Source: Thalassorhabdomicrobium marinisediminis (GTDB lineage: Bacteria; Pseudomonadota; Alphaproteobacteria; Rhodobacterales; Rhodobacteraceae). Taken from it: a stretch of 64,000 nt of DNA. Shown here one piece after another: positions 1 to 64,000 of the stretch. The notes under the pieces are model-generated. The model was not told where the DNA came from. It ran no database searches and was given only the letters and a program-made list of their open reading frames with translations. The stretch lies in the NCBI RefSeq assembly GCF_003072065.1, contig NZ_QCYG01000003.1, positions 336,908 through 400,907 of the forward strand. Reading direction: 5' to 3'. How positions within the stretch are numbered: the stretch's first letter is position 1; every line of letters starts with the position of its first letter. The translations under genes were made by a program, and so were the position numbers.

Positions 1-2
1 TC

Positions 3-566
3 GAGAACGCCGTGGGTACCGCGCACGCGGAAGTCGAGAACGGCCGGTCGCTGGGCAAGGCCGCGATCCGCAAGTCGCGCAAGCGGGCGGTCAGCGAGGC
101 ACGCAAGCGCAAGGAAGATGCGGCACGCGAGGTGGCCGCCCAAGCTCGCGCCAAGGACAAGTTGACGCGAGAGGCCGAACAAATGCGGACGGCCGCTATC
201 GAGGCCGAAGCGAAGCGGGTCGAAGCGGAGCAGGAACGGGCTACAGCCGAGCTACCCCTCTCTGACATCGTATCCGCCGAAACGGAGAAGGTGCAGGACC
301 TCAAAGCAGCACAGGCAACTGAAGCAGAAATGCTGCGAAAACTAACGGACGGAACGGGTGAAAAGACGCGCGCCGCGCGGAAACGGTGTCGAGTCGGTGA
401 TCCCCATCGAGCGCGTGGGAACGGTGTCCCACCACGGCCCGCGCACAAGCAAAGTCACTTTCGCGCCGCCCTCAGCCAGCCGCACTGCGGCAACCGAACC
501 GCCGAATCCACTACCAATGACGACCACTTCGGTCCCTGGCGATCCCATCTTTGCTTTCCTCCCTGA
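3..566 (+). pseudogene. 3' part of a coiled-coil protein gene, tail replaced by unrelated sequence
   Basis: The frame is already open at the window edge, so the true start lies upstream. Residues up to about position 350 are a highly charged Ala/Glu/Arg/Lys heptad-like stretch, typical of a long coiled coil. From about 350 the translation becomes Pro/His/Arg-rich and loses coiled-coil character. Exactly there, an unrelated oxidoreductase fragment begins on the other strand, so the last 70 or so codons are probably read-through of foreign DNA. I do not recognise the family; long helical tails of plasmid mobilisation proteins are one possibility only. Confidence 0.45.
342..548 (-). pseudogene. 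N-terminal fragment of an FAD-dependent (GMC/cholesterol-oxidase-like) oxidoreductase
   Basis: From an ATG at 548 the minus strand encodes a textbook FAD-binding Rossmann start: a short beta strand followed by VVVIGSGFGGSVAAVRLAE (GxGxxG), then the second strand KVTLLVRG and a WWDT stretch as in large GMC-type oxidases. Family members have more than 500 residues, but this frame stops after about 68 residues at the junction near 345. The catalytic domain is absent, so the fragment cannot be active. It abuts the coiled-coil gene end from the left, marking a recombination or deletion joint. Confidence 0.6.
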
Positions 567-679
567 CCCCGTCAGGGCACGCGCGCCTTTCCCTGCGACT
601 GTAAAAAGTTTGGCAAAGCAGCGCTGGATAGTCCAACTCATTGCTAGCTGTACCTATAACAAAATGTTATGGTATCGGC

Positions 680-992
680 ATGAAGATTAACCTCAGACAA
701 ATTGAAGCTTTCCGCCTGGTGTTCTAGACTGGAAACATGACCACCGCAGCCCAGATGATGGCGGTCACACAGCCTGCCGTCAGCCGCCTGATCCGTGACC
801 TGGAGGCGACGCTGGAACTGGAGTTGTTCACCCGCACCGGCGCGGGGCTGAGCGCCACCGCGGATGCGATCAATTTCTTCAGCGAGGTGGAACGGAGTTT
901 CGTCGGCCTGAAACAACTTAAGCGCGCAGCCCAGGTGATTCGGCAGAAACGCGAAGGATTCCTGCATGTTGCCGCCACTGGCGCCTTTGGCG
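680..992 (+). pseudogene. LysR-family regulator, N-terminal half with in-frame stop
   Basis: An ATG at 680 opens MKINLRQIEAFRLVF, the usual beginning of a LysR winged-helix domain, but codon 16 is TAG (725-727). After the stop the same frame continues with the recognition helix (AVTQPAVSRLIRDLE) and the linker helix. The homology ends near 990, where an IS481-type transposase fragment on the opposite strand begins. The ligand-binding domain is missing. A restart at the ATG at 737 would lack the first helix. It is therefore a doubly disabled gene. Confidence 0.7.
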
Positions 993-1183
993 TGTCCGCG
1001 AGGTGCGTGCGCAGCTGGTCGTGGCTGTCGTGTTGGAAGCGTTTGACGGTCGCCTCCTTGATCGTCCGGTTCATCCGTTCGACCTGACCATTCGTCTAGG
1101 GGTGGTTCGCCTTGGTCAGTCGGTACTCAATCCCATTTGCCTCGCAGATCATGATACGACTCTGGACCTCAAAATCACATATT
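993..1183 (-). mobile_element. IS481-family transposase remnant
   Basis: Read on the minus strand, the segment encodes part of an IS481-type DDE transposase: YRLTKANHP, a stop, then TNGQVERMNRTIKEATVKR, the region around the catalytic Glu. The stop is an amber at 1096-1098 where the family has Trp. Neither the N-terminal part of the transposase nor inverted repeats are present. The fragment interrupts the LysR remnant at about 992. Confidence 0.7.
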
Positions 1184-1263
1184 AAACTATGTCACATAAT
1201 CCATGTTGCTCGTCTGAACCGGCCGTTAAGTTACACGCCTCGCGGAACCGCTAACGCCCAAAG

Positions 1264-2193
1264 CTATTGCGCGTGCAGGATACCTGTCCAGAGCTGTTCC
1301 AGCGTGCGGCGCTGTTCCGCGCGCAGTCGGTATAGGCGCACCTCGACCTCGAACGTCCATTCCGACGCACCGGCAAGCACCAGCGTTCCGCGGTCCAGAT
1401 CCGCACGCACCAGTTGTTCCGGCAACCAGCACACACCCCGCCCAAGCAGCGCAAGCTCACGCAGACCTGAACAAATGGCGCTGCGATGCACAATCTGGCG
1501 ATCAAGCCCGGGGTGGTCGTAGAAAATCCGCTGCAGCACGGTTCCGAAGAACGACGCTGTGCCATAGTCGAGATAGGGAACCTGCATGCGCGAGGCGACC
1601 GCGAGATCGAGAATCCCCTCCCCCGCGCACCGGCCCTTCCCTTCCAGGTTCAATTCTGGCGCGGCCACAGGCAACACCCGGTCGCGCCCCATCACGTGCC
1701 AACTGAACAGCTCGGGGTCCAGCAAGAGCGGCACGAAGGGATGCGCATAGGTCAGGAAAAAGTCGGTCTCACCTTCGGCCAGCGTTGCCAGATTGGCTTC
1801 GATCCCCCCTTGATCGGGCATGACTTCGCTTCTGATGTCGCGCTGGATCAGACGCATCTGGTCAAGGCAGGCCGGAAGCGCAGTCAGCGCCAACGTATGC
1901 AAGGCCGCAATTCGGACGAAACTATCCGCGTCCGAGGCATCGGGGTGCAGCAACTGGCGCGCACCGTAGACCGAACGGATCATCTCTTGCGCCATCGGCA
2001 GGAAGGTGCGCCCCTCCGCGGTGAGTTCGGATGGCAGGCTGGAGCGGTTGACAAGCGTCGTATTCAACCAAGCTTCAAGCTGCTTGATCCGGCGCGAAAA
2101 GGCCGATTGCGTTACGCCGCGTGCATCGGCGGCGCGAGAAAAGCTCGCGGTATGTGCCAACATCACAAAGTCTTCCAACCATTTCAATTCCAT
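1264..2193 (-). CDS. LysR-family transcriptional regulator (HypT/YjiE-like), divergent to D-amino-acid transaminase
   Basis: About 309 residues, a normal LysR length. The start at 2193 gives MELKWLEDFVMLAHTASFSRA followed by the HTH core VTQSAFSRRIKQLE. The ELKWLEDF opening is characteristic of the HypT/YjiE-like subgroup. The C-terminal co-inducer domain (about residues 90-295) appears complete. The gene is transcribed away from the D-amino-acid transaminase gene with 151 bp between the starts, the usual arrangement for a LysR protein controlling its neighbour. I infer that it senses a D-amino acid or D-peptide product and controls the 2345-4263 genes and perhaps the transporter operon. An upstream in-frame codon at 2229 would add 12 residues, but MELKW matches the family start. 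Confidence 0.85.
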   Translation of the reverse strand: MELKWLEDFVMLAHTASFSRAADARGVTQSAFSRRIKQLEAWLNTTLVNRSSLPSELTAEGRTFLPMAQEMIRSVYGARQLLHPDASDADSFVRIAALHTLALTALPACLDQMRLIQRDIRSEVMPDQGGIEANLATLAEGETDFFLTYAHPFVPLLLDPELFSWHVMGRDRVLPVAAPELNLEGKGRCAGEGILDLAVASRMQVPYLDYGTASFFGTVLQRIFYDHPGLDRQIVHRSAICSGLRELALLGRGVCWLPEQLVRADLDRGTLVLAGASEWTFEVEVRLYRLRAEQRRTLEQLWTGILHAQ

Positions 2194-2302
2194 GAAAGCT
2201 GACTTTCGTTGTCTGGGAACCTGCCGCACGTGGCCAAATCGGGTTATGCAATTTTTGACTGATCCGCGCGAAAACCAGCATTGGCCGTTTGTGCATGCGC
2301 TC

Positions 2303-2320
2303 TCTATGCTTTGACATAGA
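2303..2320. promoter_or_regulatory. Candidate LysR operator upstream of the transaminase gene
   Basis: A perfect inverted repeat lies here: tctatg, six nucleotides, cataga. It sits 25 bp before the transaminase start and inside the divergent LysR/transaminase intergenic region. It contains the T-N11-A spacing of LysR boxes. Its use by the adjacent regulator is inferred. Confidence 0.4.
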
Positions 2321-2344
2321 AATCCTCAAGCACAGGCGAGCACT

Positions 2345-3238
2345 ATGCGGACCATCTATGTAAATCGCGCCTATCTGCCGGAAAAATCGGCACAAATCCC
2401 GGTCATGGATCGCGGTTTTCTGTTTGGTGACGCGATCTATGAAGTCACCGCGATGATCGACGGGCGGCTGATCGACAATGACCTGCATCTGGCCCGGCTT
2501 GAGCGATCCCTCAAGGAAATGGGCATCGCCCAGCCCTGCAGTTGCGATGAACTCCGCGAGATCCAGCACGAACTGGCCCGACGCAATGACATGCGCGACG
2601 GCACGATCTATATCCAGATCTCGCGCGGCACTGCTGAGCGGAACTTCACCTTCAACGCGGACATGGAGCCAAATATCGTCGCCTTCACGCAATCCAAGGT
2701 CCTCCACGGAACAGCGGCGCAAGAACGCGGCGTTTCGGTTGATCTGATCGCAGACCCGCGATGGGCGCGGCGGGACATTAAGACGGTGCAACTTTTGGGT
2801 CAGGCACTGGCGAAACAGGAGGCGCAAAGCGCAGGGTTTGACGATGTCTGGATGCATCAGGACGGCCTTATCACCGAAGGCGCGTCGAACACCGCCTTCA
2901 TCGTGACAAAGGACAACGTGCTGCTCACCCGGCCGAACAGTCACGCCACCCTGCCCGGCTGCACCCGCCGGGCGGTCGAGCGGCTGGTAGCGGCGCAGCC
3001 TGACGTACAGTTTGAAGAACGGGCTTTCACACCGCAGGACGCCGTCGCAGCCTCAGAAGCCTTTCTGACCAGCGCGTCCAGTTTTGTCACCCCGGTCATT
3101 CGCATCGCCGATCAGGTGATCGGTAACGGTCAGCCGGGCCCGGTGACCCGCAGCCTGCAGGCGCTGTATCTACAAGCCGCGCGCGAAAGCCGCGAGATTG
3201 TCGACTTCAACAAGCCGGCAGCGAGGGTCAGCGCATGA
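2345..3238 (+). CDS. dat: D-amino-acid transaminase (PLP class IV)
   Basis: The 297-residue protein matches the class IV aminotransferase fold: IPVMDRGFLFGDAIYEV near residues 20-35, the expected PLP lysine at K146 in DIKTVQLL, and the D-transaminase-like DDVWMHQDGLITEGASNT. It would transfer the amino group from D-alanine or other D-amino acids to 2-oxoglutarate, in the cytoplasm. Branched-chain aminotransferases share the fold, but the DIKTVQLL context and the D-peptide-type neighbours favour the D-specific enzyme. Its last four bases overlap the start of the P1 peptidase, so the two are translationally coupled. A candidate LysR operator lies just upstream. Confidence 0.88.
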   Translation: MRTIYVNRAYLPEKSAQIPVMDRGFLFGDAIYEVTAMIDGRLIDNDLHLARLERSLKEMGIAQPCSCDELREIQHELARRNDMRDGTIYIQISRGTAERNFTFNADMEPNIVAFTQSKVLHGTAAQERGVSVDLIADPRWARRDIKTVQLLGQALAKQEAQSAGFDDVWMHQDGLITEGASNTAFIVTKDNVLLTRPNSHATLPGCTRRAVERLVAAQPDVQFEERAFTPQDAVAASEAFLTSASSFVTPVIRIADQVIGNGQPGPVTRSLQALYLQAARESREIVDFNKPAARVSA

Positions 3239-4263
3239 CAGGTCGCGCGCGGGAGTTTGGTCTGCGCTCCGGCATCCTCCCTGTCGGTGCGCGCAACATG
3301 ATCACCGACGTGCCGGGCGTCCGGGTCGGACAGGTCACCCTGACAGGGCACGGGATAAACACCGGCGTCACAGCCATCGTGCCCGCTTCGGGCAACCTGT
3401 TCACCTCAAAACTTGTGGCCGGGGCAAGCGTCATCAACGGCTTTGGCAAAAGCGTCGGGTTGGTGCAGTTGGGCGAGCTTGGCACGCTCGAGACGCCGAT
3501 CGTTCTGACCAACACCTTCAGCGTTGGCCCCTGCAGCACCGCACTGATCCGCCGTGCCATCGGCGAGACCCCGGAAATCGGACGTGAGACCTCGACGGTC
3601 AACCCGGTGGTCGGCGAATGCAACGATGGGGCGCTGTCGGATATTCAGGCCATGGCCGTGACCGAAGCCCACGTCTTCCAAGCGATTGAGCAGGCTTCGT
3701 TGCATGTCGATGAGGGGTCCGTCGGTGCGGGCACGGGTATGAGTTGTTTCGGCTTCAAAGGCGGCGTCGGCACGGCCTCGCGCAAGATCGAGATCGACGG
3801 CAAAATCTGCCACCTCGGGGCACTGGTGGTTGCCAACTTCGGACGGGCGGGCGATCTTGTCCTGCCCGACGGGCGGAACGCGGCCCCCGGGGCACAATCC
3901 GAACCGGAAAAGGGATCGATCATGGTGGTCCTTGCGACGGATGTGCCTTTGGATGGTGGGCAAATGAACCGCATCTGTCGCCGTGCAGGCGCGGGAATAG
4001 CACGGCTTGGTGCGTTTTGGGGCAATGGGTCGGGCGATATTGTTTTGGGCTTCACCACGGCCAACCGGATTGCCCATGCGCCGGACGCGGACAGCGCGCC
4101 GCTTCAGCGTTTGGGCGACCATCGGATCGACGACCTGTTCCGCGCTGCAGCCGAGACCACGCAAGAAGCAATCCTGAACGCCCTGTGCATGGCAACCGCC
4201 GTCAAGGGGCGCGGTGGCGCCACCCGTCCGCTTCTGTCGGACTGGCTGCGATCCGCAAACTGA
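3235..4263 (+). CDS. P1-family aminopeptidase (DmpA/BapA-like, self-cleaving)
   Basis: The 342-residue protein belongs to the DmpA/beta-peptidyl aminopeptidase family. Visible features are the N-terminal RSGILPVGARNMITDVPGV, the NPVVGECNDG segment, and the autocleavage site WGNGSGD with the predicted cut between G265 and S266, leaving Ser as the N-terminal nucleophile. Family enzymes release N-terminal residues with L or D configuration, including D-alanine amides and beta-peptides. ATGA overlap with the upstream transaminase gene couples the two genes. Peptide cleavage followed by transamination of released D-residues is the likely joint role. No signal peptide is seen, so it is cytoplasmic and would act after import by the downstream ABC system. 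Confidence 0.88.
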   Translation: MTGRAREFGLRSGILPVGARNMITDVPGVRVGQVTLTGHGINTGVTAIVPASGNLFTSKLVAGASVINGFGKSVGLVQLGELGTLETPIVLTNTFSVGPCSTALIRRAIGETPEIGRETSTVNPVVGECNDGALSDIQAMAVTEAHVFQAIEQASLHVDEGSVGAGTGMSCFGFKGGVGTASRKIEIDGKICHLGALVVANFGRAGDLVLPDGRNAAPGAQSEPEKGSIMVVLATDVPLDGGQMNRICRRAGAGIARLGAFWGNGSGDIVLGFTTANRIAHAPDADSAPLQRLGDHRIDDLFRAAAETTQEAILNALCMATAVKGRGGATRPLLSDWLRSAN

Positions 4264-4294
4264 CCCCGCGCCCCCGCTAAGTAGGGCAACCCGC

Positions 4295-4315
4295 CGGGCC
4301 CCACGCATAGGCCCG
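4295..4315. terminator. Hairpin between convergent peptidase genes
   Basis: cgggcc and ggcccg flank a nine-base loop between the 3' ends of the convergent P1 peptidase and dipeptidase genes. There is no T-tract, so its function as a terminator is only suggested by location. Confidence 0.3.
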
Positions 4316-4320
4316 AAGTG

Positions 4321-5358
4321 TCAGCCGCCCCAGGTCTGCTGCAAAACCCGCAGCCAATTGCCGTGGGCGATCTTCTCGACTTCGCCGTCGTGATACCCGT
4401 CGGCCTTCAGCGCTGCGATCAGCTTGGGCAAGTCACGCACGTCGCGCATGGCGTCGGGAATGCGCGTGCCGTCGAAGTCGGACCCGAAGGCCACGTGGTC
4501 GATACCGATGCGGTCGACGATGTAGTTGACGTGCCGCGTCAGCATCGAAAGCTCCATCCCGACGTCGCGTTCACCTTCGGGGTGGAGGAAGGACACACCG
4601 AAATTGATCCCGATCAGACCGCCGCTGTCGCGGATTGCGTCAAGCTGGCGGTCCGTGGCGTTGCGACTATGACTGCAAATCGCATGGACGTTTGAATGCG
4701 ACACCACCAGCGGCGCATCGGACAGCTTCGCCACATCCCAGAACCCCGCTTCATTCAGGTGGGACAGATCGATCATGATGCCCAACTCGTTGCAGCTGCG
4801 CACGAGAGCTTTGCCAAAGCTCGACAGGCCGGGGCCGATATCGGGTGAGGACGGATACCGGAACGGAACGCCGAACGCGAAGACGTTGGGCCGCGACCAG
4901 ACGGGCCCGAGCGTGCGCAGCCCCATGTTGTAGAGCGCATAGAGCAGATCCAGATCCGCCGTAATCGCCTCGGCCCCTTCAAGGTGCATCACCCCGGCAA
5001 AACTGCTTTCCGCGAAAGCGTTCCGAATGTCCTTGACGGTGCGACAAATGCTGAAAGCGCCCTCGGCCTCTCGCTCAATCCGGGCCAGCAAGCCGGCTTG
5101 CGCCATGGTGACATCCAGTGCCTCATCCCGTGTCGGCGTGGGAAAATTACCATTGTCGTCCAGAACCCGTTCAGACGGCACGTAGAGGGCGCAGAGGCCA
5201 CCGCCAAGCCGGCCTTCGCGAGCGCGGGGAAGGTCGATGTGCCCGTCCCCGTCCCCCGAGACAAACCGCCCGACCGCATCACGTTGGCCGGATTTCCAGA
5301 GGCGCAGAAGCGCGTCGTTGTGTCCGTCAAAGACAAGGGGGGCGGCAGCATTGGACAT
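4321..5358 (-). CDS. Membrane dipeptidase (M19, renal-dipeptidase type)
   Basis: The 345-residue length is normal for the family. The metal-binding set is visible: DGHNDALLRL at the N-terminus, MHLEGAEAI mid-protein, LVVSHSN with the following histidine, and FGSDFDG near the C-terminus. M19 enzymes are binuclear zinc peptidases that split dipeptides and tolerate D-residues at the C-terminal position. No signal peptide or lipobox is present, so I place it in the cytoplasm. The start at 5358 has a good AGGAGAG ribosome-binding site. It is on the opposite strand, divergent from the ABC operon, within the D-peptide block. Confidence 0.88.
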   Translation of the reverse strand: MSNAAAPLVFDGHNDALLRLWKSGQRDAVGRFVSGDGDGHIDLPRAREGRLGGGLCALYVPSERVLDDNGNFPTPTRDEALDVTMAQAGLLARIEREAEGAFSICRTVKDIRNAFAESSFAGVMHLEGAEAITADLDLLYALYNMGLRTLGPVWSRPNVFAFGVPFRYPSSPDIGPGLSSFGKALVRSCNELGIMIDLSHLNEAGFWDVAKLSDAPLVVSHSNVHAICSHSRNATDRQLDAIRDSGGLIGINFGVSFLHPEGERDVGMELSMLTRHVNYIVDRIGIDHVAFGSDFDGTRIPDAMRDVRDLPKLIAALKADGYHDGEVEKIAHGNWLRVLQQTWGG

Positions 5359-5486
5359 GAACTCTCCTGTAGGGCCGGATGCCCCCCTGTCCTACCGACT
5401 AGAAAACAGTTAACGCAAGGGCGACAGAAAGTTCGTCAGGGCGGCACGCACGCGGTAAGTATCTGGTTTCCAAAGACTATGAATTT

Positions 5487-5515
5487 TTCACAACAGGCAT
5501 GCCGAACTTTACATT
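5487..5515 (+). promoter_or_regulatory. Candidate sigma70-type promoter for the dipeptide ABC operon
   Basis: TTCACA at 5487-5492 and TACATT at 5510-5515 are separated by 17 bp, a good housekeeping-like pair. They lie 119 bp before the substrate-binding-protein start in the divergent dipeptidase/ABC region. Assigned by eye only. Confidence 0.35.
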
Positions 5516-5633
5516 GGCTCCCCTGAAAAATCGCATGTTAACGAAGCGTCGCAAGCAGTGGTCCACCCCGTGTGGCGGCCACGGATCGCAAGAGCGCCTC
5601 TTCAGGGCCGGTATTCATCAGGGAAGGTTCAAG

Positions 5634-7238
5634 ATGATCACACGACGCAATTTCCTCGCTTCTACAGCAGCGGCCATTCCGGCTGTAAGCTATCTTTCCA
5701 TGGCCCAGCAGGCTTTTGCCGACACGCCCAAGAACCTTCTCGTGGTGGCCCAACAACTCGACAACATGACGACGCTTGATCCGCACGTCAGCTTCGAAGC
5801 GACCGGTTCGGAAATCATCGGCAACATGTATCAGCAACTGGTCAGCCCGAACCCCGAGAACCCCGACGTGGTCGACGCGGATGTGGCGGAAAGCTGGGAA
5901 GCTTCCGACGACGATAAGATGTTCACGTTCAAGATCCGCGACGGCATCAAGTTCTCCTCGGGCAATGAGTTGACCGCTGAGGACGCTGCATGGTCCCTGC
6001 GTCGGACCGTCAAGCTCAACAAATCGCCGGCCTTCATCATCAGCCAGTTCGGCTTCACCCCCGAAAACGTGGACGAGATGATCCAGGCAACCGATCCCCG
6101 CACGCTGGTCATCAAGACCGCCGAGCCGACGTCGATCGGCTTCCTTGTTTACTGTCTCTCCGCGAACATCGGCTGCGTGGCCGACAAGCAGACCGTGATG
6201 GCGAACGAAGTCGACGGCGACATGGGGTCGGCATGGCTCGACAAGAATTCCGCCGGTTCGGCAACCTTCATGCTGAACACCTGGCGCCCGTCGGATGCGG
6301 TCGTGCTGACTGTCAACCCGCACGCTGGCTACGAGGGCCCGATCGAGCGCGTCATGCTGCGCCACATCGTCGATCCGGCATCGCAGATGCTGATGCTGAC
6401 GAAGGGTGACATCGACATCGCGCGCAACCTGACGGCCGAACAGTTGGAAAGTGTCAAATCCGACGACTCGATTAAGCTCCTGCGCAAGCAGCAGGCCTCG
6501 ATCATGCAGCTGTCGATGAACGTCTCGCACGATAAGCTGTCGGACCCCAAGGTTTGGGAAGCTGTCAAGTGGGCGATTGATTACCAAGGGATCAAGGACA
6601 ACATCCTCGGCGACACCTATGAAGTGCACCAGTCCTTCGTGCCCAATGGCCTGCCCGGTGCCCTGAATGACACGATCTTCACACAGGACATCGACAAGGC
6701 GAAATCGCTGCTGGCCGAAGCCGGATACCCGGACGGGTTCGAAATCGAACTGGATCATTATTCGGCGCAACCCTACCCCGACATCGCGCAGGCCGTGCAG
6801 GCGAACCTTGCCGAGGTCGGCATCAAGGCCAAGTTGATCTCGGGCGAGAACCGTCAGGTTCTGACCAAGATGCGGGCCCGACAGCACCAGATGATCATCT
6901 CGGCCTGGGGAACCGACTATTTTGACCCCAATGCCAACGCGGACCCCTATATCATCAACAAGGACAACAGTGACGATGCCACGAGCAAGCCGTTTGTCTG
7001 GCGCTCACACTTCCAGGATGATGAGCTGATCGCCATGGCCGAGGACGCCCGGGACGAGAAGGATCCAGCCGCGCGCATCGAGAAGTACCTTGAGCTACAG
7101 AAGAAGTTCGTACACGCCTCGCCCTTCGCAATCATGTTCCAGAAGACGGCGACGGTCGCCATGCGCGACAATATCGACGGTGTTATTCTGGCACCTTTGC
7201 CCAGCAACAACTCCTACGAAGAAGTCACCAAGACGTGA
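5634..7238 (+). CDS. ABC transporter periplasmic peptide-binding protein (DppA/OppA family)
   Basis: Starting at the ATG at 5634 (GGGAAGG upstream), the 534-residue protein opens with MITRRNFLASTAAAIPAV, a Tat-like signal with twin arginines, and a likely cleavage after AFA. The body shows the family-5 solute-binding pattern: LDPHVSFEATGSEIIGNMYQ, the VAESWEASDDDKMFTFKIRDGIKF strand region, and AKSLLAEAGYPDGFEIEL. It should capture oligopeptides or dipeptides in the periplasm and pass them to the permeases encoded next. Its stop overlaps the GTG of the first permease. An upstream in-frame extension to 5499 is unlikely because it would hide the signal peptide. Confidence 0.9.
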   Translation: MITRRNFLASTAAAIPAVSYLSMAQQAFADTPKNLLVVAQQLDNMTTLDPHVSFEATGSEIIGNMYQQLVSPNPENPDVVDADVAESWEASDDDKMFTFKIRDGIKFSSGNELTAEDAAWSLRRTVKLNKSPAFIISQFGFTPENVDEMIQATDPRTLVIKTAEPTSIGFLVYCLSANIGCVADKQTVMANEVDGDMGSAWLDKNSAGSATFMLNTWRPSDAVVLTVNPHAGYEGPIERVMLRHIVDPASQMLMLTKGDIDIARNLTAEQLESVKSDDSIKLLRKQQASIMQLSMNVSHDKLSDPKVWEAVKWAIDYQGIKDNILGDTYEVHQSFVPNGLPGALNDTIFTQDIDKAKSLLAEAGYPDGFEIELDHYSAQPYPDIAQAVQANLAEVGIKAKLISGENRQVLTKMRARQHQMIISAWGTDYFDPNANADPYIINKDNSDDATSKPFVWRSHFQDDELIAMAEDARDEKDPAARIEKYLELQKKFVHASPFAIMFQKTATVAMRDNIDGVILAPLPSNNSYEEVTKT

Positions 7239-8248
7239 ATCGCAAAGTAAAGTCTTTCGCCGCCACGCTCGGCAGCGTCCTTGTGACGCTGTTCGGGCTG
7301 TCGGTGATCACCTTCATGATCGGTCGGGTCATGCCGGTCGATCCTGTTCTGGCTGCGGTCGGCGACAACGCACCGGCCGATGTCGTCGCCGCGGCTCGGG
7401 CAGAGATGGGCTTGGATGATCCACTGATCGTGCAATACTGGTCCTATATCAGCAACGTGCTACAGGGCGATTTCGGCCGCTCGGTTCTGACCCGCAATCC
7501 GGTCATCAGTGACATCGCCCATTATTTCCCCGCCACGCTCGAGATGGCGACGCTGGCCCTGCTCATCGCCACGCTTCTGGGAGTGCCGGCCGGGATCATT
7601 TCAGCCGTGAAGCAGGGCTCACTGACGGATCAGATCATCCGCGTTGTCTGTATCGCGGGCCATTCCGTTCCGGTGTTCGTCCTCGCCCTTCTGGGCTTGC
7701 TGATCTTCTACGTGGGGCTTGACCTTGTGCCCGGCCCGGGACGACAGGGCGTGATTTACGACGGGATGGTTCCGTCGGTCACCGGCCTCTTGTTGGTGGA
7801 CAGCCTTTTGGCCGGGGACATGGGCGCGTTCTGGGACGCGGTGCATCATCTGACGCTCCCGGTGCTGATCCTCGCTTATTTTTCAATGGCCTATATCACC
7901 CGCATGACACGGGCCTTCATGCTCGACGCGCTTAAGGGAGAGTTCATCATTTCGGCACGCGCCAAGGGGCTGTCTGGCTGGTCTGTCGTGATGGGCCACG
8001 CCTTTCCCAATGTGGCCGTGCAACTGATCACCGTCCTGGCGCTGACCTATGCGGGTCTGCTGGAAGGTGCGGTGATCACCGAAACCGTCTTCGCCTGGCC
8101 CGGACTGGGCCAATATCTGACGACGGCACTGATGAACGGCGACATGAACCCCGTCGTCGGCACCACTCTTATCATCGGTGCGGTTTATGTCGGGCTCAAC
8201 CTGCTGGCCGACATCCTCTACCGCGTGTTCGACCCACGTGTAGCATAA
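7235..8248 (+). CDS. dppB: ABC peptide transporter inner-membrane permease (DppB-like)
   Basis: The 337-residue protein has a hydrophobic N-terminal helix, the DDPLIVQYWSYISNVLQGDFG segment typical of DppB/OppB, and about six membrane helices. The EAA loop coupling to the ATPases is seen around residues 235-255 (FIISARAKGLSGWSVVMGHA). The GTG start overlaps the preceding stop (GTGA), showing translational coupling to the binding protein. It forms half of the membrane channel with the next permease. Confidence 0.9.
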   Translation: MNRKVKSFAATLGSVLVTLFGLSVITFMIGRVMPVDPVLAAVGDNAPADVVAAARAEMGLDDPLIVQYWSYISNVLQGDFGRSVLTRNPVISDIAHYFPATLEMATLALLIATLLGVPAGIISAVKQGSLTDQIIRVVCIAGHSVPVFVLALLGLLIFYVGLDLVPGPGRQGVIYDGMVPSVTGLLLVDSLLAGDMGAFWDAVHHLTLPVLILAYFSMAYITRMTRAFMLDALKGEFIISARAKGLSGWSVVMGHAFPNVAVQLITVLALTYAGLLEGAVITETVFAWPGLGQYLTTALMNGDMNPVVGTTLIIGAVYVGLNLLADILYRVFDPRVA

Positions 8249-8258
8249 GGGCATCACC

Positions 8259-9158
8259 ATGCTTGCAGACTTCCGAGCCTGGGCGCTCGACGATTTGGCC
8301 ACTTCACGACGACAGGCCGCCTGGGGCCGGCGCTACCGCATTTGGTTGGCGCTCAAGGCAAACCCGCTGGCGATGATCGGTCTCTTTATCATCGTCCTGT
8401 GCGTCCTGCTGGCCTTTCTGGCCCCGCTTCTTGCACCCTACGATCCGGCCATCCAGGACCTTGAGAACCGCTTGGCGCGCCCCTCGGCGGACCATCTTCT
8501 GGGGACCGATGAGTTGGGCCGGGATATTCTGTCTCGCCTTCTTTACGGGGGCCGCATCACGCTCGGCATCGTTGTGGCCGTCGTCGTCATGGTGGCGCCT
8601 GTGGGCCTCGCGGTGGGGACCATCGCCGGCTATTTCGGAGGCTGGGTCGACAAGACCCTGATGCGCCTGACAGATGTGTTCCTGGCCTTTCCCCGGTTGA
8701 TCCTTGCCTTGGCCTTCGTCGCAGCGCTCAACCCCGGTGTGCAATCGGCCATTCTTGCCATTGCCCTGACCGCCTGGCCCCCCTATGCCCGCATTGCCCG
8801 CGCCGAGACCCTGACCGTGCGCAATTCGGAGTTCATCGAGGCCGTGGCCATGACCGGCGCATCCCCGTGGAGGATCATCTTGCGCCACGTGGCACCGCTT
8901 TGCGTGCCATCTTTGGTCGTCCGGGTCACGCTCGACATGGCATCCATCATCATCACTGCCGCAAGCCTTGGCTTTCTTGGCATGGGGGCGCAGCCACCAT
9001 CCCCGGAATGGGGCGCCATGATCGCAACGGCCAAACGGTTCATTCTTGATCAATGGTGGGTGGCCCTGTCTCCCTGCATCGCCATTCTTCTCGTATCGCT
9101 TGCGTTTAACTTCCTTGGCGACGGTCTGCGCGACGTGCTCGACCCGAAACAGGATTAA
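8259..9158 (+). CDS. dppC: ABC peptide transporter inner-membrane permease (DppC-like)
   Basis: The 299-residue protein carries the DppC/OppC N-terminal cytoplasmic segment, a first helix (LAMIGLFIIVLCVLLAF), the signature HLLGTDELGRDILSRLLYGG, and an EAA loop (FIEAVAMTGASPWRIILRHV). GMGAQPPSPEWG is the usual C-terminal periplasmic loop. It begins 10 bp after the first permease gene and completes the heterodimeric channel. Confidence 0.9.
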   Translation: MLADFRAWALDDLATSRRQAAWGRRYRIWLALKANPLAMIGLFIIVLCVLLAFLAPLLAPYDPAIQDLENRLARPSADHLLGTDELGRDILSRLLYGGRITLGIVVAVVVMVAPVGLAVGTIAGYFGGWVDKTLMRLTDVFLAFPRLILALAFVAALNPGVQSAILAIALTAWPPYARIARAETLTVRNSEFIEAVAMTGASPWRIILRHVAPLCVPSLVVRVTLDMASIIITAASLGFLGMGAQPPSPEWGAMIATAKRFILDQWWVALSPCIAILLVSLAFNFLGDGLRDVLDPKQD

Positions 9159-9166
9159 GAGATTAT

Positions 9167-10009
9167 ATGCTGGTAGATATCGAAAACCTGCGCATCACGT
9201 TCGAGAACAACGGCAAACGGTTCGAGGCCGTGAGCGGTGTGTCCTTCAAGCTGGAAGCACGTCAAAAACTGGCGATCGTGGGCGAATCCGGTTCCGGAAA
9301 ATCGATCACCGCGCGTGCGCTGATGCGCCTCTTGCCCGCCCAAGCGCAGGTCACAGCCGATCGGATGCTATTCGACGGGATCGACATCCTGTCCCAGTCC
9401 GAACGCGAAATGCGCAAGCTGCGGGGGGGACGGGCCGGCTTCATCCTTCAGGATCCGAAATATTCGCTCAACCCCGTCAAGACCATCGGCAACCAGATCG
9501 CGGAAGCCTGGCTGACCCACAACAAGGGCAGCAAGAAAGAGGCGCGGGACGCAGCGCTTAACTTGCTTGAACAGGTGATGATCCGCGACCCGCAACTGGT
9601 TCTGAACGCCTATCCGCACGAAATCTCCGGCGGCATGGGGCAGCGCGCGATGATCGCGATGATGCTTGCGCCCAACCCCTCTCTGCTGATCGCGGACGAG
9701 CCGACATCGGCACTGGATGCATCGGTTCAGGCCGAAATCCTGCGCCTGATCGACGAGCTTGTCGACACCCGCGACATGGGGCTTTTGCTGATCAGCCACG
9801 ACCTGCCGCTGGTTTCGAACTTCTGCGACAAGGTCAGCGTGATGTATATGGGGCAGATCATGGAGGAACTGGCTGCCAAGGATCTGGCGCAAGCCGCCCA
9901 CCCCTACACCAAAGGGCTCTTGAACTGCCTGCCCTCTCTCGACGAGCCGCGCGGTGATCTGCCGGTGCTCACCCGTGATCCCCAGTGGCTTGAGGAGCAG
10001 GCACAATGA
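9167..10009 (+). CDS. dppD: ABC peptide transporter ATP-binding subunit (DppD-like)
   Basis: The 280-residue ATPase has Walker A GESGSGKS, Q-loop FILQDPKYSLNP, ABC signature in the form SGGMGQR, and Walker B LLIADEPTSALD followed by the switch His in LISHD. The C-terminal oligopeptide-type extension (HPYTKGLLNCLPSL) is present but short. It powers the DppBC channel together with the next gene, whose start overlaps its stop (ATGA). Confidence 0.9.
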   Translation: MLVDIENLRITFENNGKRFEAVSGVSFKLEARQKLAIVGESGSGKSITARALMRLLPAQAQVTADRMLFDGIDILSQSEREMRKLRGGRAGFILQDPKYSLNPVKTIGNQIAEAWLTHNKGSKKEARDAALNLLEQVMIRDPQLVLNAYPHEISGGMGQRAMIAMMLAPNPSLLIADEPTSALDASVQAEILRLIDELVDTRDMGLLLISHDLPLVSNFCDKVSVMYMGQIMEELAAKDLAQAAHPYTKGLLNCLPSLDEPRGDLPVLTRDPQWLEEQAQ

Positions 10010-10758
10010 CGAACCCGATGATCGACGTCCAAGATCTGCGCATCGCTTTTGGCCCCAAAGAGGTGGTGAAGGGTGTCACCCTTTCTGTTCCGGCGGGCGA
10101 GAGTTTCGGCATCGTCGGAGAGTCCGGCTCGGGCAAGTCCACGGTCTTGCGTGCACTGGCCGGGCTCAACCAGCACTGGACAGGAGAGATCCGCTTTGAG
10201 GGTGCCCCCGTGGCTAGCAAACGCCCGCGCGCTTTCTTTCGCAAGGTGCAGATGGTCTTTCAGGACCCCTTCGGCAGCTTGCACCCCCGACAGACAATCG
10301 ATCGTATCCTGTCTGAGTTTCTCTCCGTCAACGGTCTGGATGACGTGGACGGGCGCGTTAACCGCGCGTTGGATGCAGTGGCGCTGCCGCAATCGGTCCG
10401 CTTCCGGTTCCCGCACCAGCTTTCAGGGGGGCAACGTCAACGGGTGGCCATCGCGCGCGCGCTGATTGCCGAACCGAAGGTGCTGCTGCTCGATGAGCCG
10501 ACCTCGGCACTGGATGTGTCGGTGCAGGCTGAGGTTCTCAATTTGCTTGGACGCCTGCGCAAGAGCCACGGCCTGACCTATGTCATGGTCAGCCACAACA
10601 TGTCGGTCGTGGCGCACCTTTGCGATCGGCTAGGCGTCATGCAACACGGCGAGATGGTCGAGCAGCTCAGCGTCACGGATTTGCGCGCGCGCCGTGCCAC
10701 GCACCCGCATACGCGCGAGTTGGTCGAACTCGGCCAAGCGCTGGCAAGCACCGCATGA
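10006..10758 (+). CDS. dppF: ABC peptide transporter ATP-binding subunit (DppF-like)
   Basis: The 250-residue ATPase has Walker A GESGSGKST, Q-loop MVFQDPFGSLHPRQ, signature LSGGQRQRVAIARAL and Walker B LLLDEPTSALD, then MVSHNMSV. The short C-terminus ends soon after HPHTRELVE. It pairs with the DppD-like subunit. The gene is followed after 32 bp by the serine D-aminopeptidase gene, which is probably in the same transcript. Confidence 0.9.
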   Translation: MTNPMIDVQDLRIAFGPKEVVKGVTLSVPAGESFGIVGESGSGKSTVLRALAGLNQHWTGEIRFEGAPVASKRPRAFFRKVQMVFQDPFGSLHPRQTIDRILSEFLSVNGLDDVDGRVNRALDAVALPQSVRFRFPHQLSGGQRQRVAIARALIAEPKVLLLDEPTSALDVSVQAEVLNLLGRLRKSHGLTYVMVSHNMSVVAHLCDRLGVMQHGEMVEQLSVTDLRARRATHPHTRELVELGQALASTA

Positions 10759-10790
10759 AACACGTGCGCATCGTTTGAGGACAGGATGAC

Positions 10791-12308
10791 ATGGCAGGAT
10801 TGAATTGGCAGAGCGCGGCCGCATGTGCAAAGCAACTTATGAGCGGTGCGGAAGATGGACCCGGCGGCGCACTCGTCGGCTTTGACCAGAACAGCGTGCA
10901 GATCACGCACGCCTTCGGCCAAGCCGACCTTGCCACGACGACGCCTTTCACGGCCGACACCATCAGCCGCTATGCCTCAGTCACCAAACACATTTTCTGC
11001 GCCTTCGTCCTGTCTCATCCCGAGGTGATCGGGCTTGGCGACACCCTCGGCCAGCACCTTCCGCAGCTGCAACCGGAGATCGCCCGGATCACGGTCGAGC
11101 AGGCCTTGGCGATGTCTGGCGGCGTGCCCGATACGCGCGAGGCTTTGACGCTGATCGGGCATTCGGTCTTCACCCGAACCGAACCCGCGGATCTGCTGGA
11201 CTTTCATGCGGCCATGACCCGCCCCAACTACGCCCCGGGCACCGAAGTGCATTATTCGAACGGTGGCTACCGTTTGGTCGAAGAGGCGTTACGCGCGAAA
11301 GGTTTGTCGTTCGAACGATTTCTGGAAGAGCGGTTGCGCGACGGCTTCGGCCTATCCATGCGCGCGAGCGAATATTGGACAGACCCCGTGCCGGGATTAG
11401 CGCCGGGCTATATTTCAACAGCGGAGGGTTGGCAGGTCGGCTTTCAGGGCATGCATTTGTCGGCGGCCGGATCGATGTCCGGGTCAGCATGGGATCTCGC
11501 CCGTTGGGGGCAAATCCTGCTTGCGGGCGAAGGCCCCTTTGACGGCATGTTGGGCGCCCTGTCCCGCCCGGGACGTCTGACGGACGGCACACTGACCGGC
11601 TATGGGTTGGGTCTGCGCCATCACGATTTCGGGGGGCGCGCGGTTGTTGGTCACGGCGGATCGCAGCCCGGCTACAAGACGTATCTCTTACTCGATCCCG
11701 AACAGCGTGCCGGCGCCGCGATCGTGGCAAACCGTGACGATCTGAACACGGCCGACATCCTTCAGCAGGTCCTTGCTGCCGCGTTCGACCTTGACCTGCA
11801 AGCAAAACCCGGAACGCAGCTTGTGCCGGGGCTCTACGTGGCGCCCACGGGCGCGGACTGGCTCGAGATCGGCACCGCGTCAGCCCGTCGGCTCGACGAT
11901 GAAGTGGCGCTTTATGACGTGGGCGGCGGGGTGAGCGATAGCCTCTCCCCCACCTCGAGGATGCAACTGACGATGGAGGGCCGGTCGATCCGGGGCCACC
12001 TCGGACACGCGCCCGCAGTGTTCGAACCGGCGACGGAAGACGCAGGACCGCCGGTCCATCTGGACGGGTCTTGGCAGGCGCCAGCGTTTGAAGCTCATGC
12101 GGAAATTCGCGACGGTGCGTTTATCTTCGGAGCAGGACCAACCCGGCGCGCCATGCCGCTGCGTCCGCTTGGCGGTGGAAGGTATCTGTTCACATTGCGG
12201 GACGGCCCGACCAACCGCCGGATATGCCTCGCTGAAACCGGCGAGGGTCGCTTCGATCTGGCGCTGTCCCGTGCGCGCACCATAGGATGGACGCGCCTGA
12301 GAAATTAA
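10791..12308 (+). CDS. Serine D-aminopeptidase (DAP-like, S12 beta-lactamase fold)
   Basis: The 505-residue protein has the penicillin-recognising triad: S63-V-T-K66 (SxxK) in a SRYASVTKH context, YSNGGY (YxN) around residue 151, and HGGSQPG in place of KTG. After the catalytic domain (about 1-330) there are about 170 residues of beta-rich sequence. This is the three-domain size of the Ochrobactrum anthropi D-aminopeptidase DAP (about 520 residues, with its SxxK at nearly the same position). DAP releases N-terminal D-residues. No signal peptide is evident, so the enzyme is probably cytoplasmic and acts on peptides imported by the genes just upstream. A generic beta-lactamase-like esterase is the alternative. 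Confidence 0.78.
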   Translation: MAGLNWQSAAACAKQLMSGAEDGPGGALVGFDQNSVQITHAFGQADLATTTPFTADTISRYASVTKHIFCAFVLSHPEVIGLGDTLGQHLPQLQPEIARITVEQALAMSGGVPDTREALTLIGHSVFTRTEPADLLDFHAAMTRPNYAPGTEVHYSNGGYRLVEEALRAKGLSFERFLEERLRDGFGLSMRASEYWTDPVPGLAPGYISTAEGWQVGFQGMHLSAAGSMSGSAWDLARWGQILLAGEGPFDGMLGALSRPGRLTDGTLTGYGLGLRHHDFGGRAVVGHGGSQPGYKTYLLLDPEQRAGAAIVANRDDLNTADILQQVLAAAFDLDLQAKPGTQLVPGLYVAPTGADWLEIGTASARRLDDEVALYDVGGGVSDSLSPTSRMQLTMEGRSIRGHLGHAPAVFEPATEDAGPPVHLDGSWQAPAFEAHAEIRDGAFIFGAGPTRRAMPLRPLGGGRYLFTLRDGPTNRRICLAETGEGRFDLALSRARTIGWTRLRN

Positions 12309-12325
12309 ATTCTGTTTTGATTGCA

Positions 12326-12364
12326 GACCTGCACTACGTCCGTGGGCCCATAGTGCAGGTCTTA
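12326..12364. terminator. Rho-independent terminator, perfect 11-bp stem
   Basis: gacctgcacta pairs perfectly with tagtgcaggtc across a 14-base loop, followed by a short T-rich tail. It lies between the end of the D-aminopeptidase gene and the end of the convergent secreted-protein gene and may serve both. Confidence 0.75.
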
Positions 12365-12371
12365 TTGTCAT

Positions 12372-13100
12372 CTACAAGTTGAGTTGGGTCTGATCCAAGG
12401 GGAGAAGGATAACACCATTGGCTGCCGTCATCGTTCCTCCGTGAACTGTGACACACCGCATCTGGCCATTGGTCCCCACCGGCATTGCGATACGCACTGC
12501 TTCAATGCCGCGACCGGTGTCAACCTGTGCCCCGACGACCTGACCGACGACAACGCTGTTCTGGTCGACTGCGCGCAGGCCATTGTAATCGGCGCTGTTT
12601 CCGAAGGATGGGCAGGTCGACTGGCCGCTCGCTGCCGCACCGAACATGCCACTGCCCCAGCCGCCGGTTCCATTGGCAAGGGCTTGAGATCCCGCTCCAC
12701 CGCCGGATCCATTCTCGCCCGTTCCGGTTCCTCCACCCCCGGTCCCGCCGCCATTTCCACCATTGCCGGCGTTGCCAGTCCCGCCAAGGACCGAAGCGAC
12801 GCCGTCGACTGTGTTATCAAGCGGTCCGCCCAGCGTCCCACCGGTGACGTGATTGGTTACGTGGCCAACACCGTTGCCGACCTTGTCCACACCGTCGGCC
12901 ACGTGATCCACTACGTCGTCGACGGCAGCACCCGTGCGCCCGAGGCCAACAGCACCCGTCACATTCTCGACGAGATCTCCCAATCCGTCCGCACTGACGA
13001 GCGTCGTGGAACCGGCCACCATCACAGCGGAAACTGCACATATTCTGATAGGCCCCAAAAGCTGTTGGGCACCATTCATGGTCATTGACTGGATATTCAT
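12372..13100 (-). CDS. Glycine-rich secreted protein of unknown function
   Basis: With the start at 13100 (AGGAGGAG seven bases upstream), the 242-residue product has a signal-like N-terminus with a hydrophobic core around IRICAVSAVMVAGSTTLVSA. Then comes an Asp/Val-rich region with repeated D-x-V-x-x-x-V patterns (VDDVVDHVADGVDKVG), a central Gly/Asn/Thr low-complexity linker, and a C-terminal domain with two Cys residues. I do not recognise a family. It lies 31 bp behind the Hint-domain gene on the same strand, so both may be one transcriptional unit acting outside the cytoplasm. Confidence 0.65.
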   Translation of the reverse strand: MNIQSMTMNGAQQLLGPIRICAVSAVMVAGSTTLVSADGLGDLVENVTGAVGLGRTGAAVDDVVDHVADGVDKVGNGVGHVTNHVTGGTLGGPLDNTVDGVASVLGGTGNAGNGGNGGGTGGGGTGTGENGSGGGAGSQALANGTGGWGSGMFGAAASGQSTCPSFGNSADYNGLRAVDQNSVVVGQVVGAQVDTGRGIEAVRIAMPVGTNGQMRCVTVHGGTMTAANGVILLPLDQTQLNL

Positions 13101-13131
13101 AGTCACTCTCCTCCTTCATTGATGGGAAATT

Positions 13132-14373
13132 TTAGCAATATGCGCCTGCACCTGCGTCACCTTCGACTGAAGGTGCGCCAGCTTGCGTCACAAGCGCCTT
13201 GCGGTTTTGCGCGTGGCGATCGGCGAGCTTTCGGCCGCGTCGCCCAGGAACCAGAGTCCGGGCCGGCTCTGGCCGGTGGTCGATGCCCAAAAGCTCGGGA
13301 AACAGCTCGAATATCTCCTGGCGCGCCGCCGCGCCGATCGTCAGCAGGGCCTGCGGTCCTGTGAAAAGCGACTCCGTCTCGGCCCCGTTGGAATAAATCA
13401 CCTCATGACGTTCGAACAGAAAATGGAAGTATTCGACCGAAGGCAGGTCGTCTGCGACCTCAACCCCGTCGACGCACAGCAGGTGTTTCGCCGCGACGAG
13501 CACCTCCTGCGCGCCAAACATCCGCTGGGCGATCTTCGAGCGCACCAGAACGCGATGCTGCGGAGAAACCATCAGGTCGACTGCCGGCGCCCCCTCCCCC
13601 AGCGCCCCGGCCATAATCCGGATCGGGCGCAGATTGGGTTTGGCGGTCAAGGTCTCGGCGCTGAGCCCGCGCGAGCCGATCCAGCGAATGGGCTGAGGGC
13701 CGTTGTCGCGGGTGAAGACGAGGTCGCCGCGGTCCAGATCATCGACCGGACGCTCTCCGTCGGGCGTAAGGATCATGGTCCCGGCAACGAAACAGGGGAA
13801 AACCTCATCATCGTCGAGGTCGAGTTCGCCGTCCGGATCATAATCCACGTTGACCACGACCGTGTTGAGGATGTTGTTCACAGCAGCAGACAGAGGGTCC
13901 AGAACTGGCCCGAGAATTGGCAGATTGCCGAGCTCGGAGATGGGAACGTTGATATCCAGCGGCACCCCGAGGATCTTCCCCGAGATCGTGACCCCCAGAT
14001 TGTTGCCGTCAAATGGCTCGTCCGAGATGAAATAGCCCTTACCGTCATCCCCTTGCACGAAGTGGCCGTCCACCGGATCGACCTGAATCTTCAATTTCGC
14101 GAGCCCCAGAGGAAGCTTCAGCGTGGTCGCGGCGGTCGAAAGCGTGCCGGAGCCCGCATAGGTGCCGCTCACCAGCGGGTCGCCGTTCTCGTCCACGGCG
14201 GCAATATCGTCCCCTCGCGTCACCGTGTCGCCGGTGGGGGACTCGATGTCATACCGCTCGAAGTATTGCGAGTTTTCCAGATCGTTCAAAACGCCCGTGC
14301 CGGTCAGGTCGATGACCCCCAGGTCCGGATCAATGGTCAGAAAACTTGCTGGTATCTCGGTGATATATGGCAT
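13132..14373 (-). CDS. Hint (hedgehog/intein) domain protein
   Basis: The 413-residue protein has an Asp/Gly-rich N-terminal half (about 1-190) without a clear signal peptide. The Hint block then begins at PCFVAGTMILTPDGERPVDD, whose Cys is the expected nucleophile. RGDLVFTRDNGPQPIRWIG and MVSPQHRVLV are the conserved Hint strands. Such proteins are common in Rhodobacterales and often secreted by type I systems. Hint domains self-cleave at the N-terminal Cys; whether this one does is unknown. The downstream glycine-rich gene is the only obvious partner. Confidence 0.85.
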   Translation of the reverse strand: MPYITEIPASFLTIDPDLGVIDLTGTGVLNDLENSQYFERYDIESPTGDTVTRGDDIAAVDENGDPLVSGTYAGSGTLSTAATTLKLPLGLAKLKIQVDPVDGHFVQGDDGKGYFISDEPFDGNNLGVTISGKILGVPLDINVPISELGNLPILGPVLDPLSAAVNNILNTVVVNVDYDPDGELDLDDDEVFPCFVAGTMILTPDGERPVDDLDRGDLVFTRDNGPQPIRWIGSRGLSAETLTAKPNLRPIRIMAGALGEGAPAVDLMVSPQHRVLVRSKIAQRMFGAQEVLVAAKHLLCVDGVEVADDLPSVEYFHFLFERHEVIYSNGAETESLFTGPQALLTIGAAARQEIFELFPELLGIDHRPEPARTLVPGRRGRKLADRHAQNRKALVTQAGAPSVEGDAGAGAYC

Positions 14374-14929
14374 GGCCCACTCCCTTGGTCATGAACTGCA
14401 GTCCGAAACCATCAGACAACTTAAGAGTGTAGCGCGTGGCTTCGCTTTGCAAATTGCGACCAGCGCCTTTCCGCCTACCGGAGGAAAGGGGCTCGGCGGA
14501 ACACGGGCTTCAGCACACATTCGAGAGCTTATAAAAAGGATCGATGAATTTTAATATCTATTAATATTTTCAATCAGATACGGCAGTTTACCACGGGCGT
14601 ACCCTGCACGATCTTGATGTAAAGACACCTGCGCCCCCGCATGCCTCCCCTTTTCTGCCAGCTTCAAGGTCGGCGGCGGCGGTTGGACATCGGACCGATC
14701 GCTCGCTATGCTCCATGAGAGCAGCGATTACCTATAGTTGCGAATCCGTATGAATTTTTACGGCGAAGGCCACTGCGTGCGACACCCCCATGTTCATACC
14801 CGGTGGCCTTCAACTTTTCATGGCGACCGACATGCCAAGCGGCGCGATCCTGCTCCATGCCAGCCCATAACAGAAGGCGCCCCCGACGGCAGGCGCCGGA
14901 GGCTGCTGCTACACGGAGGGTGCCGATCG
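14374..14929. other. Intergenic region between Hint gene and ammonium-transporter gene
   Basis: No convincing gene is present. It contains a small hairpin (cctttcc/ggaaagg, 14466-14489) without a T-tract, an AT-rich patch at about 14535-14575, and pieces of degenerate intergenic sequence. The promoter of the Hint gene should lie here. Confidence 0.4.
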
Positions 14930-16324
14930 TTACCCCGGATTGAACTCCGGATAGGCTTCCATCCCCAACTCAGCCATATCGAGGCCGGTGATCTCTGTCT
15001 CCTCATCGACCCGCAAACCGACGGTCCGCTTCAGCGCCATCCATCCCAGCGCCGATGTGCTGCACACGAAGGCACCCGCGATCATGATACCGTAGAATTG
15101 GGTGGTGACAGTCGCGGCCTCGTTGGTGATGGCCACAGCCATCGTTCCCCAGATACCGGCCAAGAGGTGCACCGGAATGGCACCGACAACGTCGTCGATC
15201 TTCAGCCGGTCGAGGAGCGGCACGGCAAAGACCACGATCGCACCGCCAAGACCGCCGATGAACGTCGCTTCAACCAGTGTGGGGGTCAACGGCTCGGCGG
15301 TGATGGACACCAGCCCCGCAAGCGCGCCGTTCAGGATCATGGTCAGATCGGGCTTCCCGTATAGCACCTGTGTGAGGCCGAGCGTGACCACCACTCCGGC
15401 TGCCGCGGCGATATTGGTGTTCGAGAAAATCCGGCTGATGTCGGCCACGTTGCCTGCGGTATCCATATACAGTTGCGAGCCGCCGTTGAAGCCGAACCAC
15501 CCCAGCCAGAGAATGAACGTCCCCAGCGTGGCCAGCGCCAAATTGGAGCCCGGGAACGGGGTGACCCTGCCATTTCTGTATTTACCCAGCCGAGGCCCAA
15601 GGATGATCGCCCCCGTCAGCGCAGCCCAGCCGCCCACGGAATGCACGACGGTCGAGCCCGCGAAATCCTGAAAGCCCATGGCATCCAGAAACCCGCCGCC
15701 CCATTTCCAGCTCGCCTGAATGGGGTAGATCACCGCGGTCAGCAACACGACGAACACCAAGAAAGGCCACAACCTGATCCGCTCGGCCAGCGCGCCAGAC
15801 ACGATAGAAGCCGTGGCAGCGCAGAACATCAGTTGGAAGAAGAAGTCCGAGCCGAGGGATGCATAGCTCAGGTCGGGCTGCGCGCCCTCAAGGGCCACCG
15901 GCTCCAACCCGGTGATCGCAAAGGCACCAAGATAATTCGAGACCGTCCAGGCATCCCCGGGATACATCAGGTTGTAGCCCAGAACGTAGTAGAACAGCGA
16001 CGCGAGCGAGAAGAGCGCCACGTTCTTGGTAAGCTGCATCGCCACGTTCTTGCCGCGCACCAGCCCTGCTTCCAGCATGGCAAACCCGGCCGCCATGAAG
16101 AAGACCAGAAAACCGGAAACAAGAAACATGAAGGTCGTAAAGATGAAGCCGATATCCTCGGTGAGCGGTGTCGTATCGGCCCCCTGCGCCATCCCTGTCT
16201 GGGGCAAGGCGACCATTGCGCTGGCAAGGGTCCCACCGATGGCCGTCCGGTTTAAAGGCCTACGCAGAGCGCTGTGCGCCCCGCGAAGCCCAATTGATTC
16301 AAACGCTTCTGTCGTATGTGTCAC
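14930..16324 (-). CDS. amtB: Ammonium transporter (Amt family)
   Basis: The 464-residue protein starts at a GTG with AAAGG seven bases upstream. A signal-like N-terminal segment (IGGTLASAMVALPQTGMAQ) precedes about eleven membrane helices. Amt signatures include FFMAAGFAMLEAGLVRGKN near helix 2, DFAGSTVVHSVGGWAALTGA with the central pore His, and FGFNGGSQ. It conducts ammonium across the inner membrane. A glnK gene, the usual partner, is not found beside it. Confidence 0.93.
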   Translation of the reverse strand: MTHTTEAFESIGLRGAHSALRRPLNRTAIGGTLASAMVALPQTGMAQGADTTPLTEDIGFIFTTFMFLVSGFLVFFMAAGFAMLEAGLVRGKNVAMQLTKNVALFSLASLFYYVLGYNLMYPGDAWTVSNYLGAFAITGLEPVALEGAQPDLSYASLGSDFFFQLMFCAATASIVSGALAERIRLWPFLVFVVLLTAVIYPIQASWKWGGGFLDAMGFQDFAGSTVVHSVGGWAALTGAIILGPRLGKYRNGRVTPFPGSNLALATLGTFILWLGWFGFNGGSQLYMDTAGNVADISRIFSNTNIAAAAGVVVTLGLTQVLYGKPDLTMILNGALAGLVSITAEPLTPTLVEATFIGGLGGAIVVFAVPLLDRLKIDDVVGAIPVHLLAGIWGTMAVAITNEAATVTTQFYGIMIAGAFVCSTSALGWMALKRTVGLRVDEETEITGLDMAELGMEAYPEFNPG

Positions 16325-16752
16325 ATGTCTGCCTTTCGGATTGTCGCACCTGTTTGTTGCACTTGCAGCGTAGAAATCTCTGCAGCGCGGCGTAAAGTCA
16401 GGGCCCTCGCCCCGAGGGGGCAGAAACGTGTCTTTTGTCTAAAATTTAAGCAGGTCTCGGGGAAGTGCCGGACAAATAGGCAACAAGAGGACGGAGGATC
16501 GAAGGTATCAAGCCGAAAAGCGTTCCGTCTGCGTTGAGCCCCAGAGGGAGTCGCCATTTTGAGCCGCGCGCGCGACCAGGCGGATCGCTTGCCCGAAGGC
16601 GATCCCTGCGGCCATGTACGTGCGGGTGGTTGAAGCAGGGACAGCCATCAGAGACCTCATCTACGCAAATCACAATTTCCAGGAGACCTCGCAGGACTCG
16701 TCCAAGTAAATCAGCCGTTTGCCCGATTTTAAGAGCCGCAACACCCCCCAGT
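16325..16752. other. Region upstream of amtB leading into recombinase remnant
   Basis: No intact gene is seen. From about 16701 to 16755 the plus strand resembles 61980-62035, the sequence upstream of the complete serine recombinase, with shared phrases such as taaatcag, gttt and cccgat. A short frame at about 16580-16708 ending in a stop vaguely resembles a MOSC-protein C-terminus but is too short to call. Confidence 0.35.
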
Positions 16753-17383
16753 CTTGTGCGGTCTACGCGAGCGCCTGATGACGCCCGAGATGACCTCGAC
16801 CTTTGTGGGGACCTATCAGGCCTAAAGCCGGAAACAACGGTGCGCCGCCCAAGCGGCCCGCGACCAAGCCGAACAGGACCTCGCCCAGATTATGCGTGAG
16901 ATCGACAATATCGTTGAAGCGATTGCGCAGGGCATGTTTCAGGCGAGCATGAAGGAGAAAATGGATGCGCTCGAAGCCCGCAAGGCTGAACTGGAAGCCA
17001 CCATCGCAGCCCACCCTGAAGAGGACACGGTTCTGCTGCACCCTGGTCTTGCCGATCAGTTTCGCAGGAAGGTCGAGGATCTGGTATCCAGCCTCAACGA
17101 TCCGGCGCTCAAGACCGAAGCCGGGGACCTGCTGCGCAGCTTGATCGACAAGATCATCCTCACACCGGACCCCGATGCGCCCAACGGGCATCGGGTCGCG
17201 CTCCAGGGAGAACTGGCCGGGATTTTGTCGTTCTGTGAGAATGGGATGGCTACAAACGCCAACACCCGCAGCAAGGCTACGGGCGTTCGGCAAGTGACGA
17301 TGGTTGCGGGAGCTCGATTTCAGAAATACTTGCCTTTGTATAATACGCCAAAACCAGATCACGCTTACCAAATCAATGCTTAG
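16753..17383 (+). pseudogene. Large serine recombinase remnant (3' third only)
   Basis: The sequence is almost identical to the 3' part of the recombinase at 62358-64000 from about 16865 on (REIDNIVEAIAQGMFQASMK...) and less similar from 16753 to 16865, where the frame is broken by a stop. The catalytic Ser domain and zinc ribbon are missing. The remaining C-terminal part is a coiled coil followed by the LIDKIILTPDPDAPNGHRV strand. It ends with a TAG after YQINA. This looks like an internal-deletion derivative of the complete element. Confidence 0.8.
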
Positions 17384-17545
17384 TGATTGCCAGCGACCAC
17401 AGCTTTTACCGTCAAAGCCGGCGGGAAGCGGAAGTTCGCTGCAACTGCGAGCGGTTTAGTCGGCCGAACGAAAAGCAGACCTCCAGGATAGAAAAAACTA
17501 CATGAAAGCTGCAAGCAATATGCCTAGAAGCGTAGTTTTCTCGGC

Positions 17546-20500
17546 CTAGTCCCTTGCCCTTCCTCCGAGCTTTTCGGCCAAATCAAGCCAGTCTTTTGGC
17601 AGCCGGCTGCCAAGCGCCCTTGCTCCGGATTGAAGTAGGTTGGCAAGCGCACCAACTTCTTCCTTCCTTGCCCAGTTGATAGCGGCTTCGAGCGCGGGCA
17701 CATGTAAACTTGGTTGGGATAACAAAAAGCGCTGATGCTCAACGATAAAAGCCCATTCATCAGCGAACAGGATATGGAGTTGTTTGATCATGCGCGCACC
17801 GCAACCGCAAGCCGCCGCGCACTGAAGAAGGGAGAGTTGCCGATTGATGATATTGGAAGGGTGCAGCACTTCGTCATCTGGAGCTAGCGCGTAGCTGAAA
17901 ATCTGCGTGGCATAGTCCGCGGAGTCTGCAGTCGACGTGCCAACCAGAATCTCTCTCCATAGGTCTAGCTCAGGTGTGGTCGCTTTAAGCCGCTTTTGAA
18001 GCTCTACCAATAGGGCTTCACAAAAGGTAGTTTTGTCTGCCCGATCCCGTGCGCCAAAGTATGCGGCAAGTGCCGATGAGTGAACGAACACTGCTTTAAC
18101 GCCGGGATCCTCGAGATCACGGAAGTGCAATTGTTTGATCTTTTCGATTTGAGAGATTGGAGTTCCCGCCCTCTCTTTTTGAGCAACATCAAACGCGGCA
18201 GCGAGCTGGAGCAAGGCATGCGCGATTTGGTCGGGTGTGCCTTCTTTAACGGCAAGATCAAACTCGGCGGCGCCCAATAAGATGTGAAAGGCCAAAGTGG
18301 TCTTGGACCAGCTAAGATCTGGAAACAGATCATGCAGGTTTTGACGGAGGCCCACGATAATCAATAGCAATTTAATGTCTTCAAGGCGCCCACTCGGGCG
18401 CTCTTTTTCTTCCGGATAGTCGGCATCGAGAGCGGCGAGCGCGCCGTAGTGAAGCTCGCGTTCCAGACCGGTTGGGCCGCCGGTCGTCTCATGTAGCCAG
18501 CCGACCAGCCAGCGCAACTTTAGGTGAAGAGCTCGCGCCGCGTCATCGCTCTCCGGATCGATATCGTCCAGCATATTGATCAGCGGCGCGAGTTCGCGCA
18601 ATGCTGTTTCAACATCGCCGCTCCGCCAGAGACACATGGCCGCTTCCGCACGGAGCGCCACTTTGTGGGCGCGCGCAGATGTTACCTCAGACTGAACCGC
18701 TTCGGCAGCGGAGGCAGCCTCCAGAAAGGCCGTCCGCGCAGCCCCCAAGTCACCAAGATTAGCGGAGGCGACAGCCTGTTCTTTTAATGCGTACATGCGC
18801 TCAATATCAGAGCTTTGATCGGTGTGCGCGCGAATGCTCTCTAGTATTGCGCGTGCCTCTTCATATTGATGATCATGACCCAGAACTTTGGCCTTTTGCC
18901 GGAGCAGTCCTGGATGATCGGGCAAAGCTTCAATGCCCGTCTCGACGATCTCCAGCGCCTTTGGTCGATCGTTCTGGAACTCATCCCAGAGCACAGATTG
19001 AGCGATAGTGCATTCGGCGATGAGATCGGTCTCCCCCCAGTTCTCTGCCATGCTAGCTATTGTCTCGTAGTCGTCGATTGAGGAGGCCACATCAAGCTTG
19101 CCGGTCGACCAGGCGTTCGCCCAGGCCGATTGAATATGCAGGCTATATCCCTTGAAGAAGGTTCTGAGCTGGGAAAGGCGCCTCGTCCGCGCGTCGGGTT
19201 CCAAACGCTCTAGTGCAAGAAAGAAAGCCTTTAGTTCGGCCGGATTTTCATTGGCGGAAGCTCCGATCTGAAGCATGAAACCGCTGACGTCGGCGGTCTC
19301 GCCGAACTCCTCTTGCATAAGTTGAACCGCAGAACTTTGACTGCTTTGAACTAGGTCGGGTTCCATCTTTGCCAGAGCTTCAAAATAGGCGATGTAGGAC
19401 AAGCGCAGGCCCCAATCCAGGCGCGCGCCCTGAGCCAACAGGATCTTGAGCAGCGCCATGCTTGTCAGCGCGTTCCTAAGCTCTTCATTTCCGACCGCCA
19501 TGGCCTCGCGCATGGCGGCAAGTGCAATGGGTTCGAACAAGGTCTTTTCACCATTGAGGGCAGCGACATCGATCTGCAGCATGCGTAGGAAATGAGACGT
19601 GCTCGGATCCTCTGGCAGCAGCATCTGATCGGTTCTCAGGTAAACTAAGCCGCTTAGCTTTGCTGCGACTGCCTTGTGAGTTTCGTTATCGAAAGAGAGC
19701 GATTTCTCAAAGAACTTTGTGATGAACCAGCCTTGTTTGGACCCGAGGGCGGTCCAGAATACTGAATCGAGCGCCTCATATGGAATAGGTCCGCGTTTTA
19801 TTGTCGATATCAGAAATCCGGTCTGGACGCTTTTGATCGTCTCCGGTCCGAGATCCTCCTGCAAACCGGAAAGCAGCGGAGACAAACGAAAATAGCCGGG
19901 TGCCGTGGGCACTTTTTCGATCCAGGGACCGGTGAGCAAGTCGAGGCTCGCAGATGGCTCTTCAATGCTGGGGGCGAGGGCCGCGATGGCGATCGCAGTT
20001 GGACGGTCAAACTTGAACATTATGCAACCGAGTCGCTTCAAGAGGGCGCGGCCATGGTCGGTTGCATCCTCCAGCAAGCGGCGCCGCGCCTCGGCACGGC
20101 TCAGCTCGATCGCTTCGCTAGGCGTGCCTGAAATATCCTCGATCAAAGCGTCTATTGGCCAGCGGCGATGGTTAAGCGACACGACTTTCGCCGCAGTTAG
20201 TTGCGGATGACCGCCCGATGCGGCGATATGGATAGTCAGACCCCAGGCTTCGGCCTGATCCAACGGTGCGTATGTCTGCCCAACAAACTCGGTAATCTCG
20301 TCCACAGAAAGGTATGGGGCACACTTTGCCGCGTTTGGGGTAAAACGGGCCGCTTGAAAAGAAGCGGGGTTCAGCACGCGTGTCGAAGTGACAACAACGT
20401 ATCCCCCGCGCTCGCGCATCCAATTTACAAAACGACCCAAGCGGCCTGTGTGTTTTGCAACAGTGTCGCTGTCCATATCGTCAAGAATGATACCGCGGAC

Positions 20501-21553
20501 GTCGCCCCCAAGTGTGATATCCGTATACGCTCGATCCAAACGCCGCAGCATTTCGCTAGGGTTTGTTGGGCCGCGAAAATCTACCGCGAGCCAATTTACC
20601 TCGGAAGCTTGCGCAATCTGCAAAGCCAGAGTGGATTTGCCGGTGCCGCTAGCACCATGGAGCCAAAGGGCATGGGTATCATCGAGAATCCCCAAAAATT
20701 CCTGAACTAAACCTGTGCGCGTGGCAAGAATATCGGGCAAATCGATCTCTTCTACCGGGGCAGTCCAACTGGCGCGTGCCCAGCCAGTTTCATGGCCAGG
20801 TTGGCCGGGGCGGGCGACTTCGTGCAAAAATCCGTGCAGATCGGCTGCGGTCAACCGCCGAAGTGCGGGGTCGTTTTCACTGCCGACAGTGAACACACGA
20901 TCGACGATCGCGGCCGCGGTGCTTGGTGCCATCCCAACAGGGAGTTCAAGAGCGGCGAGACGTCCGGCAATGAGTTCTGCAAGCATTGCGTTTTGCGCCG
21001 CTCCGCTGGGCTGGCTGGTTCTCCAAGACACGCGGTTAATAAGTCTCGATCGCAAGGCTCCCTCATCTGGGTTGCTCTCGAGCCAGTCTTTGAGTTTGCC
21101 GCCCGGCAGAGTGTTTAATAGAAGGGCTTTGAGGGGCGCAGTGTCTGCGCCGCAATTGACCGCGTGCCAATATGCGATCCCGGTGACCCCGCCCGGCAAG
21201 TCTGCTCCGTGTTCCCTCCCAATCTCCATATTGGTATGAATGACCAAAGACACGTCCGGGACCTCGCCTTCTCGGCTTGTGGCCCAGAAGTTTTCAAGCG
21301 CGTCACGGGCGTCTTTGCTCGCAAGCGTAAGAGTGCGATCGCTGGCGGTGTGCTTGACCTGCGTCAGCTCGGTGCCGCCACTGGTTGTTTCGACGTCAAA
21401 GTCCTCGAAGATCTCGATCAGCAAGCTGTCGGCTTCGGAGAGGTTCAGCCAGGCGATGGCGGTTTCCAACAGCTGAAACCGAAACGCGCCTATCACATGC
21501 GCTGCTTGTCGCTTCGGATTGGGGGGTAAGGGTTTCTGCGGCTGGCTTCCCAT
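17546..21553 (-). CDS. Antiviral-STAND (Avs-like) NTPase with N-terminal Cap4/DUF4297 nuclease domain
   Basis: A single 1335-residue protein. Residues about 20-90 match the Cap4/DUF4297 endonuclease pattern: FRFQLLETAIAWLNL, then LLIEIFEDFDVET and ELTQVKHTASD, which supply the acidic and QxK residues of a PD-(D/E)xK site. A STAND-type NTPase follows, with Walker A GASGTGKST near residue 300, Walker B GIILDDMDSD near 355, and a winged-helix-like region to about 600. The rest is helical with TPR-like pairs, as expected for a sensor. This nuclease-NTPase-repeat order is that of Avs proteins, which recognise phage proteins and then cut DNA. The ATG at 21553 is preferred over a TTG at 21562. It sits beside a recombinase remnant, fitting lateral transfer. 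Function is inferred. Confidence 0.72.
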   Translation of the reverse strand: MGSQPQKPLPPNPKRQAAHVIGAFRFQLLETAIAWLNLSEADSLLIEIFEDFDVETTSGGTELTQVKHTASDRTLTLASKDARDALENFWATSREGEVPDVSLVIHTNMEIGREHGADLPGGVTGIAYWHAVNCGADTAPLKALLLNTLPGGKLKDWLESNPDEGALRSRLINRVSWRTSQPSGAAQNAMLAELIAGRLAALELPVGMAPSTAAAIVDRVFTVGSENDPALRRLTAADLHGFLHEVARPGQPGHETGWARASWTAPVEEIDLPDILATRTGLVQEFLGILDDTHALWLHGASGTGKSTLALQIAQASEVNWLAVDFRGPTNPSEMLRRLDRAYTDITLGGDVRGIILDDMDSDTVAKHTGRLGRFVNWMRERGGYVVVTSTRVLNPASFQAARFTPNAAKCAPYLSVDEITEFVGQTYAPLDQAEAWGLTIHIAASGGHPQLTAAKVVSLNHRRWPIDALIEDISGTPSEAIELSRAEARRRLLEDATDHGRALLKRLGCIMFKFDRPTAIAIAALAPSIEEPSASLDLLTGPWIEKVPTAPGYFRLSPLLSGLQEDLGPETIKSVQTGFLISTIKRGPIPYEALDSVFWTALGSKQGWFITKFFEKSLSFDNETHKAVAAKLSGLVYLRTDQMLLPEDPSTSHFLRMLQIDVAALNGEKTLFEPIALAAMREAMAVGNEELRNALTSMALLKILLAQGARLDWGLRLSYIAYFEALAKMEPDLVQSSQSSAVQLMQEEFGETADVSGFMLQIGASANENPAELKAFFLALERLEPDARTRRLSQLRTFFKGYSLHIQSAWANAWSTGKLDVASSIDDYETIASMAENWGETDLIAECTIAQSVLWDEFQNDRPKALEIVETGIEALPDHPGLLRQKAKVLGHDHQYEEARAILESIRAHTDQSSDIERMYALKEQAVASANLGDLGAARTAFLEAASAAEAVQSEVTSARAHKVALRAEAAMCLWRSGDVETALRELAPLINMLDDIDPESDDAARALHLKLRWLVGWLHETTGGPTGLERELHYGALAALDADYPEEKERPSGRLEDIKLLLIIVGLRQNLHDLFPDLSWSKTTLAFHILLGAAEFDLAVKEGTPDQIAHALLQLAAAFDVAQKERAGTPISQIEKIKQLHFRDLEDPGVKAVFVHSSALAAYFGARDRADKTTFCEALLVELQKRLKATTPELDLWREILVGTSTADSADYATQIFSYALAPDDEVLHPSNIINRQLSLLQCAAACGCGARMIKQLHILFADEWAFIVEHQRFLLSQPSLHVPALEAAINWARKEEVGALANLLQSGARALGSRLPKDWLDLAEKLGGRARD

Positions 21554-21947
21554 GTCACTCAAATGGGCGTTTCAATGTGCTTCGCGGATAGCCGCAACGT
21601 TCGAGAAACTCGCGGAACTGGAACACTAAATACCGCCCCTGGCACTTCTCCAGCTTTTAGGCAGCGGACTATCGTTTCATGCTCTCTTCCCATCGACGCA
21701 AAGGTAACAGATTGTACGGACCAATGTCCACTTAGGGGAAGCTGCAGAGTAGCGCATCAAATACCGACAAATGTCCGCTAAGGGCCGTCTCCGTCCTCGA
21801 CCAAGCCCCGTGATAGGTCGAGGCTGCACCACACACGTGCCCGGTGACTTCCTGCGCTTGGATTCACTCGAGACCACCTTCGACAACGGTGGTCAAATCC
21901 CACTTTTCAATCTATGGTCGCCAATATCTCAGCCAAAGGGTCTCAAT
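21554..21947. other. Intergenic region between the STAND gene and the bactofilin gene
   Basis: No gene can be supported. It separates two divergently read genes and must hold both promoters. Short degenerate repeats of the local intergenic type occur around 21700-21800. Confidence 0.35.
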
Positions 21948-22265
21948 GTGCCGAGCTCAGTTATTGAAGAAGATCTGACGATTGAAGGCAACATCAGATC
22001 AAGTGAGGGAAGCGTCGATATCAACGGTCGAGTGGTTGGGGATGTCAGCGCTGAGATTATTGCCGTTCAGCTGAGCGGTTCGGTTGACGGGGCAATGTCG
22101 GCAACGAAGATCGCGGTTGAAGGCAGCCACACCGGTAGTTTGAAGTGCGACGATCTAAAGCTTGCATCGACCTCACAGGTTCAGGCTGATGTTGTGGCCA
22201 AGGTGATGGCAACGGAAAGTGGCGCCAAAGTTAAGGGCAAGATCGACATTACCGGGCGGCAATAG
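21948..22265 (+). CDS. Bactofilin-family polymer-forming protein
   Basis: A GTG at 21948 with AAAGGG seven bases upstream gives a 105-residue product beginning SSVIEEDLTIEGNIRSSEGS, followed by the regular six-residue beta-helix repeats typical of bactofilins (VDINGRVVGDV, VDGAMSATKIAVEG, ATESGAKVKGKID). These proteins assemble into membrane-associated filaments. The frame is open further upstream to 21771, but that part has no family similarity. The neighbours do not suggest a specific role. Confidence 0.75.
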   Translation: MPSSVIEEDLTIEGNIRSSEGSVDINGRVVGDVSAEIIAVQLSGSVDGAMSATKIAVEGSHTGSLKCDDLKLASTSQVQADVVAKVMATESGAKVKGKIDITGRQ

Positions 22266-22328
22266 GACAATTCCAGTATCGCTACGCAGTAGCGTCACAT
22301 TTGGGCTTTTACAGCTCCATCATTCCAA

Positions 22329-22547
22329 ATGCGGCGCGATGCGCAAGTGGCCGCTTCGGTGACGCTGCGATGCAGCTTCCGGTCGAACGACGGCAGTGCG
22401 GCGTTTGTGACCGCGGCAGTCAAGGAGCTCGATCAAGACGCAGAGGTCACGGTCGACATCGACGCCCGCCGGGTGACCATTGAAACGACCGCAAGCGATG
22501 AGGCGCTGCGCGAAGCGGTTCGAGAGGCGGGCTATACCCCGGCCTAA
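22329..22547 (+). pseudogene. Heavy-metal-associated (HMA) domain protein with lost CxxC, probably frameshifted
   Basis: The last 45 residues (VTAAVKELDQDAEVTVDIDARR...) fit the second half of a small HMA metallochaperone. The expected GMTCxxC loop is missing in this frame and is replaced by SNDGSAAF. In the alternative frame, at the same place, the DNA reads QCGVC, a perfect CxxC. This suggests small indels have split the metal site from the rest of the domain. It lies among other copper-type genes (DUF305 and a broken CsoR). Confidence 0.55.
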
Positions 22548-22613
22548 GAATATAGATGATTGCGGCGCGCGGGATGCCCGCGCGCCTTTGATACCTGAAA
22601 GGTGAGCGGTGCT

Positions 22614-23516
22614 TCAGCCTTCGGCGCGGCAACCCAGGAAACCGCGGTAAGCGACTGTCAGACCGCGATCGAGATGGAACTTCATCTCCGCCTCCGAACG
22701 GCGGAAGTTACTTTCGGTATCGCTCCAGTCCGCGCCCGCGATCGGGGCCACCGACACCTCGATGCCCTCCGCCGTATAGCGTGCGCCGTCGGCAAGGGCT
22801 GCTTCGTCGACCGGTGCTTCAGTTGTCAGTTTCACCAACGTCCCAGACATTTTAATGCCGCCCGTTTCTTGGGCCATGATGAGGGTCGGTTCCCCCTCGT
22901 TGGTGCGGCGGAACTCACAGACCGCGGGCCCTCCCAGAAGGCCCTCAACATCTTCGGGCTTGAGCCCCGCGGGATCGATGCCGGCCAGCTCGGCGGAAGC
23001 CATCGCTTCTTCGACCGTCCCGACTTTCGCTGGTTCATCAGGGTTGCCCAATTCCGGGTCCGTTGCATCCCCGTTCTCTTCGATGTCAGCGATCAGGCTG
23101 CGCATCTCGGCGATCTCTTTGCGCTGCGCCGCGATGATGCCCTCGGCCATCTTCTTCACCCGCGGGTCCGACAGTTCGGCGCGTTCCGAGGTCATGATGG
23201 CAATGGAATGGTGCGGGATCATCGCGCGCATGTAGCTCGTGTCGCCCACGGTAACTTGGCTGCGCACCAGCCACAGCGTCCCGGCGAAGACGGCGATGGA
23301 CCCCACGTAGATCGCGATATTGATGGCCTTGTTGTCATACATCGAAAGCATGAAGCTCAGCATGATTACGGCCATGACCGCCCCCATCAGGAGCGCCATA
23401 TAGGTTCGGGTTTCGCTGAAGAATACATGCTCAAAGGCATAGGTATTCAGATACATCAGGCCGAACATTACTATCGTGGAGGTCGCGATCATTGCAGCGA
23501 AACGCCAGTAGGACAT
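22614..23516 (-). CDS. DUF305 membrane protein, probably copper-related
   Basis: The 300-residue protein has four N-terminal membrane helices (about 5-105). Then comes the DUF305 core with YMRAMIPHHSIAIMTSERAE, a His/Met-rich motif suited to metal binding, and EGIIAAQRKEIAEM. A second, Gly/Asp-containing region ends with MKFHLDRGLTVAYRGFLGC. DUF305 proteins commonly accompany copper-resistance genes. The adjacent HMA remnant and CsoR remnant support a former copper locus. No catalytic activity can be claimed. Confidence 0.78.
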   Translation of the reverse strand: MSYWRFAAMIATSTIVMFGLMYLNTYAFEHVFFSETRTYMALLMGAVMAVIMLSFMLSMYDNKAINIAIYVGSIAVFAGTLWLVRSQVTVGDTSYMRAMIPHHSIAIMTSERAELSDPRVKKMAEGIIAAQRKEIAEMRSLIADIEENGDATDPELGNPDEPAKVGTVEEAMASAELAGIDPAGLKPEDVEGLLGGPAVCEFRRTNEGEPTLIMAQETGGIKMSGTLVKLTTEAPVDEAALADGARYTAEGIEVSVAPIAGADWSDTESNFRRSEAEMKFHLDRGLTVAYRGFLGCRAEG

Positions 23517-23703
23517 GGGATGGTTTCCTATAACAAGGTTGGCGCGAGAGGCTCCTTCGCGCTGTGGTATTCAGGGATTTTAATTCGTAGCACCGTCGGT
23601 GTCCAAAATATGCCATTCGGTCGTTGAACCAGCATGTGACCCGGGCAGCGCCGATACTCTCCTATGGTATGATAACTGGTCACTGTTGGCATAGTTCCTT
23701 TGC

Positions 23704-23899
23704 GTGGAGGCGCGAGACGCGGGAGCGAGGCAGAACAAGGAAGCTATTGTGAGACATTTGGCGCGTTTGGAAGGGCAGCTCCGGGGCGGAACGCGCATGG
23801 TGGACGAAGACCGCTATTGCTTTGATGTCTTGGTGCAAACCGCTGCGGGCCGACGAGCGCTTGGTGGTAGAGGATCACGCCAACCACTGTATGGAATAA
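23704..23899 (+). pseudogene. CsoR/RcnR-type metal-sensing repressor, frameshifted
   Basis: The plus strand reads KEAIVRHLARLEGQLRGG and then MVDEDRYCFDVLVQTAA, the CsoR four-helix pattern with its first Cys. The frame then shifts near 23845, and a neighbouring frame gives DERLVVEDHANHCME and a stop at 23897-23899, which is the second helix with its His and Cys ligands. About ten residues are missing at the joint. The Cys-His-Cys copper-site pattern is recognisable across the two frames, so a former Cu(I)-responsive regulator is likely. Confidence 0.65.
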
Positions 23900-23924
23900 G
23901 CGTTCCTATCTGGCGACGGCGAAG

Positions 23925-24026
23925 AATAGCGTTAAGCGTTTCGCGAGCGGGACGCTCGGCTGGAAATGGCCCGCCCTTGTTCCATGCCGGGTGGTAGGCA
24001 CGGATAGCTGGAAGATTGGCAGCGCA
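23925..24026 (-). pseudogene. N-terminal scrap of a tyrosine recombinase
   Basis: The minus strand encodes ANLPAIRAYHPAWNKGGPF and a following RP-rich stretch. This matches the N-terminus of the intact integrase at 35339-35971 (SNLPAIRALRPAWNKGRIV). Nothing of the catalytic domain remains. Confidence 0.55.
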
Positions 24027-24174
24027 CATGGCGTTTTACGCCGTTCCGCCACACATGCCAGCGCTGCGCCGAACTTGTCTCGACGCTACATCGTGCCGCG
24101 CCGCGTTGCCGCAGGGCTGCTTGACGCCCGAAGCCGTGCTTGACTTAGCATGAGCAAGGGCTTTGTTGTCGAAC

Positions 24175-24756
24175 ATGACTGACCTTTCCGCTCAATCACT
24201 GGATGACCTCACCCTCGACGAGGCCGCCCGACCGAAAGCGCCGCCAGTGCCGGAGGCAACGGATGGACACCGCCGTCAAGGGCGGCAACTGGCTGCGATC
24301 CACCGTCACTACCTGATGGAAATCGCTCAGATCGGTGCGGTCCTGTCCCGGATAGAAGCTGGGGAGTGCCCTCCCGATAACCTCAAGCGGATCGTTCTAT
24401 CGCTTGATATGGCCGAAAACTTTCGCGCATTCGGATCTCTCTGCGGGCGCGAATGCCAAATTCTCAAGTTTCACCACGACATCGAAAGTGCCGACATGTT
24501 CCCGCGGATCGAGGCAGCGGGCGGCGGCAAGTTCCGCGAGGTCGTGGCCAAGCTGAAGGCAGAACACGAGGTCGTCCACGAGCTGATCATCCGCCTCGGT
24601 GGGGCTGCGGATGCTCTGGCGAAAGATCCGCAGGACGAAAATTTCGTTCAAGCCGCCATAACATTCAGAAAGTTGGAAGAGGTCATACGCTCTCACTTTG
24701 GCTACGAGGAAACTGAATTGGCGGAAGCCATTGGATACTACCTCGGCTCCATCTGA
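24175..24756 (+). CDS. Hemerythrin-like (HHE) domain protein
   Basis: The 193-residue helical protein carries the metal-binding His/Glu pattern spread over four helices: AIHRHYLMEI, KFHHDIESADMFPRIE, KAEHEVVHELI and RSHFGYEETEL. Such proteins bind a di-iron centre and sense or store O2 or NO; some have regulatory roles. The ATG at 24175 is preferred over two upstream TTG codons. It stands alone next to remnants of metal genes. Confidence 0.85.
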   Translation: MTDLSAQSLDDLTLDEAARPKAPPVPEATDGHRRQGRQLAAIHRHYLMEIAQIGAVLSRIEAGECPPDNLKRIVLSLDMAENFRAFGSLCGRECQILKFHHDIESADMFPRIEAAGGGKFREVVAKLKAEHEVVHELIIRLGGAADALAKDPQDENFVQAAITFRKLEEVIRSHFGYEETELAEAIGYYLGSI

Positions 24757-25161
24757 AGGCTTCAGATAGATTTCCCCGCATTTTCATCTAAAAATTCCGT
24801 TTGTCGCCCGAAACGGACAAACAATCACCAAACTGGACAGCCTCTTAGTCCCACATAGGCGACGTCTGCCTGCCCAGAATGCTGCGGTCTGCGTCAATGG
24901 CAGCTTCGGGAAAGCTGCGATGCGGCGTCCGCTCTCATGGTCACGGTCGGTTTTGGGCCGCTCACATCACCCAGGCAGGGAGGGGCGGATTGCAGACTTT
25001 CGCTGCCACCGCACCCCATATTTCTGAGTGATGAAGAGCGGGCGTTCAAGCGAAGTTGATAGGCCGACAAACCGATATTCAAATGACGCACACGCGACGC
25101 GAGAAGTTCTTGCCGTTTATCTTAGCCCGCGAAAACAACCTCTGGCTGCGATCAGGTGCGA
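24757..25161. repeat. Gene-free stretch with degenerate dispersed intergenic repeats
   Basis: No supported gene. Several short phrases resemble other gaps in the window: aatggcagctt..., gcggattgcagactttcgctgc and similar at about 24890-25060. Comparable phrases recur near 29605, 34710, 36090 and 38310. Confidence 0.45.
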
Positions 25162-25169
25162 ACTACCTA
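25162..25169. repeat. Target-site duplication, left copy
   Basis: The 8-bp sequence actaccta flanks the IS element on the left and recurs exactly at 26671-26678 on the right. Confidence 0.7.
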
Positions 25170-26670
25170 GTCGACGTTGAACAAGACGTTTCAGGCAGCG
25201 GCGGATGGGCGTGAGCGTTGGTTTTCGCCCCTGATGATCACAGTTGCCGAAAGTGTGGTGGTGATTGCCGCGAGCAGATAGGCCAAAAGATACCTGAGGT
25301 GGTTCAGGATCTTTCGGATATTGTGGCCACAGCCGCAGAGGACGGCAAAGATCGCATCGCCGCGGGTCCCTTTGAGGGGACATCTTGCGAGGCGACCGTC
25401 TGTTTTCATGTGTCCGATCTCGGGCTCGATGGCGCTGCGCCGTCGGAGGAGCGCCTTCAGGGACGGGGTAAGCCCTCGTCGTGATCCGGAGATCAGAACC
25501 CGTGTGGTTTCCACGCCGTGGCCACGATAGCCGCGGTCGACAACGGCAATGGTTGGACGCTGTTCGGTCAAGATTTCTACCTGCTCCAAGGCCTCTGCCA
25601 ACGTGTGGCCATCATAGGGGTTCCCGGGCAACGCGCGCATGCCGACCACAAAGCCTTCATTTATCGTCGTGGCGATGCTGACCTTGGTGCCAAATTCATA
25701 CCGGACCCGGGCCTTGCCCTTGGAGATGCAATCGACGGCGGGTTCATGCAGGGCATAGATTTTACCGCCGCCTCTGGGGGCCTGGTGCAGTAAGCGCGAG
25801 ACCAGAATCAGGGTGTCGAGGACAGTTTCTCGGAAGGTGCCGGGCGGGATGAGATCAATCTGACGCCGCAAGTCGCGCATGACCCGTCCAGTATAGCCCT
25901 TCAATGTCCTCAAAGCCTTGCGCATGCGCTTGAACTGTCGCGCGTGGGCATAGCGACCGACCTGCGCCGCCAGCAGCGGCGCCTTGCGCGCATAGGTCTG
26001 GCGCAATTGGACCCCGGCCTCCTGAGCCAGGGCCACAATTTTGGCTCTGGCTTTCTCATAGAGCCGCGCATCGGTAGGATAGGCGGTGTTCTTTTCCATG
26101 ACGGTCGTATCGATGGATACGCGCGACAGGCTGTCATCGTCCACAACGCCACTTGAGCGCCCCGCCTCGATTGTCTTCGTCAGCAGCCACTCGGCACCTT
26201 CATCGCCGATCCGGTCGCGCCAACGGCTGAGCGACGAGGGATGAATTGGCGGCTGATGTTGAAAGAAGACCTCGCCAGCAAAGTGCTGGAAATACGGGTT
26301 CTCGACCCAGCGCTCTACAACGGCTTCATCCGACAGGCGATGCAGATGCTGAAGATACATTAGCCCGGCCACCAGACGCGGTGGTGTCGCCGGCCGTCCC
26401 GTCCCGGAGGGAAAGAACCCGGCCCATTCTCGCTCGAAAAACTCCCAATCGATCAGCGCGGCCAGCTTCACCAGCTCATGACGCATGTCGATCAGATCAA
26501 CGAGACGAGGACGCAGCAAGTCATCCTGTTCAAGGGGGCGATCACGGTGTTTCATGGCCAAACCAAATTGCAGGGTTTTCAATGGGATATTATAGAACCC
26601 TGCAGTCAAAGGCCACCAAAATCACGGCTTAATCATTCATTATCAACAGCTTAGGTGTTGTTCAAGTCGA
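25170..26670. mobile_element. Complete IS5-superfamily insertion sequence, about 1.5 kb
   Basis: The element of about 1501 bp is bounded by imperfect inverted ends (left tcgacgttgaacaagac, right complement tcgacttgaacaacac) and by an 8-bp direct repeat actaccta. It carries one full-length transposase gene. The intact ends, duplication and reading frame indicate a recent insertion. Group assignment (IS1478/ISL2-like within the IS5 superfamily, sometimes listed with IS1182) is from the size and pattern of the transposase. Confidence 0.85.
25191..26555 (-). CDS. IS transposase (DDE, IS5 superfamily / IS1182-like)
   Basis: The start at 26555 gives MKHRDRPLEQDDLLRPRLVD and a 454-residue protein. 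N-terminal DUF772-type features (HELVKLAALIDWEFFE, then LRPRLVAGLMYLQHL) are followed by the DDE core: the first Asp in RVSIDTTVMEKNTAYPTD, the second in AVVDRGYRGH, and the Glu in RRRSAIEPEIGHMK. No frameshift or internal stop is visible. It occupies nearly the whole element. Confidence 0.88.
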   Translation of the reverse strand: MKHRDRPLEQDDLLRPRLVDLIDMRHELVKLAALIDWEFFEREWAGFFPSGTGRPATPPRLVAGLMYLQHLHRLSDEAVVERWVENPYFQHFAGEVFFQHQPPIHPSSLSRWRDRIGDEGAEWLLTKTIEAGRSSGVVDDDSLSRVSIDTTVMEKNTAYPTDARLYEKARAKIVALAQEAGVQLRQTYARKAPLLAAQVGRYAHARQFKRMRKALRTLKGYTGRVMRDLRRQIDLIPPGTFRETVLDTLILVSRLLHQAPRGGGKIYALHEPAVDCISKGKARVRYEFGTKVSIATTINEGFVVGMRALPGNPYDGHTLAEALEQVEILTEQRPTIAVVDRGYRGHGVETTRVLISGSRRGLTPSLKALLRRRSAIEPEIGHMKTDGRLARCPLKGTRGDAIFAVLCGCGHNIRKILNHLRYLLAYLLAAITTTLSATVIIRGENQRSRPSAAA

Positions 26671-26678
26671 ACTACCTA
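26671..26678. repeat. Target-site duplication, right copy
   Basis: Exact copy of the 8-bp sequence at 25162-25169. It contains the stop codon of the NifU-like gene, which therefore keeps its natural end. Confidence 0.7.
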
Positions 26679-27112
26679 ACCTTAGAAAATCCTTGTGTGA
26701 TGGCGTCAAATGGAAGCTCTATGGAGCCAAATCGGGTGGGAAATTCTCGCGCAGAACAGAACACTGCTAGTCCGATCCAAGCCTGAGGAAAATCAACATC
26801 TTCGCCCCGCAATAGCTCTGCAAGCCTACGTCCGGCCTCTGCAATCTGCACCTCTGATTGTCCAATGGCAGCGCATACAACTATCCCCAGAGAAGCCATT
26901 CCAAGGGTGCAAGCTCGGCCCTTCCAACCTATTTTGGTCAAGGTGCCATCATGTATAATCAAATCTAGTGTTATGGCGCTACCGCAGACTGGGCTACGGC
27001 AAGTTACCGTCACATCCGGATTGTCCAGCCGCTTGTCCCTGCGCACCCGGGCCGCATGTTCCCGGATGCGTGGTTGATAAAGTCTGGCCAGCGCCGTGTC
27101 AGCATGTGGCAT
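26672..27112 (-). CDS. NifU/IscU-like iron-sulfur scaffold family protein
   Basis: The 146-residue protein resembles the divergent NifU-like proteins of alphaproteobacteria. It has an N-terminal LARLYQPRIREHAA helix, the first ligand loop SPVCGSAITLDLI, the second GRACTLGMASLGIV, and a third Cys in LAVFCSARE. It could assemble or hand on Fe-S clusters. It starts two bases after the DUF1641 stop and belongs to the sqr operon. The IS element inserted precisely at its stop codon; the target duplication restores the TAG. Confidence 0.75.
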   Translation of the reverse strand: MPHADTALARLYQPRIREHAARVRRDKRLDNPDVTVTCRSPVCGSAITLDLIIHDGTLTKIGWKGRACTLGMASLGIVVCAAIGQSEVQIAEAGRRLAELLRGEDVDFPQAWIGLAVFCSAREFPTRFGSIELPFDAITQGFSKVR

Positions 27113-27114
27113 GC

Positions 27115-27546
27115 TCAGTCTACTTCTGCGCCGCGATCCATCTGGCGTCCAAGCACCGCGAGGAATTGTATCGCGAAATGCAAGCCACGGCGCACATCTT
27201 CATCTCCGGCCGCGCGCAATAGCCCGAGGCGGGAAGGAACTGGATTCCGAGCTGCCTTATTTGTCGCATAACGGGCGGCATTCGAGAGCATCCAGGCATT
27301 GCTAACCAAATCCTCATAACCAGACATCAATTTTTGAATCATCGCGTCATCGGCCATATCAACACCGTCAGCCGCGAGTGAGAGTAGATCAACGACATTA
27401 TGGAACCGACGCCCCTGAATTAGCGGCGCGACTTTATTTGCAAGATCAATCAGCCCAGCTTCCGTCGCTTCATCAGCAAATGCGCTCTCTTGGTTGAGCC
27501 GTTCGAGAAGCGGAGCATCCGCTCCGGTTTTGGTAGGATTTGCCAT
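27115..27546 (-). CDS. DUF1641 family protein
   Basis: The ATG at 27546 with AAGGAGG upstream gives 143 residues. The DUF1641 core is clear: AGLIDLANKVAPLIQGRRFHN and VVDLLSLAADGVDMADDAMI. DUF1641 proteins recur beside sulfide:quinone oxidoreductases and formate dehydrogenases and may help in docking or maturation, which is not proven. It lies between sqr and the NifU-like gene with short gaps, so all three are probably cotranscribed. Confidence 0.85.
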   Translation of the reverse strand: MANPTKTGADAPLLERLNQESAFADEATEAGLIDLANKVAPLIQGRRFHNVVDLLSLAADGVDMADDAMIQKLMSGYEDLVSNAWMLSNAARYATNKAARNPVPSRLGLLRAAGDEDVRRGLHFAIQFLAVLGRQMDRGAEVD

Positions 27547-27575
27547 GACAGCCTCCTTATTGAAAATTTGAGATT

Positions 27576-28766
27576 TTAGACGATACCGCGCGCTACAGAC
27601 CAATAGATTCCGCGATTAAAGGCCTTGCGCATAAGACCACCGACCTTTGTTGGCGGGGTCGGGTGAACGTCTTCATCATAGTCATACCAAAGCGGCATGC
27701 CCGCCTCGAGGCCCATCTGGGCAATGGCCTGAACCTTACCGTCATAGGCGGCAATGGTTCGACCCAGCCTGATGTCTCCTGCAATGTTATTCGCAATGAC
27801 CGGCGATTGATTATGGCACGACCCGCCCGCCTTTGAGATCGGAAGATCGACCGTATCCCCCATTATGTAGGCGTTGGGATATCCTTCCAGCTGCAGAGTT
27901 TCACGATCAGTTGGCAACCACCCTTCGTTGTTGGGTGCTTGAGACACCCCGCTTTCCAAGACAGCGTCAACGGCGCGAATAGGCGGCGTGGACATGAGAA
28001 TGTCGAAGTCCTGCTCCTCGCCTTCTTTGGATATGGCAACCTTTCGCTCTGCATCCACCTTGGCCAGAGTAAAGCCACGTTCATATTTGATCCCGCGTTC
28101 TTCAAAGATGGGGGGCAGAACGTTGCAGACCTCTTCCTGAAGGAACAGACAGTTGCGCAGAAGTTGCGAAACCGTCGGATAAGTGTAGACGATCTCGATC
28201 TGATCGCGCACACCCTTGCGGCGCAAATATTCGTCAAGCATCAGCGTGGTTTCCATCGGCGCAATACCACATTGGTGCGGAACATTAGGCGTTTCAGGGA
28301 AGTTTACGGTGATGAAAACACGGCCTTTTTCCAGCTTGCGTAACTTCTCCGAAAGTTGGCGCGCAGGATCATATTGGTAAAAGTAGTCACCCGCTTCTTT
28401 CAACCCTTCGATCCGCTCTGGCGCAGGAAGACAGCCGGTAGACACCACGATATAGTCGTAGCCAATGGTCTTGCCGCTCGCGGTTTTCACACTTGAACCG
28501 GCAAAGTCGAAGGACATCACCTTGTCGACTTGGAAGTTGATCTCAGGTCGCAGCAAAGTCTGTTGTTTTCGGCGCAGTTCGCCCTCAAAAAACATGTCGA
28601 AAGCAACATACATGAAAGCTGGTTTATAGTAGTGCCACGGGCTGTCCGACAGTAAGGTTACCGTGACCTTTCCTGACGAAATCTCTGGATACATCTTACT
28701 GACGATGCTGTTCGCCGTCATTGTACCGCCAATGCCGCCGCCGACGACGAGTATATGTTTTTGCAT
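27576..28766 (-). CDS. sqr: Sulfide:quinone oxidoreductase-type flavoprotein
   Basis: The 396-residue flavoprotein opens with HILVVGGGIGGTMTAN (FAD GxGxxG). It has a second dinucleotide-type region, YIMGDTVDLP near residue 305 for FAD, and candidate redox cysteines at C112 (STGCLPAP), C166 (PHQCGIAP) and near 316 (GGSCHNQSPV). SQRs oxidise sulfide to polysulfide at the membrane and pass electrons to quinone; the C-terminal GLMRKAFNRGIYWS helix may anchor it. The AGGAGGAGGG ribosome site supports the start. A flavocytochrome-c-like dehydrogenase is the main alternative. Confidence 0.82.
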   Translation of the reverse strand: MQKHILVVGGGIGGTMTANSIVSKMYPEISSGKVTVTLLSDSPWHYYKPAFMYVAFDMFFEGELRRKQQTLLRPEINFQVDKVMSFDFAGSSVKTASGKTIGYDYIVVSTGCLPAPERIEGLKEAGDYFYQYDPARQLSEKLRKLEKGRVFITVNFPETPNVPHQCGIAPMETTLMLDEYLRRKGVRDQIEIVYTYPTVSQLLRNCLFLQEEVCNVLPPIFEERGIKYERGFTLAKVDAERKVAISKEGEEQDFDILMSTPPIRAVDAVLESGVSQAPNNEGWLPTDRETLQLEGYPNAYIMGDTVDLPISKAGGSCHNQSPVIANNIAGDIRLGRTIAAYDGKVQAIAQMGLEAGMPLWYDYDEDVHPTPPTKVGGLMRKAFNRGIYWSVARGIV

Positions 28767-28937
28767 GTTAACCCTCCTCCTTTGTCCGGAAATTCAATCA
28801 AAAGGCACGTAGTATCGCCTTCAGTTACGTTTGAACTCAGAGGAGAACTGTGACTAGATGATCCCCTGCAGCCAAGCGCGAACCTTTCCAAACTGGAAAC
28901 TCAGCGTGCGGCAGGCGTTTAGGAGGAGCGCTATGAA

Positions 28938-29357
28938 ATGATGAATCATGAGGATGAAGGCAACCAACAGGCCGCAACTACAAGGGCTGATGTGCAGGCG
29001 CAGATCATTGAATGCCTCAATCGTTTTTATGCAATGGAAACCGGAATGTGGGGCAACCCGGTTGATTGCCTGATTATACGAACTGTAGTTCAGGGAAAAT
29101 TGCAGGGGAAACTATATGACATTTCCGCCCTTTCCGAAGTTCTCGGACTTCCCATCAGCACACTCCATCGAAAAATCGGGCATTTGGTAGAGAACGGATT
29201 TCTTAGGCGCGAACCGAGAGGAAAATCCATCTACATCTCTCCGACAGACATCACGAATATCTCACTGGATAAATCGTTTGAAAATATGGTCGCAACATTA
29301 CGACGTCTTTACAAAGGTGATATCAAATTCGATAAAAAATCGGCGGACATCGATTGA
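28938..29357 (+). CDS. Winged-helix regulator, divergent to sqr
   Basis: The 139-residue protein has a MarR-like winged helix: YDISALSEVLGLPISTLHRKI as the HTH, then LVENGFLRREPRGKSIYISP as the wing. A strong AGGAGG lies at 28921-28926; an ATG five bases upstream of the chosen start runs into a stop after two codons, so 28938 is the start. Placement divergent from sqr with 171 bp between starts suggests it controls the sulfide operon. The effector is unknown; only one Cys-free sensing surface can be seen, so a thiol switch is not obvious. Confidence 0.72.
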   Translation: MMNHEDEGNQQAATTRADVQAQIIECLNRFYAMETGMWGNPVDCLIIRTVVQGKLQGKLYDISALSEVLGLPISTLHRKIGHLVENGFLRREPRGKSIYISPTDITNISLDKSFENMVATLRRLYKGDIKFDKKSADID

Positions 29358-30017
29358 TTTATTCGACAAACTGGCACCATGGTCATGAATTCGCCTCGAC
29401 AGATATTCAATCAATAAGCTGACAATCGAGAGAAGTGCGCAAAATCTCGCGCTGCGCTCTTTAGCGCCCGTCTAAAACCGCATGCCGACTGTCGGCAAAT
29501 AGAAATACTGGCGATACACGAATGGCTGGTTTGGTGAAGCTGCGCCGCAGCATCAGAGCGACGGGTAAACGGCGGTTATGGGCCGTTCGCGTCGACCGAC
29601 ATCAAGGGCGGAAACCGGACTTTCGCTGCGCCGCAAACAAAAATGATCCACCTGAAGAAAGCAGACTCTCGGGGTTGCGACGCGACATTTTTCGGGTGCA
29701 GGCGCGGCGAAGGACTGGTTCGAGCCGATGCTCATCAGTGACGATCTGCGCAGCGAACTTGTGCCTTGGGTCTACAAAGCCACCATGCAGCCCGTCAGCA
29801 CATTCATGAACTCACTCTGCGAATGAGCGCAGCCTCCCGCCACGCGTAATGCTTCAGAGTGATCGACAGGGGGCACGCGTTTCATGCCAGTCCCCGACGA
29901 TGCCCCCCCGTGAGGCTGGGACCGGCGCACCCCGGGGTTCGGAACTTCCACCCGCCTGACGCGTTCCAGCCCTATACAGTTTTTCAGAGATCGGCTCGGC
30001 CGGAGGGGGAGTTTCTC
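29358..30017. other. Long intergenic region with one dispersed-repeat copy
   Basis: No gene is supported. A segment around 29605-29670 (aagggcgg...ggactttcgctgcgcc...cctgaagaaagcag) closely resembles 36168-36235. The promoter for the downstream coiled-coil gene should lie near its end. Confidence 0.45.
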
Positions 30018-31454
30018 ATGGCGGAGAACAAAAGCTCAACTTGGGATGTAAAGACAATCGGGATCGCGGCGGCGGCAGTCGTTGGGTGGGGGGCTGCCTT
30101 ATATGCATTCACCGACACTGCAGAACTTCAGAAGCAGACCGACCGCACTATCTCGCGCTTGCAAAGCGCTATCAGCACGCAGCAGGAAGCAGCCGGAAGC
30201 GTCGAGGAATTGCAGGCGGAGCTCGCATCGCTGGAAACGGAGACCCAGTCCCTGCAGGAGCAGCGCGACGGCATCCAGTCGGACATCGACACCTTGCAGC
30301 CGAAGCTTGACGAATTGATCGTACAGCAGACCTCCATTGACGAAACGGTGGCGCAGAAGCAGCAGCAAAACAATGAGCTGGAGCAGCAGATCTCGTCGAT
30401 GCGTGAAGAAATGACCAGCTTTGAAACCCGCAAGGCAGACATCCAAAGTCAAATTGTCTCCCAGACGCAGGAGTTGACCGACATAAATACCCGGGTCGAA
30501 GAAGCTCGGGCGCGTGAGGCCGAAGTTCAGGAAAGCCTCGCAACACTTAGTGAGGACAACGCGCGGCTCGCCGAAGAAGTCTCCACCGGCGAAAGCGAGC
30601 TCCAGTCTCTGAGGGCGCAGGAAACGAATTTGAGAGACGAGGTCGCAACCCTGGAAAGCAGCCTGAACGACATGCAGGCCCGGCAAGCGGAGCTTGAGCA
30701 TAGTTTCGCCAGCATGACCGAGCGGAAGACCGCCCTGGAAACCGATGTCGCTGACGCCCAAGAGCAGCGAAACGAAATCCAGAAAATTGTAACGGACCTT
30801 ACCAGCAATGTAGAAGAACGCTCCAACAAGCTGTTGGAGATTGAGGAGCGGATCTCAGCCGCGGAAAACGGTCAGGGGTCTTCTGCGGGCGGCAACAACA
30901 GCAACGGGTCGGAAGACAGTCATTCGGAGGCCGAATCAACCGCCACGCGCGAGATGCAAGGCACGCAGGAAAATACTGGCAACGGCGATGATCCGGTCGC
31001 TTCCCAAGCGGAAACTTCAAATTCAAACTCCTCCGGGCAGCCCGCCGAAGAGAATGAACGAGGCGACATGTCGTCCGACGCCGAAGATGAGGGCGTAACC
31101 GAGATCGACAGCGACATTAACGACAGCGCCGACTTGGTGGATTCGTTGCAGGAATCTGGCGGCCTCCCGCCCGAAGACCTGTCAGAAGCGGGTAGTCAGA
31201 ATGCCGGATCCTCCGGCACATCATCGAAAGATGAGATGCAGAGCCCGACATCGAGCAGCGATCAGAAGACTGACACAGCGACCGATGGCGCATCGGGTGA
31301 TACGTCCTTGATCGAGGGCAACGCGTCTGACACGTCATCGTCGGCGGAGGCGGAAAACCAGAACACCGAAGGCGAATCTGCTGGTTCTGATACCGAAACC
31401 GAAAGTGAGAACGCCGCCGAACCAACTCAGAAGCCACAGAAAGCCGGTAACTAA
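30018..31454 (+). CDS. Membrane-anchored long coiled-coil protein with acidic disordered tail
   Basis: The ATG at 30018 with GGAGGGGG upstream gives 478 residues. A single N-terminal membrane helix (IGIAAAAVVGWGAALYAF) is followed by about 240 residues of heptad-rich coiled coil (residues 40-280). About 190 residues of Ser/Asn/Glu/Asp/Gly low-complexity, strongly acidic sequence end the protein. It should project from the inner membrane as a rod plus flexible tail. No family is recognised. The acidic tail could bind metal or basic partners, which is speculation. Confidence 0.7.
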   Translation: MAENKSSTWDVKTIGIAAAAVVGWGAALYAFTDTAELQKQTDRTISRLQSAISTQQEAAGSVEELQAELASLETETQSLQEQRDGIQSDIDTLQPKLDELIVQQTSIDETVAQKQQQNNELEQQISSMREEMTSFETRKADIQSQIVSQTQELTDINTRVEEARAREAEVQESLATLSEDNARLAEEVSTGESELQSLRAQETNLRDEVATLESSLNDMQARQAELEHSFASMTERKTALETDVADAQEQRNEIQKIVTDLTSNVEERSNKLLEIEERISAAENGQGSSAGGNNSNGSEDSHSEAESTATREMQGTQENTGNGDDPVASQAETSNSNSSGQPAEENERGDMSSDAEDEGVTEIDSDINDSADLVDSLQESGGLPPEDLSEAGSQNAGSSGTSSKDEMQSPTSSSDQKTDTATDGASGDTSLIEGNASDTSSSAEAENQNTEGESAGSDTETESENAAEPTQKPQKAGN

Positions 31455-31818
31455 GCAAAGATACTCACGCTTTCGGCGATCCGAGGGCTCGTGAGACGAT
31501 ACTTGCGCTAATTTACCGGCAAGACACAGCCTCCCAAGCAAAAAAATGCCGATTGATAGGCGCGGAAAATATTGCGAACATCGCCGTCGTTTAGCAGCAA
31601 TGGCACTGGGCCCAAGGTCAGCTTTGGCGAGTGCAGTGCCGCTACAATAGATAGACCCCGAAAGGCAGCTTTGGGAATGACTGGCGCGCGAACCATGTTT
31701 GGGGACAATCGCTGCCCCTTTGTATGACGTCTCCAGATCCCGAAACGGACATGGCTTATGATTTGAATCAAAGCTGGGCGACCCCTTGGTCCTATACTGA
31801 TCTCTCAGGAGGTTCGAA
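31455..31818. other. Intergenic region before VIT-family transporter
   Basis: No gene is supported here; only short, non-family frames occur. It should contain the promoter of the VIT-type transporter gene. Confidence 0.35.
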
Positions 31819-32529
31819 TTGTCTGAGCACGGCCATAGCCAGCAAGAAATCGCAAAGCGAATCGGAGCCCCCCCGGGTAGGGGTGTGCTGCGCGACGCTG
31901 TTTACGGCGCAATTGACGGAGCGGTGACGACGTTTGCCATCGTCGCGGGTGTTGCTGGAGCCGGGCTCTCGCCTTTCATTATCATTGCGCTGGGAATAGC
32001 GAACGTCCTGGCCGACGGGTTTTCCATGGCGGCGGCCAATTATTCAGGCACCAAAGCCGAACTCGACAACATGCGTCGCATCCGCAAAATCGAGGAGCTT
32101 CAAATACAAAACTACCCCGAAGGCGAACGTCTTGAGGTTCGAGAAATCTTGGCCCAAAAGGGCCTGAGGGGCGATGTTCTGAACCAGGCTACCGATGCGA
32201 TCACGAAAGATCGCGAGAGCTGGATCGACTTGATGATGGAAGGGGAATACGGGCTAAGCGGTGTCGATCCACATCCTGTGAAATCCGCCGTAACCACCTT
32301 TCTGGCCTTCCTGGCGGCCGGAATCGTGCCGTTATTCCCGTTCATTCTCGGACTGGGCAACGCATTTTCTGTCTCGGCCGCGCTGACCATGATGACCTTT
32401 TTCGCGATCGGCGCGCTGAAAAGCGTCTGGTCTCTCAGCCCCTGGTGGCAATCTGCGGGCGAGACTGTGGTGATTGGGGGGATGGCCGCCGCAATTGCGT
32501 TTTTTGTAGGAACGTTGTTCCATGCGTAG
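31819..32529 (+). CDS. VIT1/CCC1-family divalent metal transporter
   Basis: A TTG at 31819 is the best start, with AGGAGG six bases ahead. The 236-residue protein begins with a His-containing stretch, then LRDAVYGAIDGAVTTFAIV, the first VIT helix with its conserved Asp. DGFSMAAANYSGTKAE is the second signature. A soluble helical insertion (about 85-140) and three C-terminal helices complete the fold. VIT/CCC1 proteins export or sequester Fe2+ or Mn2+ in exchange for protons. It is upstream of, but not clearly in operon with, the APC permease. Confidence 0.85.
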   Translation: MSEHGHSQQEIAKRIGAPPGRGVLRDAVYGAIDGAVTTFAIVAGVAGAGLSPFIIIALGIANVLADGFSMAAANYSGTKAELDNMRRIRKIEELQIQNYPEGERLEVREILAQKGLRGDVLNQATDAITKDRESWIDLMMEGEYGLSGVDPHPVKSAVTTFLAFLAAGIVPLFPFILGLGNAFSVSAALTMMTFFAIGALKSVWSLSPWWQSAGETVVIGGMAAAIAFFVGTLFHA

Positions 32530-32667
32530 AGGGCGTCTCATGCGCCTATGACCGCTTCGTCCGCACTTTCCCAGTTCGTTGACGGCGCGGCGAATGACCG
32601 GATCTAATCCGGGGCAGGTGGGCAATTCTACGACCAGTTTAACGAACTTTGAGAGGATTTCTTTACG

Positions 32668-33906
32668 GTGACAACGCATGACGTCTTTTCCGACAGCGGG
32701 AACCAAACAGAAAAGTTGCGCCGGGCACTGACCACCCCCTTGCTCACCCTTTATGGGCTCGGCGTCACAGTCGGGGCAGGCATCTATGTACTCGTGGGAA
32801 CAACAGCAGCGGAAGCCGGTGCCTACGCCACAGTTTCTTTCTTGATCGCTGCTGTAGTTGTCGCTTTTACCGCTTTTTCGTACGCAGAGCTCTCAACCCG
32901 ATACCCCGTTAGTGCAGGTGAAGCGGCTTACGTCGAAGCTGGCTTCCGCTCGGGGGCGATGGCGACTTTGGTGGGTCTGGCAGTTGCGTTGTCAGGGATG
33001 GTTTCTGCAGCAGCTGTCGCCATTGGGGCTGCGTCATACCTTCAGGGGTTGTTTGCAGCGCCACAGTGGGTGCTGACGGTAGTGGTCGTAGTGTTGATGG
33101 GGCTTATTGCGTTGTGGGGCATTACTCAGTCGGTCACTGTCGCTGCGATTATCACTCTGATCGAAATCGGCGGCCTAATTTTTGTGGCTGTTTGGGGTTT
33201 CGGAATCTCTGAACCTCTCGGGGTCGATCTTGTTGATATGCTGCCGCCCCTTGTTGGACCACATTGGATAGGAATCGGCGCAGCCTCTCTACTGGCGTTT
33301 TTCGCTTTTGTGGGCTTTGAGGATATGGCGAACGTTGCGGAAGAGGTTAAAGACCCCGTTTCGACCATGCCTAAGGCTATTGTTCTGACCCTGACTATCG
33401 CAACCTTGCTATATCTCGCGACAACAACCGCGGTACTTACAGCCGTGCCGCTCAGCAGGTTGGCGTCATCTTCCGCCCCGCTTGCTCTCGTTTTTGAGGC
33501 CGCCCCAAAAGGTGTCCAGCAGAGCTTTGCCATTGTTGCAATTGTTGCCACCGTCAACGGTGTCTTAATCCAAATGATCATGGCGTCGCGGGTGCTCTAC
33601 GGTCTGGCGGATCGCGGGCACCTGATTGCTGCCTTGGCCACGGTCTGGCCAAGAACCCAAACTCCGGTTTCTGCAACGGTCGTGGTGATGTGCATCATCA
33701 TGCTATTGACCTTAGCATTGCCGATCGAAGCACTGGCCGAACGCACGTCGCAGATCGTTCTCTTGGTCTTCGTTCTCGTGAATTCTGCATTGATAAGGCT
33801 GAAGATGCGGGGTGGCACTGTACCGCAGCATTTCAATGTGCCTATCATTATTCCCGTCCTGGGCGTGCTAACCAGTTTGCTCCTGTTCGGAACGGCATGG
33901 CTCTAA
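32668..33906 (+). CDS. APC-superfamily amino-acid permease
   Basis: The GTG at 32668 is preceded by AGAGGA. The 412-residue protein has 12 hydrophobic segments and typical APC features: the helix-1 unwound motif GLGVTVGAGIYVLVG, AYVEAG in TM3, and FFAFVGFEDMANVAEEVKDP in TM6, as in LAT/CAT-like permeases. It is slightly shorter than the usual 430-480 residues at the C-terminus. Substrate cannot be told from sequence. Confidence 0.85.
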   Translation: MTTHDVFSDSGNQTEKLRRALTTPLLTLYGLGVTVGAGIYVLVGTTAAEAGAYATVSFLIAAVVVAFTAFSYAELSTRYPVSAGEAAYVEAGFRSGAMATLVGLAVALSGMVSAAAVAIGAASYLQGLFAAPQWVLTVVVVVLMGLIALWGITQSVTVAAIITLIEIGGLIFVAVWGFGISEPLGVDLVDMLPPLVGPHWIGIGAASLLAFFAFVGFEDMANVAEEVKDPVSTMPKAIVLTLTIATLLYLATTTAVLTAVPLSRLASSSAPLALVFEAAPKGVQQSFAIVAIVATVNGVLIQMIMASRVLYGLADRGHLIAALATVWPRTQTPVSATVVVMCIIMLLTLALPIEALAERTSQIVLLVFVLVNSALIRLKMRGGTVPQHFNVPIIIPVLGVLTSLLLFGTAWL

Positions 33907-34171
33907 AATAGGAGTCAGCAGCCGTACTTCCTACCTCGATCCTCATACCGAAAGAGAACTCAATTGCGCAGGGTATTGTTTGCCAAAAAGGGCGGACTGG
34001 GGTGATCGGAATAAAAGGTGACGAGCCTTGCAGCGCCAGCTGCAGGCGTTGCTAAGGATCCCGAGAGGTCCGCCGATGTCGCCGGTCATGCGTCGCTTCA
34101 GGGTTAGGTCAGATTTCGCCAGCAAGCTTTTCGCGCAGGTCGAGAAAACCTTGCTGAAAGTGGTTCTTTTA

Positions 34172-34585
34172 TCAGCGCTGTACGCTTTCCAGATACGCCA
34201 GAAGTCCTGCCAAGACTCTTGGCGTCGGGGTCATCACACCATCCACCGCAATTGGCACAGTATCATTTGCCATAGCACCTCCGAATTGAGGCATCACCCG
34301 GGCGAGATGCCCTTGTTCAGGGTCACCATAAATATAGCTCAATGCACGGGCGCGGGGAAAAGAGCCTCCGTTTTCACGGGCCAACAACGTGAGATCCGTC
34401 GGTTTTGGATCGAGCCCTGCCGAGGAAGGACCGTCGCCACGGCCCGACATTCCATGGCAGGAAACACAGTTCTTCGCAAAAAACCTCGCGCCATCAGGTG
34501 CTTCGGGCATCGAAGGTACTGTGCAGGCGGCTAAACCAGCGCTGGTGATTGCGAATGTGAACAGCAATGATTTCGGGATGGGCAT
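34172..34585 (-). CDS. Class I cytochrome c lipoprotein
   Basis: The 137-residue protein has a lipoprotein signal ending in the lipobox LAAC (about residue 21) and one haem-binding motif CVSCH, with ARVMPQFGG supplying the axial Met. It would sit on the periplasmic face of the membrane and carry electrons. It is isolated from an obvious oxidase. The sqr locus at 28 kb is the only nearby quinone-linked redox system. Confidence 0.88.
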   Translation of the reverse strand: MPIPKSLLFTFAITSAGLAACTVPSMPEAPDGARFFAKNCVSCHGMSGRGDGPSSAGLDPKPTDLTLLARENGGSFPRARALSYIYGDPEQGHLARVMPQFGGAMANDTVPIAVDGVMTPTPRVLAGLLAYLESVQR

Positions 34586-34918
34586 AGGAACTCCTTCAGT
34601 TCGTAGACACGGCTAAGCTTAGCACACCCTGTAGGAATAGGCGCAAGCCTCAGATGCTAAGAGTGAGTATATGCTGCCACTGGGAATAGCTTCGAGCTCG
34701 GCACGGTCACTAAGGGCTCGTTCCTGCCATTCGCTGCGGTCGCCCACCCAAACGGCGCTGAGGTTTGCAGGCCAACGTCGGCTTGGCGGACGTTGTTGCC
34801 AATCGTCGAAATCGGAAGTGCCATCTTCAGTGTTTTGTGATAGGTGTTACCCGCTATTTCTGTTGTTGCCGCCTGTGCAATGCAAAATAAGCGACAGGTC
34901 TTCATAAGAGGATTCCCC
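34586..34918. repeat. Gene-free stretch with dispersed-repeat phrases
   Basis: No gene is supported. Around 34710-34800 it holds phrases such as gttcctgccattcgctgcgg and ggccaacgtcggc that recur in degenerate form at 36090-36130 and elsewhere in the window. Confidence 0.4.
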
Positions 34919-35041
34919 ATGAAAAAGATCGATGTCGATACCGACCTAAAGCGTTCTAAATTCCTAATCCGTGCAATGGTATTGCAGGTCATTTTGGTGC
35001 TTGTGGCAATGTTCTGCTACTGGATCTATTTGAAATGGTGA
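34919..35041 (+). CDS. Small single-helix membrane protein
   Basis: A 40-residue frame with a good AAGAGG site seven bases before the ATG. A charged N-terminus (KKIDVDTDLKRSK) is followed by one hydrophobic helix (LIRAMVLQVILVLVAMFCYW) ending in a Lys-Trp tail. Small single-span proteins like this often belong to oxidase or transporter complexes, but no partner is next to it. Confidence 0.5.
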   Translation: MKKIDVDTDLKRSKFLIRAMVLQVILVLVAMFCYWIYLKW

Positions 35042-35338
35042 TTAGCCATGATCCAGCACAATGTGCTGGCCGGCAGGGGCTTATGGGTCTTTGGCGCACT
35101 AGGCAGTGACAGCCCAAGTGGGCTCGAAGCTGACCTTTGCTACGCAAGGCGTGAAGGTCGGCTTAGGGCCGGGGAGCGAGAGGCACGCCCATGCTGCGGC
35201 TGCAAAGCATATTACGTCCAGCGTAGTCAGTTTAAGGCTCAAAGCCGACCTCGGATGCGGCGCAGCATCATATGGTATGATGTCTTGTCAACGTCGGGTT
35301 GTCGATGTGGGAGGGCGTGGTGGATCGGAGGATCCATC

Positions 35339-35971
35339 ATGGAAACATCAAACTTACCGGCCATCCGCGCCTTACGCCCAGCCTGGAACAAAGGCCGGAT
35401 CGTCGGCCAGAAAAGGCCGCTCAAGCCCAAACACGTCTGGGCGATCAGGGTGCGGCTGGAATTGGCCGAGAACCACCGTGATCTGGCCCTCTTCAATCTT
35501 GCCATCGACAGCAAGCTGCGCGGCTGCGATCTGGTGAAAATGAGGGTGGTCGATGTTATGGCATCCGGCCAAATCAAGGAACGCGCGTCGGTTCTTCAGA
35601 GCAAGACCCAGAAACCTGTGCGCTTCGAAATCTCCGAAGGCACCCGTGCATCGCTGGCAAGATGGATGCGGGAGCCGCTGATGGTCGGATCCGAATACCT
35701 CTGGCCTGGGCGTTTTAACGAACGGCTTCACATCTCTACCCGCCAGTACGCGCGCATTGTGCGTGACTGGGTGACATCCATTGGTCTGGAGGCAAGCGCC
35801 TATGGCACGCACTCGATGCGGCGAACGAAAGTCACGCAGATTTACAAGAAAACAGGCAACCTAAGGGCGGTCCAACTGCTGTTGGGTCACACCAAGATGG
35901 ACAGCACTGTCAGGTACCTCGGCGTCGAGCTTGAAGATGCGCTGGTGATCGCCGAAGCTATCGAAATCTAA
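35339..35971 (+). CDS. Tyrosine recombinase (phage-integrase family)
   Basis: The 210-residue integrase has the catalytic Arg in KLRGCDLVKMRV, the H-x-x-R box in GTHSMRRTKVTQIY, the second His in LLLGHTKMDST and the nucleophile Tyr in VRYLGVE. It lacks the N-terminal arm-binding domain of phage integrases and fits short plasmid- or integron-type recombinases. The ATG at 35339 has GGAG upstream. A truncated relative lies at 23925-24026. No flanking att sequence could be assigned. Confidence 0.88.
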   Translation: METSNLPAIRALRPAWNKGRIVGQKRPLKPKHVWAIRVRLELAENHRDLALFNLAIDSKLRGCDLVKMRVVDVMASGQIKERASVLQSKTQKPVRFEISEGTRASLARWMREPLMVGSEYLWPGRFNERLHISTRQYARIVRDWVTSIGLEASAYGTHSMRRTKVTQIYKKTGNLRAVQLLLGHTKMDSTVRYLGVELEDALVIAEAIEI

Positions 35972-36364
35972 ACCGCTGGGCCGTCTCCACAGACGGCCCT
36001 TAGCTGCCGTTCGTCAGTCATTCGGTACGCTGCGTTGCGGCCCGTCTAAGCGGCCATTCGTGCCACTTGCAGCATTTTCGGAGACTGAAGGTCGGCAGTG
36101 CGGGACATTCCTGCCATTCGCCGCGGGCGCTTAGTTTGCGCTGCGGATGCGAAGTTCTTTAAGATGAAGGGCGGTTTGCGGACTTTGGCTGCGCCAGCAA
36201 ACTAAATTGGGCAACTTGAAGAAAGCGGACACCCACAACTGTTAAGCTCGAACTAATACGAAATGCATTTCAGAACACCGGAAAGCGCTAAAATAAGATG
36301 GGGGTATTTGAGAGAAAAGATTGAAATAGTGGGTAGAGCCCTTTTAAGTGTTACCAGGAGTTTG
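35972..36364. repeat. Gene-free stretch with dispersed intergenic repeats
   Basis: Several copies of the local repeat phrases lie here, such as ggtcggcagtgcgggacatt, cctgccattcgccgcgggcg and ggactttggctgcgcc. They resemble other gaps at 24.9, 29.6, 34.7 and 38.3 kb. Confidence 0.5.
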
Positions 36365-36916
36365 TTATTTCGCAGGCACCTTGCGCAGAACCCTTTGATT
36401 TCCTGTGACAAACTTGATATCAGACGATTCAAAATCGCCATCATCAGATACCAGAATATACCCGCCGGACATGCACTCGCTAACGAGAGCCGCATCCGTT
36501 AAATCCAACTCTCCGCCGACAACTAAGCCCAGGTTCCCCTCTAAGCAATCTTGTTGCAAGTTAGATTGTTGATATGTGCAATCAGTCAAAATATCTAAGC
36601 AAATATCTCTGACCGCTGCTACTCGCGCCTTGAAGCTCTCGTCATTTTTCCGACGCGTCTTATAGCTTTGCCACTCTTTCTTTCCAAATAGAGACTCGTA
36701 TTCTATTTTGCAAACGCGATTGAAAAACTCGGAAATTACCTGTTCATTTACGACTACCGTGTTGCCAGCTTTGAGTAAACTTGAATAGAAGTCACTATAA
36801 ACTTGTTTTGCAGGCCGTGGATCATTGCCATAAATTGCAATCCAAATGTTTGTGTCGAACAAGACGAATTCGTTCTCGAAGCTGCATTCTTCATGCGCAT
36901 TGATAACCTCACTCAT
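36365..36916 (-). CDS. PIN-domain ribonuclease-like protein
   Basis: The 183-residue protein opens after a short leader with FVLFDTNIWIAIYG, the first acidic residue of a PIN site. A Glu in NEQVISEFFNRV, then ELDLTDAALVSECM and YILVSDDGDFES, provide the remaining carboxylates. The start at 36916 has AGAGG upstream and overlaps the end of the DUF4325 gene by eight bases. It is longer than typical VapC toxins (about 130 aa). Its place after a STAS-like and an ATPase gene suggests a regulated RNase output rather than a classic toxin-antitoxin pair. Confidence 0.75.
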   Translation of the reverse strand: MSEVINAHEECSFENEFVLFDTNIWIAIYGNDPRPAKQVYSDFYSSLLKAGNTVVVNEQVISEFFNRVCKIEYESLFGKKEWQSYKTRRKNDESFKARVAAVRDICLDILTDCTYQQSNLQQDCLEGNLGLVVGGELDLTDAALVSECMSGGYILVSDDGDFESSDIKFVTGNQRVLRKVPAK

Positions 36917-37268
36917 CGGCGTCGCCTCTACCATCTTCAAACAGTTTTTCTATGGCAGGTGGGTCTGCAAAAAATACCTTGGCTCGTTCCACCACCATCT
37001 TCAGGCGCGCCAAATGCCAATCTTGATAGTCAACTGGTGGTGCGAGGTGCTTTCTGATTACGCCTTCTTCTAACTCACCATAAAGCTGACCGACGGCTGT
37101 GTTGAGGAATGCCGTTGTCATCCTTGTAACGCCAAAGAAAGAGATCTCCGCACGGTTTCCCTTTGTGATAATATCATAGATTACACGGTACACCTTCTGC
37201 CCGTCTGACGCTGCGACGCAGATGCCTCCGTCGACAATTGTGGATATTATAACTTTAGTGGTTTTCAT
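36909..37268 (-). CDS. STAS-like DUF4325 protein
   Basis: The 119-residue protein matches the DUF4325 pattern: VYRVIYDIITKGNRAEISFFGVT followed by TTAFLNTAVGQLYGEL, a STAS-like helix carrying the residues of a switch. It starts four bases after the ATPase stop and overlaps the PIN gene, so three products are made from one unit. DUF4325 proteins repeatedly accompany GHKL ATPases. By analogy with anti-sigma systems, the ATPase may phosphorylate or bind the STAS protein. Confidence 0.75.
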   Translation of the reverse strand: MKTTKVIISTIVDGGICVAASDGQKVYRVIYDIITKGNRAEISFFGVTRMTTAFLNTAVGQLYGELEEGVIRKHLAPPVDYQDWHLARLKMVVERAKVFFADPPAIEKLFEDGRGDADE

Positions 37269-37272
37269 TTGA

Positions 37273-37839
37273 TCACCATATTTCGTGCGGATTGGTAGCT
37301 GACTTCATGTGGTAAGAGTTAGCATCCGACGTGTTAATTTCCAATGACACTACCGTACCAGGGTAAGGGTTTGCGATGCGTTGCTTTTTCATTTTTCTGT
37401 TTCGATATTCCCAATAGCCGTGATGTGAGCAAACAAGCAGGCATCCACCGTTCATGCCTATAAACTCTTTTAAGATTCCTAAGCCCAACCCGCCCGGGAT
37501 ATCTCCCTGCCGAGCGCTGTTGTTCATCTCCATAGCCCAGTCTATCGCGTCCTGCGGCGTCGCAAAATTTTTCCCGGCCGCTGATAGGGACCCGGGAATG
37601 CCTCTGCCACCATCAGATATAACGAAAGCTAACCTGTCCAAACGTGGAAAAAACTGGCCTCCCGCAAAGACTGAAATTGGAGAGTTGGCCCAGAGCGCAC
37701 TGTTTGCGAACAACTCATCAATGCCTTCAAAAAACTTAGTAACTAGGCCGTCACTCATGCGAGGCATTTCCCGCCTCATTAACCGTTCTTTGCTAAATAT
37801 TGAGAACTCGACGGCACTATTAGCGTCAAAGCTAGTCAC
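37273..37839 (-). CDS. GHKL (histidine-kinase-type) ATPase domain, C-terminal part of a split gene
   Basis: The frame carries the ATP-binding Bergerat fold: the N-box KFFEGIDELFANSALWANS, G1 VISDGGRGIPGS, G2 GGLGLGILKEFI and a final GTVVSLEI strand. There is no dimerisation/His domain, so it is an anti-sigma-type ATPase rather than a sensor kinase. The ORF from its GTG has 188 codons, but the frame is open upstream and continues the STAS-like gene at 37920-38147 through GNEVLFYN and VHGTTIPVTSF. I believe the two are one gene broken by a -1 shift. Confidence 0.72.
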   Translation of the reverse strand: MTSFDANSAVEFSIFSKERLMRREMPRMSDGLVTKFFEGIDELFANSALWANSPISVFAGGQFFPRLDRLAFVISDGGRGIPGSLSAAGKNFATPQDAIDWAMEMNNSARQGDIPGGLGLGILKEFIGMNGGCLLVCSHHGYWEYRNRKMKKQRIANPYPGTVVSLEINTSDANSYHMKSATNPHEIW

Positions 37840-37919
37840 TGGGATAGTTGTCCCATGTACGTCGGCTGCACCGCCGGAAAGCGTCTTATTTTTCTTTAGG
37901 ATTGTCTGTATCCGGGGAA

Positions 37920-38147
37920 TTATGTTGTAGAATAGAACTTCGTTTCCTGCCCCCGGGCTAGATTCACGATCGTCAGTAAGCTTGCACCTAATTGTGCGTC
38001 AATCCAACCTAACCTCTTACAGTCGATGCCAACTTTGGAGTTCTGTAACTGTGATAGTTCGCTATGGAGGCTTGATAGAGCCTCAAAGCCAAGCGCGTTG
38101 GCGCGGATTTCATAAGCGTCAAGGTCAATCATCACGCGTTCGTCCAA
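37920..38147 (-). CDS. STAS-like N-terminal part of the split GHKL ATPase gene
   Basis: A TTG at 38147 with AGGAGA five bases ahead begins a STAS-like strand-helix segment: VMIDLDAYEIRANALGFEAL and KVGIDCKRLGWIDAQLGASLLTI. The frame ends in 12 out-of-register residues and a stop at 37920. Slipping by -1 at the run ccggggg (37951-37957) would continue in frame to the GHKL domain. Either a one-base deletion, a sequencing error or programmed frameshifting explains it. Confidence 0.6.
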   Translation of the reverse strand: MDERVMIDLDAYEIRANALGFEALSSLHSELSQLQNSKVGIDCKRLGWIDAQLGASLLTIVNLARGQETKFYSTT

Positions 38148-38435
38148 ATTGGCTCTCCTGATTTCGGACAAGGATGCTAAGTTCTACGCGCATCATCAAC
38201 CGTTGTCACTCGCCTAAGGCTCGAGATTTCTGCAAATGCATGAATGTCCGGTCTAGGGACGCAAGTTGGTAAGATTTTGTCTGTCACGAGTGTCTCCTTT
38301 GAGCCGGTTGGGTCGCCCGACACTGAGGGCAAAGCGGGCTTTCTCTGCGGCGACCATGAACGTCCCCAGGGCGCTGCCCGCGAACCTTCGTCGAAGGCCG
38401 CGCCAATAGCGGCTGGATAGCCCCCTTACAGCATG

Positions 38436-41363
38436 TCATGCACTTTTCTGCAGCTTGGCTTTGCCGTCGCAGTCTGGGAAGCGGACACAGCTAAGAAATG
38501 CTCCATAGCGGCCGCGCCGTTCTACAAGCCATCCTGCGTCGCAACTCGGACAAGTCGGCTGTGTCTCGCCGCAATCACCACAAACCAGGTCTCCACTGAC
38601 CCGAGAACGGACCGGGAGGCCGACACCACAGGCCGGACAGGCGGGCATGCGACTGCCGCACAGCTTCACGTGCTCGCAGCGATACCAGTCGCGACCGTCC
38701 TTGCCGGGCATGTGAAGCAGACGTCCACCGCAACCCGGACAGGTGTGGGTGTGCTTCTGGGCCTCCAAGGGCACGACTACGCCGAATTCCGGTTCCTTCA
38801 TTAGCTCCTCGACGAAGACGGAGGGGCGCGCCTCGGATGCAAGGATGGTCACGGTCCGACGGGCCCGGGTCACGGCGACATACATGACGCGCCGCTCTTC
38901 GGCATTCGGAAATGGCTCGGACTCGGGCGAGACCAGGCTGAGCAGAGGGTCGTCGACGATCATCGACGGGAAGCCCATCTTCGCGTTGTCGGCACCGAGG
39001 ATGATCACGTGATCGGTCTCCAGGCCCTTCGAGGCATGGATGGTCTTGAAAGTGATCGTCGCCCCAGGGTTCTGGCGCTGAAGCCGCCCGACATCGGGCC
39101 TCAGGAAACGGTATCTTCCCAGGATCAGGATGGACGGTTTCTCGCCCCCCTTGCCTTCCGTGGCCGCAAGTGCAGCCACCGCGTCGTTCAAGGCCGTCTC
39201 CCCGGTGTCGCGGCGCGTCCAGGCGATACGGATTGAAGGCTCGTCCGTCTCCCCTGCCGGTATCACCGTCTTCGTGATCTGAGCGGGGTTGCGCAGAACG
39301 AAGCGACGGGCGGCCAGCGCAATCTTGTCGACGGATCGGAAGGTCCGGCCGAGGTCGACGGTCCGATGGACACCGCCGGCCCCTGCATAGGTGCCCCCGA
39401 ACTCCGCGCCAAAGTTACGCATGATGTGGATGTCCGACCCGGCGAAGCGGTAGATCGATTGCCAGTCATCACCAACGGCAAACACCTTGGCATCGGAATG
39501 CTGGCGCTTGAGAGCCTGGATCAACTTCGCCCGCCCGGTCGAAATGTCCTGGAACTCGTCGACGAGGATGTGCCGAAACGGGCTCTGGTAGCGCCCGCTT
39601 TCGACGAAGGCAGTGGCGCGGTCCACCATGTCTTCGAAGTCGATCCGATCACCCAGGCGGGACTGATACTCTCGGAACACGGCCCCGAAGATCTTGAGGA
39701 AGGCCTCGGCCCGTTTGCCCATCTTCAGCGTCTGCGCCTTGTCGGAGCAGTCCTCGACCCGATAGCCGCCGTTCTTGAAATGACGCAGGAAGGTGCCCAT
39801 CAGCGAGGTGAAGCTGTCTACCACACCGACCTCGGCCACACGATCATAGATCTCGATATCCGGGATCGGCCGCAGCGTGACGTAGGGCTCCAGCTTTTCG
39901 GCAAGCGCGTCGAGCAGCCGGCCCTCTTCACGCTCCCAGCTGTAGGTCTCGACCAGAACCGTCTCGTGCTCGGCATGGACCTGCCGCTTCCAGTCCATGC
40001 TTTCGAGGTATTCATCGCGATCGACGTAAGGCGCCGTGGTCAGTTCCTCCACGCCGTCCCGGCCGCGTTTCTTGCGCACGCCGAAATGCTCGATGTAGAC
40101 GCCGCTCTCTGTCAGCCGGAAATCGGGCGTGTAGACGCGGCGACCCGTTTTCTGGAGCTTATGCTCGTAGCTCGGCTCGTATTCGTAGGCGATGCCGTTC
40201 CGGAAGAGCCAGTTGGCGATCAGAAGCTCTTCGAAGCTGTTCACCGTTTCGCCTTGCAGCGTCCGCAGGTTGCGGCTCTCGATCTGCGCATACCATTCGT
40301 GCTTCGTCTTGAAGTCCCATTCTGTCGGGAAGTCGTCAAAGAAACCGGCGAACCAACCGATCACGGTCTGCGCGATCTCGCTGGCGGTCGCCACGATGTG
40401 CCGCAGGATCTCCTTCATCAGGGACAAGAAGGCCTTGTCGTCTGTCGCGGTCGGCGCCAGGGGTGGCTTTTCGCCTTCTACCTCACCGATGATCTCGTAG
40501 GCCAATGCATGGAAGGTGCGGGCCGCCACGGGGACGCCACACCGCGCCTCGATCCGCTCCGACATCTCGGTCGCTGCGTCTTTCGCAAAGGCCAGCAGCA
40601 GGAGCTCGCTTGGCTTCCGTATCTCCGCCTTCACGAGGTATGCGGCCTTGGCGGTGACCACGCTTGTCTTGCCGGAGCCCGCCCCGGCCAGAACCAGCGT
40701 CGCATCTTCGTCGACGACCACCGACAGGCGCTGCTCCGGCGTCAGTGGCATAGTCTCGACCGTGTCGAAAAAATCCTTCCAGCGGAGGAGCTGACCCTCC
40801 ACAAACATCTCGATAGATGAGTCACGGACGGCATTCGGATCGGATGCGAACGCAACGATCGGGGCAATTCGGGACATGACTTCGTCGCCAACGGCCTCCG
40901 CATTCAGCTTAGAAAGCACCCGGCGGGTCAGATCGGCAGCATCGCGCTCCAGCGGCGCGACGTGGCATGCTGCGGGATAAGCGTCCGGCACCTTGAGTGC
41001 ATCGAGCGCGTGCAGGATCCGCAGAACCGCGGCCTCCTCCTTTTCCAACTCCGCCCGGTTAAAATCCGTCCAGGCGGCGGCAGCGGCATCTGCAAAGTTT
41101 CTTGCTGCAGACGCGTCCACCGCCGGCAAGGTCAGATTCCGGCCGCCCCCGAGATCGAGCGACAGAGACGAAGAGAGGAGGCCCTTCCTCATTGAAGGGC
41201 GCGTCGCGATTGAGTCAAACCCTATCCAGGGCGAACCCGCCCCACGCGCGGCAATGCCCCTGTCTTGCAGGGTCAGGGACCTTGGATGTCGGCCAAGAGG
41301 GTCAACCAAGAACCCCAGGAAGGATTTTGAGACGAGATTCATGTGCGCCGAAGTGTCAGTCAT
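38436..41363 (-). CDS. UvrD/HelD-type SF1 helicase with embedded PD-(D/E)xK nuclease and C-terminal zinc ribbons
   Basis: The 975-residue protein has an N-terminal HelD-like domain (1-200), Walker A LVLAGAGSGKTS near 226, and motif II ILVDEFQDIS near 601. Further on come VGDDWQSIYRFAGSD (motif III), TFKTIHASKGLE (motif V) and MYVAVTRARR (motif VI). Between motif Ia and motif II, residues about 370-430 form an unexpected module: NSFEELLIANWLF, YTPDFRL and YIEHFGV, a PD-(D/E)xK nuclease pattern. Beyond residue 870 come several Cys4 zinc ribbons, the last of topoisomerase-I type (CPSCDAGWLVERRG). Its 5' flank is an IS3 remnant, so the native promoter is lost. Confidence 0.85.
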   Translation of the reverse strand: MTDTSAHMNLVSKSFLGFLVDPLGRHPRSLTLQDRGIAARGAGSPWIGFDSIATRPSMRKGLLSSSLSLDLGGGRNLTLPAVDASAARNFADAAAAAWTDFNRAELEKEEAAVLRILHALDALKVPDAYPAACHVAPLERDAADLTRRVLSKLNAEAVGDEVMSRIAPIVAFASDPNAVRDSSIEMFVEGQLLRWKDFFDTVETMPLTPEQRLSVVVDEDATLVLAGAGSGKTSVVTAKAAYLVKAEIRKPSELLLLAFAKDAATEMSERIEARCGVPVAARTFHALAYEIIGEVEGEKPPLAPTATDDKAFLSLMKEILRHIVATASEIAQTVIGWFAGFFDDFPTEWDFKTKHEWYAQIESRNLRTLQGETVNSFEELLIANWLFRNGIAYEYEPSYEHKLQKTGRRVYTPDFRLTESGVYIEHFGVRKKRGRDGVEELTTAPYVDRDEYLESMDWKRQVHAEHETVLVETYSWEREEGRLLDALAEKLEPYVTLRPIPDIEIYDRVAEVGVVDSFTSLMGTFLRHFKNGGYRVEDCSDKAQTLKMGKRAEAFLKIFGAVFREYQSRLGDRIDFEDMVDRATAFVESGRYQSPFRHILVDEFQDISTGRAKLIQALKRQHSDAKVFAVGDDWQSIYRFAGSDIHIMRNFGAEFGGTYAGAGGVHRTVDLGRTFRSVDKIALAARRFVLRNPAQITKTVIPAGETDEPSIRIAWTRRDTGETALNDAVAALAATEGKGGEKPSILILGRYRFLRPDVGRLQRQNPGATITFKTIHASKGLETDHVIILGADNAKMGFPSMIVDDPLLSLVSPESEPFPNAEERRVMYVAVTRARRTVTILASEARPSVFVEELMKEPEFGVVVPLEAQKHTHTCPGCGGRLLHMPGKDGRDWYRCEHVKLCGSRMPACPACGVGLPVRSRVSGDLVCGDCGETQPTCPSCDAGWLVERRGRYGAFLSCVRFPDCDGKAKLQKSA

Positions 41364-41389
41364 TTCCGAAGTGTAGCAAATATTGGAAA

Positions 41390-41716
41390 GCGGGGAACCT
41401 CATGGCCCAGAATATATTAGTGGAAAGCTGATGGAATGGGCCGAGAAACGCAATGTTCGACTGGAATACATCCAGCCGGGCAAGCCACAACAGAATGCCT
41501 ACATCGAACGCTACAACCGCACCGTTCGCGGCGAATGGCTTGGGCAATACATCTTCGAAACCATCGAGGAGGCACAAGACCAAGCAATTGAATGGCTCTG
41601 GACTTACAACAACGAGCGACCCAACATGGGCATCGGCGGCATGACACCCGCCATGAAGCTGAAAACAGCCGCCTGAATTCTACGGCTGGACCCCATTAAA
41701 AATGGGGGGATTACCA
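41390..41716 (+). mobile_element. IS3-family transposase 3' remnant
   Basis: The plus strand encodes the C-terminal end of an IS3 OrfB integrase core, including EYIQPGKPQQNAYIERYNR with the catalytic Glu and TYNNERPNMGIGGMTPA, ending at 41676. Downstream lies a likely right end with cccatt/aatggg inverted repeats and ggggggattacc. The left part of the element is missing; the joint at about 41390 abuts the promoter region of the UvrD helicase gene. Confidence 0.8.
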
Positions 41717-41892
41717 ACCTACCCGTGCTCATATGCGTGGTCTGATAGTTTCACTGATCATTGAAAACTTCACTCAAGGCAAAACTTCAATCGGAAATCG
41801 TGCGGCGTTCACGACAATCGTTGTCAACAAACACAGGCTTTATTCTGGGTCTAATGCAGAGGTTATCCATCTGATTTTGCAAGCGCAAATTA

Positions 41893-44800
41893 TCAAAGCC
41901 TAGATTGCGCACTAATTTTCCGCTCTACGAGGTTCGAGATAAGCTTGGCGCTATCTTCGCTCAGATCCGGGCCTTCCTTCGTCGTCACAAGCTGGCCCGG
42001 AAACCATTGGTCATACCAGAGCCGCTTGCGTTCCCATCGTTCGACGTAATTGGCCTTATCAAGCATTCCAAGGTGTTCCCAGAAAGTTGTCTTCCCGCCC
42101 GACGTAATCGTGAAGTCTGGCAGGTGCATTGAACCGTCTTTTGCAACCAAAGGACTTTCATATGCAAAGCGAACATCCTTCTCATGTAGAAGATTAGCGA
42201 TGATCACTTCTGACTTCGATCGCACCATATCACCGCTCAGGGCCTTGTGAATGCGCCCCTCTTCATACCATGATCGGTCCCGCAAGAGTGGGTCAGCCTT
42301 GTTTCGCTGAAATAGCCAAGATGAGATGCTCGGCACTTGGGCATTCTCTCTGCGGCGAGCTTTTAGTAGCGATGAGATATCGTCTTTTAGGAGCAGAGTG
42401 CAGTGTCCAGTAGCACGGGTTAGGGCAGTATAGACCAACTCCATGGCAAGCGGGCTTTCTGCCTGCGGCAGAACTATGATCGTCTCGTCAAACTCGCTGC
42501 CCTGAGCTTTGTGAACTGTAATCGCGTAACCCAACTCGAGGTTCTCGCTGGCACTTACCGTGCCCCACCGGCCGTCAGATCGTTGGATGTCTTTGCCGTA
42601 TCCAACATCCAACCCTGGCTTGCGCGCAAATTCTACAGCAAATCGACTTAGTCGTTTACCCCGACCGCTCCTCATACGAGCAGCTAGACCCTTAGCATCC
42701 ATCCCGGATGGCTTCACCATTCCGATTTCACCATTGAACACTTCGACATCTTGCACCTTACGCAGGTTCCAATCGTAAGCCGACAAAGGATTCGACCTCG
42801 TTCGGTTTCGGACCTGAATAACTTTATCACCTAAAGTCAGTCCATCGACGACACCTAGCCGTTCAATCGTGGATGCGTTTCTTCGACGCTGGCACGCTTG
42901 GTTGAGGTTCTCGACACCATGTGAGCCGCCTCGATGCGGCGTCAGAATTTGAAACGCGGCTGGCCCCTTCGAAAATGCATCCTTCCACAAAAGATATGGC
43001 TTCTCTTCGTCAACTTTCAATCCGGTCTTCAAGGCCATCCGTTGCTCCAGCCGGTTGATCAAAAGCGCGGGAAGCTCTTCAGGCTTGGACCAAAACTCTA
43101 CTGCGAGGTCTGTATCGATTTCGCCCCCTGCATGTAATCGCTCAAGCATATCCTTCTGCGCCAATGTGGTCGCCCCGGTGTCGTCTGGACCATTCTGTTC
43201 AGTCGACATTTTGTGCCAGGCAGGATTTGCGCGGAACATACCAGCAACCTCAAGCACTGCCGTTCCACGCCCTTCAATCTGATTAAGTAACTGGCGAAGA
43301 TTTTGTTGCAAACGACCAATTGCCTCGGGGCGCTCGCCTTCGAGCCAACGAATGACATCTGCGAAAACTCGACCCCTGCCGACAGGTGGGAGTTGGCCCT
43401 CGTCACCGACGAGCACGAGCCGTTGCACGGTATCCCAGTCAACCATTCGCGCGAAAGCCGCAGCAAGCTCCAAGTCAAGCATTGATGTCTCGTCAACAAT
43501 AAGCGTTCCAACATCAAGCTTCTTTCCGCCTCGCCGATGGAAGGTCAGATTGTCTGCAAGCCACCCATTGGAAGCTAAAGCTGAATGAATGGTATCGACC
43601 TGCGCAGGAACCTTTGCTTCCCGTAGAAGTTCCCGCACCCGGTCACCTGCCTTTCCTGTTGGTGTCAGAATTCGGATAGAGGTGCCGTCGCCGTCCGTAG
43701 ATTTGACCGCTCGCACAATTGCCTGGATTACGCTTGTTTTACCTGTTCCCGCTGTTCCCGCGAGTACAGAAAGGGGCTGCCTTAGTAGACGTGCAGCAAT
43801 CTCTTCCTGCTCTTTTACAGCAGACCCATATTTTTCTGTTGCCTTGCGGGCGAGTGAACTGTCCTCACGGTAGAGCCAGCGGCGCCAAGTGTCCGAAGAG
43901 ATCGCTCGTCGAAGCGTCATCTCTTCACGGTCGGCAAGGCCAGCGAGAGCTTTTTCGACCGCACGCTCATCTTGATAAACACTGCTCAGGTAGACGACGG
44001 TCTCATTCTCGTCAGCACGGAGGGTAAGTGCCTCATCGAGGTAATCCGCCCCCACATCAAAAAAATGCTCGTTCAACTGATGTCGTTTCCAGTCCGGAAG
44101 TCGAGCAAGCCGAAAATTTGCTCGCTTAACCAATTCGCTTACCGGAAGAAAGCTATGAACACCTTCACGAAGCAGGCAATCCACCATAAGGGCACGCAGC
44201 CGCCGTTCGTCATCAATCTCGAGCTCTTCTGCACCCCGAGGTCCAAGGTCAGGAGATGGCAGCATAGCACGGTCCACTGCGGACCAAGGGATGCGATCCG
44301 CTGGATCATCGCCAATGAAGGCTTCTGACAGGATATAAGGGTTCTCGATAATTTCGCCCACGTCGTGTGGAAGACCGTGATTGTTCCGGTGTAAGAGAAT
44401 TTTCTCAATTGTTCCGGCGGGCAGAGAGAGCCGTGATAGGGCCCCCCTTGCTAAAACACGGATACCCTCGGGATGCCGTGCCCACCTATTCTGAAGGTTT
44501 CGAACTTTTCGATCCGATAGGAATTCCCCCATCCCAACCGGCTTCTCACGGTCCAGAAAAGAAAAAGCTGCCTTATGGGCGGCACTGACGCCCAAACGCA
44601 AAGCGATATTTTTCGTATCCGTGATAAGATCCGAGGCACCTACGATCATGAACCCTGCCGCAAGAAACGCGACAAGCGTGTCGACGCTGACCAAGCCGAA
44701 TTGCTGCGCTGCAACAAGGGAGACGATGGCGCCGAGATTTGGAATCAGGTCGCCAAGATAGTGAAGACTGTCGGCGGCCACGATCCGATTGTCTGTGAGC

Positions 44801-45228
44801 CGAGCGACCCGCCGCTGGAAGAGCACAAGACCGAGTGTCAAGACAATGGAAAGACCCATGACGACAAGCCCCGCGCCTTCTGCATGAAGCGTTGGAGGAG
44901 CGCTACCCGCAATCCGATCGACAGCGGCAAATCCGATGCCCGCGCCTGCCACTGCGATCGCCACGGCCTGTGCCAATGCTGCGAGGTCCTCGGCCGAGCT
45001 ATGCCCAAATGCATGATCGGCATCAGGGGGGCGTGCAGCGTAAAGAATGGCCATGAATGCCGTGGCGGAAACGAGAAGATCCAGTGCACTGTCTGCAGCA
45101 GAAGCGGCGATGGCGAGTGATCCGGTTGCTGCGAAAGCCCACAGTTTGGCAAGAACAAGAATACCTGCCACACCGACCGAGGCCATCCCCGCCCTCTTGT
45201 TGAGGCGTCGTCGTGCGACTTGATCCAA
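41893..45228 (-). CDS. CDF metal transporter fused to RecD2-like helicase with C-terminal nuclease
   Basis: An uninterrupted 1111-residue frame starts at a TTG with GGAG six bases ahead. Residues 1-205 are a cation-diffusion-facilitator membrane domain with six helices and the metal site DSALD in TM2 and HYLGD in TM5, but without the cytoplasmic CDF domain. From about 206 it becomes a RecD2-type helicase: helical N-domain (210-480), Walker A VLAGTAGTGKTS near 490, motif II LIVDETSML near 580, and AITVHKAQGSEFDE plus VYTALTRA. A C-terminal PD-(D/E)xK module (SEVIIANLL, LPDFTI, FWEHLGM; about 1000-1055) completes it. Either a real membrane-tethered nuclease-helicase or a recombination chimera. 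Confidence 0.82.
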   Translation of the reverse strand: MDQVARRRLNKRAGMASVGVAGILVLAKLWAFAATGSLAIAASAADSALDLLVSATAFMAILYAARPPDADHAFGHSSAEDLAALAQAVAIAVAGAGIGFAAVDRIAGSAPPTLHAEGAGLVVMGLSIVLTLGLVLFQRRVARLTDNRIVAADSLHYLGDLIPNLGAIVSLVAAQQFGLVSVDTLVAFLAAGFMIVGASDLITDTKNIALRLGVSAAHKAAFSFLDREKPVGMGEFLSDRKVRNLQNRWARHPEGIRVLARGALSRLSLPAGTIEKILLHRNNHGLPHDVGEIIENPYILSEAFIGDDPADRIPWSAVDRAMLPSPDLGPRGAEELEIDDERRLRALMVDCLLREGVHSFLPVSELVKRANFRLARLPDWKRHQLNEHFFDVGADYLDEALTLRADENETVVYLSSVYQDERAVEKALAGLADREEMTLRRAISSDTWRRWLYREDSSLARKATEKYGSAVKEQEEIAARLLRQPLSVLAGTAGTGKTSVIQAIVRAVKSTDGDGTSIRILTPTGKAGDRVRELLREAKVPAQVDTIHSALASNGWLADNLTFHRRGGKKLDVGTLIVDETSMLDLELAAAFARMVDWDTVQRLVLVGDEGQLPPVGRGRVFADVIRWLEGERPEAIGRLQQNLRQLLNQIEGRGTAVLEVAGMFRANPAWHKMSTEQNGPDDTGATTLAQKDMLERLHAGGEIDTDLAVEFWSKPEELPALLINRLEQRMALKTGLKVDEEKPYLLWKDAFSKGPAAFQILTPHRGGSHGVENLNQACQRRRNASTIERLGVVDGLTLGDKVIQVRNRTRSNPLSAYDWNLRKVQDVEVFNGEIGMVKPSGMDAKGLAARMRSGRGKRLSRFAVEFARKPGLDVGYGKDIQRSDGRWGTVSASENLELGYAITVHKAQGSEFDETIIVLPQAESPLAMELVYTALTRATGHCTLLLKDDISSLLKARRRENAQVPSISSWLFQRNKADPLLRDRSWYEEGRIHKALSGDMVRSKSEVIIANLLHEKDVRFAYESPLVAKDGSMHLPDFTITSGGKTTFWEHLGMLDKANYVERWERKRLWYDQWFPGQLVTTKEGPDLSEDSAKLISNLVERKISAQSRL

Positions 45229-45412
45229 TGAAGACTCCGTACTGGTGCTGGGCTGAAGTCCGGTCGGAAATCAGCCAGTACTGAATGATGCCAAGTCACA
45301 TTATCGGCAATGGACTCATATTGTTCAACTCTTTGGTAAAAATGAAAAACCGGATTCGTTTTTTAGAGCTGGCCAGCGCTATCGGCATTGCACGGGAGGC
45401 TGTTCAATTCGA

Positions 45413-46117
45413 TCACCCCTCTGCCGCCCGAATGATCCTCACGATCTCGCTATAGCCCCGCGCCTTGGCGTGTTGCAGGGGCGTGACGCCATCGCGGTCG
45501 GGGATTGTTAAGTCGGCTCCGGCGTCGGCCAGAGCACTCACGGTAGCTTGATAATCCGTCTCGCCATTGCCGAGGACCACGGCTTCCATCAGGGCAGTCC
45601 AGCCCAGATTGTTGACATGATCGAGCGGTGCGCCTCCGGCGATCAGGCGGCGAACGACCTCGTGGTGGCCCAGATGCGCGGCGGCGATCAGTGCTGTGCC
45701 GTCATAGACGCTGGTGATCAGGTCAGGCCGATTGCCGAGTTCCATCGCCAGCGACACCAATTCGGGATCGTCGGCGACAGCGGCGATGGTCAGCACGTCA
45801 TAGATACAATTTTCCAGCGCATTCATGTCGGCCCCGAGGATCGGGATACGCAGCCCATTGCCCAAATGCCGGGTAAGCCCCAGACTCTCGCGCTGCCGTG
45901 CTGGCGGGCCGCGGAGCAGGTTGTGCAACTCGTTGAGGGTCAACAGCCGCACACCGCATGTCCCTATGATGTTGAATGTCACGGCGTTCCGCTGATCGGT
46001 CTTCTGGATATTCTCCAGAGACGATCCCAATGCGTCGAGCAACTGTGCGTAGAATCGGATCGCTGTCACTTCCGGCATCATCTGGACCGAGAGGACCGGG
46101 AGAATGTACCGGTCCAT
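45413..46117 (-). CDS. Chimeric ORF: TniB C-terminal part fused to ankyrin repeats
   Basis: Residues 1-95 are TniB-like: PVLSVQMMPEVTAIRFYAQL, VRLLTLNELHNLLRG (Walker B-like ELH) and LTRHLGNGLRIPILG. At about 45832 the homology breaks off. From there, three ankyrin repeats follow in frame (DGTALIAAAHLGHHEVVRRL, GWTALMEAVVLGNGE, DGVTPLQHAKARGYSEIVR). Whether the fusion is expressed is unknown, since the upstream tniB part carries a stop. The ankyrin part probably came from an independent gene that lost its own start. Confidence 0.7.
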   Translation of the reverse strand: MDRYILPVLSVQMMPEVTAIRFYAQLLDALGSSLENIQKTDQRNAVTFNIIGTCGVRLLTLNELHNLLRGPPARQRESLGLTRHLGNGLRIPILGADMNALENCIYDVLTIAAVADDPELVSLAMELGNRPDLITSVYDGTALIAAAHLGHHEVVRRLIAGGAPLDHVNNLGWTALMEAVVLGNGETDYQATVSALADAGADLTIPDRDGVTPLQHAKARGYSEIVRIIRAAEG

Positions 46118-46356
46118 TTCTTCCGAACAACGCCGGGGGTGCTGGCGCTGGAATCTCTCGGCGAAAGTCGATCTACTATTGTTGCTCGACCCGACGATCA
46201 GAATGTTCTGCTGCTGAGCACGGCCGGGCTATGTCGCGCGTTTGAGAGCATCCTGTGCCAGAGAATAGCCGATCCAGCGGTCGGTCACGAGGTATTTGAG
46301 CCGCTTGGCAACTGACGTTTCCGCGATACGTTGGGCTTCGGGTCGAAGATGCCCCA
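45832..46356 (-). pseudogene. tniB: tniB transposition ATPase, disabled
   Basis: From an ATG at 46356 the minus strand reads MGHLRPEAQRIAETSVAKRL, continues with RWIGYSLAQDALKR, then meets TAG. After the stop it resumes as ILIVGSSNNSRSTFAERF, where the Walker A Lys appears as Arg. It then runs into the chimeric ORF at 46117. TniB is the AAA+ partner of the TniA transposase in Tn5053/Tn402-type elements. A stop, a damaged P-loop and loss of its 3' end make it non-functional. Confidence 0.65.
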
Positions 46357-46362
46357 TGGTCG

Positions 46363-46910
46363 CTACCACTCTTCGATGTCCGCGAATGGTCGCGGCGGAC
46401 CCTTGGAGTTGACTCGCGCGAGGGCGGCCGGGTCCGTCCCCGGCGATTTGGCCGCCGGTGAAGTCTGTCGATTCGGCGCCGGTCGCGAACGCCCGCGGTG
46501 GGCGCTTTGCGATCGCTGAGCGGCGGTGTGCTCGATTTTCTGCATTTCCTCGGAGACGAAATTGGCGCCCTCATCATCACGCACTGCATTGCATTCCTGC
46601 GCCCGCTTCCGCGCCGCCCAATGTTCCCGGAGCGTCGTCGACGGTCGCGAGAGCGTGCGATACGGCACTCTGAGCCAAGAGCCATCGAAAGGGTCGAGAA
46701 CGTAAAGGCGCGAGAGATCGCGTGGATCGCGACGCAGGATCAAAAACCCCTCCCCTGTTCGGGCGTCGCGCGAGACTATCCACGGCTTCAGGGCGTTCGA
46801 GAAATAGCGGATGTGAACCACGGCTAATCCATCGCGCTGCAAGGTACGGCGCAGGACATGTTTGACGGGCTCACGAGGCTCGACGATCTGAACAGCACGG
46901 GGGCAAATCA
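46363..46910 (-). pseudogene. tniA: tniA transposase C-terminal fragment
   Basis: The minus strand encodes the C-terminal, Mu-transposase-C-like region of TniA: VVHIRYFSNALKPWIV, FLILRRDPRDLSRLYVLDPF, GSWLRVPYRTLSRPSTTLRE and a basic tail ending at 46363. The catalytic core is absent. The stop lies seven bases before the tniB ATG, keeping the native tniA-tniB order. The remnant marks an old Tn5053/Tn402-family insertion. Confidence 0.7.
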
Positions 46911-47052
46911 GGGCTTCTCAATCTGGAATAATGGATCTTTTACAAAGCGAAACAAGTTGCCTCAAAATGGCCCCAGTCGACACAAAATACCACCACAATG
47001 AAAGATGATAAGCGTAGGTGCGATGGACTTGGCTCGGCACGAGAGAGAAACT

Positions 47053-47472
47053 ATGCGACGGAATGGGGGGATTTACAAGGTGACACGAGCCTGGCGCGCC
47101 TTCAGGAAAGACGATGCAGGCAGTGCGACAATTGAGTCGGTGCTCTGGCTTCCGCTTTTTGTGATGTTTTTCGTGCTGATTGCAGACGTCTCGTTCGTTT
47201 TCCACCGGCAGACCCATATCTTGACTGTCCTTCAGGATGGCAACCGCGCCCTCTCTGTCGGCCGCCTCGCCTCGGTGGATGAGCTTAAAGACTTCGTGCG
47301 AGAGCGTATTTCCTACCTGAGCGACAACACCGCGATTGACAGTGTCATATCAAGCGGGGTTGTGACCACCCAGGTTCAAGTGCCCGTTCATGACCTTGTT
47401 GCGGTCGGAATGTTTGATTTTCTGGCCAACTACAACATCAATGTCGGCAGTCAACAATTCATTGAGTATTGA
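47053..47472 (+). CDS. tadE: TadE-like pilus-assembly protein
   Basis: The ATG at 47053 has GAGAGAG just ahead and gives a 139-residue protein with the TadE signature: FRKDDAGSATIESVLWLPLF, a Gly-Ser-Ala-Thr-Ile-Glu motif entering the single membrane helix, then an exported C-terminal domain. TadE is a minor pseudopilin of the tight-adherence (Flp) system. Only the TadG-like gene accompanies it here; no tad ATPase or flp gene is in the window. Confidence 0.8.
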   Translation: MRRNGGIYKVTRAWRAFRKDDAGSATIESVLWLPLFVMFFVLIADVSFVFHRQTHILTVLQDGNRALSVGRLASVDELKDFVRERISYLSDNTAIDSVISSGVVTTQVQVPVHDLVAVGMFDFLANYNINVGSQQFIEY

Positions 47473-47483
47473 AGGGTCCGGAT

Positions 47484-48800
47484 ATGTCGCATGAACGTCG
47501 CACCGGAATCGCCGCCCGGGTCCTGGGTTTTCGCCAGCAAGAAGATGGCGCCATGACTGTGCTCGGTTTGTTCATTTTCATGGTTTCAGCGATTTTGGGC
47601 GGTTTGGCCGTCGATGTCACACACCTGATTTCCCAACGCACCAAATTGCAGGTCACTGCTGATCTGGCTGCCCACGCCGCGCTCTATGTTCGGGATTCCG
47701 AAAGCGAGGGCGCCGCAAGGGATGCAGCCCTGCAAGTCGTCGCCAACAGCATGCCTGCTTCGGAATACGGCGACGTGCTTGCCGATGCTGATATTCTCTT
47801 CGGTTTCTATGACCGCGACACGGAAATGTTCAAAGTGGACAATTCCAGCCGCAGTGGCGTTTTGGTGACCCTGAAACGCCATGCTGTCAACGGTAATTCG
47901 ATTCCGAGCTTCCTGCTCCAGTTTATTGGAATTGACACTTGGGACGTCACCGCTCAGGCTGTATTTACCACCTTCCGCCCTGCGTGCCTCCGTGAAGGCT
48001 TCGTGGCCGAGGGTGTCGTCGACATGCAGTCCAACAACGGGTTTTCGAACGGATTCTGCATCCATTCAAACACCCACGTGTCCCTGAACAACAATAACAC
48101 GTTCGAAGCTGGGACCGTGGTCTCGATGCCAGACCTCGATGATCTGGATATGCCAAACAACGGATTTGAGAAGAACGAAGGCTTGGAAACAGCGCTGCGT
48201 GAAGGCCGGATGCACATTCGGGTTCTGAACCAGGTTGACGAAATCTACGACGGACTTCTCACCTATGGATCAAGACATATGCCGGCATATATCGATGACA
48301 GCCGAATTTATCGACCAAGCGGAAAGAAGTTCTCGCCATCAGACTTTGCTCCGGGCACGATCAACTACCTTGGTTGCAATAACAAGATCACTCTTCAATC
48401 AGGAACTTACCGCGAGATTGTTATCGTGGCGACGTGCAAAGTCTCTTTCGGGTCCGGTGTTATTCTCGAAGATGTCACGATACTTACCACCTCCACTGAC
48501 GCCAAATCCATTACGTCGTCATCCGGGCTGCAGGTCGGGCGCAACGACAATTGCGCCGTAGGCGGTGGCGCACAAGTGATTACCTATGGCGGTATGGATT
48601 TCCCTGCCAATTTAAACATGTACGGCGGGCAGCTCATTGCACTCGGCGATATAAACTTTGCTGCGAATGCAAACGGAATTCAGGGCGCTTCCATGATTGC
48701 TCGTGGAACGATCGATGGCACGTCCAGAATGAACATGGCCTTCTGCGGGTCTGGTATGGAAAACAATTTCGAAGCCAATTATTTCCGAATGGCATTGTAA
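47484..48800 (+). CDS. tadG: TadG-like / Flp-system von Willebrand-less protein
   Basis: The ATG at 47484 (AAGGG upstream) gives 438 residues. RQQEDGAMTVLGLFIFMVSAILGGLAVDV is the TadG N-terminal membrane segment, followed by KLQVTADLAAHAALYV. The remaining 370 residues form a beta-rich exported domain with repeated Asn/Gly strands (QSNNGFSNGFCIH, NNNNTFEAG) and some Cys residues, but no MIDAS-type vWA motif. It starts 12 bp after the TadE stop and both genes must be one unit. Confidence 0.78.
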   Translation: MSHERRTGIAARVLGFRQQEDGAMTVLGLFIFMVSAILGGLAVDVTHLISQRTKLQVTADLAAHAALYVRDSESEGAARDAALQVVANSMPASEYGDVLADADILFGFYDRDTEMFKVDNSSRSGVLVTLKRHAVNGNSIPSFLLQFIGIDTWDVTAQAVFTTFRPACLREGFVAEGVVDMQSNNGFSNGFCIHSNTHVSLNNNNTFEAGTVVSMPDLDDLDMPNNGFEKNEGLETALREGRMHIRVLNQVDEIYDGLLTYGSRHMPAYIDDSRIYRPSGKKFSPSDFAPGTINYLGCNNKITLQSGTYREIVIVATCKVSFGSGVILEDVTILTTSTDAKSITSSSGLQVGRNDNCAVGGGAQVITYGGMDFPANLNMYGGQLIALGDINFAANANGIQGASMIARGTIDGTSRMNMAFCGSGMENNFEANYFRMAL

Positions 48801-49035
48801 ACACAAAATTGAGTGACGGGACTACCGATGGGCCGACGCCTACTGAGTGCCGAGCTTCGGGTTTGGGCAATGAGGAATTGCTCCTATGATGTCGATAGAG
48901 CCGCCGGAACAGGTTTGTTTCATTGCGAAGTTGATCGGTTGTATCAGAGACAGAGCCATTGACACCCTTCTGCCATGGCAACCGCGGAAATTGCTGCGTG
49001 GCAAACCTGAGCTCAGCCGACAATCGACGCCGGAC

Positions 49036-49893
49036 CTATTGACGCGCGGCGTGGCGGATCAGTCCATAAAGATTATGATGCCGTCCCAGCAGGCGCGCAC
49101 CTTCGACGGACAAATGCCCTGTATCTCGAAAGAGAAAGGTCTCACCGATGCGGGTGTCGCATACCGTGTCGTTGCAAATCAAAGGCTCCAAAGAGACGAC
49201 AGGCACCTCAGCGCTCAGGTCCTCAAGAAAGTCAAGAACCATGCGGCTGAGCCGATGAATCTCGGTCACCGGGAAATCGCATGCCCCGGGGGACTGGTCA
49301 CGCAATGCCGCCTGAACCAGACATTGGCCAATATCCTCTCCGGTGACCGGCGGGGGCGAGACCACGACGAACTGCTTGCCCATGGCACGCACCCTTTCGG
49401 CCGTATTGCGCATGGCGTCGGCCACGAGGTCGGGGCGCGGTGCTTGCGCCACTGTTCCGTCCCGCAGATAGACGTCATTGAAGATCAATCCCAAAGGCGA
49501 TGAGACCACGACAGTCTGGATCGACGGCTGGGTTGCCAACCAGTCCAGAACCTGATCATTGAACGCAACGCAGCGCTCTGCCCAGGTGGCCGGATACTCC
49601 GACGTTACGACCGAGACACCGATTGCAGGGATGCAGACCGATTTTGTCATCTGGATCAATCCGCCGTCGACCTCGTGCATCAGTGCGGGAACGAGATGCA
49701 TGGCGAAACTGTCACCCCAGATGAGCACGGCGGGGGTGTCCGATGTGCGACACGCCGGATCAAGCGTGAAGCGCCCTTCGCAGACCTCCGACAGGCCAAA
49801 ATTGGTTGCTACCTTTGCCTCAATCTCGGCCGGGGTCAGGGCGTCGGTTTCGGGGACCGGCAAGCGGCGGACTATTTCGGCCGTGCTGGGCAA
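49036..49893 (-). CDS. Orphan SGNH-hydrolase domain (acyltransferase C-terminal type), 5' truncated?
   Basis: The 285-residue product has the SGNH block PAVLIWGDSFAMHLVPAL with the nucleophile Ser, and a C-terminal DTGHLSVEGARLL with the catalytic Asp-x-x-His. This domain usually forms the C-terminus of membrane O-acyltransferases (OafA/PatA type). The acyltransferase membrane half is absent, and the frame is closed by a stop just upstream. TTG at 49893 is the only plausible start in view, so it may be a truncated gene or a stand-alone esterase. Confidence 0.65.
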   Translation of the reverse strand: MPSTAEIVRRLPVPETDALTPAEIEAKVATNFGLSEVCEGRFTLDPACRTSDTPAVLIWGDSFAMHLVPALMHEVDGGLIQMTKSVCIPAIGVSVVTSEYPATWAERCVAFNDQVLDWLATQPSIQTVVVSSPLGLIFNDVYLRDGTVAQAPRPDLVADAMRNTAERVRAMGKQFVVVSPPPVTGEDIGQCLVQAALRDQSPGACDFPVTEIHRLSRMVLDFLEDLSAEVPVVSLEPLICNDTVCDTRIGETFLFRDTGHLSVEGARLLGRHHNLYGLIRHAARQ

Positions 49894-50088
49894 GGCGATC
49901 GCCGCAATGCGAAGTTCAAACCATCATAACTTCGCCCCCCGTCAGAACACGTCAAGTTCGACCCTAAAGGCAAATATGAATTTTTTTCTTATTTAATATC
50001 AATGATGTAGAAGGCGCAACAGCCTGTAAAATCTTGGATGACTGGCTTGGTCGCCCTGCCCCTCAGAACCCCGCCTCTGCCTTCCGGA

Positions 50089-50262
50089 TCACGACGATTT
50101 TGTCTGGTCAGCCCAGGCGGCCAGTATTCTGCGGATCATCTCAGGCCGTGTGGGCAAATCTGCTTCATTGCGGCGGGCGTCATCCAACATATCGATCATC
50201 TCACGGGGCATGCGCACCATTACGGCCTCAGAGTCCACTTTGGGTCTGCCAATCTTTTTCAC
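50089..50262 (-). CDS. Ribbon-helix-helix DNA-binding protein
   Basis: A GTG at 50262 with AAGGGG six bases upstream gives 57 residues: KKIGRPKVDSEAVMVRMP forms the strand, and then come two helices, EMIDMLDDARR and TRPEMIRRILAAW. This is a CopG/Arc-type regulator or antitoxin. It is divergent from the gene at 50370, with AT-rich promoter-like DNA (ttgactac...tataatcatt) between them, and probably regulates that pair. No toxin is recognisable. Confidence 0.7.
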   Translation of the reverse strand: MKKIGRPKVDSEAVMVRMPREMIDMLDDARRNEADLPTRPEMIRRILAAWADQTKSS

Positions 50263-50369
50263 GATCGCCCCTTGACTACTTGATATCATATAATCATTAT
50301 AGAACGGACAGAGCAAGGGTTGCACCCCTCGCCCTGCCCTAACCACAGCGATCTGCAAAGGAGATCCCT

Positions 50370-50825
50370 ATGACTACCGGTTCCAATATCACGGTGTTGC
50401 CGACGGCTCAAACGCGTTCGGCCCGATACGCCAAATCCCTCCCCGGCCAGCTCAACGCCATTCTGCGCACGATCGAAGCCGCCATCGCCGATCCTTCGTT
50501 TTGTGCCTGGTCTCAGCTTCGGGAAACGCTTGACGAATTCCACCAGACCGCCTCGGCGCAGGATCACTTTTCCGGTGAGCTGGCTTATGCCCTGCTTCAA
50601 TTGCTCAAGACGGGTGACGCGCGACGGGACCATCATCAGTCCGTCGCAGACACCATTCTGGACATGGCGAGTTGGAGCGAGCCTCGGTTTCCAGAGTTTT
50701 TGGAATGGGAGACACGCGCCGAGCAGTTCGGCCGGACGTCTGAGCTGATGTATCTGCTCCTCGGCGATACCGCGCGGTTCAGCCCCGACGGATGCTCGAA
50801 CGTGGCAGACGCACGGGCGCACTGA
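50370..50825 (+). CDS. Unknown helical protein, accessory cassette gene 1
   Basis: The 151-residue product is predicted mostly helical (LNAILRTIEAAIADPSFCAW, GELAYALLQLLKTGDARRDH). A clear AAGGAGATC lies before the ATG. I recognise no family. It starts the row of plus-strand genes running to 53295 and is likely controlled by the divergent ribbon-helix-helix protein. Confidence 0.6.
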   Translation: MTTGSNITVLPTAQTRSARYAKSLPGQLNAILRTIEAAIADPSFCAWSQLRETLDEFHQTASAQDHFSGELAYALLQLLKTGDARRDHHQSVADTILDMASWSEPRFPEFLEWETRAEQFGRTSELMYLLLGDTARFSPDGCSNVADARAH

Positions 50826-50924
50826 CCGCGCGATCAAGCCTGCTCTTCTGGTTCTCTGTCGCGGGGTTGCTTTATCTCGCCGCCCCGTGACGTCTGACGC
50901 ATCCCATTGTCTTTGGAGGTCTTC

Positions 50925-51371
50925 ATGACCCATGCCCCCGCGCCTGCGCGCGCCACCGCCTTTGCCCACGTCCTCACCGCGCTGGATTTTGCCCTTCAGG
51001 CGCAAGCGCCTTTGTTCTACCTGACACCGCCTGATGCGCCGCCCGTCTTGTCGGACGAAAGCCTGCTCATCTGGATGCTCGCGGAGCAGCAGGCGTCCCG
51101 TTTTGCCCAATCTCACGTCGGGCAGTCTGCAGATGAGTTTACAGATCCCCGCGCCCAGATGGCGCACCTGATCTTCACGGTGCTCGATTGGGACACTTGC
51201 ACGGTCGACACCATGCTTGAGGTGTTTGGCGCCGCCTGCCGCACGGCTTACGCTGTGCCCGACGGCACGCTGTGCCGCAGCCAGATGATGGAGGCCCTCA
51301 CCCTGCTCGACACTTTGCTCGAGATCCAGGCCCATCGCTTCGGGGTGCCGCCCGCCAAACCGCTTCACTGA
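50925..51371 (+). CDS. Unknown helical protein, accessory cassette gene 2
   Basis: With GGAGGT four bases ahead, the ATG at 50925 gives 148 residues, starting THAPAPARATAFAHVLTALD. It is a soluble helical protein of similar size and character to the preceding gene product; both end in short hydrophilic tails. No family is recognised. Genes 50370, 50925, 51435 and 52561 are consecutive with gaps of 52-99 bp and AGGA-type sites, so they look like a mobile cassette. Confidence 0.6.
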   Translation: MTHAPAPARATAFAHVLTALDFALQAQAPLFYLTPPDAPPVLSDESLLIWMLAEQQASRFAQSHVGQSADEFTDPRAQMAHLIFTVLDWDTCTVDTMLEVFGAACRTAYAVPDGTLCRSQMMEALTLLDTLLEIQAHRFGVPPAKPLH

Positions 51372-51434
51372 ACTGACCTTGTGACCGGCAGCGTCGGTCA
51401 CCTCTTTCTTTCCAATCTTCCAAAGGAACATATC

Positions 51435-52508
51435 ATGTCTTCATCCCCTCGCAGCCGCGGGCCCAAGAGTCCTGCCCGCCCCTCGCCTTTGCGCAACCCA
51501 CGCCGCAGGACCGCCCGCTGCCTTAAACGCCGCAGTCGTCGTGCCGCGGATCGGCGCCTCCAGCAATCGCCCCGGTCGAAGATGCCAGCGACGTGGACCG
51601 CTCTTGCAAAGCAGAAGGGTTACAAGCTGCTGGGTCGAGGCGCACGCAAATCGGACGTGGCCCTGCACTGCCCTCGGTGTACGCAGACCTTCCAGGTCCG
51701 CAGTTCGGTCCTCGTCAACAATGCCCCCGAATGCAAACATTGTCTCTGGCAGCGTCGCTTCGCAGACGCCATGGCGACCGATGCAACCATTCTGGCGCCG
51801 GACCCGGACAACCACAAACTTGTGCACCTGCAGCTGCCTTGTGGTCATTTCACCTGCCGCCAATACAGCCGGCTGACGACGGCCGCGCGCGGCGGTCACC
51901 GCCTTGGCTGTGAGGAGTGCCGCGAAGAGACCTACCGCGCGCAAGCCAGGGCCATCGGCTGGACCCTGGTCGGACTTGCGACGGACAAGACGGGGGGCTA
52001 CCGCCGCTACGCGCATTCCTGCGGCCACCAGCAGGATGTGGCCATCGTCAACGTCGACAAGAACCAGCTCGATTGTGCCGGGTGCGGCGAAAGCTGGGTT
52101 TCGAAACCCTCACAGATCTATCTCTTCCGGATCGAACTGGTGGATCGGCCCGTGCTCAAGCTCGGCCACAGCTCCGATCCCGAGCGGCGGCTGTTCCAGC
52201 AGTTGGGGCCCGCCGCGCGCGACACCGGCGAGGTCCTGCGGGCCATCGATATGGAAACCGGGCATGCCGCCTTGGTTGCGGAGAAGCGCGCGCACCGCAC
52301 GATGCGCACAGAGCACCCGGAGTGGGTCGTGCCGCGCGAGGAGTTCGCGGGTCAGATCAACACCAAGTCGGAAATCTACGAGATCGGGGCCTTGGAGTTC
52401 CTTCTGTCTCTCATGGACGAGATCGAAGCTGAAGCGAGAGATGATAAGGCATCGGCGTCCGATCCTGTTGAACCGGACCCTGAAGAACCGGACCCCGAGC
52501 CAGAATGA
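51435..52508 (+). CDS. Zinc-ribbon protein with C-terminal GIY-YIG-like nuclease domain
   Basis: The 357-residue protein begins with a very basic Arg/Pro/Ser tail (about 1-45). Then come two or three zinc-ribbon units (CPRCTQTF, CKHC, LPCGHFTC, CEEC, HSCGH, CAGCG). From about residue 225, SQIYLFRI, KLGHSSDPERRL and GHAALVAEKRAHRTMR match a T5orf172/MUG113-type GIY-YIG endonuclease, including the Arg and the Glu. The tail is acidic and Pro-rich. This layout suits a DNA-targeted homing or defence nuclease. AAAGGA lies before the ATG. Confidence 0.72.
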   Translation: MSSSPRSRGPKSPARPSPLRNPRRRTARCLKRRSRRAADRRLQQSPRSKMPATWTALAKQKGYKLLGRGARKSDVALHCPRCTQTFQVRSSVLVNNAPECKHCLWQRRFADAMATDATILAPDPDNHKLVHLQLPCGHFTCRQYSRLTTAARGGHRLGCEECREETYRAQARAIGWTLVGLATDKTGGYRRYAHSCGHQQDVAIVNVDKNQLDCAGCGESWVSKPSQIYLFRIELVDRPVLKLGHSSDPERRLFQQLGPAARDTGEVLRAIDMETGHAALVAEKRAHRTMRTEHPEWVVPREEFAGQINTKSEIYEIGALEFLLSLMDEIEAEARDDKASASDPVEPDPEEPDPEPE

Positions 52509-52560
52509 TCGCATCGGCCCCCGTGCCCCACACCGATCCCTTGCTCTGAATGGAATGCTC

Positions 52561-53295
52561 ATGACGTCTTCAAACCAACCGGCCTCGTCCACCGGGTCCG
52601 ATCCTTTCCTCGCAGACGTCCTGCGGCGCGTGATCGCCCGGGCCATCCCGGGCGGGGTCTGCCCGGCACCGAAGGAGTTGGAACCACAGCCCCACCCACC
52701 ATCCGACACGGGCACCTCTCCAACGGCAGGAATGCCTGCGCCCGCCACTGGGATGGGTGGCATGCCTGCCGCCACCACTGGGGCGTCCAAGGGCACGGAT
52801 CTGAGCAGCCTCGACCGGCAGGGTCGGACACCCTTTGGTCCTGATCCTGCCGAGCTGCCCCTCCCCTCATTGCTGACAGCGATCGAGGTGATGCAGGCCT
52901 TCCCATCACCGGAGGCGATCGCGGCACTGGCCGCACCCGGGGCAGTCCATGCACTGATCATCCCGGAGCCGCAGCGGTTGGAGCGGATCTCGGAGACGTT
53001 CATCGATCTGACCGAGGCGCTGCACGCCCTCCCCGCGCTCGCCGAGGCGGGCATCGACGACCTGCGGGTGATCAGTTCCTCTCCGCCCAGAGGTCGCGCC
53101 AGATCTGCCGCCGAGCAGAAGCGGAGCTTTGAGACAGAGGTCAGTCAAGCAATCGCCGACGGAGACAGCGCGCTGCTGCTCTGCGACAGCGCCCAGGCGA
53201 TCCCGGACATCGCGCGCGCAGTGTTGACAGGTTCGTTTACGCTGAGAGACCTACGTGGCGCGCAATCACACTTTGCGTTGGGGCGTATGGCTTAG
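52561..53295 (+). CDS. Unknown Pro/Ala-rich protein, possibly N-terminal half of a larger ATPase-type gene
   Basis: The ATG at 52561 gives 244 residues; the frame is open upstream without a family match. Residues 1-95 are Pro/Thr/Gly-rich and disordered (GMPAPATGMGGMPAATTG). Residues 100-244 are folded (LLTAIEVMQAFPSPEAIAAL, VHALIIPEPQRLERISE, LLLCDSAQAIPDIARAVL). The end is abrupt, 26 bp before the convergent aldolase gene. I cannot name a family; truncation of a longer plasmid-borne gene is possible. Confidence 0.5.
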   Translation: MTSSNQPASSTGSDPFLADVLRRVIARAIPGGVCPAPKELEPQPHPPSDTGTSPTAGMPAPATGMGGMPAATTGASKGTDLSSLDRQGRTPFGPDPAELPLPSLLTAIEVMQAFPSPEAIAALAAPGAVHALIIPEPQRLERISETFIDLTEALHALPALAEAGIDDLRVISSSPPRGRARSAAEQKRSFETEVSQAIADGDSALLLCDSAQAIPDIARAVLTGSFTLRDLRGAQSHFALGRMA

Positions 53296-53321
53296 GACGC
53301 CAGAAGGATGCTGCTGGCCCG

Positions 53322-55367
53322 TCAACGCAGCGCTGCCTCTATATTGCCACCGTCCACAGTCAGGACATGGGCCGTCGTTCGCTTCGACAAAGCCAAGGCG
53401 ACGAAGCCTTCCGCCACGTGGCGCGCCTCAACTTCGCGTTGGAGTAGGTTGCCCGCCATGTAGCTAATTTCATCCAACCCGCGCGACTTTGCGCGGCTGG
53501 CAATGAAGTCGTCAGTCAGTAAGCCCGAGCGGATGCGATCGGCGTTGATTCCGTTCACGCGGATGCCTTCGCCGCCCAGTTCCAACGCGAGCTGGCGCAT
53601 CAAGAACATCGTCGTGGCCTTGGGCAGCCCGTAAGCACCGAAATCGCGGCCCGGATTAATAGCCTGCTTCGACAAGTTGAACAGGATCTGCCCGCCTTGC
53701 CCCTGACGTATCATTAAGCGTGCAGCCTCAACCGCAAGGCGGTGATGAGCAAAGAAGTTCAGCTCGAATGCATCGCGAAGCGTCTCATCCTCCAGGTCCA
53801 GCAAAGCCCCGGAAGTCGCGGCGCCGGCGTTGGAGACGAGGATGTCGAGCCCGCCGAAAGCCGCGAGTGCCTCGGCCACTAGTGTCTTGCCCGCGTTTTC
53901 GTTTGTTACATCAAGTAGGACGCTGGCGTGGCGCCCGCCCAGTTCGGCATGCAGCCGCTCGAGCCCATCCAAGTCCCGATCAAGCAGCAGGACGCTCGCG
54001 CCTTTTGCAGCAAAGGCACGCGCGGTGGCCGCGCCGATGGCGCCAGCGGCCCCGGTGACCGCGACGATGTGCCCGGCGAGTTCCGGCGCTTTGTCCCTGC
54101 CCAACTTCGCCTGCTCTAGCGACCAGTATTCCATGTCGAAGAGGTCATCCTCTCCGATTGGACAGAAGCCTCCTGCATCCTCGCCCACCGCGCGCACGCG
54201 CATGTTCTGTTCGCCCAGATCGGCGGCGACGGAGGCAGCGGCCGCCGTTGCGCCGATGCCGACAAGGCCGACTCCAAGGACCCATGCGAGCTGCGGCAAC
54301 GGGGCCAACATGGTTTTGCCCGCAATGCGTCGCGACTGCCTGTCGAAATAGGCGACATAAGCGTCGCGATAGCGCGCGATTGCGGCGTCGATGCCTACAC
54401 GTCCGGCGGCAAGGTCTTCCTGCGACAGCACCAGCGGCCATCCCTTGATGCGGATAACATGATCAGGCGAGGCAACGCCGCGGGTGGCAAGGTCAGTTAC
54501 ATCCGGCCGGTCGAGGAAGGCCATGACTTCGGGCCCATTGCGCAACGCAAGCACTGGCATCGGGGCGTCATCACCCGCTGCCTTCCCCAGCGCGCCTCGC
54601 AGGTCGGCGAGGAGTACAGCATCAGTTGGACGCTGTTCGCCCAGTGACGTAGGTTCATACAGGCTTAGGTGCCGCGCGACCTCGTTGGTATGTTGCACCA
54701 CCTTGTCGTAGCTCTCTCGTGCGGTCTCGCCCCATGTAAAATGGCCGTGGTTCAGCAACAGTAGCCCCTCAACATGAGGATTGGCGGCGTAAGCTTCTGC
54801 CGCAGCTTTGGCCAGCGCGAAGCCGGGCATGATGTAGGGCACGACGGCCAAACGGTCACCGAAGATTTCGCGTGCGATCTTCTCTGCGTCGGGCAGATTG
54901 GCCAGGACAAGAAAAGGCGTGGCATGGGTGTGATCGACAAATGTCTGCGGCAGCCACGCGTGCAGAAGCGTCTCGACCGAGGGGTTGGGGGCCGTGCTGT
55001 CGAGCAAGTTGCTGCGCTGCACATTCACCATCGCTTCGTCGGACAGCGCATCAAGGTCGCGCAGTCGATCGAGCGGCGTCAGCCGGACGCCTGGCAGACC
55101 CGGCGCACGCAGCGCATCAAGATCCCAGCCCGACCCCTTGACGTGCAGCACGCGAAACTCGTCGCCGAAAAGGTCGCGTCGCGTCACCTTGATCGAGGTG
55201 TTGCCGCCCCCGTGCATGACCAGATCAGGATCAGCACCTATGATGCGGCTGGAATAGACCCGCTCAGCCAGTGCGCGATCGGCGGGATCGTCCCCCGCCT
55301 TGGCCACCCAGGCCGCGCATTCGGCGTCGGACCAGCGGTTCGCGATCATGCCTCGCCGCACGTTCAT
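53322..55367 (-). CDS. Bifunctional class II aldolase / short-chain dehydrogenase
   Basis: The 681-residue protein joins two enzymes. Residues about 30-400 are a class II aldolase with zinc ligands in [10 protein letters not shown] and [10 protein letters not shown] and the HGGGNTSIK substrate loop. Residues about 430-681 are an [18 protein letters not shown] (Rossmann), [10 protein letters not shown] and [10 protein letters not shown] with the Lys of the YxxxK site. Its ATG overlaps the isomerase stop (ATGA). In this locus it should cleave 5-(methylthio)ribulose-1-phosphate or 5-deoxyribulose-1-phosphate to DHAP plus an aldehyde, with the SDR part handling the aldehyde. This is the DHAP-shunt idea and is inferred from context. 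Confidence 0.82.
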
Positions 55368-56452
55368 GCGGACCGCTCCGGGAACAGAGACGCCAGCCCT
55401 TCCGTGCTTGCGTCGCAGACGCCATGTTCGGTAATGAGGCCGGTTATCAGCCGCGCGGGCGTCACATCGAAGGCCGGGTTGCCGCCCTCGGTCCCCTCGG
55501 GCGTTACCCGCACACAGCCGATGGATCCGTCTTCAAGCGTACCTTGGATATGTGTGACCTCGCGCCCGCTGCGATCTTCAATCGGGATCTCTTTCAGTCC
55601 GTCGCGCACCGTCCAGTCGATGGTCGACGATGGCAGACCAACATAAAAAGGCACGCCGTTGTCTTTGGCGGCCAGCGCCTTGAGATAGGTGCCAATTTTG
55701 TTGCAGACGTCGCCTTGGGCGGTCGTGCGGTCGGTGCCGGTGATCACAAGATCGACCATCCCTTCTTGCATCAGGTGCCCGCCCGCATTGTCGGTGATAT
55801 AAGTGTGCGGCACGCCATGGGCGCCCAGTTCCCACGCTGTCAGGCCACCTTGATTGCGCGGGCGCGTCTCATCGACCCAGACGTGGACCGCGATGCCGGC
55901 GTTTTTAGCGTGGAACATTGGACTCGTCGCCGTGCCCCAGTCGACGGTGGCCAGCCAGCCCGCGTTGCAGTGGGTCAGCAGGCGCACAGGCTCTCCTTCG
56001 GGCTTCTTCGCTGCGATCTCGCGTATCAGTTCCAGTCCGTGCACGCCGATCATACGGTTGCACTCGACATCCTCGTCGGCCATCCGCCGCGCAAGTGCAA
56101 GTGCCGCTTCGGCCCGGTCGACGGGGGCGAGAGGCATCAATTCTGCCCGCGCCCGATCAAGCGCCCACCGCAGGTTGATCGCCGTGGGCCGGGTCGCGTC
56201 GAACGTCTCGTAGGCTGCCTGCAATGCCGCGTCGGAGGAATCGCGCCCCATTTCGCGGGCAATGCCATAGGCGGCTGTCACGCCGATCAGCGGCGCGCCA
56301 CGCACCCACATGTCACGGATCGCAGTCGCGAACTCGTCCCGGCTGTCGATGCCCACGGTTCGGAATTCATGTGGTAGCCAGCGCTGGTCGATGATTTTTA
56401 CTTGTCCATCCTGATCCCAAATTGAGCGATAGTCGGTTCCATTAACCCTCAC
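55364..56452 (-). CDS. mtnA: S-methyl-5-thioribose-1-phosphate isomerase
   Basis: The 362-residue protein matches MtnA/eIF2B-like isomerases: [19 protein letters not shown] at about 50-70, [18 protein letters not shown] containing the catalytic Cys, and [20 protein letters not shown] with the catalytic Asp. It interconverts methylthioribose-1-phosphate (or 5-deoxyribose-1-phosphate) and the ribulose form. GTG start overlaps the kinase stop, and the stop overlaps the aldolase start, so kinase, isomerase and aldolase-SDR are cotranslated. Confidence 0.92.
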
Positions 56453-57684
56453 AGGAGTTCCTTTCCGTTATATTCATGGGCGAGCGCCACCAGCGCTGAC
56501 GCGTCAGGCACCTGTCCCCGCGCGACGAGTAGTTGCCGTCCCATCTCAAGGTTGCGTGCCTCCAGCCGGGCGCGCAGACCCGTGTCGGAGATCGTTTCAA
56601 AGTCTGCGTTATGAGCAAGAGACAAGCAGCGGCGATGCATCTCGCAGCCACAAAAACCCATCGCGTCGTTCCAGATATGCGCCATCAGCCTGCGCAGCGC
56701 CGCCTCACCGTGGCCCAGCCGTGCGGGGAATAGGATGCCTGTTCGCTCTTCGGTCCAAAGCCGCGCGAACTCATTCTCGAAGGTCGCGCAGGTCTCCATC
56801 ACAACCGAAAGAAGCCAGTCCTGCATCTCATCCGGCGAGTCGCGATGGGCAGGCTGGCTGAAATAAGCCATCAAAAAGTTGGCAAGTAGCATGCCCAAAT
56901 CGAACCCCATCGGCCCGTAGAACCCGAACTCAGGGTCGATTACGCGGGTCTCGGTGTCGGTGCACATGATTGACCCGGTGTGCAGGTCCCCGTGGCACAG
57001 CGTCTCGGGACCGGCGGTAAAGCGTATCAGCATGAACTGCGCGGCATCTCTCACAGCCTCGTCAGCGCGCAGGCTGGCGACAATGGGGGCAAGCTCGGGC
57101 GTGTGGTGGTTACGCTCGGCTTTGCAATAGGGATCAGTGAAAACAAGCTGCTCGGTGATGTCACACAGGGCGACGTTGTCAAGGAACAGCGTCGCGTCGG
57201 CCTTCTTGTTCTCCGCATTCATCGACAGGTCGGAGCCGTAGAAGGCGGTGCGCGCGCAGAACCGGCCCAACGCTTCTGCAACCCCTTCAACACGTTCGCC
57301 CGCGATCAGCTTGCCGCGCAAGATGACATGGGGCGACAGGAACTCCATCACGATCAATGCCTGTGTCCGGTCGAAATGCAGCACCTCGGGCACCCGACCC
57401 GGATCGCGCGCAGCCTGACGCACGAGAGCCTCGTGCTCGAAAAAGGCCCGGGTCAGCGGCAGCGGCCATGAGTCGCCCACAAGTCGCACGTAGGGCAACG
57501 CCTGCTTGACGACGACCGCCGCGCCCTGGCCACGCACGATGAAGACAAGGTTGAGGTTGCCATCGCCGACCTCTTCAACCTGCCAGCCCTCCGCCGACCC
57601 CACCCGCGACGTCAGGGCATCCAACGCTCCCAGCCGTTCGGGCAGCAATTCCGGCGTCAGAGCCTCATAGCGGTCGTCATGCAT
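56449..57684 (-). CDS. mtnK: S-methyl-5-thioribose kinase
   Basis: The 411-residue kinase has [18 protein letters not shown] at the start, a P-loop-like [11 protein letters not shown] with the nucleotide Lys in [11 protein letters not shown], the Brenner motif [12 protein letters not shown], and the metal motif [17 protein letters not shown]. This is the MtnK pattern. It phosphorylates methylthioribose or 5-deoxyribose at C1 and heads the salvage operon. The gene is divergent from the ABC importer, which should bring in the sugar. Confidence 0.92.
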
Positions 57685-57812
57685 TGGCTTGTTCCTCCCC
57701 GAACGCGGCTGTTTTGAACGAAGGGTTGCGGCTCATTCGTCATAAGTCAAGACAGTTGACAACAGGCGATACCGCGCTGCAGGGTCTCTGGCAGAGGGGG
57801 AGCCACACACCT

Positions 57813-59333
57813 ATGGTCGTCTGCAAAATACGACAACTGACCAAAGAATTCGGGCCGAACCGCGTGCTGCGAGGTGTAGACCTTGATCTTGTCGCAGGCG
57901 AGGTCACGGTTCTGATGGGCGCAAACGGGGCGGGCAAGTCAACGCTCGTCAAGATACTCAGCGGCATTCACGCGGCGGACCGAGGAGCCGTCACGCTCGA
58001 CGGCGCGCCCTTTGCGCCGCATAGCCCCGCTGCAGCGATGCGCGCCGGGATCGCGACAGTTCACCAGTCCATCGACGACGGCGTAATACCGGATCTGGAC
58101 GTTGCGTCGAACCTGATGCTCGACCGCATGGCCGCGCCGGGTGCGGCACTTTGGCTGCGCGGGAGGCGGATGCGAGCTGATGCCCGCCGCATCGCTCACA
58201 CCATGCAACTCGACCTTGACGTCTCGCGCCCGGTGCGCGACCTGACCTTGGCCGAGCGACAGCTCATCGCCATCGCTCGGGCTATGACACGCGATCCCAA
58301 GGTGCTGATCCTCGACGAGCCGACCTCTTCCCTCTCTGCTCGCGAGGCAGAGCGTCTTTTCGCCCTGATCGACCGGGTACGCAACCGGGGCGTGGCGGTC
58401 CTCTATATTTCGCACCGTATGTCTGATATTCGACGGATCGCCGACCGGATCGTCGCGATGCGCGACGGCGTCATTACCGGCACATTCACCGACAAGCCGC
58501 TTGACACCGAAGGAGCGGTCACCGCTATGCTTGGCGTGTCGATGACCGATCTCGACGTCACGCCTGCGTCGCCGGGCGCGCCAGTCCTTACCGCGACCGG
58601 CCTGACCCTCGCCCCCGGTGCGGCCCCATTCGACCTGATGCTTGCCAAGGGAGAGGTCGTCGCGGTGGTAGGCCTGGTAGGGTCGGGCAAATCGCGTCTG
58701 GCTTCCATCCTTTATGGGCTGGAACGGCCGGATGCCGGGAGAATCATGCTGAACGGTAAGCCCTACGCCCCCAGTAACACGGCGCAAGCGATCCATGCGG
58801 GCGTGTTTCTCTGCCCGCGCGACCGTGCCAGCAGCGGTGTCGTGCCGGATTTCGATATCACCCAAAACCTCACCCTGCCCTTCACCGCGCGCTATGCGAC
58901 GAACTGGATTCTGCGCCGCAAATCGGAGCTCACGACCACGCAAGGAATGATCGACCGGCTTGGCATCGTCTGTCAGGGGCCACGGGACAGCATCCTGTCG
59001 TTATCGGGTGGAAACCAGCAAAAGGTCATGGTCGGTCGCTGGCTCTCCCAGGACAGCGACTTGTTAATCCTCGACGAGCCCTTTCAGGGCGTCGACATTC
59101 GCGCCCGCCGCGACATAAGCGCTCATATCCGAATGACTGCATGCGAGCGTGCGACGCTTGTTCTGGTCGCCGAACTGGATGAGGCAGTCGAGATCGCCGA
59201 CCGCATTCTCGTCCTACATGATTTCTCCATCGTGACAGACTACCGCAACGAAGGGCTGGACCTTGGCGCGTTGCTCGCCGCTGTTTCGGGCCGCCCCGCC
59301 CCCGAACCCGTCGAAGGCATGACCATCACATGA
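57813..59333 (+). CDS. Sugar ABC transporter ATPase (RbsA/MglA-like, two ABC domains)
   Basis: The ATG at 57813 gives 506 residues, the usual length for RbsA-like duplicated ATPases. The first cassette has GANGAGKSTLVKILSG, LTLAERQLIAIARAM and LILDEPTSSLS. The second is degenerate at its P-loop (GLVGSGKSRLAS) but has LSGGNQQKVMVGRWL and LILDEPFQGVD. It energises the permease encoded next. An upstream in-frame start (57684) would overlap the kinase start region and is not favoured; GAGGGGG precedes the chosen ATG by about 12 bases. Confidence 0.88.
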   Translation: MVVCKIRQLTKEFGPNRVLRGVDLDLVAGEVTVLMGANGAGKSTLVKILSGIHAADRGAVTLDGAPFAPHSPAAAMRAGIATVHQSIDDGVIPDLDVASNLMLDRMAAPGAALWLRGRRMRADARRIAHTMQLDLDVSRPVRDLTLAERQLIAIARAMTRDPKVLILDEPTSSLSAREAERLFALIDRVRNRGVAVLYISHRMSDIRRIADRIVAMRDGVITGTFTDKPLDTEGAVTAMLGVSMTDLDVTPASPGAPVLTATGLTLAPGAAPFDLMLAKGEVVAVVGLVGSGKSRLASILYGLERPDAGRIMLNGKPYAPSNTAQAIHAGVFLCPRDRASSGVVPDFDITQNLTLPFTARYATNWILRRKSELTTTQGMIDRLGIVCQGPRDSILSLSGGNQQKVMVGRWLSQDSDLLILDEPFQGVDIRARRDISAHIRMTACERATLVLVAELDEAVEIADRILVLHDFSIVTDYRNEGLDLGALLAAVSGRPAPEPVEGMTIT

Positions 59334-59361
59334 ACTCCGCTCAATACGAAGGCTCCCCTGC

Positions 59362-60378
59362 ATGAATCCACAAAGCCGTTTTATCGATCTCGCCATCCGC
59401 TACGGTTTTCTCGTGCTACTCGTAGCCCTTGTCGTGATGTTCTCTGTCGTTGCGCCGGGTTTCGCCGGCGCCTATTCTGCGGTATTTATTTTCCAGTCTG
59501 TGGCAATTACCGGCATTCTGGCGCTTGGCGTGACATGCACACTTGTCGTCGGCGGGTTTGACCTGTCGATCGGCTCCGTCGCTACTTCGTCATTGATGCT
59601 TTCTGCCTACGCGATGGTCGTGCTTGAAATGTCCGCCGTGACGGCAGTGATCCTTTGCCTTGTCATGGGGGCGGTCGTTGGGCTGGTGAACGGCATCCTG
59701 ATCGTGCGCTTCAAAGTGCCGGACCTTCTTGCCACACTGGGCATGATGTTCCTGCTGATTGGCCTGCAGCGCATCCCGACCGAGGGACGCTCGATCGCCA
59801 CAGGCATGACATTGCCCGGGGGCGGCACGGCCGAAGGGACCTTCTCGCCTGGTTTCCTACTATTGGGACGTCACCGCTTCGACTTGTTCCTGGAAAATCT
59901 GCTGCCCGCTCCAGTTATTGTTTTCCTGGTCGTGGCGTTGGTGATCTGGGTGTTCCTTGAACTGACAAAGCACGGGCGCCTGATGTATGCCATCGGCTCG
60001 AACGAGCGGGCTGCAAGTCTCGCCGGAGCGAATGTGAACCGCTACAAGATCGCCGCCTACATGATTTCGGGCGTCACCGCCGCAATTGGCGGCATTCTTT
60101 TGGCAGCGCGCCTTGGCCGTGGGGATATCGCAAGCGGCAACAACCTGCTGCTCGACAGCGTGGCCGCCGCGCTGATCGGCTTTGCCGTGCTGGGCGCGGC
60201 AAAGCCCAATGCCTTCGGCACCGCCATTGGCGCGCTCTTCGTGGGCGTGCTGCTGCAGGGACTGACCATGATGAACGCGCCTTACTACACCCAAGACTTT
60301 GTGAAGGGAGCGGTGCTTGTCATCGCGCTGATGTTCACCTTCGCTCTGTCCGAGCGAAAAAAGGCGGGCGGTCACTGA
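59362..60378 (+). CDS. Sugar ABC transporter permease (RbsC-like)
   Basis: The 338-residue membrane protein has about ten helices and the RbsC hallmarks: GILALGVTCTLVVGGFDLSIGSV in the first third, VVGLVNGILIVRFKVPDLLATLG, and the EAA-like GSNERAASLAGANVNRYKIAAYM. It is the single-polypeptide permease that dimerises with the two-domain ATPase. Between it and the ATPase gene lie only 28 bp. Confidence 0.9.
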   Translation: MNPQSRFIDLAIRYGFLVLLVALVVMFSVVAPGFAGAYSAVFIFQSVAITGILALGVTCTLVVGGFDLSIGSVATSSLMLSAYAMVVLEMSAVTAVILCLVMGAVVGLVNGILIVRFKVPDLLATLGMMFLLIGLQRIPTEGRSIATGMTLPGGGTAEGTFSPGFLLLGRHRFDLFLENLLPAPVIVFLVVALVIWVFLELTKHGRLMYAIGSNERAASLAGANVNRYKIAAYMISGVTAAIGGILLAARLGRGDIASGNNLLLDSVAAALIGFAVLGAAKPNAFGTAIGALFVGVLLQGLTMMNAPYYTQDFVKGAVLVIALMFTFALSERKKAGGH

Positions 60379-60409
60379 ACGACGACGTATCGCAATAGGA
60401 GGTAAAGCG

Positions 60410-61453
60410 ATGAAACTTTCCAGACGAACCATGCTGGCCCTAACTACCGGCGCGATATTTGCCGGAGGCGCCGCGGCAGCACAGAATATGCCTGCGCCGT
60501 TCGACAACCCCGGCGACGTAGAAATTGCGTTGGTACGCTACCTGTCCACTGGCGACTTTTTTCAGGCCTATCTTGGCGGTGTTGAGGCGCAGGCCGAGGC
60601 ACTGGGCGTAAACTTGCGCGTGCTTGACAGCCGACAGGACGCGGCGCTGCAATCCGATATGGTAGATCAGGCAATCGCATTGGGCGTAGACGGTATCATC
60701 ATCCAGCACGGTCTGACCGAGTCGATGCAGGCGGCAGCACAGCGGGCGGTTGATGCAGGCATTTCGGTCGTAGCCTTTGACGTGGATGTCGAGAACGACG
60801 CAATTCCGCAAATTGAGCAGTCAGATTACATGTTGGGCAGTCTCGCACTTGAACAGGCCATTGCCGATAACGGCGACACCTTCCGCGCAGCTTATGTCTA
60901 TGTTCCGGGCATCGCGCCGCTCGACCGGCGCGACGTTGCTTGGCAGGACGCACGAAAGGCCAACCCCGGCATCGAAGAAGTCGCTCAATTTGGCACGCTC
61001 GACAATCCGATTGCCAACTCGGTCGCCAATCAGGCCCGCTCGGTGCTGCAGGCCAACCCGGATATCACCGTCGTCTTTGCGCCCTACGATGAATTCGCCA
61101 AAGGGGTGAAGATCGCAGTGGACGAAAGTGGGTTGAGCGACCAAATCGACATCTATTCTGCAGACGTCTCGACATCTGACATTTCGGCCATGCGTGAGCC
61201 AGGCAGCGCTTGGGTTGCAACGGTGGCAACCAACCCTTCCGTCGTGGGCGAGGTCTCGGTGCGGACGCTGGCCATGATGCTCGCCGGCGAGGAAACAGGC
61301 GATAGCGTCGTGGTGCCACCTACGCTGATCACACAGGACTTCCTGAATGAAAATGACATTTCGAACATGGACGAACTGTCTGCGCAGATGCCGCAGTTCG
61401 CGCATGCTGAGGTGTCGGTACCAGATTGGATGCCGCTGCCTCCGCGCGACTGA
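60410..61453 (+). CDS. Sugar ABC transporter periplasmic binding protein (RbsB-like)
   Basis: The 347-residue protein has a Tat-like signal (KLSRRTMLALTTGAIFAGG) with probable cleavage after AAA. The type-1 periplasmic fold is seen in VEIALVRYLSTGDFFQAY, GVDGIIIQHGLTESMQA and GISVVAFDVD. AGGAGG eight bases before the ATG is a very strong site, fitting high expression. Likely ligand is methylthioribose, 5-deoxyribose or the matching nucleoside, judged from the divergent mtnK operon; residues do not prove it. Confidence 0.88.
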   Translation: MKLSRRTMLALTTGAIFAGGAAAAQNMPAPFDNPGDVEIALVRYLSTGDFFQAYLGGVEAQAEALGVNLRVLDSRQDAALQSDMVDQAIALGVDGIIIQHGLTESMQAAAQRAVDAGISVVAFDVDVENDAIPQIEQSDYMLGSLALEQAIADNGDTFRAAYVYVPGIAPLDRRDVAWQDARKANPGIEEVAQFGTLDNPIANSVANQARSVLQANPDITVVFAPYDEFAKGVKIAVDESGLSDQIDIYSADVSTSDISAMREPGSAWVATVATNPSVVGEVSVRTLAMMLAGEETGDSVVVPPTLITQDFLNENDISNMDELSAQMPQFAHAEVSVPDWMPLPPRD

Positions 61454-61483
61454 ACCCGCGCGAGACGCTACAATAGCACAACT

Positions 61484-61512
61484 GGAGGCCCCGCAGTGGG
61501 GCCTCCCTTATT
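61484..61512 (+). terminator. Rho-independent terminator after the sugar ABC operon
   Basis: ggaggcccc pairs with ggggcctcc around a four-base loop, followed by cttatta. The stem begins 30 bp after the binding-protein stop. Confidence 0.8.
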
Positions 61513-62357
61513 ATTCCGACGGGCCGAGCTTCGCAGTTGCCGGCTCGTGCAACCATGCCTTGCGCGCGCGCATCACGTACTTCCACCAAATCGGGCAATA
61601 CGCGCTGTCGTTCACCGAGCCCCGCGATGTGCGCGAACATTACAAGCCGCTCTTTGGCTCGGTTCAGCTCGGTCCCTTTGTCGAAGACCCCAATCTAAAG
61701 AAGCGGCGATAGGACCTGTCAGTCGCGCATGGACAGGGTAGTTCGCGCGCCGTTGAGCCATGCGCTTTCCCTGCGGAGGTTGGACGTGTCGCGTTTGGAC
61801 CCTCGGCAACTCATTGCGAGATACGCAAACTGCGCGCCACTCCCGAACGCACCGGCGGGAATTAACAGCACCTACAGAAACGCCGCTCAACCTCGGCCCG
61901 GAAGGCCTTTGAAGTTGGCCGCCCGTCGACACCTTTTTCTTACAAGAACCGCGTTTCGTCGGCCCTCCCGCCCGAGTTTTCCACATAAATCAGTAGTTTC
62001 CCCGATCTTAACAGGCGCAATGTGACCCCGATCTTTGGTATCCTGCATGCAACCCGGTCCCAGCGACCCGACATCGACACTGGATATCAACGCCCCTGCT
62101 TTTACTGGCTTGCGGCGAACGGAGGCGGCACGCCATGCGGCGCGAACGAACGACAGAGGCAAAGCAGGAGGAGGTCCATTCGGAAGACCTCCGTGCTTCT
62201 GTGCCAGCGTCGGGCGGCGCGGGGCTTGCAAGAGAGGCCGCAGGCACGCATCCTGCACTTACCGCCCTCGTAAAGCTTATGGCGCGCCAAGCGGCCCGTG
62301 AGGACGCCCTGGCGCAGGAGCGCGACAGATCCGGTAAGGCCGATTAGGGAGATCACA
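61513..62357. other. Region between sugar operon and serine recombinase
   Basis: An open, possibly coding scrap without start at 61513-61712 (FHQIGQYALSFTEPRDVREH ...) ends in TAG; I do not recognise it. The segment 61980-62035 resembles 16701-16755, showing that the recombinase elements share their upstream DNA. A 70-codon frame at 62135-62347 (basic, Ala/Glu-rich) may be a small accessory gene; its stop lies 10 bases before the recombinase ATG. Confidence 0.4.
62135..62347 (+). CDS. Small hypothetical gene upstream of serine recombinase
   Basis: A 70-residue charged protein (RRERTTEAKQEEVHSED, LVKLMARQAAREDALAQERD) likely forming a C-terminal helix. It stops 10 bp before the recombinase start, close enough for translational coupling, and has no recognisable domain. 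It could equally be leader sequence only. Confidence 0.4.
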   Translation: MRRERTTEAKQEEVHSEDLRASVPASGGAGLAREAAGTHPALTALVKLMARQAAREDALAQERDRSGKAD

Positions 62358-64000
62358 ATGCCAGGGAGCACACGCCAGAGGCGCGCAGCGATCTACGCTC
62401 GGTTCTCGACAGATATGCAGACCGCAACGTCGATCGATGATCAGATGCGCGTCTGCAGAGCCCTCGCGAACGCGCATGGTTTCAATGTGATCCGATCCTT
62501 CCGGGATGACGCAATCAGCGGTGCGACCGATCTGCGTCCAGGGTTTCAAGACCTACTGCAAGCAGCTCTTTCCGGCGAGATCGACGTCGTCCTGGCAGAA
62601 TCCCTCGATCGGCTCAGCCGCGATCTTGAACATATCTCCGGCTTTTATAAGCGCATGCAGTTCTATGGCGTGGAGATTGTCACCAAGGCCGAGGGCACGA
62701 TCACCGATTATCAAATTGGCCTCGGCGGTACGATGAACGCGTTGTTCCTGAAGAACCTCGCGCAGAAGACGCACCGCGGTCTTGAGGGCCGTGTGAAGGC
62801 CGGCAAGTCAGCTGGAGGTAAGAGCTACGGCTATGATATCAATCGCAGCCCCCTGCCCGACGGGACCTTCACGACCGGCGAGCTTGTCATCAATGAGACC
62901 GAAGCCGAGATCGTCCGTCGGATCTTTACCGACTACGCGGCTGGCCTCAGTGCGCGGCGCATCGCCACCGCATTGAACGAAGAAGCTGTCCCTGCCCCAC
63001 GCGCGCCAACGTGGTCGTTCTCAACCATTTCTGGAAACTGGAAGCGCGGTACAGGGATCCTGAACAACGATCTCTATATCGGAGAGAGGATCTGGAACCG
63101 GCAGCGCTTCGTCAAATGTCCACAATCGGGCAAGCGCCAAGCCCTCCCGAACCCACCCGAAGAGTGGGTCCGCGAGCCGGTGCCCGAGCTGCGTATTATT
63201 GATGAAGAACTCTGGGACGCGGTCAAGGCACGACAGGGTGCCACGCGCAGCGCAATTCTTGAGGCCCGGTGTGACGGTGATGGCCCGCAAGCCCACAATG
63301 GCCGCCGCGCGCGCTACCTGCTGTCGGGAACTGCCGAGTGTGGAGACTGCGGTGCGGGTTACATTATGATCAGTGCCGACCGGATGGGATGTTCTGCCGC
63401 GCGCAACCGCGGCACCTGCCAGAACCGCAAGACGATCAAACGGCTCGACCTTGAGGAGCGAGTGTTGTCCGGTCTGCGCGAGCGCCTGATGACGTCCGAG
63501 ATGATCTCGACCTTCGTTGAGACGTATCAGGCCGAAAGCCGCAAAGAACGGCGCGCCGCACAAGCGGCCCGCGACAAAGCCGAACAGGACCTCGCCCAGA
63601 TTACGCGTGAGATCGACAATATCGTTGAAGCGATTGCGCAGGGCATGTTTCAGGCGAGCATGAAGGATAAAATGGATGCGCTCGAAGCCCGCAAGGCGGA
63701 GCTGGAAGCCACCATCGCAGCCCACCCTGAAGAGGACACGGTTCTGCTGCACCCTGGTCTTGCCGATCAGTTTCGCAGGAAGGTCGAGGATCTGGTATCC
63801 AGCCTCAACGATCCGGCGCTCAAGACCGAAGCCGGGGACCTGCTGCGCAGCTTGATCGACAAGATCATCCTCACACCGGACCCCGATGCGCCCAACGGGC
63901 ATCGGGTCGCGCTCCAGGGAGAACTGGCCGGGATTTTGTCGTTCTGTGAGAATGGGATGTCTACAAACGCCAACACCCGCAGCAAGGCTACGGGCGTTCG
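62358..64000 (+). CDS. Large serine recombinase (partial at window end)
   Basis: The ATG at 62358 (AGGGAG six bases upstream) opens RRAAIYARFSTDMQT with the catalytic Ser at residue 17, followed by RALANAHGFNV and LAESLDRLSRDLEHI of the resolvase domain. The recombinase domain (KSYGYDINRSPLPDG, GLSARRIATALNEE, GILNNDLYIGERIWN), a Cys zinc ribbon (CGDCGAGYIM, CSAARNRGTC) and a coiled coil come next. The frame is still open at the window end and, judged by the copy at 16753-17383, should end about 30 codons later. Such enzymes insert or excise large elements. Confidence 0.93.
   Translation, partial: MPGSTRQRRAAIYARFSTDMQTATSIDDQMRVCRALANAHGFNVIRSFRDDAISGATDLRPGFQDLLQAALSGEIDVVLAESLDRLSRDLEHISGFYKRMQFYGVEIVTKAEGTITDYQIGLGGTMNALFLKNLAQKTHRGLEGRVKAGKSAGGKSYGYDINRSPLPDGTFTTGELVINETEAEIVRRIFTDYAAGLSARRIATALNEEAVPAPRAPTWSFSTISGNWKRGTGILNNDLYIGERIWNRQRFVKCPQSGKRQALPNPPEEWVREPVPELRIIDEELWDAVKARQGATRSAILEARCDGDGPQAHNGRRARYLLSGTAECGDCGAGYIMISADRMGCSAARNRGTCQNRKTIKRLDLEERVLSGLRERLMTSEMISTFVETYQAESRKERRAAQAARDKAEQDLAQITREIDNIVEAIAQGMFQASMKDKMDALEARKAELEATIAAHPEEDTVLLHPGLADQFRRKVEDLVSSLNDPALKTEAGDLLRSLIDKIILTPDPDAPNGHRVALQGELAGILSFCENGMSTNANTRSKATGV

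What the first reader, a model, noticed from the sequence alone, without database searches (positions are those of the whole stretch)
41893..45228. In-frame fusion of a CDF metal transporter to a RecD2-like helicase-nuclease
Six CDF helices with the DxxxD and HxxxD metal site run without a stop into a RecD2-type helicase at about residue 205 (near 44613). If translated, this is a membrane-tethered helicase-nuclease, possibly gated by metal; membrane placement would suit interception of incoming DNA. If accidental, it is an unusually clean recombination chimera. Either way it is worth checking.
Basis: seen in the sequence. Interest (0 to 1): 0.72.

Follow-up and report, generated by a model that had tools for sequence, protein, structure and literature searches.

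The report
Accidental transporter–helicase gene chimera
In a stretch of broken mobile genes, the front part of a metal-transporter gene runs in frame into the back part of a gene for a predicted anti-phage DNA helicase; relatives carry the two genes whole and separate, so the joined gene is likely an accident of DNA repair rather than a new membrane machine.

Summary
In detail: one 1,111-codon frame (minus strand, 45228 to 41893) reads from a CDF transporter into a RecD-like helicase-nuclease. The joint lies at 44634-44638, after residue 197. The helicase is the rare candidate-defence family PDC-S68, not RecD2. Its closest relative (Roseobacter MAG, 93% identical) is a whole 1,220-residue protein; the fusion lacks that protein's first 310 residues. 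CDF relatives in 37 of 37 loci examined stop 95-117 residues further on. The two closest CDFs and the intact helicase gene share TGCCT at the joint, and G+C drops from 60% to 53% across it. The CDF piece belongs to a ~1.2-kb scrap (cdf'-ank') whose other end is fused to a broken tniB. No second fusion turned up in the searches made. Neither missing half was found elsewhere in the genome, apart from a 31% identical CDF paralogue. The helicase part keeps its motifs and frame (dN 0.028, dS 0.27), so the joining is likely recent; its own-branch changes are more radical than the sister's (p 0.008), hinting at relaxed constraint. Verdict: an ordinary repair-type chimera in a mobile-element graveyard. 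Side result: the lost S68 head is predicted to be a modified-base reader (EVE/YTH/ASCH type).

The parts
44638..45228 (-). CDF (cation efflux) transmembrane part, residues 1-197, with D46xxxD50 and H156xxxD160; cytoplasmic C-terminal domain missing
   Evidence: Pfam PF01545; 84-85% identical to intact CDFs in L064/L045 and L007; motif positions
44634..44638 (-). joint: TGCCT, present at the same place in the two closest CDF relatives (L007, L064) and in the intact helicase gene (L005)
   Evidence: the other 33 of 35 CDF relatives printed differ there
41893..44637 (-). PDC-S68-type helicase-nuclease lacking its first 310 residues
   Evidence: PADLOC PDLC05066; 93-94% identical to L005 from codon 311 on
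43735..43758 (-). Walker A GTAGTGKT (residues 491-498)
   Evidence: motif name recalled
43474..43494 (-). Walker B DETSMLD (residues 579-585)
   Evidence: motif name recalled
42067..42222 (-). PD-(D/E)XK-like nuclease motifs RSKSE ... LPDFTI ... FWEHLG (residues 1003-1054)
   Evidence: conserved in S68 relatives; motif name recalled
41851..41892 (-). last 42 bases of the stretch shared with L005; homology ends here
41404..41715 (+). 3' remnant of an IS3-family transposase
   Evidence: copies in some same-genus genomes
45413..45836 (-). 3' part of an ankyrin-repeat gene that lies near the CDF gene in L064 and L007
45837..46117 (-). tniB fragment fused in frame to the ankyrin part; same-frame stop upstream, 3' end missing
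   Evidence: Pfam TniB; frames
46363..46842 (-). C-terminal fragment of a tniA-like transposase
   Evidence: Pfam Mu-transpos_C 23.6 bits against 21.7

Best explanation
The frame joins codons 1-197 of a CDF transporter gene to codons 311 onward of a PDC-S68-type helicase-nuclease gene, and this joint was likely made by accidental end joining of broken DNA at the five bases TGCCT, not by selection for a membrane-tethered helicase. Shown: relatives carry both genes whole and apart; the CDF piece is part of a ~1.2-kb scrap of a cdf-ank neighbourhood whose other end is fused to a broken tniB; the missing halves were not found elsewhere in this genome apart from a distant CDF paralogue. Inferred: the scrap was captured between mobile-element pieces during break repair or element decay, recently enough that no stop has appeared. 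Predicted: the product, if made, would lack both the CDF C-terminal domain and the predicted modified-base reader of S68, and would likely work neither as a usual transporter nor as the original defence protein.
For: Intact S68 in L005 (1,220 aa, profile 1-1200 of 1202); P0002 reads normal S68 sequence through the joint; S68 relatives in 4 other of 394 family genomes (two 49% identical over the whole length, two 28-31% identical and partial) and 1 other of 385 class genomes (43%, whole length), none with a CDF start in the matched range. Intact CDFs: in 37 of 37 loci examined the frame stops 95-117 residues past the match; in the 101 other genomes matching the open frame is 239-664 codons, too short for a CDF plus this helicase, and the seven fetched frames above 400 codons are extended upstream. 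TGCCT shared by the two closest CDFs and L005; chance of 5 or more shared bases at a random joint 0.005 in a simple model. G+C step and separate nearest relatives for each side. The neighbour ORF 45413-46117 is a second chimera, tniB'::ank', and its ank part comes from the CDF neighbourhood. IS3 and tniA remnants alongside. S68 head not found in the own genome (no positive control); CDF tail only as a 31% paralogue. Window-branch amino-acid changes are more radical than the sister's (19 against 23 changes; permutation p 0.008 one-sided).
Against: The frame is open over 1,111 codons; helicase and nuclease motifs are intact; S68 part dN 0.028, dS 0.27, no indel in the coding stretch; the window branch is not faster than the sister branch (19 against 23 changes). 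The break falls near the end of the sixth predicted helix, where a working fusion would want it. A GGAG lies 6 nt before the TTG and a weak promoter-like match at 45300-45328, so expression is possible. TGCCT stands in only 2 of 35 CDF relatives printed, so the shared bases rest on the two closest.
Confidence: 0.85

Rival explanations
1. A working membrane-tethered helicase-nuclease: the CDF bundle replaces the lost reader domain of S68 and holds the helicase at the inner membrane, perhaps sensing metal.
For: Open frame, intact motifs, low dN/dS in the S68 part; long helices over the CDF part with one running through the joint in a poor model.
Against: No second example in the searches made; next to another chimera and transposon remnants; CDF C-terminal domain and predicted reader both lost; more radical substitutions on the window branch. 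The structure model of the whole fusion is too poor to judge (mean pLDDT 47).
Confidence: 0.06
2. Assembly error: two unrelated stretches were joined by the assembler.
For: No reads were available to check the joint; G000 is a draft in 35 contigs, and the joint lies about 19 kb from the end of its contig.
Against: The joint lies inside a 400,907-base contig; several short pieces are joined in a row; the missing halves were not found elsewhere in the assembly, so no two present loci explain it.
Confidence: 0.05
3. The CDF half is dead weight, but a shortened S68 (about 880 residues) is made from an internal start such as Met232 and still works. This does not exclude an accidental origin of the joint.
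For: Helicase and nuclease motifs intact; an in-frame ATG at residue 232. One S68-like hit, P0005, is 886 residues long and aligns only from residue 359 of intact S68 (31% identical); it begins with L, so it may be a cut gene call rather than a naturally headless one.
Against: L005, P0003, P0004, G368, G423, G640 and the two plasmid proteins inspected keep the N-terminal domain. No ribosome-site test was made for the internal start.
Confidence: 0.08

Closest known systems
PDC-S68 (PADLOC candidate defence family)
   Same: Residues 194-1099 match profile positions 304-1199 at 1031 bits; helicase and nuclease motifs kept
   Different: The first ~303 profile positions are missing; a CDF membrane part stands there instead
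CDF/FieF (YiiP) cation efflux transporters
   Same: Transmembrane part with DxxxD and HxxxD; residues 11-201 match FieF/YiiP chains
   Different: No C-terminal domain; the residues after TM6 are helicase
RecD2 / RecD helicases
   Same: RecD-type helicase core
   Different: RecD2 cut-off not reached (217.7 against 500 bits); C-terminal PD-(D/E)XK-like nuclease and, in the intact relatives, another N-terminus

Membership tests
CDF transporters | Cation_efflux domain | tested here: met
   PF01545 106.6 bits against 26.6
CDF transporters | metal site DxxxD (TM2) and HxxxD (TM5) | tested here: met
   D46xxxD50, H156xxxD160
CDF transporters | cytoplasmic C-terminal domain (usual, though CTD-lacking members are reported: PMC6465983, passages) | tested here: not met
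   sequence leaves the CDF family after residue 197; 37 of 37 relatives examined continue 95-117 residues
CDF transporters | metal transport | not testable with these tools
   needs an assay
PDC-S68 | match over the whole profile (1-1202) | tested here: not met
   304-1199 only; intact L005 1-1200
PDC-S68 | helicase core and C-terminal nuclease motifs | tested here: met
PDC-S68 | anti-phage activity | not testable with these tools
   PDC families are described as candidates, most awaiting validation (PMC12988326, passages)
RecD2 (TIGR01448) | curated score cut-off | tested here: not met
   217.7 against 500 bits
Modified-base reader (PUA clan: EVE/YTH/ASCH), for the lost S68 head | fold | tested here: inconclusive

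The most novel reading that the evidence does not exclude
A rare defence helicase-nuclease has swapped its modified-base reader for a six-helix metal-transporter bundle and so become a membrane-anchored, metal-responsive enzyme that attacks DNA as it enters the cell.
Probability: 0.05. Interest if true: 0.8.

Novelty: new member of a known kind. Interest (0 to 1): 0.2.

Why it matters
As a chimera it is ordinary, but it is a well-resolved case of in-frame gene fusion that looks recent: near relatives of both parents, shared bases at the joint and a second fusion joint 1.2 kb away can be seen. It also warns that domain fusions beside transposon remnants should not be read at once as new machines. 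The intact S68 family deserves attention on its own: the part lost here is predicted to be a modified-base reader, which would make S68 a reader-helicase-nuclease of the modification-dependent restriction type.

Tried and rejected
RecD2 identity: rejected on the curated cut-off. Reciprocal rearrangement inside this genome: rejected, since neither missing half was found apart from a 31% CDF paralogue (one search had no positive control). Fusion as a recurring architecture: no second case among 15 hits of 7,995 scored candidates or 2 hits of 7,997 scored candidates for residues 1-300 (both are plain S68; the word-based search may miss distant CDF fusions). One search gave 18 loci: one S68 (L005), one other helicase (L021) and 16 CDF loci, of which I checked the frames of 10 (L006-L015) and left six distant ones (L016-L020, L022) unchecked. 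None in viral contigs. In one search, 14 of 61 genomes matched; only the own genome held both halves; the other listed matches were to the IS3 tail, to short CDF pieces, or (G021) to the IS3 tail plus a 36-base piece of the helicase. CDF frames longer than usual (up to 664 codons): those I fetched proved to be extended upstream, not fused. CDF relatives counted: 37 loci, 27 of them from the 101 other genomes matching and 10; L099 and L015 are probably the same contig; in L008 and L061 the match ended at residue 191 and 196. Microhomology check on CDF relatives: TGCCT in 2 of 35 printed, the two closest; L006 has CGCCG. Structure of the whole fusion: mean pLDDT 47, not used for any claim beyond its poor quality. 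Alignment A2 placed the CDF tails wrongly and was not used for structure. Annotated collections: only plasmids were searched; 3 of 335 records covered 80% or more of the query, all 40-47% identical; the two inspected carry whole S68 genes of about 1,200 codons without CDF. Literature: no paper held both 'PADLOC' and 'PDC-S68'; 'RecD' does not occur in two EVE/BREX papers checked by term search. No tRNA in the window.

Full report
What is there. The window's minus strand holds one open frame of 1,111 codons from a TTG at 45228 to 41893. Residues 16-205 match the CDF domain, and helicase domains match between residues 472 and 945. The CDF metal residues are D46, D50, H156 and D160; helicase motifs stand at 491, 579, 608 and 933, and a PD-(D/E)XK-like set at 1003-1054 (motif names recalled).

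What the helicase is. PADLOC places it in PDC-S68 with 1031 bits, but only from profile position 304 on; the RecD2 model fails its cut-off. The Roseobacter MAG locus L005 holds the whole protein, 1,220 residues, matching profile 1-1200. The DNA match runs from window 41851 to 44642 at 92.1%. P0002, 90% identical, also reads ordinary S68 sequence through the joint, although its 2,947-base contig holds only 967 residues. S68 is rare: own plus 4 of 394 family genomes at E 1e-30 and own plus 1 of 385 class genomes at E 1e-60 (the two samples overlap in part). Those five other frames are 1,199-1,290 codons long; three match over the whole S68 length and two (28-31% identical) in part.

What the transporter is. 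The nearest CDFs are 84-85% identical over 197 residues (L064/L045, L007) and continue with an ordinary C-terminal domain. In 37 of 37 loci examined the frame stops 95-117 residues beyond the match. In one search the open frames of the 101 other matching genomes are 239-664 codons; the own one is 1,125. In the genus, 1 of 18 other genomes has a match and it is 32% identical, so the CDF piece is probably not native to the lineage (inference).

The joint. Window GTAGGTGCCTCGG, CDF relative GTCGGTGCCTTGC and S68 relative TTAGATGCCTCGG share TGCCT at 44634-44638. The two closest CDFs (L007, L064) have it; the other 33 of 35 printed do not, L006 reading CGCCG. A random joint would share 5 or more bases about 5 times in 1,000 (simple model). 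The true parents are unknown, so this is support, not proof. G+C is 59.7% before and 53.1% after the joint, close to the relatives' values of 60.0% and 51.5%. At the 5' end, relatives L006 and L007 have an ATG one codon before the window's TTG, where the window reads TCA; the TTG has a GGAG 6 nt upstream.

The surroundings. Window 45423-45836 matches an ankyrin-repeat gene that lies near the CDF gene, in the same relative orientation, in L064 and in L007. In L064 three further frames stand between them. In the window that ankyrin piece is fused upstream to a tniB fragment, which has a stop in the same frame further upstream and no 3' end; a tniA fragment follows. On the other side the S68 homology ends 42 bases after its stop codon, and an IS3 transposase tail lies beyond. 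So the two fusion joints lie 1.2 kb apart in a row of element remnants.

How it likely arose and what it does. Most likely a scrap of a foreign cdf-ank neighbourhood was captured between mobile-element pieces and end-joined to a broken S68 gene at TGCCT; one in three such joints in this orientation is in frame. This step is inferred. The missing S68 head was not found in the genome (without a positive control) and the CDF tail only as a 31% paralogue, so a swap within the genome or a mis-join of two present loci does not explain it. The S68 part is not yet decayed: 910 codons, dN 0.028, dS 0.27 against L005, no indel. About 3.7% of random changes would create a stop, so the joining is probably younger than the split from L005, or the frame is still used. 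Polarised with P0002, 19 changes fall on the window branch and 23 on the L005 branch; the window's are more radical (mean BLOSUM -0.26 against +0.78, one-sided permutation p 0.008). The test was chosen after seeing the means and the numbers are small; it hints at relaxed constraint.

Verdict. The fusion is real in the assembly, probably recent, and best read as an accident. A working membrane-tethered helicase is not excluded; I put it at 5-6%. The internal-start rival does not exclude an accidental origin, so the odds given need not sum to one.

Noticed in passing
L005:7110-8042: The N-terminal domain of intact PDC-S68 helicase-nucleases is predicted to resemble modified-base readers (YTH/EVE/ASCH); Pfam gives no domain there.
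   Followed up: partly
window 45413-46117 (-): A second in-frame chimera, tniB' fused to the 3' part of an ankyrin-repeat gene.
   Followed up: yes
window 38436-41363 (-): A helicase IV-like protein (416 bits, under the curated cut-off of 543) with a zinc-ribbon tail; its helicase domain is interrupted by a stretch with a PD-(D/E)XK-like look (the nuclease reading is by eye).
   Followed up: no
window 36365-36940 and 37273-37839 (-): A PIN-domain protein next to a small GHKL-ATPase-like protein (Pfam match under the cut-off) with a weak DrmA match; possibly a small defence pair.
   Followed up: no
window 17546-21562 (-): A 1,338-residue ATPase/TPR-like protein with a weak match to LmuA at its start.
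   Followed up: no
window 44539-44550 (-), residues 227-230: Two of the 19 window-branch changes (G227R, T230P) lie together just past the joint and make the local sequence LDREKP look like the CDF linker MDRKAP; probably coincidence.
   Followed up: no
window 45229-45231 (-): Where CDF relatives L006 and L007 have their ATG start, the window reads TCA; the listed start is the next codon, TTG.
   Followed up: no
L005:4991-7061: Two overlapping frames upstream of the intact S68 gene may be one broken gene: the first has weak AAA matches, the second a weak type IIG restriction enzyme match.
   Followed up: no
L035:7864-14841: On a Paracoccus plasmid the S68 gene follows directly on a type ISP restriction-modification gene.
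   Followed up: no
P0005: An 886-residue S68-like protein that aligns only from residue 359 of intact S68 and begins with L; either a cut gene call or a naturally headless S68.
   Followed up: partly
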